The notes under the pieces were generated by a model. It had not been told where the DNA came from. It was given only the letters and a program-made list of their open reading frames with translations, and made no database searches. A DNA stretch of 64,000 bases from Blastocatellia bacterium (lineage in GTDB: Bacteria > Acidobacteriota > Blastocatellia > UBA7656 > JADIYM01), in assembly GCA_021463145.1 (NCBI GenBank), contig JAJTWZ010000002.1:62001-126000 (forward strand), in the 5' to 3' direction. Shown in pieces: positions 1 to 64,000 of this stretch. The position numbers and the translations under genes are program-made. Each line of letters begins with the position of its first letter. Position 1 is the stretch's first letter.

Positions 1-36
1 CGGTAGTCATAGCGCAAGTCGGGGAGGTCTCAGACC

Positions 37-804
37 ATGTTCGATCAACTCGTTGAATCTACGTCCGAGCGCAAGAACGCCAAGATTCTCACGCTGTTTC
101 TGGTGAATTCCGTGCTTGGAGCCGTCGTGCTCTTTTCGACGGTCGTCATAGGAATCTATTTGTACGACGCGCAGCTCAACTTCGAGTTCGAGAAGCTTGC
201 GCTCGTGGCGATGGCCCCTCCGGCTGCTGCCCCTCCGCCTCCGCCGGCTCCGGCCCAGGCTCAGGCAAAGACCACTCCCGTCACGAACGACTTCGTGGCT
301 CAGACCAAGCAGGCTACGGAAATCAAGCCTCCTGCGCCACGTCCGCCATCACAGGCGTCGACGGGCGTCGTTGGCGGGGTTCCTGGCGGTGTTCCAGGTG
401 GCGAACCGGGCGGCGTCCCGGGCGGCGTCCCCGGCGGCGTCCCTGGCGGCGTTCCTGGCGGGGCTCCGATCGACGTGCCTCCCCCGGCACCGGATCCGCC
501 CAAGCCCGATCCTCCAAAGATTCAGCGCGTATCGGGCGGCGTCCTCTCGGGAAAAGCGACCCGGCGTCGCGAGCCCGGGTATCCGCAGATGGCCCGCGCC
601 GCTGGTGTCGAGGGCGCAGTCGTCGTTGAAGTGACCGTGAGCGAGTCAGGCGCTGTCATGTCTGCACGCGCCCTTTCCGGGCATCCGCTTCTCCGCGATG
701 CCGCGGTACAAGCGGCTCGCGGCTGGGCCTTCTCTCCGACGATGCTTTCCGGCGTTCCGGTCAAAGTCGTCGGCACCATAACTTTCAATTTCCGAAAATC
801 GTAA
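37..804 (+). CDS. tonB: TonB-family energy transducer
   Basis: 255 aa. TonB proteins pass energy from the ExbB/ExbD proton channel across the periplasm to outer-membrane receptors. A short cytoplasmic N-terminus is followed by one membrane segment (about residues 17-42), a Pro/Ala-rich periplasmic linker, an array of four-residue GGVP-type units (about 111-142), a second Pro/Lys segment, and a C-terminal TonB domain (about 170-255) with the family's YPQMARAAGVEG and VTVSESG-type motifs. The start has an SD (ggggagg) 9 nt upstream. It is first in an operon with exbB, two exbD genes and a TPR lipoprotein. A likely client is the receptor at 34319-36805. The Gly/Pro array is unusual for a TonB linker. 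Confidence 0.9.
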   Translation: MFDQLVESTSERKNAKILTLFLVNSVLGAVVLFSTVVIGIYLYDAQLNFEFEKLALVAMAPPAAAPPPPPAPAQAQAKTTPVTNDFVAQTKQATEIKPPAPRPPSQASTGVVGGVPGGVPGGEPGGVPGGVPGGVPGGVPGGAPIDVPPPAPDPPKPDPPKIQRVSGGVLSGKATRRREPGYPQMARAAGVEGAVVVEVTVSESGAVMSARALSGHPLLRDAAVQAARGWAFSPTMLSGVPVKVVGTITFNFRKS

Positions 805-828
805 TTCCAGCGGCGATTGTCCGTTGTG

Positions 829-851
829 CTCCGGTGGCCTCGCCGCCGGAG
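829..851 (+). promoter_or_regulatory. Stable hairpin between tonB and exbB
   Basis: A 10-bp stem (ctccggtggc / gccgccggag, one U-G pair) with a 3-nt loop lies in the 105-nt gap between tonB and exbB. There is no T-run after it, so it is more likely an RNA processing or stability element than a terminator. Only the pairing is seen; the role is inferred. Confidence 0.4.
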
Positions 852-909
852 ACGACGGCGGCGGAACGGCTGGGACGGCTCGACTCAACTTCTGGGAGGA
901 TCTCTAGTA

Positions 910-1665
910 ATGACCATTCTTGACTTCGTCTGGAGCGAGGCCGGTGTAGCCGCCTTCAATGTGCTGGCGTACCTGCAGGAAGAAGGCGGCGCCTCTGCCG
1001 CACAGACCGAGGACTTCACCCTCTGGGGCATGATCCAGAAGATGGGCCCGACGGCGCTCGCCGTCGCGATCATCCTCTTCATCATGTCGATGTATTCGAT
1101 CGCGGTGATGGTCGAGCGCTACCTGACCTACAGCGCGGCGAAGAAGCAGTCTCGCGAGTTCGCTCCCAAGGTTGCGGCCGCCCTTCGTGACAATCGCATT
1201 GAAGAGGCAATCAACATCTCGGACCGCTACAAGAAGAGCCATCTTGCGATGGTGGTCAACGCGGGACTGCAGGACATCCAGGCTTCCGGCTTTGGACCGC
1301 ACGTCATCGACAGCGCCAAGCGCGCACTTCAGCGTTCGATGGCCATCAAGACGGCGGAATTCAAGCGCGGCCTTTCCGCACTGGCGACGATCGGTTCGAC
1401 GGCTCCGTTCGTGGGCCTTTTCGGAACGGTGGTTGGCATCATCAACTCGTTCCAGGGCATGAAGAGCGCGGAATCGACCGGTATCGGCGCGGTTGCAGGC
1501 GGCATTTCTGAGGCTCTCATCGAGACGGCTTTCGGCCTCGTCGTTGCAATTCCGGCCGTGTGGGCATTCAACTACTTCTCGTCGAAGGTCGAGGCGTTCG
1601 TCGTCGAGATGGACAACTCGTCCTCGGAACTCATCGACTACTTCCTCAAGCAGCGAGGCCAGTAA
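910..1665 (+). CDS. exbB: MotA/TolQ/ExbB-family proton channel protein
   Basis: 251 aa. ExbB forms the pentameric inner-membrane channel that uses the proton motive force to drive TonB. Three membrane segments are visible: about residues 42-64 (TALAVAIILFIMSMYSIAVM), 158-180 (LATIGSTAPFVGLFGTVVGI, with the family's GLFGTV signature) and 200-222 (SEALIETAFGLVVAIPAVWA). The ATG at 910 is chosen over an upstream in-frame ATG at 817 because it has an SD (gggagga) and because the 31 extra residues would be an Arg-rich stretch read through the hairpin. exbD follows after only 3 nt. Confidence 0.93.
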   Translation: MTILDFVWSEAGVAAFNVLAYLQEEGGASAAQTEDFTLWGMIQKMGPTALAVAIILFIMSMYSIAVMVERYLTYSAAKKQSREFAPKVAAALRDNRIEEAINISDRYKKSHLAMVVNAGLQDIQASGFGPHVIDSAKRALQRSMAIKTAEFKRGLSALATIGSTAPFVGLFGTVVGIINSFQGMKSAESTGIGAVAGGISEALIETAFGLVVAIPAVWAFNYFSSKVEAFVVEMDNSSSELIDYFLKQRGQ

Positions 1666-1668
1666 TCC

Positions 1669-2100
1669 ATGGGCGCGAGTGTCGACACAGGCGGCGGTCC
1701 GATCAACGCCATCAACGTCACTCCAATGGTGGATGTGATGCTGGTCCTGTTGATCATCTTCATGGTCATCACGCCGATGCTTCAGGCTGGCGTGTCGGTC
1801 GCGTTGCCCAAAGCCAAGAACCCAGTCGAAACTGCGGAGATCACCAAGGAATCTTCGGTCGTGGTGGCGGTCCCGAACAATGGCGAGTTCTACGTCAACA
1901 AGGACAAGTTCACCGACCTGAAGGAACTGGGACGCGAGGTAAAGGATCGGCTTTCGAAGAAGCCCATCCAGGATCAGATCGTGTACGTGAAGGCAGGCGC
2001 TGGAGCGGACTACGGGACGGTCGTCCTCGTGATCGACGAGATTCGGAATCAGGGGTTCGACCGCATTGGGCTCGTTGCCGACAAGGAAAAAGAGAAGTAA
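1669..2100 (+). CDS. exbD: ExbD/TolR biopolymer transport protein (first copy)
   Basis: 143 aa. ExbD sits in the pore of the ExbB pentamer with its C-terminal domain in the periplasm. The sequence has the N-terminal motif INVTPMVDVMLVLLIIFMV (about residues 16-34), including the membrane Asp of the proton path (VDVMLVLL), then a periplasmic domain with the expected VYVKAGAGADYG and IGLVAD segments. It follows exbB after 3 nt. A second, diverged ExbD follows, so the two may form a mixed dimer or serve different TonB/TolA partners. Confidence 0.93.
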   Translation: MGASVDTGGGPINAINVTPMVDVMLVLLIIFMVITPMLQAGVSVALPKAKNPVETAEITKESSVVVAVPNNGEFYVNKDKFTDLKELGREVKDRLSKKPIQDQIVYVKAGAGADYGTVVLVIDEIRNQGFDRIGLVADKEKEK

Positions 2101-2108
2101 CGGTCATT

Positions 2109-2122
2109 GGGCCTTCGGGCCC
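2109..2122 (+). promoter_or_regulatory. UUCG-tetraloop hairpin after first exbD
   Basis: GGGCC-TTCG-GGCCC is a perfect 5-bp stem closed by a cUUCGg tetraloop, one of the most stable RNA hairpins. It begins 9 nt after the first exbD stop. With no T-run it is best read as a 3' stability or processing element inside the operon. Confidence 0.45.
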
Positions 2123-2147
2123 CGCAGCTATGAGGTCCCAACCAGAC

Positions 2148-2183
2148 AGGAGGAGGGGCGCGCGGCTCAACGGTCCGCGCGCC
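2148..2183 (+). promoter_or_regulatory. SD followed by 9-bp GC hairpin before second exbD
   Basis: A strong Shine-Dalgarno (aggaggagg, 2148-2156) is followed at once by a perfect 9-bp stem (ggcgcgcgg / ccgcgcgcc, loop ctcaacggt). The exbD start at 2197 is 13 nt after the stem. In linear distance the SD is 40 nt from the start codon, too far to work; folding of the stem would bring it to about 13 nt. This suggests structure-dependent initiation. Confidence 0.4.
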
Positions 2184-2196
2184 ACTGCATAAGCCG

Positions 2197-2619
2197 ATGG
2201 GAATGAGTTCAGGTAGTACGCCGGAAATCAACGTCACGCCGCTCATCGACGTTCTACTCGTGCTGCTGATCATCTTCATGGTGGTCGCGCCGCTCAAACC
2301 GGCACAGTTCGAGACGAAGGTCCCGCAGAAGAACAACACCAATCAGGCGGAACCTAACAACGAGACGCTGATGGTCGTACTCAAGACCGACAACACGATC
2401 GAGTTTCCGGCCCGCAACAAGGTCACTCCGGAAGAATTGCAGGAGCGCTTGAGTCGCGCGCTTGCGGATCGGCCCGACGATCAGAAAACGGTCATCGTCG
2501 CCGGTCCGACCAAGCTCGCGTACTCGAACATCGTCAACGTCATCGACATCATCAAGGGCTCTGGCGCTCAGACGATCGGACTGCAGATCGACGCGCTCGA
2601 CCTCGTGACCGAACAGTGA
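2197..2619 (+). CDS. exbD: ExbD/TolR biopolymer transport protein (second copy)
   Basis: 140 aa. It has the ExbD signature INVTPLIDVLLVLLIIFMVVAP (about residues 10-31) with the membrane Asp, and a periplasmic domain ending in the IDIIKGSGAQTIGLQ segment. It is clearly diverged from the first copy, so this is not a recent duplication. ATG at 2203 (third codon) is an equally possible start. The 97-nt gap from the first exbD is the longest between the channel genes and holds two hairpins. The next gene's likely start (2661) lies 41 nt downstream. Confidence 0.92.
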   Translation: MGMSSGSTPEINVTPLIDVLLVLLIIFMVVAPLKPAQFETKVPQKNNTNQAEPNNETLMVVLKTDNTIEFPARNKVTPEELQERLSRALADRPDDQKTVIVAGPTKLAYSNIVNVIDIIKGSGAQTIGLQIDALDLVTEQ

Positions 2620-2660
2620 TCGGCAAACCCGATCGCGGCCTCGGAGGAGACGGAATCGCT

Positions 2661-3566
2661 ATGAGATCTCACGTGCGTCGGCTTGCGGTTGTCGTCCTGA
2701 TGACATTCGCAGTAGCTGGTTTGCAGGGATGTGGCTTCTATTACTCGTTGAAGGCGAAGAGCCGCCTCAATGAGGGCGTTCGCACCTTCAACAAGGGCAA
2801 GTACGAAGATGCCCGCGACCTGTTCAAGGAAGCCGTCGACCTCGACCCTGACAACGTCAACGCGCGTTTCTTCTATGCGATGGCGCTCAATGCGGAGTTC
2901 GAGAAATCGCTCAACTCGCAGGATGTCGACAAGTCGGGCGCGATATCGCTTGGCGAGAACGCCATCAAGGCGTTCCAGGACGTTATCGCGATGAATCCTG
3001 ACTTCAAGTTCGTCGATCAGGCCACGGCGTTGATTGCGAAGGCCTACAAATCGCTTCGCGACGTCTACAGCCCTGAACGCGAAATGCCCAAGGTGCTCGA
3101 GATGCGCTCGAAGTACCTCGAGATGATAGAGAAGCGCGCCAACCTGCCAGGCCAGACGACACGCGTCAAGGCGCAGATGTTCTACACGATCGGTGACGAC
3201 TACTGGCGCGAAGGCCATCAGATGCTCGAGAGGTTCGCCAAGAAGGACGCGGCGAATCCCGCGGCGCTGCCTACCTATCCTGATGTTCCTGAAGCGGAGC
3301 GCGCGAAGATCATGGCCGTGGTAGCGAAATCGAAGGGTTTCATGGAACAGTCAATAGCGGCTGATCCGGATTACCCGGAGCCGTATCTCGGACAGAAACT
3401 GCTCGTCATGGACCAGATGAACGCTACGAACGATCTTGTCAAGAAGGACGCGTTCCGCCCCGAAAAGGACAAATGGGACGAGCTCTATCGCGACAAGCTC
3501 AGCGCGGCCCAGGCGGCCGAAGCGGCCGCTGCATCTGCCGCACCTGCCGAGGAAGCGCCGAAATAG
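2661..3566 (+). CDS. TPR-containing lipoprotein
   Basis: 301 aa. The ATG at 2661 is chosen because an SD (ggaggaga) lies 10 nt upstream and because it gives a clean lipoprotein signal: basic start, hydrophobic core, lipobox LQGC with the acylated Cys at residue 24. TPR-like helices follow (NEGVRTFNKGKYEDARDLF, then AVDLDPDNVNARFFYAMAL). The tail is Ala/Glu-rich. It is the last gene of the tonB-exbB-exbD-exbD operon, so it probably acts in the periplasm with that complex. A role like YbgF/CpoB beside Tol-Pal would be a reasonable comparison, but no YbgF domain is recognised. Confidence 0.8.
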   Translation: MRSHVRRLAVVVLMTFAVAGLQGCGFYYSLKAKSRLNEGVRTFNKGKYEDARDLFKEAVDLDPDNVNARFFYAMALNAEFEKSLNSQDVDKSGAISLGENAIKAFQDVIAMNPDFKFVDQATALIAKAYKSLRDVYSPEREMPKVLEMRSKYLEMIEKRANLPGQTTRVKAQMFYTIGDDYWREGHQMLERFAKKDAANPAALPTYPDVPEAERAKIMAVVAKSKGFMEQSIAADPDYPEPYLGQKLLVMDQMNATNDLVKKDAFRPEKDKWDELYRDKLSAAQAAEAAAASAAPAEEAPK

Positions 3567-3603
3567 GGTCCGATCCTGCGAGTCCGCCTGCTGTGGTAGG
3601 ATC

Positions 3604-3649
3604 AACGGGCGCGAAGAGCACACGGGCTCTTCGCGCCCGTTCCGCTTTT
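3604..3649 (+). terminator. Rho-independent terminator of the tonB-exb operon
   Basis: A perfect 16-bp stem (aacgggcgcgaagagc at 3604-3619, complement at 3626-3641) with a 6-nt loop is followed by ccgctttt. It lies 38 nt after the lipoprotein gene and 50 nt before the spoT start, so it separates the two units. Confidence 0.85.
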
Positions 3650-3698
3650 GGGAGATGGCGGCCCTGGACCGCCGCAGATCGGGTTCCGAGGTCCCTGG

Positions 3699-5858
3699 AT
3701 GATCCGCTTCGAGACGATTCTCGACAAGGTATCGCGCAGCCGTCCCGATGCGGATCTCGATCTGCTCCGTCGCGCATATCTGTTCTCCGCGAAGGAGCAC
3801 CGGGGCCAGGTCAGAAAGTCCGGTGAGCCCTACCTCGTGCACCCTCTGGAAGTCGCGAACATCCTGGCAGACATGCAACTCGACGTGTCCTGCGTGACGA
3901 CTGGCCTTCTCCACGACATCGTCGAAGATACGAACATACCGATCGACACGATCGAACAGTACTTCGGGGCCGAGATCGCTCACCTCGTCGACGGGTTGAC
4001 CAAGATCGCGAAGATCGACAGTGTCTCGCGTGCCGATCAGCAGGCGGCGAACATCCGGAAGATGCTGCTTGCGATGGTTGACGATATTCGGGTCGTGCTG
4101 GTCAAACTTGCCGACAGGCTCCACAACATGAGAACCCTCGCGTTCCTGCCGCGAGACAAGCAAGTGCGCATCGCGCAGGAGACGCTGGACGTGTATGCGC
4201 CAATCGCGCATCGGCTCGGAATGTCACGCGTCAGGGGCGAACTGGAGGACCTGGCCTTCAAGTACATCGAGCCCGACGAGTACCTTCGGCTGCAGACCGT
4301 GCTCTCCGAGCGCAAGACCCGGTTCGATGCCGACCTCGAGCACTTGCAACAGGAGATGCGCGAGATCATGCGCCAGTCCGGAGTACAGGTGAATCGCATC
4401 GAGGGCCGGATAAAGCGCCCGTATTCGATCCATCAAAAGCTCAAGCGGCAGAAGATCTCGATCGAGCAGGTTTACGACCTCGTAGCTATTCGACTCATCG
4501 TCGAGGACATCAAGGACTGCTACGCCGCACTCGGCTCGATCCATACTCACTGGAAACCGGTCCCCGGACGCTTCAAGGACTGGATCGCCATTCCGCGGGA
4601 GAACATGTACCAGTCGCTGCATACGACGGTCGTCGGCAAGAGCGGACACCCGTTCGAAGTACAGATTCGCACGCTCGAGATGCACAGGATCGCCGAGGAA
4701 GGCATCGCTGCTCATTGGAAGTACAAGGAAGGCAAGCTGGGCGATCAGAGTGAGGACGCGGCCTTCCAGTGGCTCAAGCGCCTTGTCGAGTGGCAGCAGG
4801 AAGTTTCCGACTCGCGCGACTTCATGGATGCACTCAAGCTCGACCTGTATCCGAAGGAGGTCTACACCTTCACGCCGAAGGGCAAGGTCATCGAATTGCC
4901 ACGCGGCGCCACGCCGGTCGACTTCGCGTACGCGATTCACACCGAGGTTGGACACACGTGCGTCGGAGCGAAGGTTAACGGACGCATTGTCCCACTCAAG
5001 TACCAGCTCAGAAACGGCGAAGTCGTCGAGATCATGACGAATGCGCAGAGTCATCCGTCCAGGGACTGGCTCAACAACGTCATGACATCGAAGGCGCGGT
5101 CGAAAGTGCGGCATTATCTCGCCGAGAGCGAGCGCGAACGATCTATCGACATCGGTAGAAAACTCTTCGAAAAGGAAGCGGAGCGATTCCGGCTCTCGCC
5201 GAAGAAGCTCATCCAGACTGGCGCCCTGCAGAAACTCGCCCCCGACTACGGACTGGCGCGCACCGACGACGTCTTTGCCGCCGTGGGCTACGGCAAGGTG
5301 CAACCGCGATCGCTGATAGCCAAGCTCCTTCCGACAGAGAGGCTGGCCGAGCTCGAGGAAGACAAGAAGCCAACGATCAAGCAGACGATAAAGAAGGCTC
5401 TCGGGCTCGAGGACCGCATTCAGGTAAAGGGTATCGACGACATCATGGTCTACCGGGCCCGATGCTGTAATCCGGTGCGCGGTGAGGACATCATCGGTTT
5501 CATCACGCGGGGAAAAGGCGTGGCGGTGCACTCGGCGGGATGCCCGAACGTACCGTCCCTTACTTTCAACAGGGAAAGGCTCATTCCCGTTGAGTGGGTC
5601 AAAGCCGACAGCGATCCAGGCCGTTACATCGTGTCGCTTAGAGTGACAACCGAAGACCGCCCCGGCATGCTCGCCGATCTGACAATTGCGATCGCGAACC
5701 TATCCACGAATCTGCGCAACGCGCGGGCGACCGTGGACGAAGAAGCGCACGGACGGATCGAGCTCACGGTGGAGGTGTTCGACCTGAAGCATCTGGAGCG
5801 GCTGACTACGACGCTTCGCTCCGTCGCCGACGTGCTGGACGTCGAACGCGTCGCGTGA
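3699..5858 (+). CDS. spoT: Bifunctional (p)ppGpp synthase/hydrolase, RelA/SpoT family
   Basis: 719 aa, the usual length for long RSH enzymes, which make and degrade the alarmone (p)ppGpp. Domains in order: HD hydrolase (about 25-180, with H72-D73 in LLHDIVEDT, so hydrolysis should be active), synthetase (about 230-350, with [20 protein letters not shown]), TGS (about 385-450, [20 protein letters not shown]), the zinc-finger/helical region with CCNPVRGE and HSAGCPN, and a C-terminal ACT domain (about 640-719). The start at 3699 ([10 protein letters not shown]) matches family N-termini better than the in-frame ATG at 3648, which overlaps the terminator region. Confidence 0.95.
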
Positions 5859-5880
5859 TCGAAAAAGGCCGATCGGCGCA

Positions 5881-5906
5881 GGCAACCCATCAACCGCACG
5901 TGCGTC
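5881..5906 (+). promoter_or_regulatory. Possible ECF-type promoter before the sigma gene
   Basis: ggcaac, a 16-nt spacer, then cgtc resembles the GGAAC-N16-CGTC pattern of many ECF sigma factors. It lies just before the ECF sigma gene, where an autoregulated promoter would be expected. The -35 match is imperfect, and transcription from it would favour the in-frame GTG at 5938 as start. Confidence 0.22.
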
Positions 5907-5919
5907 GAAAGGCACGCGC

Positions 5920-6525
5920 ATGCAATACTTAGCAGCTGTGGCGATCGAGACTCCACGAGTCGAGACGGATTTGGACCTGGCACGGGCGTCAGCCGCGGGT
6001 GATACCGCCGCGTTCGAACAGCTTTACCGTCAGCACCACCGCCGCGTTTTCTCGCTCTGCCTGCGCATGCTTGGAAATCCAACCGAAGCCGAAGACCTTA
6101 CGCAGGATGTCTTCGTACAGCTCTTTCGAAAAATCGGATCCTTCCGCGGCGAGTCGGCATTCACGACGTGGTTGCACCGGATGACGGTAAACCAGGTCCT
6201 GATGCACTTCCGCAAACGGAACGTACGGCCGGAGTTGACCACCGACGACGGTGAACTTCCGGTCACGATCGAGGTCGGCACGGACAAACCGTCACGCATG
6301 CCGATCGTCGATCACATAGCGCTCGAGCGCGCCATTGGTGAGCTGCCGAAGGGTTATCGCACGGTCTTCGTCCTTCACGATGTCGAGGGATACGAACACG
6401 AGGAAATCGGACGGATGCTCGGAGTGACTGTCGGAACGTCGAAGTCACAGCTTCACAAAGCGCGAATGCGCATCCGAACGCTTCTGGACAAGAAGTCCTC
6501 TGACAACCGCGAGGTGCAAGCGTGA
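5920..6525 (+). CDS. ECF-type RNA polymerase sigma factor
   Basis: Up to 201 aa. Region 2 is about residues 35-100 ([43 protein letters not shown]) and region 4 about 130-190 ([40 protein letters not shown], a helix-turn-helix). The order sigma then zf-HC2 gene, with a TGATG overlap, is the standard arrangement of a sigma factor and its own anti-sigma factor. The start is uncertain: ATG 5920 or in-frame GTG 5938, neither with a clear SD. The signal it answers cannot be read from the sequence. Confidence 0.92.
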
Positions 6526-7256
6526 TGGCGTGTGCGAACTTTCAGGACCAACTATCTGACTTTCTCGACGGCGAACTTGCTGCCAACGACCGGCAGAACC
6601 TCGAGAGGCACCTTCGCACGTGCTCCGTCTGTACGACGATTCGCGATGACCTCGCGCGATTGATCGCGGCAAGTGCGAATCTTCCGCTCCATACCCCATC
6701 GCCAGCATTGTGGGCCAACATCGAACGCGAGATCGGGGCCGGCAGAGTGGCCGCGGGTCCGGCGGCCTGGTGGAACCGGTTGAGCGCTCGCCATTACGAC
6801 TTCAGTATTTCGGCCCGCCAGCTCGTAGCGGCTGCTGCTACGGTCACCGTGGCCGTCGGCGCGTTCTGGGCAATTCAGATAGCTTCGCCGAATGCCCTGC
6901 CCACGCTGGACGTGAACTGGAACTCGATGGGTGGAACCTCCTCGCAGGGCGTACAGGCCGTTCCGCTCGCGCACGTGGCATCGAATGACGAGATTGCGCG
7001 GCTGCGTGGACTCGTCGACGAGATGACCGCGACTATTGCGTCGTCTCAGTCGAACTGGTCGTCCGAATTGAAGTCCACCTACCTGAAATCGGTAGCGGCG
7101 GCGGACGCTCGCATCGCCGAGGTGGAGCGTGCACACGCGGTGGCGCCTTCGGACGCGTCTCGTGAAGTAGTCCTGGCGGCATATCGCGAGAAGCTGAGAC
7201 TGCTGGACGAGTTCGCGCGTCTCGCATCGGAAGCAAGGCCCCCTGCCGCAAAGTAG
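6525..7256 (+). CDS. Membrane-anchored zinc-finger anti-sigma factor
   Basis: 243 aa from the ATG at 6525, which shares one base with the sigma stop (TGATG); a GTG at 6522 is also in frame. The N-terminus is a zf-HC2/RsrA-like domain with the HLRTCSVC motif (H-x3-C-x2-C, about residues 30-37), which holds zinc and clamps the sigma factor. One membrane segment follows (about 105-125, LVAAAATVTVAVGAFWAI), then a periplasmic part with a predicted coiled coil (about 150-240). It should hold the upstream ECF factor at the membrane until an envelope signal releases it. Confidence 0.88.
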   Translation: MACANFQDQLSDFLDGELAANDRQNLERHLRTCSVCTTIRDDLARLIAASANLPLHTPSPALWANIEREIGAGRVAAGPAAWWNRLSARHYDFSISARQLVAAAATVTVAVGAFWAIQIASPNALPTLDVNWNSMGGTSSQGVQAVPLAHVASNDEIARLRGLVDEMTATIASSQSNWSSELKSTYLKSVAAADARIAEVERAHAVAPSDASREVVLAAYREKLRLLDEFARLASEARPPAAK

Positions 7257-7296
7257 CCTGCGCCAAGCGCCTTCGAGTTGAGCTAGAATCGCGGGC

Positions 7297-8889
7297 GTGA
7301 AGCTCGCTACCGTCGACATCGGCTCGAATTCGTTCCATCTGCTGGTCGTTGACGTGGACGAGGAAGGCTACTTCCGGGTCATCGACCGGGAGCGCGAGAT
7401 GGCGCGCCTTGGTTCTGGCGGCCTCACCGTCGGCCAGATGACGATCGAGGCGATGGATCGCGCAATAGTCGCTCTTGGCCGCTTCGCGGAACTTGCACGC
7501 TCCCACGGTTGCGAGCGCATCATCGCAACGGCCACCAGTGCGGTGCGAGAGGCGAGCAACGGCGACAAGTTCCTCAAACGCGTGCGCCGGAAAACCGGTA
7601 TCGAAGTCGATATGCTCTCCGGAGTTGAAGAGGCCCGGCTCATCGCCCGATCCGTCAGTTACGTCCGGAACCTCGGGACGTCAGCAACGCTCGGCATCGA
7701 CATAGGGGGAGGCTCGACCGAGTTCTGGATCCTGGCCGGCGGCGAGCACCGGGTACTCATTTCGAACCGCCTGGGTGCCGTGCGGTTGTCGGACGGCTTC
7801 ATCCACGGCGATCCCGTTTCCAAGCGCGAACTCGAGTTGCTTCGTGGTTACATCGTTGCCGCACTCGCGCGCACGAAACGTGAGGTTGCCGAGGCCGGTT
7901 TCGAAAACGTGATCGTTACTTCCGGAACGGCGCTTACGCTCGCGGAAATGGCCTACGCCCTCGAGAACGGCGATGCACGGTTGGACTCCCTTCCACCGCA
8001 GGACACCGAAGGCCTCGAACTGACGTCCGATGCGCTGCGGCGGCTGACGAGAACCATCACCAAGTCCCCTCTCCGTGAGCGAAAAAAGATCCCTGGCTTG
8101 CCGGAGGAACGCGCGGACATCATCGTCGCCGGGGCCGTACTTCTCGACACGATCTTTTCGGAGCTCCAGATAAGGAGCGCGATGAGTTGCGATTGGGCGC
8201 TCCGCGAAGGTGTGCTGATCGACTACCTCGACCGGCACGCCGCCATAGCGCCGAATGCCGGCGCCAGCGACGACAGCGGCCTCGAACTCGGCGAAATCCG
8301 GCGGCGCTCCATCCTTGCCCTTGCGCGCCGGTGCGAGTACGACGCCGGTCACGCGCGGCAGACCTCTCGACTCGCAAAGTCAATCTTCGACCAGACATCC
8401 GGCCTGCATGGACTCGGTGAAGACGCCCGCGGTCTGCTGGAAGCAAGCTCCGTCCTCCACGACATCGGCTACACGATCGCACACGCCGGCCACAATCGGC
8501 ACGGACAGTATCTGATCATGAACAGCGAGCTTGTCGGGTTCTCTTCGCGCGAGCAGTCGATCCTGGGCAACATCGTGCGCTATCACGGTGGCAGGCTACC
8601 GAAGAAGAAGCACCAGGAGTTCGCGAGGCTCCGTTCCGGAGATCGCCGGCTCGTCGAGAAACTTACAGCCATCCTCACCGTTGCCGACGCTCTCGACCGC
8701 ACGAATCGCAGCGCGGTCCAGGACGTTCAGGTCACACTTGGCAGGAAGAACGCGCGCTTCACCGTCGTTCCAGCGAGCGAATGCACGCTCGAGGTCTGGG
8801 ACGCTTCGCGCAAGGCCAGCGTTTTCGAGCGCGTCTTCGGCGTTCGTACCGAAGTCGAGCTCTCGACGACACCGGTTCGAAACGCATAG
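7297..8889 (+). CDS. ppx: Ppx/GppA phosphatase with C-terminal HD domain
   Basis: 530 aa from a GTG start (VKLATVDIGSNSFHLL). The family hydrolyses polyphosphate or pppGpp. The first part (about 1-300) is an ASKHA fold with the phosphate-1 motif DIGSNSFHL near the start, DIGGGSTEF near 135 and the TSGTALTLAEM segment near 210. The C-terminal part (about 320-500) is HD-like, with SVLHDIGY and the later HGQYLIMNSE segment, as in long Ppx/GppA proteins. Together with SpoT (3699) and Ppk (53668) it forms a polyphosphate/ppGpp set. Whether it prefers polyphosphate or pppGpp cannot be told from the sequence. Confidence 0.9.
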   Translation: MKLATVDIGSNSFHLLVVDVDEEGYFRVIDREREMARLGSGGLTVGQMTIEAMDRAIVALGRFAELARSHGCERIIATATSAVREASNGDKFLKRVRRKTGIEVDMLSGVEEARLIARSVSYVRNLGTSATLGIDIGGGSTEFWILAGGEHRVLISNRLGAVRLSDGFIHGDPVSKRELELLRGYIVAALARTKREVAEAGFENVIVTSGTALTLAEMAYALENGDARLDSLPPQDTEGLELTSDALRRLTRTITKSPLRERKKIPGLPEERADIIVAGAVLLDTIFSELQIRSAMSCDWALREGVLIDYLDRHAAIAPNAGASDDSGLELGEIRRRSILALARRCEYDAGHARQTSRLAKSIFDQTSGLHGLGEDARGLLEASSVLHDIGYTIAHAGHNRHGQYLIMNSELVGFSSREQSILGNIVRYHGGRLPKKKHQEFARLRSGDRRLVEKLTAILTVADALDRTNRSAVQDVQVTLGRKNARFTVVPASECTLEVWDASRKASVFERVFGVRTEVELSTTPVRNA

Positions 8890-8946
8890 AACACACGGAG
8901 TCCGGCGTTCGGGCCGGTCCTGATCCTCCAGGGCAATCTGCCGGCG

Positions 8947-9321
8947 TCAGGACTCTTCGCGCGGAGCTTCCACCGGTTCGAGGATGTGGCGTTTCAGGAA
9001 AACCTCGAGTTCCGCCGTGACGCGCGAGCTTCTTTCTGCGATGTCGCGGTCGAACTCTTCCAGTCGCTGCTGCGTGTTGTGCAACTCCTCGGCAATGTGA
9101 AGAGCGGCGAGTATGGCCACCTTGAGCGAGTCGACCGTGAGAGTCTGACGAGCGATCTCGGCCATGCGGCGGTCCACCATCTCGGCAAGCGCGAGGATGT
9201 GCTCGCTCTGCCCTTCCGTCCGGATGCTGTACGGCTGTCCGTAGATCTCGACCCGCACGCTCCGATTTCCGCCTTCCCCTTCGACCATCGGTGCCAGCCT
9301 CCGTCGCGGACTTTCGATCAC
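8947..9321 (-). CDS. zapA: Cell division protein ZapA
   Basis: 124 aa from a GTG that overlaps the previous stop (GTGA); an internal ATG at 9288 would give 113 aa. ZapA binds and bundles FtsZ filaments. The globular N-terminal domain has VRVEIYGQPYSIRTEGQSEH and AEMVDRRMAEIARQ; the rest is a long helix (SLKVAILAALHIAEELHNTQ) typical of the ZapA coiled coil. It follows a ZapB-like coiled-coil gene and the pheST genes, an arrangement seen in many bacteria. It converges with ppx, with 57 nt between the genes. Confidence 0.85.
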   Translation of the reverse strand: MIESPRRRLAPMVEGEGGNRSVRVEIYGQPYSIRTEGQSEHILALAEMVDRRMAEIARQTLTVDSLKVAILAALHIAEELHNTQQRLEEFDRDIAERSSRVTAELEVFLKRHILEPVEAPREES

Positions 9322-9596
9322 TTCCGCGCCGCTTCGACCTCGGTTTCGAGCACGGCGATCGCGTCAAGCATCGCCTCGACCTTCAACTTGATCGTATCGC
9401 GTTCCGAATAAAGGCGCTCGAGTTGCGACTCCAGCCGTTCCTTCTCTTCGTTCATGCCGACAATCTCTCGACGCAGGTGAACGACATCAACCTCGAGCCG
9501 CTCCTTCTCGACCTTGAGCATCTTGCAGTGCTCTATCGTGCGATAGATCTTGTCTTCCAGGTGCGAAAACTTCTCGAGACTAGACAATGCGCTCAC
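9318..9596 (-). CDS. zapB: ZapB-like coiled-coil protein
   Basis: 92 aa from the GTG at 9596, with a G-rich SD (ggggggcggcgac) just before it; the longer frame reading up to 10127 lies over pheT and is a shadow. Almost the whole product is heptad-rich helix (LEKFSHLEDKIYRTIEHCKM, then charged KEKERLE-type repeats to the end). ZapB-like proteins form a layer between ZapA and the chromosome-terminus protein. The GTGA overlap with zapA supports joint function. Family assignment rests on size, coiled coil and position, since sequence conservation is low. Confidence 0.68.
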   Translation of the reverse strand: MSALSSLEKFSHLEDKIYRTIEHCKMLKVEKERLEVDVVHLRREIVGMNEEKERLESQLERLYSERDTIKLKVEAMLDAIAVLETEVEAARK

Positions 9597-9661
9597 GTCG
9601 CCGCCCCCCGCTGCCTTTGGTCTTACAACCGTCCCGACGCCTGGCCACGCGTCGTCCCCCC

Positions 9662-11746
9662 CTACCGCAAATCCGCACCAAACCTTGTCGCAAGCTCGTC
9701 GACGATCCTGCCGTGCGAGACCGAAACCTCGTCGTCCGTCAGAGTGCGTTCGTCGCTTCGAAATGTTGCCCGGAGCGTCATCGAATGGTGATCCTCCGGC
9801 AGATTCCCGCCAGTGAAAATGTCGTAAAGCACGAACCCACGGAGATCGGCAATCCCAAGCTGGTTGACGGCCGTGACCACGGCCTGAAAGTTGATCGACT
9901 TCGGAACCACGATTGAAACATCGCGACCCACGGCCGGGAATCGCGGAAGGCGCCTGTACGCCACCGGCGCCGCTTCGACCTCGAGCATTCGATCGAGAGC
10001 CAACTCCGCAAGGAATAGAGGAGATCTGAACTTGCGTTTCGCTGCGAGGCTCGGGCTCACCCGCCCGAAAACACCGAGGACCTGACCGTCCAACACTACG
10101 CGCGCCGACTGGCCAGGGTGAAGGCATTCTACGCTGGCTCGATCGAATGTAAAGCTCGCGATTCGAAGGGCGCGAAGCACCGCCTCGATCGCGCCCTTCA
10201 TGTCATAGAAATCCGACTCACGACGGCCGCGATAATCGCCGTCCTCGATCGTGCCGGCAAGAAGAATTCCGAGCGTCTCGCGCTCGACCGGACGCAGGCC
10301 ATCCAATGGCCGAAGGAATCGCTTGCCGATTTCGAACAGTTGCACGTTCCGGGTGCCGTGCTTGGAGTTGGTCTCGTAGGCTTCGATCAGTCCGGTGACG
10401 AGCGATGAGCGCATTCGCGGCTTGTTGTCGAGGACCGGATTGACGAGGTCGACACCCGACGACGAGTCACGCTCGAGGTCCACGCACACGAATTCGTCGT
10501 CGAGATTGCGGTCGACGAAACTCAACGAAATCGCTTCGCTGTAGCCGCGCGATCGCAGTGCGTCGCTCACCGACTGCCTGGCCCGTTCTCCCGGAAGGTA
10601 CTCGCCAGCGCCGCCCCAGGGCGGAAGAGTCGGCGGCACGAGTCCGTATCCGAGCGAGCGGGCAACCTCCTCGACAAGGTCTTCCTCGATCGCGATATCG
10701 ACGCGATAACTCGGTCCGACGGCAAGCAGTTCCTCGGTATCCCGAAGCGGTTCGACGGCGAACCCGAGTCCGCGCAATGCGTCGACCATTCGGTCGAACG
10801 GAACCTCGTAACCGAGGAGCGCCTCGACACGCGCACGGCGCAATGGAATCGGCGTGCGGACGACGGGAGCCGGATAAGTGTCGACGGCACCGCGGCACAC
10901 CGTGCCGCCGGCAACCTCGACGATGAGCGAAGCGGCGCGGTCTATCGCGCGAACGGTCGCGTCGATGTCGGCGCCGCGCTCGAACCGGTGCGAGGCATCG
11001 GTATCCAGCTTCAGCGCACGCGCCGTCCTCCGAACGCTCGCTGGCTGGAAGTACGCGGCCTCGAGGAGCACATCCACCGTCTCGTCCGATATACCGGTCC
11101 CCTTCCCACCCTTGATGCCCGCGATGGCGACCGGTGCGTTTGCGTCGGCGATGACGAGCATGTCGTCGCGAAGTTCAATCTCACGAAACTCGTCACCCGT
11201 CGCCAACTTCTCGAGCGTCACGATGCGTTCGCCGGGTGCGGCGCGCCGCACGACGATCCTGTTCCCGCCAAGCCGATTGAAATCGAACGCGTGAAGCGGG
11301 TGTCCCTGCTCGAGAAGCACGTAGTTCGTCACGTCCGCCACATTGTTGATCGATCGCTGGCCCAGGGTTTCGAGCCGCCGGACCATCCAATCGGGTGACG
11401 GACCGATCTTCACGCCCCGGACGAGCCGGGCGACATAACGCGGGCACAGCTCCGGCGCCTCGATCGTGACCGAAGTAAGCGAGCTCGACGATGGATCGAC
11501 CTCGTCGAACCGGGAGGCCGGCGCTGAAAGGGGTACGTCGAAGAGTGCGGCTACCTCACGGGCAATTCCAAAATGCGAAAGGGCATCCGGCCGATTCGAC
11601 GTGATGTCGAACTCGAACACGGTGTCCGTTCCCACTTCTTCGATCGTATCGACCGCCAGACCCGCAAGCGTCAGACGCTCCGCAACGGTCCGCGCGTCGA
11701 GGTCGGCGACGACCATTTCCTTGAGCCAGTTGAAACTGATTCGCAT
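9662..11746 (-). CDS. pheT: Phenylalanyl-tRNA synthetase beta subunit (short form)
   Basis: 694 aa against about 790-800 in E. coli. The N-terminus ([12 protein letters not shown]) runs through [13 protein letters not shown] near residue 35 and then goes almost directly to [20 protein letters not shown], so the roughly 110-residue EMAP-II-like tRNA-binding (OB) domain normally found between them is absent. B3/B4, B5, the catalytic-like core ([13 protein letters not shown]) and the C-terminal FDX-ACB domain ([20 protein letters not shown]) are all present, so the subunit should still work with PheS. It follows pheS by 48 nt. Confidence 0.95.
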
Positions 11747-11794
11747 TGAAGCCGATCGATCCAGGTACTCGGCCGGCGATTCGCCGGCGAATTG

Positions 11795-12817
11795 TCAGAA
11801 CTGCTCGAGGAAACGCAGGTCGTTCGAGTAGAGCAGCCGTATGTCGTCGAGGTCGAACTGACGCGCCGCCAGCCGATCGATTCCGAAGCCAAAGGCAAAG
11901 CCCGAAAAAAGTTCAGGATCTATGCCGGCCGTGCGCAGGACCTGTGGATGCACCATTCCGGCGCCGCCCATCTCGATCCAGCCTGAGCCCTTGCATACGC
12001 GGCAGCCGTCGCCCTTGCAGACGAAGCATTGATAATCGAACTCGCAACCAGGCTCGACGAATGGAAAATAACTCGCACGGAACCGGACCGGAGCCTCGGC
12101 GCCGAAGAGCTGGCGAACGAACTCTTCGCATGTGCCGCGAAGATCTGCGAGCGTTATGCCCTCGCCCACGTTGAGCCCCTCTACCTGAAAGAACATCGGA
12201 TTGTGCGTCGCGTCCGGCGTGTCGCGCCGAAACACACGGCCGGGGGCAATAACCCGAAGCGGCGGCGTCCGTCGCTGCATCGCGTGGATCTGCACGGTGG
12301 ACGTCTGCGATCTAAGGGCGAGGTCTTCAGACACGTACATCGTGTCCTGCGACTCGCGCGCGGGGTGCCCTTCGGGAATGTTCAGGGCGTCGAAGTTGAA
12401 GAACGTCGTTTCGATCTCGGGCCCGTCTTCCACCGAGTAGCCCATGCGCACGAAGATGTCTTCGATCTTGCGGCGGAGAATCGTAACGGGATGCTCGTGT
12501 CCCATCGTCACGTCACGTCCAGGAAGGGTGACGTCCAACGTCTCGCGTTCGATCAGCGCCGAATTCTCGCGTTGCGACAATTCCTGGCCGACTCGCTCGA
12601 GGCCGGTCTCGACGACCTGTTGAAGCGCATTGAAGGCCTTGCCGAATGCGGCTCGATCCCCGGCGGGGATCGAGCCCATCTGCTTGCGAACGTCCGTGAC
12701 CAGGCCGGCCTTGCGGCCGAGCCAGCGGTCTCTCAGAGCGCGAAGGGACTCCGCGTCGGCAACCGAGGCTACCTCGTTCTCGAATTGTGCTTGAAGCCCG
12801 TCGAAGTTGGTGCTCAT
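11795..12817 (-). CDS. pheS: Phenylalanyl-tRNA synthetase alpha subunit
   Basis: 340 aa, normal length. It carries the catalytic site of the alpha2-beta2 enzyme that charges tRNA-Phe. An N-terminal coiled-coil arm (about 1-100) is followed by the class II core: motif 2 region ([20 protein letters not shown]), [20 protein letters not shown], and motif 3 ([20 protein letters not shown]). It contains a CxxC-like pair ([17 protein letters not shown]), also seen in many PheS proteins. Cotranscribed with rplT upstream (77-nt gap) and pheT downstream. Confidence 0.97.
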
Positions 12818-12894
12818 CGGGTCGAAGGCCCTGACGACGCCGGGTCAGCGCGCTTCAAAAGCACGCTGACCCGGGCGAGTCCTGCAATGGACGT

Positions 12895-13266
12895 TCAGGC
12901 CGCCGGAACGGCGTCAATCGCCTGCTTCGCGGAACCGACGAGCGCAGCGAATGCCGCAGGTTCGTGCACGGCAAGGTCGGCGAGCGCTTTCCGGTCGAGT
13001 TCGACGCCCGCAAGCTTCAGTCCGTGCATGAACTGGCTGTAGCTGAGTCCGTTCAGGCGGGCCGCGGCGCTGATGCGAACGATCCAGAGTGAACGAAAAT
13101 CGCGCTTCTTCAGTTTGCGGCCGGTGTACGCGAAATTCAGTGCTCTCTCTACCGACTCTTTGGCGTGTCGATAGAGCTTCGACTTGTTGGCACGATAGCC
13201 TTTGGCAAGCTCGAGAATTTTCTTGCGCTTCTGAAGCCGGCTGCTTCCTCGTTTGACTCTTGGCAT
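12895..13266 (-). CDS. rplT: 50S ribosomal protein L20
   Basis: 123 aa, full length, with the family N-terminus [20 protein letters not shown] and the conserved [20 protein letters not shown] and [20 protein letters not shown] segments. L20 binds 23S rRNA early in 50S assembly and, in several bacteria, represses its own operon by binding the leader of rpmI. The last third is slightly longer than in E. coli. It lies 67 nt after rpmI in the thrS-infC-rpmI-rplT-pheST order. Confidence 0.97.
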
Positions 13267-13333
13267 TCCAAATACTCCTTCTGAACTGGCCCTCGTCGGG
13301 GCGTGTCCTCAATCGATCGGCTGCGCCCGCAGC

Positions 13334-13537
13334 TCAGGGCCGTCCGTATGGAAGCATGCGCTTCACGAGACCTTCGTCGTTCGGCGAAAGGATCACGTCG
13401 TGGTCGAGATTGCGCTTCCGCTTCGAATCCTTCTTGGTGAGGATGTGGCGCGCGTGCGAATGTCCACGCTTCACCTTGCCGGTCGCCGTCGTGCGAAACC
13501 GCTTCGCGGCGCCTTTGTGTGTCTTGAGCTTCGGCAT
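13334..13537 (-). CDS. rpmI: 50S ribosomal protein L35
   Basis: 67 aa. The start at 13537 gives the conserved N-terminus [20 protein letters not shown] and a good SD (cAGGAGtaggacg) upstream; the open frame extends a further 24 codons without family similarity. It contains the usual [20 protein letters not shown] core. It sits between infC and rplT; in this operon type L20 feedback often acts at the rpmI leader, which here is the 83-nt gap 13538-13620. Confidence 0.95.
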
Positions 13538-13620
13538 CGTCCTACTCCTGAAACGAATGAAATAAAGTTGTTGGCAAGCGCCGCGACCGATGCGCGGCGC
13601 GAAATTCAAGTCTCGCCTAG

Positions 13621-14271
13621 TCAGGCTTCCGGTTCCGCGGCCGGCGGTTCGGGCGCGGCAGCGCCGTCGGACGGCTTGGCGACCGGAGCGGGCTTGGGTT
13701 TCGGCTTCGGCGCCCGGCCCTTCTTCGGTCCGATGATAGTGAACATGTTCATGCCTTCCATCTTCGGCTCGACTTCCATCGATCCCTCCTCCGAGAGCTC
13801 GTCGACGAGCCGCATCAGGAGCGCGAGTCCAAGCTCCTTGTGCGTTACCTCCCTGCCTCTGAAGTGGACCGTGGCCTTCACCTTGTCGCCGTCGACGAGG
13901 ATTCGGGCGGCGTGGTTCTTCTTGAAGTCGTAGTCGTGATCGTCGGTGCCGGGCCGGAACTTGATCTCCTTGACCTGGATCATCGTCTGCTTCTTCTTGG
14001 CCTCGTTCGCCTTCTTTTTCTGCTCGTACTGCCAGCGGCCGAAATCGATGATGCGACAGACCGGAGGATCTACGCCCGGAGCCACTTCGACGAGGTCTAG
14101 CCCCTTCTCCTGAGCAAGGCGCATGCCTTCCGCCGGCGACATGACGCCGAGCTGTCCGCCATCCTCGTCGATGACGCGAATACGCGGCGCACGAATGCGC
14201 TGGTTGATGTTGACCCGCGGCGCCCTCTCGGGGCGCATTGGCCTACGACCTCGACGTCCGAATCCGCTGAT
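13621..14271 (-). CDS. infC: Translation initiation factor IF-3, AUC start
   Basis: 216 aa if begun at ATC 14271. That codon has a near-perfect SD (gaggaggtgag) ending 4-7 nt before it; no ATG or GTG in frame near the SD fits. IF-3 genes are known for AUU/AUC starts, which IF-3 itself discriminates against, giving autoregulation. The product shows the IF3-N domain ([40 protein letters not shown]), the lysine-rich linker helix and IF3-C ([31 protein letters not shown]-type segment). The C-terminus carries an extra Pro/Ala/Lys-rich tail of about 35 residues. thrS ends 54 nt upstream. Confidence 0.93.
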
Positions 14272-14325
14272 AGCCTCACCTCCTCGGAAATACGACAGGC
14301 GCCCCGCAGCGCCGGCACGCACCGC

Positions 14326-16308
14326 TCACGCGGGCGCAGGTACCTCGGCCGAATGTGCCTCAGAAGGCTCGGCCTCGCGCGAAAGTCCATCCCGCGAACG
14401 CGTGCGCGCAAGATCGAGCGCACGCTCCGCAAACACGCTCACCGGCATCGAACCGATGTCTCCGTTCTTGCGATCGCGAACCGCAACGAGCCGTTCGTCG
14501 ACCTCGCGGTCGCCGACGACCAGCATGAACGGAATCTTCTTGAGCTGAGCGTCGCGAATCTTCGACTTCATCGTCTCGCTGCGCAGGTCCGACTCGACTC
14601 GGAGCCCCGCGGCGCGCAATTCCTCGGCCACGCCGTTCGCATACTCGTTGTGCCGGTCCGAGATTGGAAGCACCTTTGCCTGCACGGGCGACATCCACAC
14701 CGGGAAGTGCCCGGCGAAGTGCTCGATCAACACGCCCATGAACCGCTCGAATGAGCCGTAAAGCGCGCGGTGGATCATGATCGGCCGGTGCGGACGGTTG
14801 TCCTCGCCGATGTACTCCAGCTCGAAGCGTTCCGGAAGATTCCAGTCGAGCTGAATCGTTCCGAGCTGCCATAGCCGTCCGATCGCATCGACGACCTTGA
14901 GGTCGATCTTGGGTCCGTAGAACGCCGCTTCCCCTTCGACCCGCTTATAGGCCACACCGTAGGCGTCGAGCGCCGAGGCGAGCGCAGCTTCGGAGTCGTC
15001 CCAGACGGCCGGGTCGCCAATGTACTTGTCGAGGTTCTGAGAGTCGCGAACGGACAGCTCGACACGAACGTCCTCGAACCCGAAAGTCGACAGCAACGTG
15101 CTCGCGAGGTGCCACACCCGCTCGATCTCGTCCTGGATCTGGTCGGGACGGATGAACAGGTGCGCGTCGTCCTGCGTGAACCCTCGCACGCGCAACAGTC
15201 CGTGCTGAACGCCGGACCGCTCGTAACGGTACACCGTTGCCATTTCCGAAATCCGAAGCGGCAGATCCCGATAGGAACGCTGCGACGTGCGATAGACCTC
15301 GATGTGGAACGGGCAGTTCATCGGACGGAGTTGGTAGACGGCGCCGTCTTCGCAGTCCATCTCGGGGAACATGTCCGAGCGGTAGTGCTTCGTGTGGCCT
15401 GACGTTTCCCAGAGCGCATTCGACCCGATCTGGGGCGTGTAGACGAGGTCGTACCCCGCCGCTACCTGCAACTCGTAGAGGAACGACTCCATCTGCCGGC
15501 GAATGAATGCGCCGTTCGGGAGCCAGAGCACGAGGTTCGGTCCTACCTTGTCGGAAAAGGCAAAAATACCGAGTTCGGGCCCGAGGCGCCTATGATCCCG
15601 CTTCTTAGCTTCCTCACGCTGCCTGACGAATGCGTCGAGTTCGCCCTGCTCGAAGAATGCGGTGCCGTAAATGCGCTGCATCTGTTCGCGGTGCTCGTCA
15701 CCGCGCCAGTAGGCGCCGGCAAGCGAGAGGAGCTTGAACGCCTTTATCTTCGACGTGAGCGGCAAATGTGGTCCGAGACAGAAGTCGATGAACTGGTCGC
15801 CCAGCCTGTAGGCCGAAACGACGTCACCGCCCTTCTCCTCGATAAGTTCGCACTTCAGTTTGTCGTCGACCACTTCGTCGAAAAGCCGCAACATCTCGGC
15901 CTTCGGCATCTCGACCCGCTCGAACGGAAGATTGCGCTTCACGAGCTCACGCATCTTCTTCTCGATGTGATCGAGGTCGTCGGGCGTAAACGGCTTCTCC
16001 GGCAGAAAGTCGTAGTAGAAGCCGTAGTTCGGATCCTCGACGAGCGCCGGCCCGACGCCAAGCTTCGTGCCCGGGAATAGCTCGAGAACCGCCGCAGCCA
16101 GAAGATGCGCCGTGGAATGCCGATAGATTTCGAGCGCCTCGGGCGACTCGACCGTGATCGCCTCGACCGCCGCGCCTTCAGGCGCGGGGGACGAAAGATC
16201 GACAAGCCGTCCGTCGACTCGCGCAGCAAACGCGCGTTTGGCGACCTTCGGGTCGACCGACTTAAGACGGTCTGCCGCTGTCGACACTCGATTCTGCTCT
16301 GCTTCCAT
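14326..16308 (-). CDS. thrS: Threonyl-tRNA synthetase
   Basis: 660 aa, normal length. A TGS domain (about 20-75) is followed by the editing domain with HxxxH ([20 protein letters not shown]) and the second-half motif, the class II catalytic core ([56 protein letters not shown]) and an anticodon-binding domain (about 550-640). The C-terminus ends in a short acidic tail. It is the first gene of the thrS-infC-rpmI-rplT-pheS-pheT-zapB-zapA set. The leader contains a small hairpin (see 16345-16361). Confidence 0.97.
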
Positions 16309-16344
16309 AACGAATCTCGCGAACGCACATCAGAGCCGCCAGTA

Positions 16345-16361
16345 CCGGTCGCTCGGACCGG
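16345..16361 (-). promoter_or_regulatory. Hairpin in the thrS leader
   Basis: ccggtc-gctcg-gaccgg forms a 6-bp stem with a 5-nt loop, 37 nt upstream of the thrS start. ThrS of E. coli represses its own mRNA by binding tRNA-like leader hairpins; this stem is too short to claim that. No T-box specifier or convincing promoter was found in 16309-16548. Confidence 0.25.
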
Positions 16362-16548
16362 ACCCGGCAGTTGTACCAAATGGATCTGACGTGACGTTCG
16401 TGCGGAACGAGGAATTCCGCGAAAACTGCAACGATCGGATCTCACACCAGCGCCCCCGCGTCATCCGCCGCCCGCGCGCCCGTGAGAGGGCAAAGACCGC
16501 GTGCTGGCGTCAGCAGGGAACTTCGGGAGCTGGCGCAAAATAGAGAAA

Positions 16549-16623
<75 letters not shown>

Positions 16624-16656
16624 ATACCAGGAATCACTGACAAAGAGCGAACCGGC

Positions 16657-16686
16657 AGAGTAGCAGCCGTGCGTTTGGACTGTCAA
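16657..16686 (-). promoter_or_regulatory. Sigma-70 promoter for tRNA-Val
   Basis: On the minus strand, TTGACA (perfect -35, 16681-16686), an 18-nt spacer and TACTCT (-10, 16657-16662). The predicted start is about 25-30 nt before the tRNA 5' end. The -10 box is weak (3 of 6). Confidence 0.45.
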
Positions 16687-16861
16687 CAGGGTCATCGGGC
16701 CGGCGAAAATCTGCAAGTCCAGCCGTTTCCATGTTTACTTCCCCGACGGTGCGGGTGTACCATCGCCACGTATCTGGTTCGATACGCCCATTGCCCCCCA
16801 ATTGGCGTGAAATCCTCATTCACGACCACCATTGGGAAGCTACTTTTCAAGGAGCTGGGAT

Positions 16862-17371
16862 ATGAAGTCGCGATACTCTGCACTGACGATTCTTGCGGTC
16901 TGCCTGTTTGCTGCTCCGACTGCGCTTGCTCAGCGTGGCGTCGGGGACGCCGACTCTGGCACGATCGGTTACATTCCGGGCGGTCCGCCGTCGAATGTCA
17001 TCTCGCGGGTCTTTACCCACGCGGCGTTGAAAGACAGCGCTGGCGAAGTCATTGGCAAGGTAAAGACTGCCACTATCGAAACCACTGCGAAGATCCAGAT
17101 GGCTCTTCGACTCCAGGTCACGGGCCTGACACCCAACACGGAGTACGCGCTTGTCATCGACAGCACGCTCGTCGGCACCGATACGGCCGATGTCAATGGC
17201 GTTCTCAAGATGAAGTTTGCTTCTCCGACAGCCGGTCGCGTACCGGCCCTGCCAGACGTGTTGAAGCCCATCGCGGCAGCTCGGCAGGTGCAACTCTACC
17301 AGGTTGCTTCCCAGCGACTGGTGGCATCGGGACAGTTCGGATCCTACGGCGCCGGCGCCGGCAACAGGTAA
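16862..17371 (+). CDS. Secreted protein of unknown function
   Basis: 169 aa from the ATG at 16862, which has an SD (caaggag) about 8 nt upstream. Residues 1-23 are a signal peptide ending PTALAQ. The mature part reads as a small beta-rich domain (ALRLQVTGLTPNTEYALVID, GVLKMKFASPTAGRVPALPD). The T-G-L-x-P-N-T-x-Y pattern is common in fibronectin-III-like or CHRD-like folds, but no family is firmly recognised. The gene stands alone between tRNA-Val and a strong terminator. The 238 nt upstream (16624-16861) hold the tRNA promoter and nothing else evident. Confidence 0.7.
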   Translation: MKSRYSALTILAVCLFAAPTALAQRGVGDADSGTIGYIPGGPPSNVISRVFTHAALKDSAGEVIGKVKTATIETTAKIQMALRLQVTGLTPNTEYALVIDSTLVGTDTADVNGVLKMKFASPTAGRVPALPDVLKPIAAARQVQLYQVASQRLVASGQFGSYGAGAGNR

Positions 17372-17376
17372 CCGCG

Positions 17377-17387
17377 CCGCTCCGCGG
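17377..17387 (+). repeat. Palindrome core CCGCTCCGCGG, outlying copy
   Basis: The same 11-nt core as in the spacer at 39660-39990, here in the gap directly after the secreted-protein gene. It lies 11 nt before the terminator stem. Confidence 0.4.
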
Positions 17388-17397
17388 TTCTGACAGG

Positions 17398-17440
17398 ACA
17401 GGGCGCGCTGTGTTCGTCACGGCGCGCCCTGTTCATTTCC
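17398..17440. terminator. Bidirectional terminator between convergent genes
   Basis: An 11-bp perfect stem (acagggcgcgc / gcgcgccctgt) with a 13-nt loop is followed by tcatttcc on the plus strand. It lies between the secreted-protein gene and the convergent PrsW gene. Confidence 0.7.
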
Positions 17441-17458
17441 CCCACACCCGGCCTTTCG

Positions 17459-18721
17459 TCACGACCCCATCTCGCCGCGCAATCTTGCGATCTCCTGTCT
17501 CAGAACCGGAACCTCTCCCAGGCTTCGGGTCTGCGTATTGGCTTCGCTGGCCTTCAGTGTGTGGTACTTCGACAAGGCCAGCTTTACCACGGTCTGCGAG
17601 AGTCCCTTCGAAGCGCGATATCCACTGTAGCCGCCCTTCTTGAATCCCCGCATGTGGAATCCGCTCCGGCGGAAAAGCGACGTGATCGCGTTGAACTCGT
17701 CCTGGCTGATCACCCCAAGGGCGACTTCATCGGCGAGGTGCGTCCGGATGATGCGGCGCTCTCGATACAGACAGTAGCCAACCGCCACCATGAAGATGAG
17801 GAACGACGGAATCCAAACGATGGCGTATGCGCCGAAAAAGAGTTCGCCGCCGCCGCCGGCACCGGCGAGCACCGCGATGAGATTCCACATGGCGTGCAGG
17901 AACACCGCGAGGCAGTAGCCGATCACAGGAGCCGTCCACGCGACAATTCCCCGCTTCCGCTCGCGCGCCAGGCCTACCCCGATGCCTGTCATCGACGTGA
18001 AGAGCGGGTGAGAGAATGGCGCGAGCATCCCCCGCAACACGAAAAGCACGACGCCTCCGCCGATGCCCGCTTCGCCGACCGCGCGGCCGTAGTAAAGGAT
18101 GTTCTCGACCGTCGCGAACCCGAGTGCGATGACGCACCCGTAGACGATCCCATCCACGACGCCGTCGAAGTGTTTCCGCAGGAGGAAGAGAATTACCAGC
18201 AGGCCGATTCCCTTCATGGCCTCCTCCGCAATTGGCGCCGAAATGACAGCGCCGACAAAGCCGGCAACCTCCTCAGATCCTCCCGAAGCAGCCGCTGCGA
18301 CCGCGGACGCGGTGTCGTTGACGAGCAACGAACCGAAGATCGCTATGACGCCACCCCACACGAACGCGCCGGCCAGCGCCCACAGGGGCTCGGGATCGTA
18401 GCGATCGACCAGGCGAACGATCGATAGGTAGAAGACCGCCGGAACGAAGGCCATGAAACTCGCGACGATGAGGATCGGCAGGCCGAGCTCGGCGATGAAG
18501 ATCAGAAGGAGCAGCCCGAAAACGCCTATGAAGATGAGGCCCGCGCAGCCCAGACCGATCACCTGCAAGACGAATCCAGCTCCCTGCTTCGCCTGCTGGG
18601 GCGGCGGGATGAAGGGCGGCGGAGTTCCCATCACGTCCGGAGCGGGATACCGCGGCGCCTGCGGCGGCGGTTGAGGCGGTCCCTGCCCCCAACCCGGCGG
18701 AGGAGTCCAATTGTTCGACAT
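17459..18721 (-). CDS. PrsW-family intramembrane metalloprotease
   Basis: 420 aa from the ATG at 18721 (SD cgagg upstream). A Pro/Gly-rich cytoplasmic N-terminus (about 1-55) is followed by about eight membrane segments. PrsW-type motifs are present: PIAEEAMKG (the EE pair), FATVENILYY, HPLFTSMTGIG and HAMWN, which supply the metal ligands of this CAAX-protease-like clan. In Bacillus, PrsW cleaves the anti-sigma factor RsiW. The ECF/anti-sigma pair at 5920-7256 is a conceivable but distant client. A C-terminal helical region of about 90 residues follows the membrane part. Divergent from the M48 gene. Confidence 0.85.
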   Translation of the reverse strand: MSNNWTPPPGWGQGPPQPPPQAPRYPAPDVMGTPPPFIPPPQQAKQGAGFVLQVIGLGCAGLIFIGVFGLLLLIFIAELGLPILIVASFMAFVPAVFYLSIVRLVDRYDPEPLWALAGAFVWGGVIAIFGSLLVNDTASAVAAAASGGSEEVAGFVGAVISAPIAEEAMKGIGLLVILFLLRKHFDGVVDGIVYGCVIALGFATVENILYYGRAVGEAGIGGGVVLFVLRGMLAPFSHPLFTSMTGIGVGLARERKRGIVAWTAPVIGYCLAVFLHAMWNLIAVLAGAGGGGELFFGAYAIVWIPSFLIFMVAVGYCLYRERRIIRTHLADEVALGVISQDEFNAITSLFRRSGFHMRGFKKGGYSGYRASKGLSQTVVKLALSKYHTLKASEANTQTRSLGEVPVLRQEIARLRGEMGS

Positions 18722-18857
18722 GATGATCCTCGTGCGGTCGCGGCGAGCTTCCATGTGCCGCTAAGATTTTCCGGCTGGCAACGCAGAGCCGGTTCTCAGG
18801 CTCGAAGCGTCAGCCGTTACGTATCAGAACCACGCTCATTCGGGAAGGAGAAGTACC

Positions 18858-19919
18858 GTGCGACTCTTCGTTCGTATGTTTGGCGTCAACGCCCTGGCCG
18901 CTGTTCTATTGCTCGGCTGCGCACTTCCTGCAACGGCTGGTGCTCCGAAGAACCCCTACGACAAGTATCGCAACGCCACCTACTCGAACGATGGGCTGAT
19001 GACCGAGCAAGAGGAGATGCAGCTTGGAGCGCAGGTGCACCAGCAGGTTCTTCAGAAATACCGGATCGTGCAGGATCCCGACATCGCGAACTACATACAG
19101 GACCTGGGAGAGCGGATAGCACAGTCGTCCAGGCGCCCGGACATCCCTTACCAGTTCTTTGTGCTCGACGATTCCACAGTGAATGCATTCGCGCTGCCGG
19201 GGGGCTACATCTACGTCCACACCGGACTGCTGAATATCGCACGCTCGGAATCGGAACTCACCGCGGCGATAGCTCACGAAATCGGACACGTAGTCGCGCG
19301 CCACGGACTTCGAAACGTAAAGAAGGCGCAGCGCACGGCGCTGATATTCGGGATCCTGGGAGCTGGCGCATCCGTCGCGACCGGCGGAGGCGCCGTCGGC
19401 GACGCTGCGGAGATCGCCTCGCAGGTGCTCGCGAACGGAATCATCACTAAGAACAGCCGCGACTTCGAGCGCGAAGCCGATTACCTTGGGCTCTACACGA
19501 TGCGTGACGCTGGATACGATCCGCTAGGGATGGCGCTCATGTTCCAGCGTCTCAACGAGTCCGGATCGGGTGCGAAGTCGAGCGCGGGTGGCGGGATCTT
19601 CGCGAGCCATCCGAACGCAAACGAACGGATCAAGAACACGCTCGGCGAGATCGACGGACATCTTGGGGGCACGCCAGCAGTCGCCGCAAAGGGATCGCGT
19701 CCACGCCGGGCTTCCGGCGCTCCGAAGTCTGCCCAACCCGCGCAGACCGTTGCGGCGAACTCGGCCGGATTCGACCAGATGAAGGCCGCCCTTGGAGGGC
19801 TTGCGAATCGCCCGGTTCGAAACCCGAACCGTCAGAACCGTCGGAACAATCCCGGACAGAACGATCCCTACTCGCAACCAGCTCCGAACGATCGGCCGGT
19901 CCTCACCAGAAAACCCTGA
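18858..19919 (+). CDS. M48-family metalloprotease, probably envelope-located
   Basis: 353 aa from a GTG with SD gaaggagaag. The N-terminus is an export signal; VLLLGC at residues 16-21 fits a lipobox, though cleavage after ATAG is also possible. The zinc motif is HEIGH (AAIAHEIGHVVARHG), with the third ligand in FEREADYLGL. The domain matches the BepA/LoiP type of periplasmic M48 peptidases that act in outer-membrane protein quality control. After about residue 260 the sequence becomes a Pro/Asn/Arg-rich tail without a fold. Ends near a large inverted repeat. Confidence 0.9.
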   Translation: MRLFVRMFGVNALAAVLLLGCALPATAGAPKNPYDKYRNATYSNDGLMTEQEEMQLGAQVHQQVLQKYRIVQDPDIANYIQDLGERIAQSSRRPDIPYQFFVLDDSTVNAFALPGGYIYVHTGLLNIARSESELTAAIAHEIGHVVARHGLRNVKKAQRTALIFGILGAGASVATGGGAVGDAAEIASQVLANGIITKNSRDFEREADYLGLYTMRDAGYDPLGMALMFQRLNESGSGAKSSAGGGIFASHPNANERIKNTLGEIDGHLGGTPAVAAKGSRPRRASGAPKSAQPAQTVAANSAGFDQMKAALGGLANRPVRNPNRQNRRNNPGQNDPYSQPAPNDRPVLTRKP

Positions 19920-19947
19920 GGCTCCGACTCTGCGCCGCCGATCAGTA

Positions 19948-20000
19948 CTCGAGCCTCCGCAGCGACCCGGCAGGTTGCCGGGTAGCTGCGGTGGCTCGAG
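19948..20000. repeat. 53-nt near-perfect inverted repeat between convergent genes
   Basis: Stems ctcgagcc, ccgcagc and acccggca are each matched on the other side around a ggt loop, with two mismatches. The 23 bp of pairing make a very stable hairpin. No T-run follows on either strand. It lies between the M48 gene and the convergent CHAT gene, so a bidirectional terminator is the simplest reading. Confidence 0.6.
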
Positions 20001-20036
20001 CGATTCGCTGCAGAGTGAAGATCGAGCGACGAAGGG

Positions 20037-22793
20037 CTATTTGAAATTGCCCACGAGCGTGAACGGCGCCCAGTAGTACGGATGCGCGAACGGCGCCCGT
20101 GGATCCGGCGTGAACTTGCCGTGGATACTGGTGGGCTTCGGATCCTCGTGGACGAGCATCCGATCCGGATCCGGTCCAGACGGCATGACGAGCGAGCCGC
20201 GGAGCAACATTTCCTGCGCTTTGCGTAGCGCCTCGGCCTTGTCGAGACTGCGGCCCGCGCGCAGCTTGTAGAACGTCTGCATGAGCGCGCTCGTCGATCG
20301 GTCGTTCACGGCCCAGAGGCTCGCGATAACGGCGCGTGCGCCGCGATCCTGCGCGATCGTCGCAAAGCTCTCCACCTCCTTGCCGTCGCCCCGAACCGAC
20401 GACGACGCGGTGTTGCAGGCCGATAACGTCAGTAAGTCCGTGCCCTTGAATGCCCGCTTGATGTCCCGGATATCGCCAACGTTCATCAGCGTTCCGTCGC
20501 CGAGCAGCAGGATCGAGTCTTCGGCCTTCGTCGGCTCGAGCTGGAAGTGCGTTGCCACGTGCATGACGCTGTAACCGTCCTGCAGCGCCGTCTCGAAAGC
20601 GGCTTCCGTAAAGTTTGCATCGATCGACACGCGTCCCGGAACCACTCCTCCTTCCGCCGCGGCCCGGTCGTCCGAGAAGATCCCACGCAACTCGTCGGCG
20701 ACTGCCGGCAGAGGAGCGAAATTGCCAACCTTGCTCGCAACGCCAAATCCAACGCCCGTGACGCTCGAAGCCGGTTCATCGAGCAGATGCTCGAGGCTCT
20801 CTCGAGTGAAGAGGACATTCCGGTATTTCTCGACGAGGTAATTCTGGCCGTCGTACAGCGCCGCAACCGGGACGTAACGCATCACGCCGTCGAAAGACCA
20901 TAGCAAGGTCGTCGTCCGGGTCGCCGTAAGCTCTGCCGCAACCGGCTTCACGAGGACGTCATAGAGCTGGCTGGCGAGCGGCAGAGGGTCGAGCTTCGGA
21001 TTCGTGAGCGTTTCGCGGAAGGACATCGCAAGAGCGTTGAGCTTCGCCGCCTGGATGGGCGTCGAGTAGGCGGTCTTTCCGTTCGGAGTTACCAGCACGA
21101 TCCAGCAGCGTTCGTCGGCGACCAGCGTATAGAGCGCCACGACACCCGGCCCAAGCTTGGAGAGCGTGAGCGGCAATTCACTACTCACGCGGATTCGTTT
21201 GACGCGGGGGTCCTTGCTTCCGGAATTCGTCGCTACACGGGCCATTAGTGCGTCGACGTCGGCAGCGAGGCGGTCCAACTCGGCCTCGAGCGTCGCGAGC
21301 CGTTCGCTCTGCAGCGTTGACCGGCTCGACGCCGGCATCGCGCGAAGCACCGAGGCTTCCTGCTCGAATGCAAGGATCTTGTCGCCTAGCGATTCGAGCT
21401 CGGATACCCAGGTCGGACCGCCAATCGAATCCTTGTCCTTCTTCTTCTTGTCCTTGGACTTCTCGCCGTCCTTCGCCTTTTCTTCGTCGTCTGCGGAGAT
21501 CTCGTCGTCCGCGACGGCGCGGTCATCCTCGGTCTTTGGTTTCTTCGCCTTCTTGGACTTCTTCTGCCCGGAATCGCCGGAGTCCACGGCCGAAGCCCGC
21601 CGAACATCCGAAAGCTGCCAGAACGCCAGCTCACGTTGGAGCCCGCCAAGCAGAACGAGGCCGTCGTTTTCCGGTGTCACGCCGGCGAGAGTACCGTCGG
21701 AGTACCGGCCGGCCCATTCGAGCATTTCCTGCTCCTTGAGGAGATCGATGAGCCGGAGGGCGGCATCGATGCGACCGGCGCGAAGCATTGCAGAGGCCAA
21801 CGCACGGCATCGCGTCGTGCTGTAAGCAAAGCGCTGCATCGAGGGAGCCGCCGGTTCTGCCGTTTCCGGCTCGTCCTTCGGCTGCTTGTCCTTCTTCGGC
21901 TTCTTTTCCTTCTTCTCGTCCCTGGCCTCTTCGTCGTTGTCCTGCGACGGATTGAAAGGATCTACCGTCACGACGATCGGCGGACGATTGGGATGCATCG
22001 GATCGCGCTGCGGACGTCCGTCGCCGTGATCGTGGTCTTCGCCGTTTCCACCAGGATCCCTGGTCGGCGGGTTTTTCGGAGGCTTCGGGTTTCGAGGAGG
22101 CTTCGGGTTTTTCGGAGGCTTCGGATCTCGCGGCGGCTGCTGAGTGCCGACGTCGTCGCCCTTGTCGCCGGACGGCGGCTCGTTGCCCACGTCGTCGCCA
22201 TCAGAAGATGGAACGTCGTCACCCTTTGGCGGCTTGTCACCCTTCGGAGGCCTGTGCCCCTTGGGTGGCTTGCCGCTGTCCGACGAAACATCGTCGCCCG
22301 CACTGGGGGGATCGTACTTCGGCGGCTTCCTGGTCTTCGGAGGCTTCGCGCTGCCGGACGAGTCGTCCCCTCCCCCCGCAGTTGGGGGATCGTACTTGGG
22401 CGGTTTGTTCGTCTTGGGCGGCTTCCTGGTCTTCGGAGGCTTCGCACTACCCCCCGCGTCGTCCCCGCCACCCGCTGTCGGGGGATCGTATTTCGGCGGC
22501 TTCTTCGTCTTCGGCGGCTTGGCCGAATCCGGCGACCCTCCTCCCGATTGCCACCCACCCTTTGGCGCCCTCGTTGCACGGCGAGTGCCCGTCGAGTCCG
22601 ACTGCCCTTCGGCCGGTGCGGTCTTGACTACCTTGGGCGCCACTCTTACCGGCTTCACCGTAGAGCGGTGCCGTGGCGCGACTCGCACGCGCGGAGCCGT
22701 ATTCGAGTTTTCCTGGAACGCGCCGGCTGGTACGGAAACACCGACGAGCAGCGACAAGGCAAGACCAAGTGAAGTGCGAAGAAGTGGCGTCAT
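20037..22793 (-). CDS. Secreted CHAT-domain protease with Pro/Lys repeat region
   Basis: 918 aa. Signal peptide (about 1-25), then a long low-complexity part (about 40-300) built of PPKYDPP, KPPK and GGGDD units, a Lys/Glu-rich charged stretch, a helical region with TPR-like character (about 320-520, LASAMLRAGRIDAALRLIDL), and a C-terminal CHAT domain (about 600-918). CHAT domains are caspase-like cysteine peptidases; the predicted dyad is His749 (VMHVATH) and Cys793 (SACNTA). SD aaggag lies 8 nt before the start. It is divergent from a kinase with an outer DUF4384 domain, which suggests a shared pathway. Substrate unknown. Confidence 0.85.
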   Translation of the reverse strand: MTPLLRTSLGLALSLLVGVSVPAGAFQENSNTAPRVRVAPRHRSTVKPVRVAPKVVKTAPAEGQSDSTGTRRATRAPKGGWQSGGGSPDSAKPPKTKKPPKYDPPTAGGGDDAGGSAKPPKTRKPPKTNKPPKYDPPTAGGGDDSSGSAKPPKTRKPPKYDPPSAGDDVSSDSGKPPKGHRPPKGDKPPKGDDVPSSDGDDVGNEPPSGDKGDDVGTQQPPRDPKPPKNPKPPRNPKPPKNPPTRDPGGNGEDHDHGDGRPQRDPMHPNRPPIVVTVDPFNPSQDNDEEARDEKKEKKPKKDKQPKDEPETAEPAAPSMQRFAYSTTRCRALASAMLRAGRIDAALRLIDLLKEQEMLEWAGRYSDGTLAGVTPENDGLVLLGGLQRELAFWQLSDVRRASAVDSGDSGQKKSKKAKKPKTEDDRAVADDEISADDEEKAKDGEKSKDKKKKDKDSIGGPTWVSELESLGDKILAFEQEASVLRAMPASSRSTLQSERLATLEAELDRLAADVDALMARVATNSGSKDPRVKRIRVSSELPLTLSKLGPGVVALYTLVADERCWIVLVTPNGKTAYSTPIQAAKLNALAMSFRETLTNPKLDPLPLASQLYDVLVKPVAAELTATRTTTLLWSFDGVMRYVPVAALYDGQNYLVEKYRNVLFTRESLEHLLDEPASSVTGVGFGVASKVGNFAPLPAVADELRGIFSDDRAAAEGGVVPGRVSIDANFTEAAFETALQDGYSVMHVATHFQLEPTKAEDSILLLGDGTLMNVGDIRDIKRAFKGTDLLTLSACNTASSSVRGDGKEVESFATIAQDRGARAVIASLWAVNDRSTSALMQTFYKLRAGRSLDKAEALRKAQEMLLRGSLVMPSGPDPDRMLVHEDPKPTSIHGKFTPDPRAPFAHPYYWAPFTLVGNFK

Positions 22794-23026
22794 CGTGTGC
22801 GCTCCTTTTGAGCGGTGTGGCCCGGAACAGGTGGTGCGTGCCGGGGCGCGGGATTCTCGCCTTCAAACCAGGCGAAAGACGATCCTCTGACGTCGAGTCT
22901 GTGGGGCGGGTTGCCGCACCCCCCGAAAGCCACTGCATCAATTTTCCGACAATATCCCATCACGGGTCCGATGTAACTTGAACCTCGCGCTTGGTTCCCC
23001 GGCCGGCGTGATGCTAGGTTGCCAGC

Positions 23027-24898
<1,872 letters not shown>

Positions 24899-24949
24899 CC
24901 CCCAGACTTGCCGCATTCCTGCTTTTTGGAGTCGAGTTCCGGAGGGACC

Positions 24950-25849
24950 ATGATCCGCACATTTCTCGCAGTAATTCTCGCTGCAATCGTTGCAGCGCCA
25001 GCCGTATCCGCACAGGACGACGGCACCCGCCAGCTCTGGGACTCCGGATTCCTGCAGAAGCGTCCCGCGCAGAAGGCCAAACCGGCGCCCAGGAAGTCAC
25101 CGAAGTACAAGCGGGTCACGCCGCCAATAGCAAAGGCCGCGCCGTCGCCGGCAGCGCCGCCGATCTCGGATACGCTGGTCGGGGTCACACTCTGGCGCCT
25201 GCGCCGTGCGACAACTTCGGACGGTTCGGCCTCGGCTCGAATGCTGGTGCACGAAGCGGCTTCGGACTCCGACGTCGAGTGGATTCCCGAGCGCGTCGGG
25301 ATAGACCAGACCCTTCAACCCGGGCAGAAGGTGCGGTTGTCGATCGAAACGCCCAGAACCGGCTACCTGTACGTTATCGACAGAGAAATCTACAAGGACG
25401 GGAAGCTCGGCGACCCGTATCTGATCTTCCCGACATCCCGGACGCGCGGCGGAGACAACAAAGTCGGGCCCGGCGCCGTAGTCGAGGTTCCTTCGCAAAC
25501 CGACAATCCCCCTTACTTCACGATTCAGAAAAGCCGTCTCGAGCACGTCGGCGAATCGTTGATCATCATTGTCTCCGCGGAGCCACTCTCGGACTTGACG
25601 ATCGGCGACAAGGCCGTGGAGCTTTCGACCGAGCAGGTCGAAAAGTGGGTTTCCGAGTGGGGCGCTGCTGTCGAACGCATCGAGGAAGTCGGGAACTCGG
25701 GCGGCAAGTATTCACTTGCCGAGAAGGCCGCCGGCGGTTCCGCCACCGAAGTGCTGACGCAAGACGACCCGCTGCCGCAGTCGATTTATCGCGTGGATGG
25801 AAAGGTGGGCAAACCGACTCTTGTCACAGTCGGACTTCGAATAATGTGA
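24950..25849 (+). CDS. Secreted DUF4384-domain protein
   Basis: 299 aa from the ATG at 24950 (SD ccggaggg, 4-9 nt upstream). Signal peptide to about residue 22 (AAPAVSAQ), a short Lys/Pro-rich part, then DUF4384 (about 75-200) with RTGYLYVIDREIY and YLIFPTSRTRGGD, matching the outer domain of the kinase that ends 51 nt upstream. A helical and acidic tail follows. The two genes are probably cotranscribed. A structural partner or competitor for the kinase ectodomain is a reasonable guess. Confidence 0.78.
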   Translation: MIRTFLAVILAAIVAAPAVSAQDDGTRQLWDSGFLQKRPAQKAKPAPRKSPKYKRVTPPIAKAAPSPAAPPISDTLVGVTLWRLRRATTSDGSASARMLVHEAASDSDVEWIPERVGIDQTLQPGQKVRLSIETPRTGYLYVIDREIYKDGKLGDPYLIFPTSRTRGGDNKVGPGAVVEVPSQTDNPPYFTIQKSRLEHVGESLIIIVSAEPLSDLTIGDKAVELSTEQVEKWVSEWGAAVERIEEVGNSGGKYSLAEKAAGGSATEVLTQDDPLPQSIYRVDGKVGKPTLVTVGLRIM

Positions 25850-25918
25850 GTCCGACCGGCTGGATCACGATTGCAGATCCACCGGCGCCCCTCCGTAGTC
25901 CGGCCGTGGCCAGCGAAT

Positions 25919-28900
25919 CTAGTCGCCGGCCGCGGCCTCGATCGCGGCGCGAAGTCTGGCCGCCTGCTTACCGGCGTGGCTCTCTGGCGCCATTTCGGTT
26001 GCTAAAATGAACGAGTCGAGCGCCGCAAGGTAGGGCGATGCGTCGCGCCCGCGCAATACCTCCAGCAAGCCATACTCGTAGCTCATCATTGCAATGCCCC
26101 GTTCGTGGCCTAGTCCGCGCAAGCGCTCGAGAGACTCGTCGAGGCACCGCTCCGCCTCGTCGAGCCTGCCCAACTCTCGAAGGCACGCGCCTTCGGTCCC
26201 GAGCACGAATGCCGCAAACGGCATGTTCTCGACTTCCGTATGTATCGCATAGGCCTCGCGCGCATATCGCCTGCCCTCCTCGTATCTGCCGAGGGTCGCC
26301 ACGAGCGCCGCCAGGTTCGCCAGCGCGATTCCCTCCTCGCGACGGTTTCCGATCTCGCGAAGAATCTCGAGACCTTCGGCAAAGCAGCGCTCGGCGAGGT
26401 CCAGCCTTCCCCACTCTTCGTACATTACGGCCAGATTGCCCAACGTGCGCCCTTCGTCGGAACGATGTCCGACTTCTCGTGCAATCCCGATGGCGCGCTC
26501 GAAGAGTTCGAGGCTCGTCTCGAATTCGCCCCGGTATCCATAAACGATTGCCATGTTGCCTAGCTTCCCGCCATACCCGCGCCGATCTCCAATGGCCTCG
26601 TGAATCGCCGCCGCCCGCGAATAAAGCGCAAGCGCCTCGTCGTAGCGCCCGGCAGTGAATCGAATATTGCCGAGGCAGCCGGCCGTTATTCCCTCACTGG
26701 CCGTGTCACCGGCTGCAATGGCGATGGCGGACGATTGATGGTAGGCCAGCTCCGAGGCTTCCTCCCCACCGCGCTCCCACTCGACAATTCCGGTGGCACG
26801 AAGCACCTCAGCCTCGAGACGCGGCAATCCGATCGAATGCGCCTGGACTCGAGCTTCATTCAATGTCTCGATGGCGTCCGACAGGCGACCGAGCAGGCGC
26901 AGTACATCGTGTCCCAACTCGAGACGTGCACGGACGGAGGCCTCGTCGGGCGGGTCGGGAGCCAGCGACAAGGCGGAACGGTACAGACGCTCGGCGTCGG
27001 CCGTCGCATACTGACGTAGCGCCCAGCGCGCCGCGCTCAGCCACTTCACGAATGCCCGCTCGCGCTCATCCGCGCGCTCGCGGTGGCCGGCGATCACGGC
27101 ATCTGCCTCGGCCCCGAGCTCGAGCGACTCGAACGCGTCGGCGGCCGACGAGTGCATCACGCGGAGTGCCCCTGCATCCATCGATCGATATGCCTCTTTC
27201 TGCAGGTGATCGTGGGTGAAGCGCAGGACTCCGGCGGATGGCTCCTCGAGAATATTCCGCCGCAGAAGTTCATCTATTGCTTCGTCCTGAACCGGAACAA
27301 GACGCTCGAGCTGCCACGACTCGGCTTCGCGCCCAAACACCGAAACTGCGTGTGTGACGGCGAGCGAATCGGGGCTGAGCGTTGCGAAGCGCTGCGCAAG
27401 CAGTTCCCGAATCGACTGCGGCATCGGCAGAACGTCGTGCGTCGAGGAAAGCGGCGCCCGATCTCCGAGTTGCCACTCTCCGGCCGCGTCGCGCCATATG
27501 ATGCCGTCTTCGACCGAGGCGCGCAGATACTCCGCGACAAAGAACGGATTGCCGGTGCTGTGCCGGGCCAGATTCCGGCTGAAGACGAGTGGCGGCGGCT
27601 GGATCGAGAGCATGTCGCCGACGATCTCGGCGACTTCGGCGGCCGAGAGACGGTCGACCTCGACCAACACGACGCCCGCAGGGGAGGTCAGCCGCTCGCG
27701 AGCGAGGCTCGGCTCATCGGTGCGGATCGTCCCAACGATGACGAACGGTGTTGAAGCGAGCGTGCCGGAATTGACGAGGTACGCAAGGGCTTCGATCGAA
27801 AGTTCGTCGGCCCACTGCAGGTCGTCGAGGATCAATGTAACCGGTCGCAGCGAACCAAACGCGCGTACCGCGTATGCAACTGCCCCGAACAAGCGGCGGC
27901 GAGCGTCGTCTGGCCGAAGGTCCGCCACGGCGGCTTCAGTTTCGGCGAGCGCGGCAAGCGACGGTTCGTAGGGTGCAAGAATCGAGAGATGTCCGCCGAA
28001 GAGACGCTCGACTTCATCGGCGTCGCCGGCCCGCGCACGATCGCCGATTGCAGTGAGCAGAGGACGAAGGGCTCCGAGTGGCACGGCGTCGCCGCCGTAT
28101 ACGCCAGCTCCACGCTGACACTCGCCGACGACGAGCTGGAATCCGACGGCGCTGGCTTCGCGGCCGCACTCGATCGCGAGGCGCGTCTTGCCCGCACCGC
28201 TTTCGGCGCAGATGACGGCCATTCCACCCTGCCCCTCATCCTGCCTCCGCGAGATCGATCGGAGCTCCGCAAGTTGCAACTCGCGCCCGGCAAACGAGGG
28301 ACGGTTGAGATATGGCCTTGCCGGTGCACCGCTTGCGGGCGGCGGCTGACCAAGAAGCCTGCCAAGAGCCGTCGCAACGTCGACGGCATAACCGAACCGG
28401 CGCGCAGGCAGCTTTGCAAGTAACCGCAGGACGATCTCATCGAGGGCACTGGGGCACGATTCGACAATCTCGGATGGCGCAAGCGGCGAGCGTTGCAGAT
28501 GTCCCCACGCGACGTCGGCAGCCGGAGTGACGCCGAAAGGCGGCGCTCCCACGATCGCTTCGAAGAGCACGCAACCGATCGCGTAGAGATCCGCGCGAGC
28601 GTCGAGCGGATCGCCTTGAATCTGCTCCGGCGCCATATAGGCGATCGTGCCGGCGCCACCCTCGCCCAGATCGATCGACTCGCGGTTCGCAAGACCGGCA
28701 AATCGGCCAACTACTCCGAAGTCGATCAGCACCGGAGAGCCGTCCGGTCGAATCATAATGTTCTGAGGCTTCAAGTCGCGGTGAACTACTCCTTCACCGT
28801 GAATCACCGCCAGGGCCGAGCAGAGGTCCCGCAGGATGCGCAGGGTGTCGTGTAACCCGCCTTTCTGCCGGTTCACGAGCAATACTTCACGAAGAGACGA

Positions 28901-29170
28901 TCCCTGCACGAGCTCCATGGCAAGCCAAGGAGATAGTCCCTCGACCCCGTGCCCGTATATCCGGACCACTCCAGGATGGCGGATTCGCGAAAGCACGCCG
29001 GCCTCACGCCTGAAACTCGCCTGGAGCGGGCCTTCCAGCGCGCGCAGCAACTTTACGGCGGCGATCTCGCCTGTCTCGACGTGCTCCGCGCGAAAAACGA
29101 CTCCCATCCCGCCACGACCAATCTGGTCAAGCAGCCGATATGGACCCGCTTGCGTAGTGGAGGATCGCAA
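25919..29170 (-). CDS. Ser/Thr kinase with AAA-type ATPase and TPR array
   Basis: 1083 aa. Kinase domain about 11-272 (Lys40, HRDLKPQN at 130-137, DFG at 150-152). An ATPase of the PknK/MalT-like STAND type follows (about 293-560) with Walker A AESGAGKT (322-329) and Walker B VTLILDDLQWAD (444-455). From about 700 the protein is TPR repeats (EAIGDRRGYGGKLGNMAIVY and many like it). No membrane segment, so cytoplasmic. Such proteins are thought to assemble on ligand or partner binding and switch the kinase. The gene runs opposite to the DUF4384 gene (70-nt gap). The ligand is unknown. Confidence 0.88.
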   Translation of the reverse strand: MRSSTTQAGPYRLLDQIGRGGMGVVFRAEHVETGEIAAVKLLRALEGPLQASFRREAGVLSRIRHPGVVRIYGHGVEGLSPWLAMELVQGSSLREVLLVNRQKGGLHDTLRILRDLCSALAVIHGEGVVHRDLKPQNIMIRPDGSPVLIDFGVVGRFAGLANRESIDLGEGGAGTIAYMAPEQIQGDPLDARADLYAIGCVLFEAIVGAPPFGVTPAADVAWGHLQRSPLAPSEIVESCPSALDEIVLRLLAKLPARRFGYAVDVATALGRLLGQPPPASGAPARPYLNRPSFAGRELQLAELRSISRRQDEGQGGMAVICAESGAGKTRLAIECGREASAVGFQLVVGECQRGAGVYGGDAVPLGALRPLLTAIGDRARAGDADEVERLFGGHLSILAPYEPSLAALAETEAAVADLRPDDARRRLFGAVAYAVRAFGSLRPVTLILDDLQWADELSIEALAYLVNSGTLASTPFVIVGTIRTDEPSLARERLTSPAGVVLVEVDRLSAAEVAEIVGDMLSIQPPPLVFSRNLARHSTGNPFFVAEYLRASVEDGIIWRDAAGEWQLGDRAPLSSTHDVLPMPQSIRELLAQRFATLSPDSLAVTHAVSVFGREAESWQLERLVPVQDEAIDELLRRNILEEPSAGVLRFTHDHLQKEAYRSMDAGALRVMHSSAADAFESLELGAEADAVIAGHRERADERERAFVKWLSAARWALRQYATADAERLYRSALSLAPDPPDEASVRARLELGHDVLRLLGRLSDAIETLNEARVQAHSIGLPRLEAEVLRATGIVEWERGGEEASELAYHQSSAIAIAAGDTASEGITAGCLGNIRFTAGRYDEALALYSRAAAIHEAIGDRRGYGGKLGNMAIVYGYRGEFETSLELFERAIGIAREVGHRSDEGRTLGNLAVMYEEWGRLDLAERCFAEGLEILREIGNRREEGIALANLAALVATLGRYEEGRRYAREAYAIHTEVENMPFAAFVLGTEGACLRELGRLDEAERCLDESLERLRGLGHERGIAMMSYEYGLLEVLRGRDASPYLAALDSFILATEMAPESHAGKQAARLRAAIEAAAGD

Positions 29171-29395
29171 TGGGAGTGCCTGGGTTCGGTGAGCCGTCCG
29201 CCGGTATGGGCACGACGCATCGAGAGACCTGCAGCCGAATCCGGTCCTCGGAGGTCTTCCAGCTTCGTAGCGCGTGAGGCCCGGAGCCCAGAGTATATCA
29301 GCGGGGCGCTATTGCCAGATCCGGCCAGGTGCGTCGCAGCGCCATCGTGACGGCATACCGTTGACGCTTGCGACAGTTGCTGGCAACTTTGTCGC

Positions 29396-29947
29396 GTGTC
29401 CGGCAAGGGCCAGTCTTCTAATGGATCGCACGGCCTGCCAGCCGGTGTCGAACTTCTCGAGCTCTCTGAGAATCGCGACGATCGAGGAGCGTTTACCGAG
29501 GTGTTTCGCCAGTACTGGACTGAATCCATTGTTCCAGTCCAGTGGAACATCGTTCGATCGCGAGCACGCGTGCTCCGCGGGGTTCACGTGCACGTGAGGC
29601 ACGCGGATTACCTCGTGCTGGTGGAAGGTCGGGCCTCGATTGCGCTCGTGGACCTGCGAAATGGAAGCGCGACGCGGGGAATGTCGGTCCTGCTGACAGT
29701 TGCATCTCAGGACCCGCAGGCGCTCGTCATTCCGCCAGGGGTCGCTCACGGGTTCCTGTTCCACGAGCCCTCCATCCACTTGTATGCCGTTAGTCACTAT
29801 TGGGACGTGGAGGACGAGCTCGGCTGCCGATGGGACGACCCCGGGCTCGAGTTGGACTGGCCTGAGCCTGATCCGATACTGTCGCAACGAGACAAGGAAC
29901 TGCCTTCTCTCGACGAACTCCGGACCAAGCTCTCGAAAGTGCTATAA
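29396..29947 (+). CDS. RmlC-like dTDP-4-dehydrorhamnose 3,5-epimerase family protein
   Basis: 183 aa from a GTG. The cupin fold of RmlC epimerases is clear: RGVH keeps the first catalytic His, PPGVAHGFLFHE keeps the second, and YAVSHYWDVEDELGCRWDDP gives the catalytic Tyr region. Family members epimerise dTDP-4-keto sugars for surface polysaccharides. The usual LHYQ motif is changed to VHVHVRHADY, so substrate may differ from dTDP-4-keto-6-deoxyglucose. No rmlA, B or D lies in the window. The last 6 nt overlap the convergent glycosyltransferase gene. Confidence 0.82.
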   Translation: MSGKGQSSNGSHGLPAGVELLELSENRDDRGAFTEVFRQYWTESIVPVQWNIVRSRARVLRGVHVHVRHADYLVLVEGRASIALVDLRNGSATRGMSVLLTVASQDPQALVIPPGVAHGFLFHEPSIHLYAVSHYWDVEDELGCRWDDPGLELDWPEPDPILSQRDKELPSLDELRTKLSKVL

Positions 29948-31420
29948 AGAGCCTGATCGGAGGTAGAAAGCTCCGGAAGCCGCCGCGTAGAGCCCGACAT
30001 CGTCTTTCGAGGTGTCCGACCAGCGGCAGGCGAACGGCTCCCAACCCCTCTCGATCGGTCCGAAGCCAAAGAACTCGTCTGCCACGCCGGACTGAAGCGC
30101 GTGACGAAGCATGAAGTAACCGGACGCCGGATCGTACAGGCCAATCCGGCTCGATCCGGTGCCCGTCCAGTCGCCAGCCACCGGCACGAAACCGCGGCCC
30201 TCGCCGCCGAATTCGAGTGCCAATGCCGGCGAGCTGGCCGCGAGGCTCTCCCGAAGGAAAAACATGCCGTGGTGCGGATCATAGAGTCCGACCGAGTCCT
30301 TACCGGTGGCAAACCAGTCGCCTGCCAAGGGAATCGTTCGCCTGCCCTGAGGACCGAACGAGATTGTCACGTCCGCATCTCCTCCGGACATGGAATTGTG
30401 AAGGAAAAAAACTCCTGCATCTTGATCGTACAGACCTATCGTCGCATTGCCGTCGCCATCCCAGTCGCCGCACACCGGCAGCCAGCCGGCTCCCGGAGGT
30501 CCGAACTGGAACTTGTGCGACGACGGCTCGAGGAACTCGACGAGGCCCGTCGCGGGTTCATACAACCCGAGCACGACTTTCTTCCCGATCGACCTTGCGA
30601 AAGGAAGCCGGTTTGCGCCTCCCATCGGAAATCGCTTCGATCGTGTCAGTCCATCGACGATGTGGCGATCTTCGGCCAATGCGGCAGCGCGTTCTGCAAC
30701 CGATATCAGTCCGGCTATCGGCCGCGACTCAGCAGCTCGACGACTCCACCTGTCGAGTTCGTCGAGACGCGCTTCGACGGTCCAACTGCGCCTTTCGGGG
30801 CTCGGGAAATGGAGGACGGTGGGATGCGTCCCACTGGCGAACCGCATTCCTGGCACGTCGAGGAACTGCTGCCACATGAAAAGGTCGGTGGGTACCCCCG
30901 GAGGCGTCGTGCGCCACCCATGCGGAAGGCGGCGATAGGCTTCGCACGTGTGAGCAGCCGCCGAGAGAGGTATCCGGTTGTGCCCGAACAGGAGTAGATC
31001 TCGATAGACGTCCAGATTCAAATCCACATTCCACACTCCGATCTCGCCGTCCACCTGGACGTAGCAAGGAAGCGAGTGCGCAAAGTCGGCGCTTCCGAGC
31101 AAGTGCCGGATCTGTGCGACGTGATCGGGAAGCAGCAGGTCGTCGTCGGACAGGTAACAGACAAAATCCGTCTCGAGTTCGGCAAGTATCGCGTGCCTGG
31201 TGGGTTCCCCGTGCCGCTTGCCCTTCGGTGCATCCAAGAACCGAACCCGCCCGTCGAGTCGCATCATCTCACGCGCTGCATCCCTGCCCTCTTCAGAAAT
31301 TCCGTCACCGACTATCACGACCTCGATGTCGGCAACGGTCTGTTCGAGCGCGCTACGAACGGAGCGCGTCAGAAGCCTGCCGTGGTCGTGAGTCGGAATC
31401 AGGATTGTCGCCGAAGGCAT
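29942..31420 (-). CDS. Family 2 glycosyltransferase with five-fold 49-residue repeat array
   Basis: 492 aa. The first half (about 1-250) is a GT2 domain: ATILIPTHDHGRLLTRSVRS start, LEQTVADIEVVIVGDGI, and the nucleotide-sugar/metal motif SDDD at 91-94. The second half (about 280-492) carries five repeats, each with W-x-P-x-x-GDW(D/T/F)G(D/T)G-x-x-x-(I/V)GLYD-x-x-x-G-x-F-x-L. GLYD falls at 285, 329, 378, 427 and 476, the last four exactly 49 apart. The DWDGDG in one copy resembles FG-GAP calcium loops, so a small beta-propeller is likely. Downstream of a Gfo/Idh/MocA gene by 6 nt. Confidence 0.82.
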   Translation of the reverse strand: MPSATILIPTHDHGRLLTRSVRSALEQTVADIEVVIVGDGISEEGRDAAREMMRLDGRVRFLDAPKGKRHGEPTRHAILAELETDFVCYLSDDDLLLPDHVAQIRHLLGSADFAHSLPCYVQVDGEIGVWNVDLNLDVYRDLLLFGHNRIPLSAAAHTCEAYRRLPHGWRTTPPGVPTDLFMWQQFLDVPGMRFASGTHPTVLHFPSPERRSWTVEARLDELDRWSRRAAESRPIAGLISVAERAAALAEDRHIVDGLTRSKRFPMGGANRLPFARSIGKKVVLGLYEPATGLVEFLEPSSHKFQFGPPGAGWLPVCGDWDGDGNATIGLYDQDAGVFFLHNSMSGGDADVTISFGPQGRRTIPLAGDWFATGKDSVGLYDPHHGMFFLRESLAASSPALALEFGGEGRGFVPVAGDWTGTGSSRIGLYDPASGYFMLRHALQSGVADEFFGFGPIERGWEPFACRWSDTSKDDVGLYAAASGAFYLRSGSL

Positions 31421-31426
31421 CGAGGG

Positions 31427-32359
31427 TCACTGCTCTTCCGCTGCGATGCCCGACAAGGCTCGTATCCGGGCAATAGTTTCGACCACGAGTGCGCCATCCT
31501 GAGCGCAGCTCTTCGGCGGAGGCCCACCGCCGAGATACGACACGAAGGCGCGGAGTTCTGAAAGCAGAGGCATTTCAGTGCCGATTTCCCGGCGCTCGAC
31601 CTTCTGCTGTTGAAGCTGGCCTATTCCGCGCCCGCGGACGATGGCGACGTGGTCACTATAGGCATCGCCGAGAATCGCGACCCCCTCCGTACAAAAGAGT
31701 CTGATCTCACGATGGTGCCGGTCGTACCTGCCTGAAACCTCGATCGACAGCCACGGACTCGTGCCAAGTAATGCGATGCAGCCAACGATTCCATTCGAAT
31801 CGCGATCGGCGACGGCGTGAACCGGCGCCGGGAGGAATCCCAGGACCTCGAGCGCTATCGACAGATCGTGCGGCGCGAGTGTCCAGATCGGGTCGGTGTC
31901 CGGGTGCGGAATTCCAGTGCTCAACCGAACGGATCGAAGTCCGACCACCGATCCGAGAGATCCATCGCGCGCAATCTCTGCAAGTGCGAGCACGCCGGGA
32001 TGGTAGCGCCACTTGTCCATCACGAAGATTCGATCTCCGGCGCGTTCGACGAGGTCACGCGCGTCCGACGCACACGTAGTAAGCGGCTTCTCGACGAAGA
32101 GCGGAACGCCACGACCCAGGACGGATCGAACCACCTCGGCGTGCGACGACGACGAAGTAGCCACGACGAGGCCATCCACATCAGGCAGGTCCGCAGCGCT
32201 GCCAACCGTCGTGGCAGCGCCTAGCTCGCGAGCGGCATCGCCAGAGCCGCCACTACGATCGACCACATGCACTTCGCAACCAAGCGCAACGAGATCGCGA
32301 AGGATGTTCCGCCCCCACGGCCCCACTCCCACAAGACCGATTCGCTTCTTCGAACTCAT
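31427..32359 (-). CDS. Gfo/Idh/MocA-family oxidoreductase
   Basis: 310 aa from ATG 32359 (MSSKKRIGLVGVGPWGRN); an upstream in-frame ATG at 32401 adds residues without family similarity. The Rossmann motif GVGPWGRN (about 9-16) binds NAD(P), and VEKPLTT (about 90-96) carries the active-site Lys in EKP. The C-terminal alpha/beta domain follows. The family oxidises or reduces sugars and nucleotide sugars, which fits the adjacent glycosyltransferase (6 nt away) and the RmlC-like gene. Exact substrate unknown. Confidence 0.85.
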   Translation of the reverse strand: MSSKKRIGLVGVGPWGRNILRDLVALGCEVHVVDRSGGSGDAARELGAATTVGSAADLPDVDGLVVATSSSSHAEVVRSVLGRGVPLFVEKPLTTCASDARDLVERAGDRIFVMDKWRYHPGVLALAEIARDGSLGSVVGLRSVRLSTGIPHPDTDPIWTLAPHDLSIALEVLGFLPAPVHAVADRDSNGIVGCIALLGTSPWLSIEVSGRYDRHHREIRLFCTEGVAILGDAYSDHVAIVRGRGIGQLQQQKVERREIGTEMPLLSELRAFVSYLGGGPPPKSCAQDGALVVETIARIRALSGIAAEEQ

Positions 32360-32416
32360 CGGCTCAGCGTACCGCCGCAGTTCCCGCCATCCAATGCCCA
32401 AGCCGGCCCACCACGT

Positions 32417-33631
32417 CTACTCGCCCGAATCGGCAAGGGCCTCTGGCGCGGAAGCGCGAGCCGCTTCAGCCATCGGAACTGGACGAGCTCCTGTGCGAGA
32501 CGTCTTTCGACGTGCCGACCAGGCGCGATACCGACGCCACGAGAGCGTAAATCCCGTGTACACGAGGAAGCACGCGCCAAGCGAAACAATCCCTGCAACG
32601 GTCTGGCCGGCGATGCCCAGTACCTCACCCGTGTGGGCAAACCGCAGAATCGCACGCCACCTGCGGCCAGCGGAAAGGCTCGCGAACGGTTCCCACGTTA
32701 CGACTTCGCCAGTGACTCGATCGAGTGTCAGCGACGAACGATGCTGCGGCTGGCCACCCGTACCGGCATCGAGCGAAAACGAAACGGGCGCAGCAGCATC
32801 GGTCGGCAACTGGAAGCTCAGCGTGCGCCAGCCCTGCGTGTGGGCCGCCGCTCGCGCCACCAGTCCGTCGATCCCGTCGATGGCAATATCCGGCGGTTCG
32901 GTCTTGGGACCCGCCGGCGTCGGCGCGCCACGCGGCGCCGGCGGCGCTTCTCCGGCGGCGACATAAACCAGATTGCTCGCCCAGCCATACGAGATCACGA
33001 CGCCGGACAGAACGACGAAGAATAGAGGAACCAGGCTCCAGAAACCTATGACGTTGTGCCAGTTGAAGTCTCGGGCCTTGCTTGAAAGACCACGCCGGAA
33101 CCAGAGAACGCTGCGAAGCTGAGCCGCGGTCCACTTCTTCGGCCACCAGATATAAAGACCGCTGACCACTAGAAAGAGGAATCCGAGATTGCACGCCCCG
33201 GTGATGGCCCTGCCAACCGCGAGATTGTCCCCGCTCGCGGCCAACCAGCGATGCAGGTCGGTCACGGTCCGAAAGAACGCCCGAGTGCTCGTCGCGCCTT
33301 CGCCGAGCACGGCACCCGTGTATGGATTTACCAGCACGAACTTGCCCTTGGGGAACATCACGACGGCAGGAGCCTGCGGGTCAGCCTTCAGCGATACACC
33401 CGTCGGAATCTCGGGACGCGTCGACCGCGCGCTCGCAACAAGGTCGGCAATCGGAAGCCGGCTGGCGCCCGGAACCTCGACGACCTCGAATCCCCGAGTG
33501 TCCGCCCACGCAACCGTCTGCTTCTCGTAGGTGAGCAGCACGCCGGTGACCGACATTATCAGGACTACTATTCCGGCGAGAATGCCGGTGATAAGGTGCG
33601 ACCAGAAGATAACCTGTCGAAATTTCTTCAC
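32417..33631 (-). CDS. PepSY-domain membrane protein (PiuB-like)
   Basis: 404 aa with four membrane segments, the first at about 9-32 (WSHLITGILAGIVVLIMSVTG), then near 145, 195 and 330-360. PepSY domains lie between them (VLVNPYTGAVLGEGATSTRA, RVTGEVVTWEPFASLSAGRR). Such proteins are linked to siderophore and heme uptake and may reduce ferric complexes. The C-terminus is Arg/Ala-rich and cytoplasmic. It follows piuC directly (start 33631, previous stop 33632), third in the iron operon. Confidence 0.85.
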   Translation of the reverse strand: MKKFRQVIFWSHLITGILAGIVVLIMSVTGVLLTYEKQTVAWADTRGFEVVEVPGASRLPIADLVASARSTRPEIPTGVSLKADPQAPAVVMFPKGKFVLVNPYTGAVLGEGATSTRAFFRTVTDLHRWLAASGDNLAVGRAITGACNLGFLFLVVSGLYIWWPKKWTAAQLRSVLWFRRGLSSKARDFNWHNVIGFWSLVPLFFVVLSGVVISYGWASNLVYVAAGEAPPAPRGAPTPAGPKTEPPDIAIDGIDGLVARAAAHTQGWRTLSFQLPTDAAAPVSFSLDAGTGGQPQHRSSLTLDRVTGEVVTWEPFASLSAGRRWRAILRFAHTGEVLGIAGQTVAGIVSLGACFLVYTGFTLSWRRYRAWSARRKTSRTGARPVPMAEAARASAPEALADSGE

Positions 33632-34312
33632 TTATACGTCCGCCCACTGCCGCAGGAGATTGTGATAGACGCCCGTCAACTGCACCGCCGAAGCGTGTCC
33701 GGGCATATCGCAGTTGATTCTCTCTATCGCAACGTCGAGGTCAAGCAGGATCGTGCGATGAGAATCGTCACGGACCATGCTCTGTATCCAGAAGAAGGAC
33801 GCCACCCGGGCGCCGCGCGTGACCTGTTGCACGTGGTGCAAGCTAGACGACGGGTAGAGGATCATGTGGCCGGCCGGAAGCTTGACGCTATGGACGCCGA
33901 ACACGTCTTCGATGACCAGTTCGCCACCGTCGTATTCGTCGGGTCCCGCCAGAAAGAGCGTCGCGGACAGATCCGTGCGTACCCGATGGGGCGTTCCCCG
34001 CACCTGGCGGATTGCGTTGTCGACGTGCGTGCCGAACGACTGGCCTCCGGAGTATCGATTGAACAGAGGTGGGAATACCTTCAACGGAAGAGCTGCCGAC
34101 GTAAAGAGCCTGTTGCGCTCGAGCGCCTCGAGTATCAGTTCTCCAACGTGACGAGCAGCAGGGTCGTCTTCGCGGAGCTGCATATTCTCCTTGGCCAATG
34201 CAGACTGGTGCCCGGCGGTGATCCTGCCGTCGACCCACTCAGCCGAGTCGAGCAGGCGACGGCTCTCCGTCACCTGCTCCGGTGTCAGAACTTCAGGTAT
34301 TGAGAGCAGCAT
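33632..34312 (-). CDS. piuC: PKHD-type Fe(II)/2-oxoglutarate hydroxylase PiuC
   Basis: 226 aa, normal length. PiuC hydroxylases sit beside TonB siderophore receptors in many bacteria. The Fe(II) facial triad is visible: H-x-D in GTHVDNAIR and a distal His in [15 protein letters not shown], with the 2-oxoglutarate-binding Arg in [15 protein letters not shown]. The N-terminal region [14 protein letters not shown] matches the family. It starts 6 nt after the receptor stop, so the two are clearly cotranscribed. Confidence 0.9.
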
Positions 34313-34318
34313 CGCCGG

Positions 34319-36805
34319 TCAGAAGTTGAAGCCCAGGCTGATGCTTGCCGATCTGGATGGTCCGGGAATGAGGTGCCCGCCGCCCAACCGGTCGAAGTAG
34401 TAGGCGTTGTTTATGTTGAAGACGTTGACGCGTACGTCGACGTTCTCGGTGATGCTGTAGGAGGCCATCAGGTCGGCCGTCCAGTAGCTGTCGACTCGCC
34501 TGGTGTTCGCGTTGTTGCCGTAGCGGTCGTCGACGAAACGAATGCCGCCGCCGACGTTCAGGTGCCAAGGCAGTTGATATGTTGTCCAGATGTTCGCCGA
34601 ATGCTTTGGCGTATTCTGGATCTGCATGCCCTCGTCTCGAAGTGTCGGAAACGGAACAGTGTCCGGGCCGCTGTTCGACTCGAGGATCTTGGTGTCGAGG
34701 AACGTATAGCCGCCGAGAATCGACCAGTCGCGAGTGATCTGGCCGCTCAGTCCCACCTCGACGCCAAGCACGCGTTGGCGGCCCTCGGTTACCTGAGTTG
34801 GTCCGCCCGGCACCAGCGCTGGCGTCCGCGCGTTCGTCTTGTCGACGCGGAATCCGGCGAGAGTCGCTAGAAGGCGCCCGCGAAGCAGGTCCCATTTCGT
34901 TCCGGCCTCGAACGTGTAGGTCTCCTCCGGATCTACCCGGCTGTCGGCCGTTCCGTACGACAGTCCCTCGAGCGAAGGACTCACCGAAGTGCCGTAGGCG
35001 GCATAAATGCTCCCGTTTTCACGCGGCTTGTAGGTGGCGGCGATTCGTCCGGTAACGAACTGATCCACACGGGAGACTTCCTTGCCGAGCAGGTCGCTGC
35101 CGTCGGCGTCGAAGTAGTCGAACCGGAGCCCACCGTTGATCAGGAAATCCTTGCCGATGTTGAGCGTGTCGAAAACGTAGGCCGCCGCTGACTTGCCGGT
35201 CACGCTGCCGACGATCGGGCTGGTGGTGATCTCGCCTTCGTATTCGTCCTGTGGGTTCGGGTTGAACAACGTTGTAGTTGCGATGGGAGCCGTGCGCGTC
35301 CGTCGCTCGTTTTCCTCGCGAGTGAACGCTAGGCCTCCGACCAGAGTGTGCCTGACCGAACCGGTCGAAAACCGCGCCGTCATATCCGTCTGGTTGTCCC
35401 ACACGTTGTCGTTGGTCAGCCACGAACGCATTTCGCGATTGATGACTAGATTGTCGTTGCTAGCGAATCTCGGCGGTGTGGCGATGGAGTCTCGAGTGGA
35501 GTGCCCAAAACGGAACTGGTTTCGCAACGAGAGATGGTCGTTGAAATCGTGTTCGAGCTTCACCGTGGCCACGTCAGACGTCAGCTTTTCGTAGTCGCGC
35601 GAGAGGTAGCCGTAGAAAGTGTCGCGTGGAACAGGTGCGGGACGATCGCGGAACTCCTTCAGCACGTTGTGAGTCGCCGGCACCCACGGGATGCCGTAGT
35701 CGGAAATGTTGTCCTGGTTCAACTTCATGTAGCCGAGCGTCAGGCGAGTTGGCGTTCCGAGACCGAATGACAGCGACGGCGCCACTCCCCATCTCTGATT
35801 CTCGACGACGTCGCGGCCAGCAACGTCGGAGTCGTGAGCCACGAATGCAATCCGGAAGGCGGCGCCGGAACCCCACCCGAGCGGCTCGAGCGGGACGTTG
35901 ACGTCGCCCGTGACCCGCTTCGTGTGATCGGTTCCGAAGTTCAGGTTGAAGTCGTAGCTCGAATTCAGCCGTGGCGCCTTGCTTACCAGGTTGATCGAAC
36001 CGCCTGCCGAACCGCGGCCGGTGTAGGCGGATGCAGGACCCTTGGTGACTTCCACCTGCTCGAGGTTGAACGGGTCCCGCGCCTGCGGCGAGAGGTCGCG
36101 AACGCCGTCGACGAAAATGTCGTTTCGAGCGCTGAATCCTCGAAGCGTCAGATTGTCGCCCGCCGGATTGCCGCCTTCGCCGGCAACGATCGTCAGGCCG
36201 GGCACGTTGCGAAGCACGTCTCGCAATGTAGTTGCACCCTGTTGCTGAATGACCTCGCTGGGGATGACTGTGATGGTTTGGGGAATGTCTACCAACGGCG
36301 ACGTGTACTTCGGCGACGAGACCGCGCGCTCCGTGTCGGTAACGGTGATGTCCGACGTTGGGCCGACTACCTCCAGACTGATCGTATTTGCCGAGATGAA
36401 CTTGAACGTGATCCCGGTGTCACGGAGCAACTCTCTCAGTGCCTGCTCGTCGGTGAAGTCGCCGGAAACGCCTTTCGTCTCAATGCTCCGGATGTCATCG
36501 CTCTTGAGGACAACCTCGAGCCCCGTTGCGCTCTTGAAGATCTCCAACGCATCTCCAAGCGCACCCTTGGCGATATCGAACCTGCGCGTCGGCCCCTGCT
36601 CACGTCGCGGCGCGATTTCCGTTGGCGCCATACCCATGACGCCCGTCGTGTTCGCCAACACGACCTTGCTGTCGAACGCCCCATAGGCAACGAGCGCGCC
36701 CATAGCGCTGACCGTCACCCAGTATCCCGGCCCGCTGCGCGCCTTTCGCTGCTCCCTGCGCTCCTTCGTCCCTCTGATCTTGCCTTGCTTTCGCACGAAT
36801 CTCAT
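34319..36805 (-). CDS. TonB-dependent siderophore receptor with STN signalling domain
   Basis: 828 aa. A long basic N-terminus (about 1-28) precedes the export signal (about 28-52). STN domain about 73-146 (RRFDIAKGALGDALEIFKSA, LRELLRDTGITFKFIS), then plug (about 165-280, VDIPQTITVIPSEVIQQQGA, TLRGFSARNDIFVDGVRD) and a 22-strand barrel ending in a terminal Phe (SISLGFNF), as the BAM complex requires. The sequence is of the ferric-siderophore class. An STN domain normally signals to a FecR-type anti-sigma factor, but no fecIR pair is nearby. First gene of the operon with piuC and the PepSY gene. Confidence 0.93.
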   Translation of the reverse strand: MRFVRKQGKIRGTKERREQRKARSGPGYWVTVSAMGALVAYGAFDSKVVLANTTGVMGMAPTEIAPRREQGPTRRFDIAKGALGDALEIFKSATGLEVVLKSDDIRSIETKGVSGDFTDEQALRELLRDTGITFKFISANTISLEVVGPTSDITVTDTERAVSSPKYTSPLVDIPQTITVIPSEVIQQQGATTLRDVLRNVPGLTIVAGEGGNPAGDNLTLRGFSARNDIFVDGVRDLSPQARDPFNLEQVEVTKGPASAYTGRGSAGGSINLVSKAPRLNSSYDFNLNFGTDHTKRVTGDVNVPLEPLGWGSGAAFRIAFVAHDSDVAGRDVVENQRWGVAPSLSFGLGTPTRLTLGYMKLNQDNISDYGIPWVPATHNVLKEFRDRPAPVPRDTFYGYLSRDYEKLTSDVATVKLEHDFNDHLSLRNQFRFGHSTRDSIATPPRFASNDNLVINREMRSWLTNDNVWDNQTDMTARFSTGSVRHTLVGGLAFTREENERRTRTAPIATTTLFNPNPQDEYEGEITTSPIVGSVTGKSAAAYVFDTLNIGKDFLINGGLRFDYFDADGSDLLGKEVSRVDQFVTGRIAATYKPRENGSIYAAYGTSVSPSLEGLSYGTADSRVDPEETYTFEAGTKWDLLRGRLLATLAGFRVDKTNARTPALVPGGPTQVTEGRQRVLGVEVGLSGQITRDWSILGGYTFLDTKILESNSGPDTVPFPTLRDEGMQIQNTPKHSANIWTTYQLPWHLNVGGGIRFVDDRYGNNANTRRVDSYWTADLMASYSITENVDVRVNVFNINNAYYFDRLGGGHLIPGPSRSASISLGFNF

Positions 36806-36830
36806 CCCCCCAGTCCGGAGACTGTACAGT

Positions 36831-36849
36831 GATATTGAAAACCGAATTC
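36831..36849. promoter_or_regulatory. Possible Fur box in the receptor leader
   Basis: GATATTGAAAACCGAATTC matches the 19-nt Fur consensus at 12 positions by eye. It lies just downstream of the predicted start of transcription of the siderophore receptor operon, where a repressor would block the promoter. Confidence 0.3.
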
Positions 36850-36863
36850 AGTCTAGGTCGCGA

Positions 36864-36892
36864 ACTATAGGCTGGCCTCTGGCACGCGTCAA
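36864..36892 (-). promoter_or_regulatory. Sigma-70 promoter of the iron-uptake operon
   Basis: On the minus strand, TTGACG (-35, 36887-36892), a 17-nt spacer and TATAGT (-10, 36864-36869); each box matches consensus at 5 of 6. Predicted transcription start near 36857, giving a leader of about 50 nt to the receptor ATG at 36805. Confidence 0.6.
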
Positions 36893-37117
36893 TCTTGAAA
36901 TCCGGGCCATCGCGATATCGGGTATTTGAGCCTGGCCGATGGCGGCACTTGTCGCCCCGAACGATCCGTGGAGACCTCGGAGGGCGGTGGCAACAAGTGT
37001 TGCGGCAAAATCGCTTCGGGGTTCGCGAGTCCTTGCCGGTCACTGCGAGGTCGGTATAGTCTCCGCCTAGTCCCGGGTGACAGCGATCTTCACGGCAAAC
37101 CCGCGTGCTTCAAGGAG

Positions 37118-39595
37118 ATGGTCGGCAAGACGATCCTCCACTACCGCGTCCTGAAAGAGCTCGGAAAGGGCGGTATGGGAGTGGTCTATAAAGCCGAGGA
37201 CCAGAAACTCCATCGGACGGTCGCCCTGAAAGTGCTTCTCGGGAACCTCGTCGGGGACGACAAGGCCCGAAAGAGGTTCATGAGAGAAGCCCGCGCCGCA
37301 TCCGCAATCGATCACCCGAACATCTGCACCGTCTACGAAATCAACGAAACTCCCGACCGGCTCTTCTTCGTGATGCAGTTTGTCGAGGGACAGACGCTCA
37401 AGAAGACGATCAACAACAAGCCTCTGCCGGTCGAGCAGGTCATCGAGATCTCTCTTCAACTCGCGGATGCGCTCGCCGAGGCCCATTCGCACGGCGTCAT
37501 CCATCGGGACATCAAGTCGTCGAACATCGTGATGACCGAGCGCGGGCAACCCAAGATTCTCGACTTCGGGCTGGCGAAACTGACGGAACCAACCAACGGC
37601 CGACGCAGTCCGAGCGACGACGTAGGCGGGATGACTGAGCTCACGCAGCGCGGCGTCCCGTTCGGTACCGCCAGCTACATGTCACCGGAGCAGGCGCAGG
37701 GAGAGATAGCCGATCACCGGTCCGACATCTTCTCGCTCGGCGTTGTGATGTACGAGATGTCCGCCGGCCGCCTTCCGTTCAAGGGAAAGACGAGCATAGA
37801 TGTGATGCACGGCGTCATCCACGACAGACCTCCTGCGTTACCGGACAACATCCCTCCGTCTTTCGTCCGCGTGATCGATCGGGCCATGGCCAAGATCCCG
37901 TCGGAGCGCTACCAGACGTCCGCCGAAATGCTCGAGGACCTGAAGCGCGTCGCCAGGGTCGTATACTCGGGCCGCGGCGATCTGCCCGTCGACCGAACGG
38001 CTTCCATGCACGCAATGAGGCCCGATCCGAAGCCCGGCACGATGGGGCGGGCAATGAACTGGCTCAAACGGAACGTGCTCGGTAAAGAGGAAGCCTCTTC
38101 GGCAATTGACGCCGAACCGAGCCACGAGGTCTCGGTCGAAACCGGTGACATCTCGCGCTCGGCATTCAGCGGCACGACGCGAGACAAGCGCGCCATCGCC
38201 ATCCTTCCTTTCAAGAACGTGTCCGGTGATCGCGAATCCGACTTCTATGGCTTCTCGCTCGCCGATTCCGTCATCACGGAACTCGCACAGCTCAAGTCGC
38301 TGATCGTCCGGCCATCGACGTTCGTGGCCAAGTATCAGAACATCGAAGTCGACCCCAGACAGGCTGGCACTGAACTCGCCGTCGATTCCGTACTCGTCGG
38401 CAGTTACCTGAAGGCCGGCGACCGCTTCCGCGTAACTCCGCAACTCATCGACATCTCGTCGGGCGAGATCATCTGGAGCGACAAGATCGACGTCGATTCG
38501 AAGGACATCATCACGCTCCAGGACACGATCTCGCAGCACATCGTCGACGGCTTGAGCATCCGGATCTCGGACCAGGAACAGAATCGGCTCGCTCGTGCCG
38601 CCACTTCCGACAGCGAGGCGTACGAGCAGTACCTGCGTGGTAAGAACCTTCTGAACACCTTCGTGACTCACACCCTCAGCCGCGAGGATCTCGACGAGGC
38701 CGTCGCCGCCTTCAAGCGAGCAACCGAACTGGATTCGCAGTTCGCGAACGCCTTCTCGTCGCTCGGTGTCTGCTACGCCACGTACGTGATGAAGGGCATG
38801 GGCGGAATTGCCTTCTACGACCAGGCCGAAGCGACGTGCAAGCGCGCGCTCGAACTCGATCCGAAGGCCGTCGAGCCGCGCGTTACGCTCGTCTTCATTT
38901 ATCTGCAGTCCGGTGACAAAGTGCGCGCCCGCGAGCTCGTCGAGGAACTCCGTCGCGAAGCGCCGAACGATACTTCGATCCGGCTCGTCGCCGGAACGCT
39001 CTACCGGCTCGACGGCCGCTACGAGGAAGCGTTGCGCGAGTTCGAGCGTCAACTCCGGATCAATCCGACCGAAATTGCGACCGCGCAGTACAACAAGGCG
39101 CGCATTTTCATGTATCGCGGCGACTACGAAACCGCGATCAAGGAGATCGAACGCGGCCGGAAGAGCGAGCCGGATCATCCGTTGCTCAATGCTTTCTGGG
39201 CCGAAATCCTCTATTACCAGGGCGAATACGACGAGTCGGAACGCATCTGGAAGGAAGTATTCGAGCTCGCCCCGAGCATGCGCGGGCTCTCGCCAATGCT
39301 CGGGTTCGTTTATTGCGCCCGAGGCGAATACGAGAAAGCGCTCGCGCTGGTCGATCACGATGTCATAGACGGAGCGTGCGCGGACCACGACGTCGCTTAC
39401 TGGCTTGCTTCCCTCTATGCGCTCCTCGGAGACCGGGACGAGGCGCTGACGTGGCTCGAGCGCGCGACAGATCTCGGAAACGAGAACTTCCCGTGGTTCG
39501 AGCGCGATCCGAACTGGGACGGCTTGCGTGGCGACGAAGCCTATGAGTCTCTGATGACGCGCCTCCGCGAACGATCGAGCGCGAGCGCCCAATAG
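37118..39595 (+). CDS. Ser/Thr kinase with TolB-like domain and TPR repeats
   Basis: 825 aa from ATG 37118 (MVGKTILHYRVLKELGKGG), which matches family starts; an upstream open frame back to 36926 has no family similarity. Kinase domain about 9-275 (Lys38, HRDIKSSN at 129-136, DFG at 149-151). A TolB-like N-terminal domain follows (about 357-480, AIAILPFKNVSGDRESDFYG), then TPR repeats to the end (LEEAL-, YxxAL-type helices). No membrane segment is seen. The GGAG upstream abuts the start codon with no spacer, which is unusual. This class is very common in Acidobacteriota. Divergent from the iron operon. Confidence 0.85.
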   Translation: MVGKTILHYRVLKELGKGGMGVVYKAEDQKLHRTVALKVLLGNLVGDDKARKRFMREARAASAIDHPNICTVYEINETPDRLFFVMQFVEGQTLKKTINNKPLPVEQVIEISLQLADALAEAHSHGVIHRDIKSSNIVMTERGQPKILDFGLAKLTEPTNGRRSPSDDVGGMTELTQRGVPFGTASYMSPEQAQGEIADHRSDIFSLGVVMYEMSAGRLPFKGKTSIDVMHGVIHDRPPALPDNIPPSFVRVIDRAMAKIPSERYQTSAEMLEDLKRVARVVYSGRGDLPVDRTASMHAMRPDPKPGTMGRAMNWLKRNVLGKEEASSAIDAEPSHEVSVETGDISRSAFSGTTRDKRAIAILPFKNVSGDRESDFYGFSLADSVITELAQLKSLIVRPSTFVAKYQNIEVDPRQAGTELAVDSVLVGSYLKAGDRFRVTPQLIDISSGEIIWSDKIDVDSKDIITLQDTISQHIVDGLSIRISDQEQNRLARAATSDSEAYEQYLRGKNLLNTFVTHTLSREDLDEAVAAFKRATELDSQFANAFSSLGVCYATYVMKGMGGIAFYDQAEATCKRALELDPKAVEPRVTLVFIYLQSGDKVRARELVEELRREAPNDTSIRLVAGTLYRLDGRYEEALREFERQLRINPTEIATAQYNKARIFMYRGDYETAIKEIERGRKSEPDHPLLNAFWAEILYYQGEYDESERIWKEVFELAPSMRGLSPMLGFVYCARGEYEKALALVDHDVIDGACADHDVAYWLASLYALLGDRDEALTWLERATDLGNENFPWFERDPNWDGLRGDEAYESLMTRLRERSSASAQ

Positions 39596-39672
39596 ACACG
39601 CGCCTCGAAAGAACAGGATCGAAGCATTCCGCAACGCCGCCGGATGCCGAACAGCGCCGTAGGCGCTAACAA

Positions 39673-39683
39673 CCGCGGAGCGG
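39673..39683 (-). repeat. Palindrome core, reverse copy
   Basis: CCGCGGAGCGG is the reverse complement of the CCGCTCCGCGG core found three more times in this spacer. Confidence 0.5.
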
Positions 39684-39741
39684 CCGCACTGATTATTGAC
39701 GGACGCGACTTCCGCTGTGCTCGTCGCGACGGTGACGGTGC

Positions 39742-39756
39742 GACCGCTCCGCGGTC
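39742..39756 (+). repeat. Palindrome GACCGCTCCGCGGTC, copy 1
   Basis: A 6-bp stem (gaccgc / gcggtc) with a tcc loop; flanked by gtgc and ggcac that nearly extend the stem. Identical to the copy at 39970. Confidence 0.6.
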
Positions 39757-39835
39757 GGCACGTCGGGGCTGGGGTGTCCGCGGGTCGCGCCGCGGCTCGT
39801 TGTACTCGCCGCGCGCGACCCACGGCTATTGCATC

Positions 39836-39850
39836 GACCTCTCCGCGGTC
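39836..39850 (+). repeat. Palindrome GACCTCTCCGCGGTC, copy 2
   Basis: One base differs from the other copies (g to t in the left arm), which breaks one pair. Confidence 0.5.
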
Positions 39851-39969
39851 GCGGACTCGCTCGCGCGCGACCCACGACGGCTATGAAACACGGCCGTGCG
39901 CTGACGCCTGCACTCCGCCCGTTTCATCCCATGGGGTACGCCGCAGGCGCGTGGGGAACTGTTATCTTC

Positions 39970-39984
39970 GACCGCTCCGCGGTC
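39970..39984 (+). repeat. Palindrome GACCGCTCCGCGGTC, copy 3
   Basis: Identical 15-mer to copy 1, 228 nt away, with gacc/gtc arms extended by c and gcc on the outside. Confidence 0.6.
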
Positions 39985-40028
39985 GCCGTGGGACCCTACT
40001 CCCTCACGCCGAAACGCTTCACCGCCGT

Positions 40029-41174
40029 TCAGCCGACGACCGTCTCGCGTAGAGCCTCCGAGAGCGCGGCGACGTCGTCAGCCGAATGGGCCGCCGAGAG
40101 TGCGATCCGCAGCCGGCTGCTGCCTTCGGGCACCGTGGGCGGCCGGATGGCCGTGACGTGGAATCCCCGCTCGAGGAGCGAACGGCTCGCCGACACGGCA
40201 TCGCGTTCGTCACCGATGACCAGCGGAGCGATCTGGCTCGAAAGGCTGCGCCCGAGCGACTCTCCGAGCTGCTGAACGTTCTCCCAAAGCTTCGCCCGCA
40301 AACCTGGATTGCCTGCCGCCACCCGGATGGCTTCGCGAGCCGCGATGACCACCGGAAGCGTCGGCGACGTCGTGAAGACATACGCGCGCGCCACGTTGAG
40401 CAGGTACTCGCGTGTGCGCGACGATGTCGCGACGAAGCCACCCTGCGATCCGAGCGCCTTGCTCAAGGTGCCGATGTGAACGTCGACGCGGTCGGCGAGA
40501 CCGAGCGACTCGGCAAGACCGCTACCCCGAGAGCCAAAGACAAGCGTCGCATGCGCCTCGTCGGTCACGAGTGTGGCGCCGTGGCGCTCGCAAACGTCGA
40601 CGATGCCAGCGAGCGGCGCAAGGTCGCCGTCCATGCTGAACAGCGTCTCCGTGACGACGATCCGTCTGGGGGTTGTCGAGGCGGCAAGCAATGCGTCGAG
40701 GTGATCGACATCGGCGTGGCGATACACCCGGACCTTTGCGCGAGCGAGACGGCATCCGTCGATGATCGACGCGTGATTCAGCGCATCAGAGAAAACCGTC
40801 GCGTCTTCGCCGCCGAGCGCCGTCACGACGCCGAGATTCGCGGCGAAGCCCGATGGAAAGAGCAGCGCGGCTTCGGTACCGGCGAGTGTTGCAAGATCCG
40901 CTTCGAGCGCCTCGTGCTCGGACGTGTACCCGCAGATGAGCGCGGCCCCTCGAGGTCCCATGCCGGATTCGAGCACGGCCCGCGCCACGGCGTCGCGGAT
41001 CGCCGGATGCTGCGAGAGTCCGAGGTAGTCGTTCGAAGAGAAGAGCCGGACACCGCGCCCATTCACGTCCACCTCGACGGCGGTCCGTGGCGTGACCGGT
41101 GCCAGCGAGCGGTGCCGGCCACGGGACGCGATCTGTTCGAGCGCCGCGTCGATCCAGTCCGGCTTGTCGCTCAC
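40029..41174 (-). CDS. bioF: 8-amino-7-oxononanoate synthase
   Basis: 381 aa, normal length, from a GTG that overlaps the bioD stop (GTGA). BioF condenses pimeloyl-thioester with alanine, the first committed step of biotin ring assembly. It is a PLP enzyme of the alpha-oxoamine synthase family: SNDYLGLSQHPAIRDA near residue 48, MGPRGAALICGYTSEHEALE, VTDEAHATLVFGSRGSGLAE, and the PLP Lys in GTLSKALGSQGGFVATS (about residue 235). Paired with bioD; bioB and bioA lie about 4 kb upstream. Confidence 0.95.
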   Translation of the reverse strand: MSDKPDWIDAALEQIASRGRHRSLAPVTPRTAVEVDVNGRGVRLFSSNDYLGLSQHPAIRDAVARAVLESGMGPRGAALICGYTSEHEALEADLATLAGTEAALLFPSGFAANLGVVTALGGEDATVFSDALNHASIIDGCRLARAKVRVYRHADVDHLDALLAASTTPRRIVVTETLFSMDGDLAPLAGIVDVCERHGATLVTDEAHATLVFGSRGSGLAESLGLADRVDVHIGTLSKALGSQGGFVATSSRTREYLLNVARAYVFTTSPTLPVVIAAREAIRVAAGNPGLRAKLWENVQQLGESLGRSLSSQIAPLVIGDERDAVSASRSLLERGFHVTAIRPPTVPEGSSRLRIALSAAHSADDVAALSEALRETVVG

Positions 41175-41860
41175 ACCCAGACCCCGCCGACGAGCGTCGC
41201 GGCGAAGTCGCCAAGCTCCGCGGCCGCATCGTCGACGCTCGCCACTCGGCCGAGCATCACGATGGGCGGTACCGCTATACCCGCCGCGACGGCGTGAAGC
41301 CGGATCGCCTCAGCGTTCGTACCCGTAGAGGCGTCGGGCACGTCGGGCGCGCTGAGCACGAGAGCGGACACGCGGAAACCATCGAGCGCCGCAAGCGCGA
41401 GGAGCGAGTGATTTATCGCTCCGAGCCGGTCGCTGGAAACGAGAACGATCGGCGCGCCAAATTCGCGCGCCAGATCCCGAGTGTTGTGCCGCCACGTGAG
41501 CGGCGCAAGCAGCCCCCCGGCGCCTTCGACAATCGTCACGTCAGCTCCGGCGGACATCTCGCGCGCCTCTTCGACGAGCGCCTCGAAGTCGAGCTCAACA
41601 CCCTCGAGGTCCGCGGCAAGCGCCGGGGTGACTGGAGCCGCAAGCCGAACGATGGCTTCGATCGGTTCGGACTGGCCGGTCGCCAGCGCGAGCACGTGAC
41701 CGTCTTCCGAGCCGCGGCGGCTGTCGTCGCAGCCGGACTCGACGAGCTTGATCGCGACAACGTACCGGCCCGAGAGCGACAGCGCCCGCGCGAGTCCGGC
41801 CCCGACGAGAGTCTTCCCGACGCCCGTATCGGTTCCGGCAATGACGAACGTCTTGCTCAC
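41171..41860 (-). CDS. bioD: Dethiobiotin synthetase
   Basis: 229 aa. BioD closes the ureido ring using CO2 and ATP. The P-loop GTDTGVGKT is at residues 9-17 and VEGAGGLLAPL (about 113-123) is the family's second signature. The stop overlaps the bioF start by 4 nt, so the two are translationally coupled. Expected length for the family. Confidence 0.95.
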   Translation of the reverse strand: MSKTFVIAGTDTGVGKTLVGAGLARALSLSGRYVVAIKLVESGCDDSRRGSEDGHVLALATGQSEPIEAIVRLAAPVTPALAADLEGVELDFEALVEEAREMSAGADVTIVEGAGGLLAPLTWRHNTRDLAREFGAPIVLVSSDRLGAINHSLLALAALDGFRVSALVLSAPDVPDASTGTNAEAIRLHAVAAGIAVPPIVMLGRVASVDDAAAELGDFAATLVGGVWV

Positions 41861-41894
41861 GAACGTTTGTCGGGCGCAATTGCCGCGTGCGACT

Positions 41895-42902
41895 TCATCG
41901 GGCGTAGTATCCCTTTCGGCTCGAAACCGTCACGCCCGGCCGCCGAACGTCAACGCGCAAGGGTCTGAAACGACCGTCCTTTGCCGTGTCATTCGAGTAG
42001 TACGTCAACACGTACTGCGCCTGGAGTTCGGCGATGATTCGCTGGTAGATGCGATCGAGCGACTGGACTTCGGCTTCAGGCGTCATCTCGATCGCCGGAA
42101 AGAACGCGCGGCCGCCGGTCTGTTCGCAGAGCTGGTTGAGGGCCGCCGAACCGAGTTTCGCAACCTGACTCTTCGAGTCTCCAGTGCCTGCCGGGCTGAT
42201 CCCGTAAATAACGATGTCGCTGCGTTGCGCCGCTTCTAGCGTAGCCGCAAGCGTCTCGCGAGCGGCATTGTCGTACCCGTCCGTCAGAAGAACGAGGACA
42301 CGCCGTCCGTCCGATTCGCCCAGGTACTGGGACGCGGCGATCACCGCGCCATATAACGAAGTGGTCCCGCCCGCTTCGATATGATCGGTTGCATCGACGA
42401 GAGAGCCCACCGAACCGGTCAGCGGCTGCATGAGCGTCCATTTGCTGGCGACCGTGTAGAGGGCCGCCTGATCTCCCGCACGGAATGCCTGGCTGAAGAA
42501 TCTCTTTGCCGCGCGCTTCTCGAAATCCAGGCGCGTTCGTACCGAGAGACTGGCGTCGAAGAGCAAAGCGAGCCGAAGCGGCGGAACGTCGCCCTGGCGA
42601 AAGAACTGATCCACCTGCTGAGCCTTGCCGTCCTCGAATACCGCAAAGTCCGTGGCGCTCAGGTCCGTCACCAGGTCGCCACTGGAACTTCTGGCCACGA
42701 CGGCGACTGTTACAAGGTTAGCCGAGAGTTCGACAGTTTGCGGTGGTTCCTCAACGGGCGGAGGATCCGTGATGGGCTCGGGCGGCGGTGGCGGAATGTC
42801 AACCCTCGGACTCTGGCGCTGTTGTGCAACTGCATTGACCGAGACCAGACCCGCCAGCAGGATTGTCGCCAAAGACCGAATTCCGCGTCGCCTGCTGCCC
42901 AT
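41895..42902 (-). CDS. Secreted VWFA-domain protein
   Basis: 335 aa from ATG 42902; an upstream ATG at 42998 is in frame but gives no signal peptide at its start. Signal peptide about 1-26 (LATILLAGLVSVNAVAQ), a Pro-rich stretch, then the N-terminal beta segment typical of acidobacterial VWFA proteins (LVTDLSATDFAVFEDGKAQQ), and the von Willebrand A domain (about 105-300, LALLFDASLSVRTRLDFEKR). The MIDAS motif DxSxS is present as DASLS. The C-terminus reads LQAQYVLTYYSN, as in this family. Ends 34 nt before bioD, and could share its transcript. Confidence 0.85.
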   Translation of the reverse strand: MGSRRRGIRSLATILLAGLVSVNAVAQQRQSPRVDIPPPPPEPITDPPPVEEPPQTVELSANLVTVAVVARSSSGDLVTDLSATDFAVFEDGKAQQVDQFFRQGDVPPLRLALLFDASLSVRTRLDFEKRAAKRFFSQAFRAGDQAALYTVASKWTLMQPLTGSVGSLVDATDHIEAGGTTSLYGAVIAASQYLGESDGRRVLVLLTDGYDNAARETLAATLEAAQRSDIVIYGISPAGTGDSKSQVAKLGSAALNQLCEQTGGRAFFPAIEMTPEAEVQSLDRIYQRIIAELQAQYVLTYYSNDTAKDGRFRPLRVDVRRPGVTVSSRKGYYAR

Positions 42903-43151
42903 CCACGTTCCTCTCGTACAACAAACTGCCGCGCCAGACTGAAGTCTACCACACGGCGATTTTGCGACCATCCGACACCCCATTGTGTTCAGAATCAAGG
43001 ACTTGACTTGACCCGAATCCGTCCGCGAGAATTCCCGACCGACAGCAGGAAATCCACGCTCAAGCTCCCGAGCGCTGGTGCCTTCGCGGCAACCTCTCCC
43101 GGTTGCAGCGAATCACGAGTACGAAACTCAGACTCAGGGGGAGTCCAATAC

Positions 43152-44141
43152 ATGAAGTTGATTTCTGAGAGCAGGGGAATTCGCTGCGCAATCGCGACGG
43201 TGTTCGTCGCGGCCCTGATCGCAGCGAACGTATATACAGGATCGGCACAGGATGCCGGCGAGAATCGGCCGACTCGCACAATCGCGGCCGGGCAGAAGGC
43301 GAAGATCAAAGGGACCATCATCTCGAGGGACGCGGATACCATCACGCTTCGCGACGGGTCGGGTATGGACGTGATCGTCGAGATCACGGATCGCACCACG
43401 GTTGCATCGAAGGGCGGGTTCCTGCGTCGCGGAACCAACTACGATGTGACCAGCCTTCTTCGCGGACTGACTATCGAAGCCGAGGGCCGCGGCAACGCTA
43501 GTGGCCAACTCACCGCCGAAAAGATCCGATTCTCGAAGGACGACCTCGAGACGGCTCGCTCCATCGACTCGCGAGTTTCACCCGTCGAGGGCCGGGTAAC
43601 GAAGGTCGAGGCCCAGAATGAAGCTCTCGCGGGACAGGTCGACGAACTAAACGAAGTCTCGAAGAACATGCGGACCGACATCGACACGAATCGGGAAGAG
43701 ATTGCTCGTACTAATGAGCGGATCTCGTCGCTCGACGATTACCTGGTTCAAGACCTCGCGACGGTCTATTTCAAGTTGAACAGCGCTGTGCTCTCGCCGG
43801 AGGGCATGGCCGAACTCGACGTTCTGGCGCAGAAGGCGCTGGCAACAAGAGGATACATGGTCGAGGTGACTGGCTTCGCCGACTCTACCGGTAACCAACA
43901 GAAGAATCGAGTGCTCAGTCAGAAACGTGCGGATGCAGTGGTTCGGTATCTCGCGGAGACTTACGACATTCCGCTCCGCCGGATGATCACGCCGTTCGGT
44001 TACGGAGACCTCAAGCCCGTCGCAGACAACGATACGATCGAAGGACGATCGCAAAACCGCCGGGTCGAGGTGAAGATCCTCGTCAATCGGGGGCTGACGC
44101 AGGCGGCGCCGGCTACAACGGCGTCTTCTACTAATCCTTAG
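43152..44141 (+). CDS. OmpA-family outer-membrane/peptidoglycan-linked protein
   Basis: 329 aa from ATG 43152, with SD gggggag 10 nt upstream; the longer frame back to 42381 lies over the VWFA gene. Signal peptide to about residue 32 (YTGSAQ). A beta-rich domain like DUF5666 follows (about 45-130, KAKIKGTIISRDADTITLRD), then a coiled coil (about 130-195) and a C-terminal OmpA peptidoglycan-binding domain (about 200-320) with FKLNSAVLSPEGMAELD, VTGFADSTGNQQKN and NRRVEVKILV. There is no N-terminal barrel, so this is a periplasmic or lipid-free peptidoglycan-binding protein. Confidence 0.88.
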   Translation: MKLISESRGIRCAIATVFVAALIAANVYTGSAQDAGENRPTRTIAAGQKAKIKGTIISRDADTITLRDGSGMDVIVEITDRTTVASKGGFLRRGTNYDVTSLLRGLTIEAEGRGNASGQLTAEKIRFSKDDLETARSIDSRVSPVEGRVTKVEAQNEALAGQVDELNEVSKNMRTDIDTNREEIARTNERISSLDDYLVQDLATVYFKLNSAVLSPEGMAELDVLAQKALATRGYMVEVTGFADSTGNQQKNRVLSQKRADAVVRYLAETYDIPLRRMITPFGYGDLKPVADNDTIEGRSQNRRVEVKILVNRGLTQAAPATTASSTNP

Positions 44142-44564
44142 GGGTCCCGGGTCCGATTCGCGCGGCAACCATCCGCGCCAGGTAACGGTAACTTTCCGTC
44201 GCCTGGCGCGGATCGCGCGTTCAGGGCAGACAATCGGGCCGCGAGCTTCAGTTGTACCCCGAGCGCGAGCGACGGGCGCTCGATCCTGTGGGCTTCAGGA
44301 TCACGCCGGACGACAATACGCTCACGGCGTCCCGTCGATGAACCACCAGCCCAGCGGAGTCGCACCCGGAACGCCAGCGTCGGGCCGGCCGTGCGTATCA
44401 CACACTGCCCCGGATCCCCCTCATCCGTGGAGCAATACCCGCCCAACCGGGACGAACTCACCGCATCGCAACGCGGACCTCCCAACCGTACGCGACCTCG
44501 CCGGGCCCGACTCCGCAGTCTCAGGATGGCGGTAGGTGACGCACTCTTGCCGATTGGACACCAA
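44142..44564. other. Gene-free spacer between convergent genes
   Basis: 423 nt. A strong hairpin lies at 44171-44213 and a weaker one at 44261-44281 (gagcgc / gcgctc). No convincing gene, tRNA or repeat beyond these. Confidence 0.6.
44171..44213. terminator. 12-bp stem-loop after the OmpA-family gene
   Basis: atccgcgccagg (44171-44182) pairs perfectly with cctggcgcggat (44202-44213); the 19-nt loop contains a small acgg/ccgt stem. It begins 30 nt after the OmpA-family stop. No T-run, so termination would not be of the simple intrinsic type. Confidence 0.45.
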
Positions 44565-45110
44565 CTATCGGATCACAACCGGATCGCGCATACGCACGAG
44601 CGCATCGGATAGCTTCGCAATCGCCGTCACCAGAGTCCGGCCGGCCTGGTCGAAATTCCCCGTAGCCGCCGCCGATTCGGCCTGAACGCCGATGGCCGTC
44701 ACGCCCACCACGTACGAATAATATGGCCTTAGCGACGCCTTCGAGTTGAACTCCGCCTCCAGTTCTTCGAGTCCGGCGCGGATGTTCGTCAGACTCTGGC
44801 GGATGGCCGCCTTGTTCTGCTCGGCAACCTCGCCTATTACCGGCTTCGTGGTCTTCAGGCGCTCGGCGCGTCCTTCGATTCGCTCGACAGTCTTCACCAC
44901 GCCGCCATACAGATACAGAAACTGCCCGAGTGTCTTGATCTGATCCGAGACCTTCTGCGCTCCAGCTTTCCGTTCCGTCTCGACCAGGGACGCCGCCGGC
45001 TTTGGCGCTGGCCTTCTCGGCGCTGGCCGGCGTCCACGCGACTGTCCCATTGCGGCGATCGGACTCGCCAGCAGTACCCCGAGCGTCACCACCAGTAATC
45101 CCCTCTTCAC
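44565..45110 (-). CDS. Small secreted helical protein, unknown function
   Basis: 181 aa from the GTG at 45110, chosen for its SD (gggaggtag, about 5 nt upstream) and because it gives a signal peptide (VKRGLLVVTLGVLLASPIAA). A short Arg/Pro-rich segment is followed by about 130 residues that look all-helical (VKTVERIEGRAERLKTTKPV, LTNIRAGLEELEAEFNSKAS), without recognised domain. It lies 28 nt after bioA on the same strand and may ride on that transcript, but nothing ties it to biotin. Confidence 0.65.
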   Translation of the reverse strand: MKRGLLVVTLGVLLASPIAAMGQSRGRRPAPRRPAPKPAASLVETERKAGAQKVSDQIKTLGQFLYLYGGVVKTVERIEGRAERLKTTKPVIGEVAEQNKAAIRQSLTNIRAGLEELEAEFNSKASLRPYYSYVVGVTAIGVQAESAAATGNFDQAGRTLVTAIAKLSDALVRMRDPVVIR

Positions 45111-45138
45111 GCAACTACCTCCCGTGTGAACGATCCAA

Positions 45139-46530
45139 TCAATCGGAAACCGGACAAATCTGGCGAATCCCATGCTCCAACGCATCCACGATGGCAACGA
45201 TCTCGTCGTCGGCGATCGAGAGCGGCGGCATTAGTACTACGGTGTCGCCAAGCGGACGCAAAAATACGCCTCGCTCCTTCGCCGCACCACAAACACGCAT
45301 TCCGCGACGCTCCGACGGCTCGAATGGAGTCTTCGTTGCCCGATCCGCGACAAGTTCGACACCAGCGGCAAGTCCGAACCGGCGGATATCGCCGACATGA
45401 GGATGATCGCGCAGACGCTCGAGCTCGGTGTGAAACCGCTCAATCGTCCGCGGCAGCCGCTCCAGGATCCGCTCGTGTTCGAAGATATCGAGCGTCGCGT
45501 GCGCAGCAGCAGCAGCAAGCTGATTTCCCGTGTACGTGTGGCCGTGAAAGAAGGTGCGACCGTCGGACGGCTCCCCGAGGAAGGCCTCGAAAATCCGTTC
45601 CGTGGTCAGAGTTGCCGACATCGGCAGATAGCCTCCGGTCAGTCCCTTCGCAAGACAGAGGATGTCAGGCGCGACGTCCTCGCGCTCGCACGCGAACATC
45701 GAACCGGATCGGCCAAAGCCGACGGCAACTTCGTCGAGAACGAGCAGAGCGCCTACGCGGCGCGCGGCATCGGCGGCACGGCGCAGATACCCGTCAGGAA
45801 GAGTGATCATGCCGGCAGCGCCCTGCATCCCCGGCTCGAGCACGACAGCTGCAATCCGGTCACCGTGCTCTGCCACCAGCCGTTCGATCTCGGTCGCACA
45901 CTCCGTCCGGCACGTCGAAGACTCGAGCCCGAACGGACAGCGGTAGCAGTATGGCGAATGGGCTCGAGCCGTCTCGAATAGCAAGGGGCCGTAGCGCTCG
46001 TGGAAGAGCGGAATCCCGCCAAGCGAGACCGCGCCGACCGTATCGCCGTGATACGCGTTTCCAAGAGTCACGAAAATGGTGCGCTGGCGCTCGCGTCCTC
46101 CATCGTGCTGCTGCCAGTACTGCAGTGCGATCTTCAATGCGACTTCGACCGCCGTCGATCCGTTGTCCGAAAAGAACACACGCGTAAGTCCATTCGGCGC
46201 GAGATCCACCAGACGTTTCGCCAACCTGACTGCTGGCTCGCTCGCGTTTCCAAGAAACGTCGAATGAGCGATCCGTCCGAGTTGCTCCACGATCGCCGCG
46301 TCGATCTCCGGCCTGCGATGGCCAAACAGATTGCACCAGAGCGACGATACGCCGTCGAGGTATCTCCGGCCGTCGGCGTCCACCAGGTAGTGCACTTCGC
46401 CAGCCACGATCATCAACGGATCGTCGCCTCGATAGGCAGAGTGCGGCGTGAATGGATGCCATACGTGAGCGTCGTCAATCTCAACGAGCTCGTCACGAGC
46501 CAGGTCCGCCTTGCTGATCTGTCGTGTCAC
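45139..46530 (-). CDS. bioA: Adenosylmethionine-8-amino-7-oxononanoate aminotransferase
   Basis: 463 aa from the GTG at 46530 (SD gggaggccggg); an upstream ATG at 46581 adds 17 residues over the bioB end. BioA makes 7,8-diaminononanoate using S-adenosylmethionine as amino donor. HVWHPFTPHSAY and DGVSSLWCNLFGHRRPEIDA are BioA signatures; the PLP Lys is in LCLAKGLTGGYLPMSATLTT, after VLDEVAVGFGRSGSMFACER. A slightly long N-terminus and normal C-terminus. Follows bioB by 55 nt. Confidence 0.95.
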   Translation of the reverse strand: MTRQISKADLARDELVEIDDAHVWHPFTPHSAYRGDDPLMIVAGEVHYLVDADGRRYLDGVSSLWCNLFGHRRPEIDAAIVEQLGRIAHSTFLGNASEPAVRLAKRLVDLAPNGLTRVFFSDNGSTAVEVALKIALQYWQQHDGGRERQRTIFVTLGNAYHGDTVGAVSLGGIPLFHERYGPLLFETARAHSPYCYRCPFGLESSTCRTECATEIERLVAEHGDRIAAVVLEPGMQGAAGMITLPDGYLRRAADAARRVGALLVLDEVAVGFGRSGSMFACEREDVAPDILCLAKGLTGGYLPMSATLTTERIFEAFLGEPSDGRTFFHGHTYTGNQLAAAAAHATLDIFEHERILERLPRTIERFHTELERLRDHPHVGDIRRFGLAAGVELVADRATKTPFEPSERRGMRVCGAAKERGVFLRPLGDTVVLMPPLSIADDEIVAIVDALEHGIRQICPVSD

Positions 46531-46585
46531 CCCGGCCTCCCGTGTATCCCAGGACGCGCAGTCACTCTCCGTGTCGAGCACGCCG

Positions 46586-47566
46586 CTACTCCGCCACTAT
46601 TGCGGCGACACGGAATCCTGCATCCTCGATCATCTGAATGTCCGCCTCGTATCCCTGACCACCGGTCGTAAGATAGCCGTCCACGAAGAGGGAGTTAGCC
46701 GGATAAAGCGAGAGCGGCTGAAGCCGGCGCAGGTTGACTTCGCGCCCTCCGGCAATGCGTATGTCGCGCGTAGGATTGACGAAACGGAACATGCAGAGCG
46801 TCCTGAGGCAGTCCTTGGGCGACATCCGGCCGATGCCGGCCAGAGGCGTTCCAGGACGCGGGTCCAGGAAGTTCACGGGGATGGACTCGACCTCCAGCTC
46901 CCGCAATTCGAAAGCCAGCGCGGCGCGATCTTCCTCCGTCTCGCCCATTCCCATGATGCCGCCGCAACACGCTTCCAGGCCCGCTCGCTTCGCCGCCCGA
47001 ACCGTCTCGATACGGTCCTCGAAATCGTGAGTCGAACAGATTTCGGGGAAGAATCGGCGAGCCGTTTCGAGGTTGTGATTGAATCGCGTGACTCCGGCTG
47101 CCACCAACTGCTCGGCCTGTCCGTCCTTCAGCAAACCAAGGGACGTGCATATGTTGATGTCCATCTCGGCCTTGATCTGGCGGACCGCTTCGCAGACGGT
47201 GTCGAGCTCTCCGGCGGACGGACCCCTGGTCGCCGTGACGATGCAGTATTTGACGGCCTGCATCGCGTGCGCGCGTCGCGCGCCTTCGACAATTTCGTCC
47301 ACCGACTGCATCCGGTAACGCTCGACGCCCGAATCGAAGGCCATGGACTGACTGCAGAACGAACAATCCTCGGGGCACACCCCACTCTTCGCGTTCTGCA
47401 GGACGTGAATGCGCACGTCGTTGCCGTGATGAGCGCGGCGCAGGCGATACGCGGCATCCAGCAATGGAAGCAACTCGTCGTCGGCCGATCGAAGCACCGA
47501 CAGCGCGTCGTCGAAGTTTGCGGCGTACCCGTCAAGGACGCGGGCGGCAAGGTCATTCCAGCTCAT
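46586..47566 (-). CDS. bioB: Biotin synthase
   Basis: 326 aa from ATG 47566, with SD aaggag 7 nt upstream; a GTG at 47581 is also in frame but contains that SD. BioB is a radical SAM enzyme inserting sulfur into dethiobiotin. The SAM [4Fe-4S] motif is CPEDCSFC (C-x3-C-x2-C) in NAKSGVCPEDCSFCSQS. Ligands for the second cluster are in the CIVTATRG, GLEACCGGIMGMGET and related segments. Ends DGYLTTGGQGYEADIQMIED, as in the family. With bioA, bioD and bioF, the late pathway is complete here; no bioC or bioH is seen. Confidence 0.96.
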   Translation of the reverse strand: MSWNDLAARVLDGYAANFDDALSVLRSADDELLPLLDAAYRLRRAHHGNDVRIHVLQNAKSGVCPEDCSFCSQSMAFDSGVERYRMQSVDEIVEGARRAHAMQAVKYCIVTATRGPSAGELDTVCEAVRQIKAEMDINICTSLGLLKDGQAEQLVAAGVTRFNHNLETARRFFPEICSTHDFEDRIETVRAAKRAGLEACCGGIMGMGETEEDRAALAFELRELEVESIPVNFLDPRPGTPLAGIGRMSPKDCLRTLCMFRFVNPTRDIRIAGGREVNLRRLQPLSLYPANSLFVDGYLTTGGQGYEADIQMIEDAGFRVAAIVAE

Positions 47567-47670
47567 TCGCAGCTCCTTCACGTCGAGCGCGTGAATGTAC
47601 AGGCGGTTGCGACGGCGGGCAAGATAAGGGATAGCGATTCATCGCCACGTGCCGAGACGCTTCGGCCCGG

Positions 47671-50600
47671 CTACTTCACCCAGAGGCTCTCATAGGCCAC
47701 GCTGGGATACGTGTAAGACGTAATGGCGAGCCCCTCGAGCTCGGGCCGCGCGATGCGGTAGTTGCGCGGATGGAAAAGCGGCAAAAGGACGGCCTCGCGG
47801 ATAAGAAGATCCTCCATCTGCCGGTAAACGCCGTGTCGAACGCTCGGGTCGGTCTCGATCCGCCCACGCTCGACGAGTGCATCGAGCTGCTTCGATCCAA
47901 GCATCGCGCCCAGCACGCCGTCCTCCGAGTGCAGAAGTCCGCGCGCAAAGCTGTCCGCATCCGGGTAATCCGCAACCCAGGCGTTTATCACCATGTCGAC
48001 CGATCCACTGCTCTGGGCGTGGAAGAGCTCATCGGGAGAAACCGTCTCCAGGTTTACGCGCGCTCCCATCCTCTTCATCGTTTCCAGCAGTTCTGTGGTG
48101 AGATCCAGATAACGGCTTGTGAATATCGCGTTGGTTACGGCAGTGAGCTCTATCGGCTCGTCCAGAATCCGCGGCAGCGCCCCGGACCCGGTCGTCCCTC
48201 TTGGAGTTTCATAGCCGAGAAGTCCAGGTGGAATCAGCCCGTGCGCCGGCATCGTGAATCGCCCCAGCACGCGTCTGACGATCGAGGCTGTATCGATTGC
48301 CGACGTCAACCACCTGCGAACATCGACATCGGCAAGCGGCCCGCGATGAGTGTTGAACGTGACGAAAGACGACGACAGGCGCGGCATTTCGCGATAACAC
48401 GACGCGAAGTCAGAGTCGTGCCGCAGGGAATCGACGTCTGCAGTCGAGAGATCGGTTGCCAACGAGAGCCGGCCCGCACGGAACTCTCCGAGAATCTGGC
48501 CGGAAGTAAGGCCAAATATGAAAACGAGCCCATCGGATTTCGGATACCCCGCTCTCCAGTAATCGGGATTCCTTTCGAGCTCGAGGCGGCGTCCCGGATC
48601 GAACTGGAGCACGCGAAACGGTCCGGTTCCGACGCACGTTTCACGCCAGCTCGTGTCGAATCCGCTGCTCCCTTCGGGGATGATCGCGAGCGCGGCGTTT
48701 GTCAGCATCACGGAGAAAAGAAGCAGCGGCATCTCGAGCTCGATCGTGAACTCGACCGCCGAGAGAATGCGAAATCCCTCCAGATCGCCGGCTTCGCCTT
48801 CGATCATTGCCCTGGCACCGCGTATGGGCAGCAGAAGTCGGCGGTTCGTTCCGTTTGGATCGAGCAGGAATCGCTCGAACGTGTAACGGACATCGCGTGA
48901 AGTCAGGCGCCGGCCGTCGTGAAAACGCACGTCGTCGCGCAGGTGGAACCTGAAGCGCCGGCCTCCTTCCTCCACTTGAAACGCCGCAGCGAGCCAGGGG
49001 ACGACCCGCGCGCCCTCGATGACGCGCGTAAGCGTCTCGAATATGTTTGGAATTACCTCTCCGTGACTGAGAGTTGAGATGTAGGACGGATCGAGCGACT
49101 CGATCTTCGTCGCTCCACCGGGCACGTAGATCGTCCCTCCGCTGGAACGGCGCGGTGCGACCGGTGTGGAATCGCCGGACTCACTCGCCTTTCCGACCTC
49201 GGCGTAGTTCACGCACGGAGCGTTTCCGCGCACGCGTATGCCTCGAACCAGACTCGACGACAGCCGGTAGTTCACCTCGTGGAATAGCGGCACGATGATT
49301 CCACCATCGAGCAATGCGTGCTCGAACTTTCGGTACAACGTCTCCCGGATGCCGGCAGAGCGCTCCGCTCTTGCTTCCTCCGCAATCGCGTCCGTCTCGG
49401 GTGACGAGAAGAAGTTCCTGAGGATGCCAACCTGCGAATGGAAGAGTCCGTAAGTGAAATTGTCGGGATCGTCGTAGTCGGCGTTCCACCTGAGCACGAT
49501 CAAGTCCACACCGCCTCCCGAATTCAGAGCGCGAGCATAGCTGTCTTCGTCGGGAGTCACGTCCAGGACCTGCACGCCGAGGTCGCGCCATGCACCGAAG
49601 AGCGCGCGGAGCAACTCGCCATAACGGCCGGACAACCCCGGTGGAATTGCTGCCGATACGCGCATCGGCGCCGTGAACCCGTGACTCGTCATCTGCGCCA
49701 GCGCCTGATCGATGGAAATCGGGGTTCGCCGCCGGCCCGGATCGTGACCCAGCATTCCCGGGGGGATCAGGCCAGTCGCAGGCACGGCAAACCGGCCCAT
49801 CGACTGCCAGATCAGGTCCTGGGTCCGCACAACTCCAGCAAGCGCGCGCCGGGCGGAAACATCTCGGAAGAGCTCGCTCTGCAAGTTGAACACCACGAGT
49901 GCCACGTTTTTCCGAGGCGCTTCGCTCAACTGCGCACGGCTGCGCTGGTCACGAAGAATCCTATCGAGATCGTCGGTCAACAGATCGTGAACGATGTCCA
50001 ACTGCCCAGCCCGGAATCGCGCAGCAAGTTCGCCCGGCGTCAGCCGTGTCTGGAACTCAATCCGGTCGATGGGCGTCGGCGCACCGCCCCAATACGATTC
50101 GTTGCGAGCAAGGACGATTCTCTTCGGCTCGGCCGACTCCACGCGGAACCGGCCGGTGCCGAGTATGGCCTCCGTCCCGTCTTCGTTTCTGGTCACGCGG
50201 ACGATTCCGGCGCCCGGATCCGACAACAGCGTCGGATAGATAGGCACGGTTTCGGTCAACTTGATCTCGACTTGCGAATCTGACCTGACAACTACTCCTG
50301 CCAGATGCTCGGCTTCGCCTCGGGCAAACTCGGTCGCACCAACCACCGTGGCCACGATTGCACTTGGCGAATCGGGGTCGATGCGGATAGCGCGTTCGAA
50401 CGTCAGGCGAACGTCGTCGGCCGTAAGCGGCTCGCCGTTCGAGAAGCGCACGTCCGAGCGCAATGAGATGAAAATCGATCGGCCCCCGTCGCGCAATTCC
50501 CACTTCTCACCGATGAGCGGCTGGATCGTTCCCTGCTCGTCGGTCGAGAAGAGACATTCGAAGACGCTGGAGAGAACCTCCTCCTCATCGACCGTCGTGA

Positions 50601-53343
50601 TCGCGGACGGCTCACGCGCATCGACGCGGCCCGGCATCCCTACGCACAACGTGCCGCCGACTGGCAATTCAACCTCCGGCGCCGGGCCCTCGGGACGCAA
50701 CAGTTCGATCTCTTCAAGGTATTCACGCGCCGCGTCGTACTCGCCGCGAAGATTTGCAACGGTTGCGCCCAGCGACAGCAACCGCGACCGCGCTTCCTGA
50801 TCGCCAATCGATCGCGCCACTTCCAGACCGCGGTCTACCCAACGTCGCGTTTCTTCAATCCTCCTTCCCTCCCACGCGGTCTCTGCTGCAAACAGAAATG
50901 CAGCGACCAGTCGAGGCGTGTTTCGTTCGCGCTCGAAGATGCGTATCGCGCGCTCGACTTCACGAACGGCGCCCTCGATGTTCCCCTCTATCCGCCAGGC
51001 TCCCGAGAGCAGAAGGCGCGCTTCGCCCTCGAGCGACCGGTCGCCGTTCCATTCGTCATCTTCCAGAAACTCGAGCGCCGTCCGCGCCGACAGAATCGCC
51101 TCCTCGGTCGAGAACGCATCGAGCGACTTTCGTGCTGCCTTGAGGCCGTACTCGACGGCCTTGTCAGCGACGTCGCCGTGCGAATAGTGGTGCGCGAGTG
51201 AAGCCCAGAAACGCTCCTTCCCGCCATTGCGGGCGTCCGTCCATTCGGCGTAGCGGCGATGCAGACTGCGCCGCTTCCGGCGCGAGAGCCCGGCATAGAG
51301 CGCTTCGCGCACTACGCCGCTCGCAAAAGACATCCGGTCACCGCGCGACTCGCGTTCCTCTTCGAGCATTCCCTGACGAAGAAGACGATCGACGGCGTCT
51401 TCGATGTCGGCGCCGCGACCGTCGGCGAGGGCCTCCAGGTCGCGATACTCGAACGTTCTTCCGAGAACAGCCGCCATCGATAGTATCTCGCGGTCGTTCT
51501 CGTCGAGCCGCTCGATCTGCTTCTCGACGACCTGCTGGATCGTCTCTGGAAGCGCGTCGCTCGTAAGTCCCATTTCACTTGACAGCGACAGGGTCCCGAC
51601 GTCGTCCTCGGCAATCCCGCCCGAGTCGACTAGCGACCTCACCAGTTCCTTCGTGAAGAACGGATTGCCTTCAGTCGCGTCGAACAGAGTCCGCGAGAGC
51701 GAGTCGCCGAGGCGTCCGGATCCGATCAGGGCCTCAACGAACGCCCGGTGCTCGATGGCAGTCATCGGACCAAGCAGAAGGTGCACGAAACGCCGGTCAC
51801 CGTGAAAACTGTCCAGCAGGCGCGAAATCGCGTGACGGCGATCGACGTCGCCGGTTCGGTAAGTCCCGATGATGAATGTCGGCGTCGGACCGAGGCGGCG
51901 GACGATGTACTGAAGCGCCTCGATCGACACATCGGCATCGTGAAGGTCCTCGAGCAGAAGAACGAGCGGGCGACCACTCGAAATCCGCGCGATGACTCGC
52001 GCAAGCAGTTCGAAGATCGCCGTCCGGTCGTCCACGCGCCGAACGCGGCTGTGATCGGCCTTCGAGTCGGCAGACGCCGAGCGGATGTCGCCGATCTCGG
52101 CCAGCACCGGGAAAAGATAGGCGAGTTCTGGGGCGAGGTCGGAGAAGTCGGCAATCTCGGTCGACGAAGACGCGGTCTCTCGCGAACGGAAGTACTCCTG
52201 AATTGCTTCGCAGAAACCCTGGAACGGAAACGACCTATCCAGCTCGACGAAGCGACCATGCAGGACATGGATACGCCGAGCCTTTGCAAGCCTCTCGATT
52301 TCCTCGAGCAGCCGGCTCTTGCCGATACCGGGTTCGCCGCCCACGATCGCGATCTGGCACTCACCGTTAACCGCCGCATTCAAGCGATGCTGCAACTCGG
52401 TAAGCTCGCGGTCACGGCCGGTAAACGGCGCCAATTCGCGCTGGACCGGTTCGGGACGCGACAGTCGTGTCGATGCCATCGCAATCGGCCGCTGACGGTC
52501 ATCATCGTTGAGTCCCAGCCGGTAACGCGCCAGGGCGTCCGCCACTTCACGCGCCGTCTGGGGGCGCCCGGACGGTTCGCGCGCGAGGCACCGCATCGCG
52601 ATCTGCTCGAGTTCGAAGTCGACATCGGCCCCGCGCTGCGTTGGAGGCTGCGGGTTCTCGTGCACGATGCGGTAGAGGACCGACTGCACTTCTCCGGCGA
52701 ATGGCGGTTCGCCAAGCAGGCACTCGTAGAGAACAGTCCCGAAAGAGTAGATGTCGGAGCGCGCGTCGACTTCACTCGTGGCTGAAACCTGCTCGGGGCT
52801 GAAGTACGAGACCGTTCCGATTATCGTGCCCGAATGCGTAATCCGGGTGAGCTGGCTTTCGAGCGACGCGCGCGCAAGGCCGAAATCCATGATCCGCACG
52901 CGCAGGTTGTCGTTCTCCGTGCGCCAGACCATGATGTTCTCTGGCTTGATGTCGCGATGGACGACGCCCTGGCTGTGGCTGTAGTCGAGTGCGTCCGCTA
53001 CTTGCGAAGCGAGGTCCACGACGTCCCCGAGGCGCAACGAGCGCTCGCGCAGAAGCACGCGAAGATTCGTGCCGCCTATGACGGGCATCACGAAGAACAG
53101 CGAGCCTTCGTGGCGTCCAATGTCGTAGACCGTCACGATCGCCGGGTGATCCATCCTAGCGACGACCTGCGCCTCGCGCTGGAACCGAAGCTCGGCGTCG
53201 GGAGTAAGCATTGTCGGCGGCACGACCTTGATGGCGACCTCGCGATCGAGCAGCGGGTCACGGGCGCGATACACGACGCCCATTCCGCCTCGGCCAAGTT
53301 CGCCGACAATCTCGTAGCGGTCCGCCAGTCTGGTGCCTATCAT
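47671..53343 (-). CDS. Ser/Thr kinase - STAND ATPase - double solute-binding-protein fusion
   Basis: 1890 aa. Domains in order: kinase (about 10-275; Lys39, HRDIKPEN at 129-136, DFG at 153-155), STAND/AAA-type ATPase (about 305-600; Walker A GGEPGIGKS at 335-343, Walker B LVLLLEDLHDAD near 460-471), helical/TPR-like region (about 690-885), then two complete copies of an extracellular solute-binding protein family 5 domain (about 897-1375 and 1402-1890). Each has the family's ADDVRLTFERA or SRDVRYTFERF, GTGRFRV or GTGPFRV, and LDIV / IPPGLLGY segments. No signal peptide or membrane segment, so the binding domains should be cytoplasmic. SD gggaga precedes the ATG. Cytoplasmic family-5 domains are known in the regulator SgrR. 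Confidence 0.88.
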   Translation of the reverse strand: MIGTRLADRYEIVGELGRGGMGVVYRARDPLLDREVAIKVVPPTMLTPDAELRFQREAQVVARMDHPAIVTVYDIGRHEGSLFFVMPVIGGTNLRVLLRERSLRLGDVVDLASQVADALDYSHSQGVVHRDIKPENIMVWRTENDNLRVRIMDFGLARASLESQLTRITHSGTIIGTVSYFSPEQVSATSEVDARSDIYSFGTVLYECLLGEPPFAGEVQSVLYRIVHENPQPPTQRGADVDFELEQIAMRCLAREPSGRPQTAREVADALARYRLGLNDDDRQRPIAMASTRLSRPEPVQRELAPFTGRDRELTELQHRLNAAVNGECQIAIVGGEPGIGKSRLLEEIERLAKARRIHVLHGRFVELDRSFPFQGFCEAIQEYFRSRETASSSTEIADFSDLAPELAYLFPVLAEIGDIRSASADSKADHSRVRRVDDRTAIFELLARVIARISSGRPLVLLLEDLHDADVSIEALQYIVRRLGPTPTFIIGTYRTGDVDRRHAISRLLDSFHGDRRFVHLLLGPMTAIEHRAFVEALIGSGRLGDSLSRTLFDATEGNPFFTKELVRSLVDSGGIAEDDVGTLSLSSEMGLTSDALPETIQQVVEKQIERLDENDREILSMAAVLGRTFEYRDLEALADGRGADIEDAVDRLLRQGMLEEERESRGDRMSFASGVVREALYAGLSRRKRRSLHRRYAEWTDARNGGKERFWASLAHHYSHGDVADKAVEYGLKAARKSLDAFSTEEAILSARTALEFLEDDEWNGDRSLEGEARLLLSGAWRIEGNIEGAVREVERAIRIFERERNTPRLVAAFLFAAETAWEGRRIEETRRWVDRGLEVARSIGDQEARSRLLSLGATVANLRGEYDAAREYLEEIELLRPEGPAPEVELPVGGTLCVGMPGRVDAREPSAITTVDEEEVLSSVFECLFSTDEQGTIQPLIGEKWELRDGGRSIFISLRSDVRFSNGEPLTADDVRLTFERAIRIDPDSPSAIVATVVGATEFARGEAEHLAGVVVRSDSQVEIKLTETVPIYPTLLSDPGAGIVRVTRNEDGTEAILGTGRFRVESAEPKRIVLARNESYWGGAPTPIDRIEFQTRLTPGELAARFRAGQLDIVHDLLTDDLDRILRDQRSRAQLSEAPRKNVALVVFNLQSELFRDVSARRALAGVVRTQDLIWQSMGRFAVPATGLIPPGMLGHDPGRRRTPISIDQALAQMTSHGFTAPMRVSAAIPPGLSGRYGELLRALFGAWRDLGVQVLDVTPDEDSYARALNSGGGVDLIVLRWNADYDDPDNFTYGLFHSQVGILRNFFSSPETDAIAEEARAERSAGIRETLYRKFEHALLDGGIIVPLFHEVNYRLSSSLVRGIRVRGNAPCVNYAEVGKASESGDSTPVAPRRSSGGTIYVPGGATKIESLDPSYISTLSHGEVIPNIFETLTRVIEGARVVPWLAAAFQVEEGGRRFRFHLRDDVRFHDGRRLTSRDVRYTFERFLLDPNGTNRRLLLPIRGARAMIEGEAGDLEGFRILSAVEFTIELEMPLLLFSVMLTNAALAIIPEGSSGFDTSWRETCVGTGPFRVLQFDPGRRLELERNPDYWRAGYPKSDGLVFIFGLTSGQILGEFRAGRLSLATDLSTADVDSLRHDSDFASCYREMPRLSSSFVTFNTHRGPLADVDVRRWLTSAIDTASIVRRVLGRFTMPAHGLIPPGLLGYETPRGTTGSGALPRILDEPIELTAVTNAIFTSRYLDLTTELLETMKRMGARVNLETVSPDELFHAQSSGSVDMVINAWVADYPDADSFARGLLHSEDGVLGAMLGSKQLDALVERGRIETDPSVRHGVYRQMEDLLIREAVLLPLFHPRNYRIARPELEGLAITSYTYPSVAYESLWVK

Positions 53344-53451
53344 GGCTCTCCCAAACCGCCCAAGGACACGAGTTCCGCATCGAAGGCGGAACTCGCGTCC
53401 CCTTCCAGATGAATCGTGCAGTGGATCAAAAGGAGTCTACGGGAAACGCCG

Positions 53452-53469
53452 GCACCAGCCGGCTGGTGC
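53452..53469. repeat. 18-bp perfect palindrome
   Basis: GCACCAGCCGGCTGGTGC reads the same on both strands. It is about 110 nt upstream of the kinase fusion start and could be an operator or a small hairpin. Confidence 0.35.
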
Positions 53470-53493
53470 GGGCACCTACCCGCGACTTCCGGC

Positions 53494-53520
53494 AACAACG
53501 GCCACCCAGCGGGGTGGCCG
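53494..53520 (-). terminator. Terminator of tRNA-Arg
   Basis: A perfect 9-bp stem (cggccaccc / gggtggccg, 4-nt loop) followed on the minus strand by TTGTTG, 13 nt after the tRNA 3' end. Confidence 0.7.
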
Positions 53521-53532
53521 TATCACCCGAAG

Positions 53533-53606
<74 letters not shown>

Positions 53607-53617
53607 AAGCCGCGTCG

Positions 53618-53647
53618 ATGATACGCGCCGCAAAAACTGTTTGTCCA
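53618..53647 (-). promoter_or_regulatory. Sigma-70 promoter for tRNA-Arg
   Basis: On the minus strand, TGGACA (-35, 53642-53647, 5 of 6), 18-nt spacer, TATCAT (-10, 53618-53623, 5 of 6). The predicted start is about 5 nt before the mature tRNA, as in other single tRNA genes. Confidence 0.5.
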
Positions 53648-53667
53648 TAGAGGACTCCGCGGGCTCC

Positions 53668-55839
53668 CTATTCGACGCTATCGCTCCGAACGAGGGAAAG
53701 GAAGTGCTCTTGAACGTTCATCGGCGCCTTGTCGGCAGGGATGGTGATCCGCTCGTAGGCGCCCTCGCCGTCGAGCACCCTGGACTTAACCGTATCGAGC
53801 AGATAGGCGTCGAGAATCTTCGTGATTCGCTTCCGAGCCTTCGGCTCTTCCACCGGAAAAACCGTCTCGACGCGCCGGTCGAGGTTTCGGTTCATCCAGT
53901 CGGCGCTCCCGAGGTAGATCTCGTCCTTGCCGTCGTTGTGGAACAGAAATATCCGGCTGTGCTCGAGGAATCGCCCGACGATCGACCGAACGCGGATGTT
54001 CTCGCTGATACCCGGGATTCCAGGGCGCAAACAGCAGACCCCGCGGACGATCAGCTCGATCTCGACGCCCGCCTGCGACGCGTCATAGAGCGCTCGAATG
54101 ATGCGCGTGTCCGTGAGGCTGTTTATCTTCGCGACGATCCGGCCCTTCTTGCCGGCGCGGCAATGGTCGGCCTCGCGACGGATGAGCCCGATGAACTTCT
54201 CGCGAAGGGCGACGGGCGCCACGAACAGCTTGCGGTAGTCGGTCTGCCGCGAATAGCCGGTCAGAAAATTGAAGAGTTCCGTTGCATCGGCGCCGATTTC
54301 CGGGTTCGAAGTGAGCAGGCCGATGTCGGTGTAGATCCGCGCCGTCGCCGGATTGTAGTTTCCGGTACCGAGGTGGACGTAACGCCGCAACCCGTCTCCT
54401 TCCTGTCGAACGACCAGTGCGAGCTTGCAATGTGTCTTGAGACCGATGAGGCCGTAAACGACGTGCACGCCCGCTCGCTCCATCTTGCGTGCCCAGACGA
54501 TGTTGTTTTCTTCGTCGAAGCGAGCCTTGAGCTCGACGAGAACCGCAACCTGCTTTCCACGCTCGCAAGCGTCCATGAGCGCCTCGACTATCGGCGAGTC
54601 GCCGCTCGTGCGGTAAAGCGTCTGTTTGATTGCCAGCACGTGCGGGTCACGCGCGGCGGCACGGACGAAGTCCACGACTGGCGCGAAAGAGTCGAATGGG
54701 TGATGCAGCACGACGTCCTGCTTCCTGAGCACATCGAAGATGGGTTCGCCGTCGCGCAACACGGCCGGCAGCACGGGTGCGAACGGCTCGTCCTTCAGCG
54801 CCGGAAAGTCGAGCTTGTAGAGCTGCATTAGATCGGCCGGGCTCAAAGGTCCGTCCATTGTGAATACGTCGTCGGATTCGAGTCCGAGCGAGTCAGTCAG
54901 GAACTGCGCCATCTCGGGTGGCATTCCGGTGTCGATCTCCAGCCGTACGCTCGATCCGAATCGACGCCTGCGCAACTGCCGCTCGACCGTCTTGAGCAGA
55001 TCGCCCGCCTCATCCTGTTCGATTTCAAGATCCGCATCACGCGTAACCCGGAATGGATGGATATTCGTGACGTGCATTTCGGGGAACAGCGCCTCTACGT
55101 TGGCCGCGATCACTTCCTCGAGAAATACGAAGGCGTGAGTGTCACCGGATACCGGAAGCAGGCGCGCGACGATCGGCGGCACCTTGAGTCGCGCAAATCG
55201 AGGCTCGTGGGCACCCTTTTCCTTCGGCCGAACCATCATCGCAAGGTTGAGACTGAGGTTCGATATGTAAGGGAACGGGTGACTCGGATCGACGGCGAGC
55301 GGCGTAAGAATCGGGAAGATGTAGCTCTGGAAGTACTGCCGCATCTCCTCCTGCTGCACTGGCGTAAGGTGCTTGTAGCGAAGAATGCGGATGCCGTGCG
55401 AATCGAGTTCCGGGAGTATCTCGTTGACGATGCAGCGAGTGAGCTCGTCCGTCATGGGCCGCAGCTTCTCCGATATCGACTTGAGCTGATTCGCGGGACT
55501 GAGGCCGTCGGGAGATAGTACGGTCACGCCGGCATCGACCTGCTGCATCAGGCCCGACACGCGGATCATGAAGAATTCGTCCAGATTCGTAGAGAATATG
55601 GCGAGGAACTTGAGGCGTTCCAGCAACGGGTTGCCGTGGTCGAGGCCCTCCTCGAGGACTCGGCGGTTGAACTCGATCCAGCTGAGTTCACGGTTGAAGA
55701 GCAGAGTGCCCTCGAGCGAGCCCGTGCTTATGGACGTGTGTCGCGTCTCGTCGAGTGCGGACGTTCCCGTCGAATCATCGAGCGAAGCCGTCTCCGAAGC
55801 GAACGCGGCAGTAGATGTGGCTTTCTTCTCTCGCGTCAT
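53668..55839 (-). CDS. ppk1: Polyphosphate kinase
   Basis: 723 aa from ATG 55839 (SD aggag, 8 nt upstream); the open frame extends 46 codons more, without family similarity. Ppk1 makes polyphosphate from ATP. The N domain starts with [20 protein letters not shown], followed by the head domain and the two phospholipase-D-like catalytic domains: the [20 protein letters not shown] His region, [20 protein letters not shown], and [20 protein letters not shown], which holds the phosphorylated His region. A Ser/Thr-rich tail of about 35 residues precedes the N domain. Likely works with Ppx (7297). Confidence 0.96.
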
Positions 55840-56001
55840 TCGGTGGCTCCTAGTCGATACGAATTGCCCGCGAGGTTGCAGTCTACCGCAGCCGGCCAGG
55901 CGCGTGAAGCGCACCTTCCAACCCTGCTTGGACCGGCCCGTGAAGGCCGCCTGGAGTTTCAACCCGCGGACGTGCAACCAGTGTTGGGGCCGGCACAGGG
56001 C

Positions 56002-57180
56002 TTAGGCGACTACCGACTCGAAGCGGTGCTTCAGGTCCAGCAACGGCCGCTCGACATACCGGAAAGAAATTGCCGCGACGCAGAATGCGCAGAACAAGTA
56101 GGTAACCAATGAAAGCACCCAGGGCGGCTCTTTTCCAGCGAGGATCACGGTCAGAGGCGTGCTCACAGCCACCGCGATCGGCGCGTGCCAGAGGTAAATG
56201 CCGTATGAGCGTCGCCCGACCCAGACCATAGGTATCGACGCCAGGCACCGACAGATCGTGCTATGCGGATTGCATAGGATCCAGCCGATGACCGTTGCCG
56301 ATGCCAGCGCCACGACCGTGAACAGCCCGAAATAAAGTTGCCATCTCGCCTCGGGCATCGTCAGAGCCACAAGCGCCAGCAAGCCCGCCGACCCCACTGC
56401 TCCCGATGCGAAAGTCCTGCGGTAGCTGGCGATTCGATTCAACGCTCCGCTCACGGCCAGGACGCCGAGAATGCAGCCGACGAGCAGAGTGTCGGCGCGC
56501 GTATCCGAGCCATTGTACAAACGCTCCAGGTTGCACTCGCCTCCGGTGAACATCACGGCTCGCGCCCCGGCCGAAAGTAATACCCCAATCGTGAGAATGG
56601 TTAGAAGCCCACGGGTCCGCATTCCGGCCCCCAACAGAATCGTAAGAGCGAGTGGCCACAACAGGTAGAACTGTTCCTCGACGGCGAGCGACCACATGGG
56701 CGCCAACTGGTCCATCGGAAGCAGGCAGTAGGCCTGTACCCAGTTCGTCGAGTAGAGCAGCGTGACGAGGGCCTGCCAGCACGTGCGCCGGGCCTCAACC
56801 TCCGGAAAGGCCATCCAGGAGTATCCGCACCAGGCCACCAGCATAACGATCAGCGCCGGTGCGAGGCGCAATGCACGGCGCGCATAGAATCTCCGCAGGC
56901 TGATCGTCGAGGCCTGATTGAATTCCCGGAAAAGCAGAGTCGTGATCAGAAATCCGCTTAGTACGAAAAAGATGTCGACACCGATCCATCCGCCCCACAA
57001 AACCCCTCGTTGCCATCCCGGTATTGGAGCGTGCCTGAGCAGGACGGCAAGGATTGCTATGGCGCGAATCCCATCCAACTCGGGCCGATAACCAAGCCTG
57101 AACGGAGCTTCCGCCGGCCTGGCAACTCCCCTTTCGGGTGGAGAATTACCTGCCTCCGGCCGCTCCGAGTCACGTGCCAT
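56002..57180 (-). CDS. Acyltransferase 3 family membrane protein
   Basis: 392 aa with about ten membrane segments. The family start motif is present after a cytoplasmic stretch (PELDGIRAIAILAVLLRHAP, about 35-54), with the catalytic-type His in LLRH and the R-x10-H spacing typical of OafA/NodX proteins. VDIFFVLSGFLITTLL (about 70-85) is the second conserved segment. These enzymes acetylate or acylate surface polysaccharides. Last gene of the set 60425 to 56002, 99 nt after the phosphatase-superfamily gene. Confidence 0.88.
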   Translation of the reverse strand: MARDSERPEAGNSPPERGVARPAEAPFRLGYRPELDGIRAIAILAVLLRHAPIPGWQRGVLWGGWIGVDIFFVLSGFLITTLLFREFNQASTISLRRFYARRALRLAPALIVMLVAWCGYSWMAFPEVEARRTCWQALVTLLYSTNWVQAYCLLPMDQLAPMWSLAVEEQFYLLWPLALTILLGAGMRTRGLLTILTIGVLLSAGARAVMFTGGECNLERLYNGSDTRADTLLVGCILGVLAVSGALNRIASYRRTFASGAVGSAGLLALVALTMPEARWQLYFGLFTVVALASATVIGWILCNPHSTICRCLASIPMVWVGRRSYGIYLWHAPIAVAVSTPLTVILAGKEPPWVLSLVTYLFCAFCVAAISFRYVERPLLDLKHRFESVVA

Positions 57181-57279
57181 CCGGGAATCCTAGCACGCCG
57201 GCTGCGTACGATTGGCGGCAGGCCCGGCAGGCAGATGCAGGGCGATTCCACTCAGACGATGAAAGGAAAATACGCAGGT

Positions 57280-58842
57280 CTACTCGCCGTCGTGTCCTGG
57301 ATCCTCGTCGCGCTCCGGCAGCGCGTTCGTCCTGACGAGCGCGGATACTGGCTTGAAATCGTACGGCCGGCCCGATGTCGAGTAGTAGCTCTCGTCGGGT
57401 TGCAACTCGCAGGGCACACCGTGGAGCGCGGCGAACAGGACGCGAAACGAATTGACAGGACTGATTCCCGGATAGAAAGCACAACGGAAGTCGGCCGGAA
57501 CGTAATAGGCATTCAGTATGCCGAACCGCTCCCTGTAGAAAGCTCCCGTGGTATTGAACTGCCGGCGAAGCGACCGTGGTCCGTGGTCGCCCTGTACGAT
57601 GATCACCGGCTGGTTCGAGGCGTCGTAACCATGGCGGATCGCATCGATTGCAGGAAGAATACGGTCGTTCACGAACGCCACCTGTCCTCGAAAACCCTCG
57701 ACGTACTCTTCCTTCGTGTACTTGGTCTGGTTGAAACGGCCCTTCTTCTCGCGCATTCCGCCCGCAGCATCGAAGACGAAGGGAGGATGCGGCGAGAGGA
57801 CGTGCGCCAAAACGAACATCGGCTCGGGGCCAGGCCGCATCTCGGCCAACGCTTCGAACGCGTGTAGCACCGCGTAACGCCGCAAGAGAAACGGATCCGA
57901 CGTAGCCTGCACCACGGGCAGCTCTGCGAGGGGTGTCGTCCGGATGAGGAGCACTTCGAACTCCGTCAGGCTGCCTTTCGGAAATCGAATCTCGACGTCC
58001 GCAGTCGGCATCGGATCCGTCCCTGAAAAACCAGACGCGACGTTCACGAAGCGGTAACCACGTTCACGCAGTGTGCGCACGACCGCACTGTCGCGCACGG
58101 CGTCCATCATCACCGTCCGGTCGCTCGTCTCGCGGTAGCCTTCCGTCATCGCGCCGAGGTGCGTCATGTTGAGCGACGATCCGAGAGACAGGAGCGTCGC
58201 ACCGTAATTGCTGGCGCTATCCGACGCCACGTAGAACCCGCGCTCGGCGAGCCCGGCAGCGAGCGGGGAGTTCTCGAAACCGTAGAACTCGCGAAGGGAA
58301 CGCTCCGACGGGTAACTGTCCAGGATGATGTAGTAGATATCGGGACGACGCGTCGCAGAAACCGTCGTGGAACCAGCTCCGGGTGCTCCGAGGACCGGGC
58401 GGGATGGGCGCCGCCCGAACTGGCCAATCGCGATCGTCGACAGCGGAAAGACGAGCAATACCGCGGTTACCGTGGCGATCAGCACCGCGGGCTTCTCCGG
58501 ACTCTTCGACGTGCGGAACACGGCGTACGCGACGGCCACGAACGCCACGGCCTCGACGGCAGCCGTGGCAATTGAAGCCGATCGAGACACCGGCAGAAGA
58601 TTCAGGATGTGGCCGTACGCGAAGAAAAGCACCAGGAACGCCGACGTGACTACCACGGCTTTCGCCACATCGCGATAGACAGCGGCTGCCACCCCCAACA
58701 GGATGGCGCAACCCGCGACGGCGACCGCTAGTGGCCGCAATACGTCAGCCAGATACGTTTGGCCCTGGTTGTGCGCGAACAGGAACAACACTGGATACGC
58801 TGCGAGCCCGAGCGGCGCCGCGACTACCCATGATCGCCGCAC
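57280..58842 (-). CDS. Membrane protein with alkaline phosphatase/sulfatase-superfamily domain
   Basis: 520 aa. Four or five membrane segments (about 8-155) are followed by an outer domain of the sulfatase/LTA-synthase superfamily: first metal ligand in RRPDIYYIILDSYPSE, and a late metal site in VQGDHGPRS. There is no C/S-x-P-x-R motif, so it is not a formylglycine sulfatase; a phospho- or glycerophosphotransferase for envelope glycans fits better. Its start is 1 nt after the methyltransferase stop. Confidence 0.8.
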   Translation of the reverse strand: MRRSWVVAAPLGLAAYPVLFLFAHNQGQTYLADVLRPLAVAVAGCAILLGVAAAVYRDVAKAVVVTSAFLVLFFAYGHILNLLPVSRSASIATAAVEAVAFVAVAYAVFRTSKSPEKPAVLIATVTAVLLVFPLSTIAIGQFGRRPSRPVLGAPGAGSTTVSATRRPDIYYIILDSYPSERSLREFYGFENSPLAAGLAERGFYVASDSASNYGATLLSLGSSLNMTHLGAMTEGYRETSDRTVMMDAVRDSAVVRTLRERGYRFVNVASGFSGTDPMPTADVEIRFPKGSLTEFEVLLIRTTPLAELPVVQATSDPFLLRRYAVLHAFEALAEMRPGPEPMFVLAHVLSPHPPFVFDAAGGMREKKGRFNQTKYTKEEYVEGFRGQVAFVNDRILPAIDAIRHGYDASNQPVIIVQGDHGPRSLRRQFNTTGAFYRERFGILNAYYVPADFRCAFYPGISPVNSFRVLFAALHGVPCELQPDESYYSTSGRPYDFKPVSALVRTNALPERDEDPGHDGE

Positions 58843-58843
58843 G

Positions 58844-60250
58844 TCAGCCGACCTCCCGTGGCAACGCCTTCATGAGGTAGAGCGTCCGTTGCGTGCCCTC
58901 GATTTCCGCGCGCGCTTCGATATGGAAATACCGTGAGAACGCGTCCTCGAATCCTCCGGCATCGTAGCCATCGAATATGTCCTCACGGCTCGAGAGCAGG
59001 CGTCTGACCTGCGAATCCTCCTTCGGAACGAACTCGATGACCAGCCACCATCCAAGCCTGGCAAGCATCCGCGCGATGCGGTCGAGCGGCGTGTTGTTTC
59101 CGATCGCAAGGTGGTGCACGAGCGCCAGCGCAAGAACCAGATCCGCCGGCCCTCGATCGGCAAGCGACGAGCGCTCGAGGTGCTCCCAGCCGATGCCGGG
59201 GCTCGGGTTCGTCGCATCGAGACGCAGGGGAAGCAACTTCCGCTCATCGTCGCGCCGGCCGGCACGGTAGTTCTTTTCGACAGCGGCGGGATCGATGTCG
59301 AACGCAATTGTCGTTGCACCGCGCGCGCTTGCAAGGCGGCTGAAGACGCCAGTATTTGCACCGAGATCCCAGACCGTCGACGGACGAACGCGGTCGAGAA
59401 ATCCGGCAACAACCTCTGTCTTCCGCTCGAATGAAGCGGACTCGTAGTTCGTGTTCAGGTAGTAATCGCCCCATTCGGTCCCCGACGGCGTCCAGTCGAG
59501 CGACTCTATGGCCTTTCGCAGGCTGTCGAGCAAGCCGATGAGCGACAGTCGGCTCACCGAAAGTGACGAGCCCTTTACTGGCCGGTCGGCGTAGCGCGCC
59601 TGAGACTTCGCGTGCAGGTGCACGTGCGTGAGCAGCGGAAAGCGAAGCCTGGATTTCCAGGGCAGGAGGCGGCTAGCAAGGTCGAGGGGGATGCCATCGA
59701 GATTAGTGGTCAGCAGTTGTGCGAGGCGGATGTCGACAAGACTCATCAGAGCAAGCGGAGCCAGAAAGTGCTGGCAGAACTGACGGTAGCCAGCCCACGG
59801 CCTCCCTTCGACGTAAGGCTCGAAAGAGAGCGTGTCAATGAATACAGGGTGACAACCGTCGAACTGGACGTTATAGGCGCTTGCGTCCTTGAGTGACATG
59901 CCGCGGACGAGCGACTCGCGTTGGATGCGAAGCGTAAGGAGTGCCGCGTCCTTCAACTGGCCGAAGGCCCACTCGTAGGGATACGACACGAAAGGAATGG
60001 GCCGCGGCTTTATCACCCTAACGGCCTCGTCCGAATGCCGCAGGTCGAGGGCCACTTCCTCGTGTTCTATCAGCAGTCCATTAGAGGCCAGATCGTCGTA
60101 GAGCCCGGACGAACCGAGGAGGTCGAACTGCTCGGCGTACGACCCGTTGACCTGACGATAGAGCACGCCGTCGCGGCGGTATACGAAGCCGCTTGGATCG
60201 CGAAACGAACCGGCTAGTGGCTGGCTATTCTCCGCGGTCGGCGTCGCCAT
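58844..60250 (-). CDS. SAM-dependent methyltransferase, large form
   Basis: 468 aa from ATG 60250; its start overlaps the upstream small gene by 26 nt. The N-terminal part (about 1-230) contains DPSGFVYRRDGVLYRQVNGS and has no clear family. The class I methyltransferase fold follows (about 285-440) with motif I VWDLGANTGVFSRLA, the acidic residue in IAFDIDPAA, and PADLVLALALVHHLAIG. Proteins of this type occur with polysaccharide and sulfatase-superfamily genes. Substrate is probably a glycan or lipid-linked sugar. Confidence 0.82.
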   Translation of the reverse strand: MATPTAENSQPLAGSFRDPSGFVYRRDGVLYRQVNGSYAEQFDLLGSSGLYDDLASNGLLIEHEEVALDLRHSDEAVRVIKPRPIPFVSYPYEWAFGQLKDAALLTLRIQRESLVRGMSLKDASAYNVQFDGCHPVFIDTLSFEPYVEGRPWAGYRQFCQHFLAPLALMSLVDIRLAQLLTTNLDGIPLDLASRLLPWKSRLRFPLLTHVHLHAKSQARYADRPVKGSSLSVSRLSLIGLLDSLRKAIESLDWTPSGTEWGDYYLNTNYESASFERKTEVVAGFLDRVRPSTVWDLGANTGVFSRLASARGATTIAFDIDPAAVEKNYRAGRRDDERKLLPLRLDATNPSPGIGWEHLERSSLADRGPADLVLALALVHHLAIGNNTPLDRIARMLARLGWWLVIEFVPKEDSQVRRLLSSREDIFDGYDAGGFEDAFSRYFHIEARAEIEGTQRTLYLMKALPREVG

Positions 60251-60425
60251 CGTTCCGCTCTTTGCGGTTGCCGAAGAAAGCCCGCAGCCGAGCCCAATAC
60301 ATCTTAGCGGCGACCGATGCCCCAAGAAGAGTGCCGACGACTACCTGCAGTATGAAACTGCCGGACCCTGGATCGATGTAGGCCGGAATCGCCTCGAAGA
60401 TCGGAAACTCGTGCAGCATCGTCAA
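60225..60425 (-). CDS. Small conserved membrane protein with YIDPGSGSF motif
   Basis: 66 aa. AYIDPGSGSFILQVVVGTLL (about 15-34) leads into a single membrane helix, followed by a basic, cytoplasmic tail (YWARLRAFFGNRKER). Small proteins with this DPGSG-helix pattern recur next to methyltransferase and sulfatase-superfamily genes in many bacteria, as here. First gene of this minus-strand set; the methyltransferase starts 26 nt before its stop. Could be a subunit or anchor for the pathway. Confidence 0.75.
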   Translation of the reverse strand: MTMLHEFPIFEAIPAYIDPGSGSFILQVVVGTLLGASVAAKMYWARLRAFFGNRKERNDGDADRGE

Positions 60426-60591
60426 CGGGTGTAACAGTCTCGCTGCACTCGTGTCAATTCGGAGTGCCAGACGGTGCAGAAGCCTCCGGCTGTTCCCCGT
60501 CCCGTTCCAGGCACGCAGAGCTGGCGGACAGAGGCGCCTGCAATGCCGGCAGCGCTGGTGCGTTCATTGGATCGCGATGCAAGGCAGACTG

Positions 60592-61995
60592 ATGCAGAAC
60601 GGACTGAGGACGAGTCGGCCGGTTGCGATGTGGCTGCTCTTCATCGTGTTCGCGACGGCAATGCCGGCCCGCGCGCAGGGGCCGGAACAGCAAGTCTCGG
60701 CGAATGCAGGCGCCGACGTGCAGATGGGCCAGATCATCGACCGAATCGTCTGTATGGCCGATCCGTCACAGTCTTACGCCGCGTACTTGCCATCGAGTTA
60801 CTCGAAGGATCGCGCCTGGCCGATTCTCTACTGTTTCGAGCCACTCGCGCGTGGCCGAATTCCCATCGAGCAGTATCGAGAAGCAGCCGAGCGGTTTGGC
60901 TGGATCGTCGTGGCATCGTGGAACTCGCGAAACGGGCCCATGCGGGTCTCGCTCGACGCCGGAACTGCGATGTGGCGCGACACGCACGATCGATTCCGGA
61001 TCGACGATCGGCGTGTATATGCGTCCGGCTTCTCCGGCGGAGCGCGAATCGCGACCCTCGTCGCCGTGTCGTGCGGCGGCTGCATAGCTGGAGTCATCGG
61101 GTGCGGAGCGGGTTTTCCGGAGACGGCGTTAAAGATCGAATCGCTGAAGCCGGAACAGCTCAGGTTCGTCTACTTCGCCACCATCGGACTCGAGGACTAC
61201 AACTTCTCGGAACTCATCGAGCTGGAGCCCTTGCTCGACAAGCTGGGTCTGACACACGACATCGCCCGTTTCGATGGCGCGCACCAATGGGCGCCTTCCG
61301 TCCTGCTCGTGGAGGCCGTCGGCTGGATGGAAGTCGAAGCGATGCGGTCCGGCGCGCGAGCCGTCGACCGTAAGCTGGTCGAATCGCTGTATTCGGAAGG
61401 ACTCGCGCGCGCCCGTGCGCACGAGTCCTCCGGTCGCGTCGCCGATGCGTGGCGGCAGTTCATGACTCTTCAGCGGCAGTTTGCGGGGCTGCGAGATACG
61501 ACTGAAGCAGAGCTTGGCGCAAAGGCTCTAGCCGGCAACCGTCTCGTGAGACAAGCGCTGAAGAACGACCGCGACGAGGTGAAGCAGCAGAATCGTCTGG
61601 CCTCGGAAGCAGCGACTTGGGCGGCCGCCCGGCAGGACCGCGAGACCCGGGTCGAAGCGATCGCCGAATTCCGCCGCCGCGTCGCTGCGCTGCGCGCGAA
61701 GGCGAATGCTTCCGAAGACTCTCCCGAAAGGCGCGTGTCGCGTCGCACGATCAACCTGCTCTTTGCCAATTACTACGAAGGCGGACTCGGGGCGGCGCAG
61801 ACGGGAGATCATTCGAAGGCCATCGCAATGTTCGAGCTTGCGAGCGAGGTCGCCCCTCAGCGGCCCGGGCCGCTGCTCGCGCTCGCGGGCGAGCGGTTCG
61901 CCTCCGGCGACCGGAAGCGCGCCCTCGAGGCTCTCGGTTCTGGCCTGATCGTGCTGGCCGAACGTGCTGCGGCCGCGGGGCCGGCGTCACGGTAG
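60592..61995 (+). CDS. Secreted alpha/beta-hydrolase-like protein with TPR region
   Basis: 467 aa from ATG 60592 (aagg 7 nt upstream); in-frame ATGs at 60577 and 60625 are alternatives. Signal peptide ends near ATAMPARAQ. The first half (about 30-270) resembles PHB-depolymerase/esterase-like hydrolases: PSSYSKDRAWPILYCFEPLA and a nucleophile elbow GFSGGARIA. A His near the end of this half (FDGAHQWAP) would complete the triad. The second half (about 280-467) is helical with at least one TPR (AQTGDHSKAIAMFELASEVA). Divergent from the YIDPGSG gene. Substrate unknown. Confidence 0.72.
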   Translation: MQNGLRTSRPVAMWLLFIVFATAMPARAQGPEQQVSANAGADVQMGQIIDRIVCMADPSQSYAAYLPSSYSKDRAWPILYCFEPLARGRIPIEQYREAAERFGWIVVASWNSRNGPMRVSLDAGTAMWRDTHDRFRIDDRRVYASGFSGGARIATLVAVSCGGCIAGVIGCGAGFPETALKIESLKPEQLRFVYFATIGLEDYNFSELIELEPLLDKLGLTHDIARFDGAHQWAPSVLLVEAVGWMEVEAMRSGARAVDRKLVESLYSEGLARARAHESSGRVADAWRQFMTLQRQFAGLRDTTEAELGAKALAGNRLVRQALKNDRDEVKQQNRLASEAATWAAARQDRETRVEAIAEFRRRVAALRAKANASEDSPERRVSRRTINLLFANYYEGGLGAAQTGDHSKAIAMFELASEVAPQRPGPLLALAGERFASGDRKRALEALGSGLIVLAERAAAAGPASR

Positions 61996-62020
61996 AACCG
62001 GCTCCGGCCAGCTCTTCTGT

Positions 62021-62036
62021 TACGAAACCTTTCGTA
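62021..62036. promoter_or_regulatory. Short palindrome after the hydrolase gene
   Basis: tacgaaa-cc-tttcgta, a 7-bp perfect inverted repeat in the 172-nt gap between the convergent hydrolase and BMC genes. It may be an operator or a weak hairpin; nothing else is evident in the gap. Confidence 0.25.
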
Positions 62037-62167
62037 TTCCTTGAGTCGCAATGCCGCGTGAAGGAGTCGCCATCGCGTTCTTCCGGAGCTCCGGTGCATC
62101 GAGAGGGCTACACTCCGGCGCTTCGAAAGGGCGGCGCCTGCCCGCCGCAGAAAGCCCACTACACGCG

Positions 62168-62719
62168 TTAAGGCATCAGGTTCCTTCGCAGCGCCTCGTG
62201 CGCATACGGAATTATCACCTCTGCGACGAGAAATCCCGGCTTGACGGTGGCAACGGCCGCGGCAACGGCGGAACGAACCGCACCTACTTCCCCGGTCACG
62301 ACGACCATGCCCTTTCCGCCCGGTTGATTGCGCGCTTCGATGAGGTCGACGTTGGCAGCCTTCACGGCAGCATCGCCGGCGTAAATGGCAGGAGCTACTT
62401 CCTTGGTCTCGACGATGCCCAACGCCTCGATCCGGTCTACCTTCACGCGACCCTTTATAGCTGGCGGCAACTGCGGGTGCACGTTCCGAATGATGAACTG
62501 GTCCAGCACGACACCGTCCGCCGTCGTCGTTCCGGCCCGCATCGACGCTTCGACGTCAGCGACCGAACCTCCGATCATCACGAGATGTTTGCCGCGCGGA
62601 ATGCTGAGTGTCATCAGCAGCTCCACACCCGCCATCTTGAGCATAGCGTCAGTGGCCTCGATGCCGCGCGCGATTGAACTCACTTCCAAAAATCCAATGG
62701 CTTCTTCGTATCCGGCCAT
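62168..62719 (-). CDS. Tandem-BMC-domain microcompartment shell protein
   Basis: 183 aa from ATG 62719 (SD aggag, 8 nt upstream; a TTG at 62722 is also in frame). Two BMC domains in one chain: about 5-88 (AIGFLEVSSIARGIEATDAM) and 98-180 (ALGIVETKEVAPAIYAGDAA, GVVVTGEVGAVRSAV-type segment). Tandem BMC proteins form trimers that act as facets of bacterial microcompartments. Length and order fit the PduT type, but the Cys that binds the Fe-S cluster in PduT is absent. No enzymes, signature aldehyde dehydrogenase or BMC-H/BMC-P genes are in the window; the rest may lie beyond 64000 or elsewhere. Confidence 0.88.
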   Translation of the reverse strand: MAGYEEAIGFLEVSSIARGIEATDAMLKMAGVELLMTLSIPRGKHLVMIGGSVADVEASMRAGTTTADGVVLDQFIIRNVHPQLPPAIKGRVKVDRIEALGIVETKEVAPAIYAGDAAVKAANVDLIEARNQPGGKGMVVVTGEVGAVRSAVAAAVATVKPGFLVAEVIIPYAHEALRRNLMP

Positions 62720-62861
62720 CAAGCTGTCTCCTGCTCGAAGATGGTTGGCGCTGCAGAGGGCGCGCCGGATTCTACTCTCGGGCCGGGCCGGCCGAAAACC
62801 GGATACGAAGGTTCGCTCGCGGACCTCCAGACTCTCGGCTCTGCACGACGCCGAAGTCGAT

Positions 62862-63980
62862 TCAGGCCGCGATCACGATGCGGAATCCGGTGTCCGAGTG
62901 CCGGTACTGGGGCGGTGCCGAAAACCGCGCCGCGGACCGGCAGAACACGGGAGGCGTGCGCCAGGACCCGCCGCGTCGAACACGCGCCGTGCCCGAGCAC
63001 GCGCCCCACGGATCGACGACAACGGAAGTCGAGTAAGTGTCACGAGCGTGCCAGTCCCGGCACCACTCCCAGACGTTGCCGTGCATGTCGACGAGGCCAA
63101 ACGGATTCGCAACGCCGTAACAGCCCACGCCAGTAGGCCTGCCGATGGGCTCGGCGCGTGGCCCCCCGGCGAACTTCTCGGAGCAGTGGTAGTTCGCAAC
63201 TTCCGGCGTCAACGTCTCACCGAATGCGAAGGGCGCTTCGGTGCCACCCCTGCACGCATACTCCCACTCGGCTTCGGACGGCAGACGGACGGTTCGGCCG
63301 GTGAGCGCGGCGAGCCGGTCGCAGAACTCTCTGGCCTCGATCCACGACACTCGCTCGACCGGATTGTCGTCGCCACGAAACTCGGACGGCTCAGGATCGA
63401 GGCTGAATGAACACTGAGGAAGCGCCGCAACTTCACGCCACTGCCGCTGCGTGACTGGCGTTCGTCCGATTGCGAACGGCGAAACGGTCACCTCGCGACG
63501 TGGTTGCTCTTCCTGGATCCACCGCAACGCCGTGCCGGCCGCGGCGTGCGAAAGCTCACGTCTCGCGGCCATGGCCTCGATATTCGTAGCTCCCATACGA
63601 AACACGCCGCCCGGCAGGCGGATGACATCGATCGTCACGCCGCCGCCCAACGTCAGACGATCGACGGATGCTTCGATCTCGCATTCCGTCGTCGTCGTGC
63701 CCGTTGCGTCGAGCGTGAGGAAACGCGAGCGCTCGGCCGGCGCCGGATCCGAAGGAACGGGAGTGCAAGCTGGGGCGACGGGAACGGACTCGGCGCCTGC
63801 CCTGGCAATACGCAGCCGCGCGAGTCCGGCGAAGGGGCTGGCCGGGAACGCGGCAATGAAGGCCTGCAGTTCCTCGACCCGGCCGCTGCCGTTCGCCGCC
63901 TTCCAGAACTCGAGTTCCGAGAGGCTCGAGGCGTCGCTCCCGAATACGTAGGTATCGTCGTCCGCCACGTGCGCGAGCAT
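62862..63980 (-). CDS. SUMF1/formylglycine-enzyme-family protein, probably 5'-truncated
   Basis: 372 aa from ATG 63980. Residues 15-60 (SELEFWKAANGSGRVEELQA, FPASPFAGLARLRIARAG) match the linker that normally joins an N-terminal caspase-like domain to a SUMF1 domain, yet an in-frame TGA lies at 63996-63998. The SUMF1 domain (about 120-372) has LPSEAEWEYACRGG, NPFGLVDMHGNVWEWCRDWH and RRGGSWRTPPVFCRSAARF. In true formylglycine enzymes the segment after RGGSW holds two active-site Cys; here only the second remains. So it is more likely a structural or regulatory SUMF1 protein. Confidence 0.85.
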   Translation of the reverse strand: MLAHVADDDTYVFGSDASSLSELEFWKAANGSGRVEELQAFIAAFPASPFAGLARLRIARAGAESVPVAPACTPVPSDPAPAERSRFLTLDATGTTTTECEIEASVDRLTLGGGVTIDVIRLPGGVFRMGATNIEAMAARRELSHAAAGTALRWIQEEQPRREVTVSPFAIGRTPVTQRQWREVAALPQCSFSLDPEPSEFRGDDNPVERVSWIEAREFCDRLAALTGRTVRLPSEAEWEYACRGGTEAPFAFGETLTPEVANYHCSEKFAGGPRAEPIGRPTGVGCYGVANPFGLVDMHGNVWEWCRDWHARDTYSTSVVVDPWGACSGTARVRRGGSWRTPPVFCRSAARFSAPPQYRHSDTGFRIVIAA

Positions 63981-64000
63981 CGATTCCCCGACGGATCAAG

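Follow-up and report, generated by a model that had tools for sequence, protein, structure and literature searches.

What do two solute-binding protein (SBP) domains do in a Ser/Thr kinase that appears to stay inside the cell? This question is raised by one gene in the stretch of Blastocatellia bacterium DNA that we analysed (64,000 nucleotides, hereafter the window). The gene covers 47671-53343 on the minus strand as an uninterrupted ATG-to-stop frame of 1890 codons, and encodes a protein with the order Pkinase-AAA_16-helical region-SBP_bac_5-SBP_bac_5. A first-pass annotation, made from the sequence alone, had described a single frame with a kinase, an ATPase, a helical region and two SBP domains, and the open reading frame and Pfam bore this out. 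Pkinase, AAA_16 and SBP_bac_5 all scored far above their cut-offs (for the two SBP_bac_5 stretches, 2.2e-115 and 386 bits versus a cut-off of 32.4), and a TPR match was weak. The start codon agrees with that of the homologues, whose N-terminus likewise reads MIGxxL..RYE, and GGGAG lies just 5' of the ATG.

We scanned 84,980 species with a sequence pattern, and several Acidobacteriota assemblies from Blastocatellia, Pyrinomonadaceae and Chloracidobacterium proved to encode homologues that align end to end (residues 1-1890, 43-54% identity). These match in the kinase, the ATPase, the helical region and each of the two SBPs. Because these assemblies are independent, the 1890-aa frame is no artefact. 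Together with the even GC content along the gene (0.60-0.65), the homologues exclude the frameshift or assembly join that the annotation had considered. Furthermore, we surveyed 396 Acidobacteriota genomes, scoring the best two candidates per genome, so that all counts are lower bounds. A tandem SBP pair in one frame was found in at least 14 of the 396 genomes, spread over 10 family groups, and one more was cut by a contig end. The kinase is present in 13 of these 14 loci, and the architecture that the annotation had proposed to look for elsewhere is thus conserved in at least 13 Acidobacteriota genomes. At the remaining locus, L073:4493-9823(+), Trans_reg_C (a winged-helix DNA-binding domain) replaces the kinase, and AAA_16, the helical region and both SBPs are kept. 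This swap of output is our strongest evidence that the C-terminal part works as a movable cassette of sensor and switch. Since relatives across the phylum conserve the layout, the 1890-aa protein probably does sense small molecules within the cell. Another locus, L064:2548-8973(-), carries two kinase domains in a row ahead of the ATPase and the SBP pair. A further homologue (L025), on a contig of 231 kb, comes from a genome apparently outside Acidobacteriota, in a phylum with seven genomes in the collection, one of which has the protein; its presence there may be due to transfer or mis-binning.

The genomic surroundings say little about function. Upstream, a tRNA-Arg and a hairpin after it lie between the gene and a ppk1-like gene, so the 1890-aa gene is probably driven by its own promoter. 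It is followed by bioB- and bioA-like genes (these and the ppk1-like frame were assigned by eye). No ABC permease or ATPase genes adjoin it, and no neighbour genes are conserved across the homologue loci, so that they give no hint at the ligand or the target. A shared operon that would reveal function was ruled out, as the bioB- and bioA-like genes do not recur beside homologues. The 64-kb window contains three Ser/Thr kinases. The protein encoded at 25919-29170 on the minus strand has a kinase, AAA_16 and TPR without binding domains, and is likely a model of the ancestral layout. A kinase with many TPR repeats lies at 36926-39595 on the plus strand, and 20037-22793 on the minus strand encodes a 918-aa protein whose C-terminal domain is of the CHAT (caspase-like protease) type.

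The kinase domain spans residues 10-263 (52555-53316, minus strand; Pfam Pkinase 7.6e-48), and its motifs are intact, including the G-loop, K39, HRD131, N136 and D153FG. Across 29 homologues, K39, N136, D153 and G155 are conserved in every sequence and D131 in 28. In the predicted structure, the closest solved fold is PknB (Z 32.4, 1.7 Å over 255 residues), and Thr residues are present in the activation loop, as in PknB-like kinases. We therefore assigned it as a Hanks-type (PknB-like) domain with putative phosphotransfer activity.

Next to the kinase lies the AAA_16 ATPase, residues 306-491 (51871-52428, minus strand; Pfam 6.1e-24), with a Walker A motif GEPGIGKS at 336-343 and a Walker B motif LLLEDLH at 462-468. 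The Walker A residues G336, G339, G341 and K342 are found in 29/29 homologues, and the acidic residue 465 of Walker B is Glu in all but one of them, which has Asp. This invariance suggests that nucleotide binding, and probably hydrolysis, is under selection. The helical region at residues 600-882 (50698-51546, minus strand) is predicted to end in paired antiparallel helices resembling a TPR/MalT arm (mean pLDDT 82.4), and Pfam gave a weak MalT-like TPR match at about 784-882 (TPR_MalT, 0.0032). A direct link to E. coli MalT by profile was rejected, as the match was confined to the repeat region and, with a probability of 1.5, not significant. A sequence search with the ATPase-arm region found no matching solved structure, and the matches listed in a fold search with the kinase-ATPase model all came from the kinase part. 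Given these null results, the case for STAND-type switching draws on the domain class and the motifs.

The first SBP domain spans residues 895-1387 (49183-50661, minus strand), and the second spans residues 1398-1890 (47674-49152, minus strand). We modelled the pair with AlphaFold2 (mean pLDDT 87.7; pTM 0.53, the mutual placing of the domains being uncertain), and both domains are predicted to have the complete cluster-C (family-5) fold, in agreement with the two full domains of the annotation. The first model matched 5u4o (Z 39.3), and the second matched MppA (Z 38.2) and OppA (Z 37.7).

To compare the pockets, we aligned the domains with E. coli OppA, DppA, NikA and SgrR, and judged cleft geometry from the alignment. 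The Asp at OppA D419/DppA D408, which we take to hold the peptide N-terminus, is kept in both window domains (D1289 and D1792). It occurs in 22/27 first-type, 25/29 second-type and 13/13 chemoreceptor SBP domains; two of the five first-type domains that lack it have Glu instead. The same Asp is absent from NikA, from SgrR and from the host SBPs L038 and L039. Four residues before it, the Gly at OppA G415 is replaced by Arg in most kinase-linked domains and by Ala in the second domain of the window protein, and the residues with which OppA grips the C-terminal end are not conserved. Since the amine-binding Asp is retained here and missing from NikA and SgrR, a peptide or another amine-bearing ligand is favoured, most likely a small amine-bearing molecule that need not be a long peptide. 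The annotation had left the choice between a peptide, a sugar and a metal; the peptide part of that proposal survives in this broader form, and NikA-like metal binding and SgrR-like sugar-phosphate sensing are both disfavoured.

The SBP pair is most simply placed in the cytoplasm. By a hydropathy scan, the window protein has neither a signal peptide nor a membrane helix, as the annotation had noted, and it has no lipobox; its full-length relatives likewise lack signal peptides and membrane spans. Outside the folded domains, no 19-residue segment resembles a membrane span, and the single peak (1.89) falls inside the second SBP domain where homologues align, and the top values of other members are 1.2-1.8. 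In contrast, the five SBP_bac_5 proteins that the host genome encodes as separate chains have an N-terminal hydrophobic stretch ending in a lipobox-like Cys. This difference argues for a cytoplasmic SBP pair, and a membrane anchor with the pair outside was ruled out because there are no spans.

To trace the origin of the two copies, we built a tree of 76 SBP domains, including first, second, single, chemoreceptor and transporter SBPs. All first SBPs form one clade (support 100), and all second SBPs form another together with two single kinase-linked SBPs (support 100). The two clades are joined apart from the chemoreceptor and transporter domains, again with support of 100. Identity between the two SBPs of one protein is 31%, versus 43-46% for the same copy across proteins. 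The joined sister clades point to a single tandem duplication that preceded the spread of the family and was retained, after which the copies diverged. The position of the single-SBP kinases in the second clade suggests that they arose by loss of the first SBP.

The host genome has further members of the family. It encodes a second tandem-SBP copy (C97, 1986 aa), and two halves at the ends of contigs C94 and C74 pair with the first and second SBP of the window protein in the tree, and are probably a third tandem copy split between these contigs. A single-SBP kinase-ATPase paralogue (C85, L035:6605-10999(-)) matches only the first 148 of 263 positions of the kinase profile, with gaps at the activation loop, and its kinase is perhaps degenerate. 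There are also two MCPsignal-SBP_bac_5 fusions (C118 and C139), and in total 9 of the 14 SBP_bac_5 domains in the host genome belong to signalling proteins. Such fusions include L031:4510-7692(+), L032:4733-7810(-) and L082-L092. All 10 single-SBP proteins scanned with Pfam have MCPsignal followed by SBP_bac_5. Single-SBP proteins of about 1025-1216 aa occur in at least about 26 of the 396 Acidobacteriota genomes, where the assignment in the remaining genomes follows only from protein length and the similarity of the SBP, and proteins of this size and SBP type were found in 8/8 sampled genomes of the order to which the window belongs. In the tree, 12 of 13 chemoreceptor SBPs group together. 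No convincing membrane helix was found in the two host proteins, and these fusions look like soluble chemoreceptors.

We compared the window protein with known systems. In STAND proteins, including MalT and PknK, an arm links the ATPase to a sensor, which opens the nucleotide-binding switch through this helical arm and leads to multimerisation (PMC4381067). The window protein follows the same order of effector, ATPase, probable helical arm and sensor, with the SBP pair as the putative sensor. Specifically, it resembles PknK of M. tuberculosis and the kinase-AAA-TPR STAND proteins in its N-terminal Ser/Thr kinase, putative nucleotide-binding switch domain and probable helical repeats. To our knowledge PknK carries no solute-binding domains, whereas the window protein has two SBP_bac_5 copies at the sensor position. 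SgrR and DsvR provide a precedent for a family-5 domain in a cytoplasmic one-chain regulator, but they combine a winged helix and a single SBP with a DNA-binding output and no ATPase, and the window protein falls outside the SgrR family (NCBIfam match 28.7 versus a cut-off of 476). Both domains share the predicted fold of OppA, DppA and MppA (Z 36-38), and with OppA and DppA also the N-terminus-binding Asp. Unlike these transport proteins, they have no signal peptide or adjacent ABC genes, are fused to a kinase-ATPase, and mostly carry Arg at the Gly415 position. In the GlnH-GlnX-PknG system of Corynebacterium, a soluble Ser/Thr kinase is likewise under the control of an SBP (PMC9769921). There, the SBP belongs to family 3, lies outside and acts via a membrane protein, whereas the window protein is one soluble chain. 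Residues 304-878 also match the ATPase-repeat part of the TOMM kinase/cyclase fusion TIGR03903, but no cyclase was found and the score of 282 is far below the family cut-off of 706. Published kinase or chemoreceptor fusions to SBP_bac_5 were not found in the open-licence literature. Within that literature, STAND kinases and cytoplasmic family-5 domains are both known, and the window protein is a STAND-like kinase with a new type of sensor. The layout is thus new as far as we searched, as the annotation had supposed, but it is not a single oddity, since it belongs to a conserved family with several outputs.

With moderate confidence, we favour a cytoplasmic, ligand-gated, STAND-like Ser/Thr kinase of the PknK/MalT-like kind that uses tandem OppA/DppA-type SBPs as its sensor; in this reading we infer the class of ligand, the switching of the ATPase, its oligomerisation, the activation of the kinase and the substrates. 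An intracellular small amine-bearing molecule (a peptide, an amino acid or a derivative) would close one or both SBPs, and the closed sensor would draw the helical arm away from the AAA_16 ATPase. The freed ATPase would exchange ADP for ATP and oligomerise, and the oligomer would bring kinase domains together for mutual phosphorylation of their activation loops. As the loop bears Thr like those of PknB-like kinases, oligomerisation followed by trans-phosphorylation is a natural reading. The activated kinases would then modify target proteins. The cytoplasmic location, the sensor role of the SBPs and the ATPase as go-between had been suggested before, and all three fit the missing export signal, the MalT/PknK-like layout and the swapped output.

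Instead of sensing a free small ligand, the SBPs could serve as a scaffold or docking site to which partner proteins, or the free peptide tails of proteins, bind, and so bring the kinase to its substrates. Tandem long domains in an 1890-aa protein could offer a large surface, several pocket residues are unlike those of OppA, and some members are without the Asp. However, both domains have a complete cluster-C fold in the model and most members retain the amine-binding Asp, and we regard docking as unlikely. Slightly less probable again, in our judgement, is that small ligands are sensed but SBP closure acts directly on the kinase, the ATPase being only a structural or oligomerisation platform. 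The lack of significant MalT homology over the ATPase would agree with this, but the Walker A glycines and Lys342 are kept in 29/29 homologues, and Walker B has Glu in 28/29 and Asp in the other. As for an accidental fusion, a mis-assembly or a decayed gene, nothing beyond the unusual layout speaks for it; even GC, end-to-end homologues in many assemblies, paralogues in the host and two ancient clades make it extremely improbable, and the homologues already refute it.

The usual account of STAND switches gives them repeat-type sensors, and solute-binding proteins are normally regarded as receptors outside the cell. A conserved kinase-ATPase family with two complete binding folds in the cytoplasm would offer a defined ligand pocket for studying how STAND-type switches are triggered. 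More tentatively, at a little under an even chance, Acidobacteriota may use family-5 SBPs as a general intracellular peptide or amine sensor on kinase-ATPase, winged-helix-ATPase and soluble chemoreceptor outputs, in which case a receptor class regarded as periplasmic would have a second signalling role in the cytoplasm. The kinase family also suggests that Acidobacteriota, which are common and little-studied soil bacteria, watch their internal pool of peptides and amino compounds in an undescribed way.
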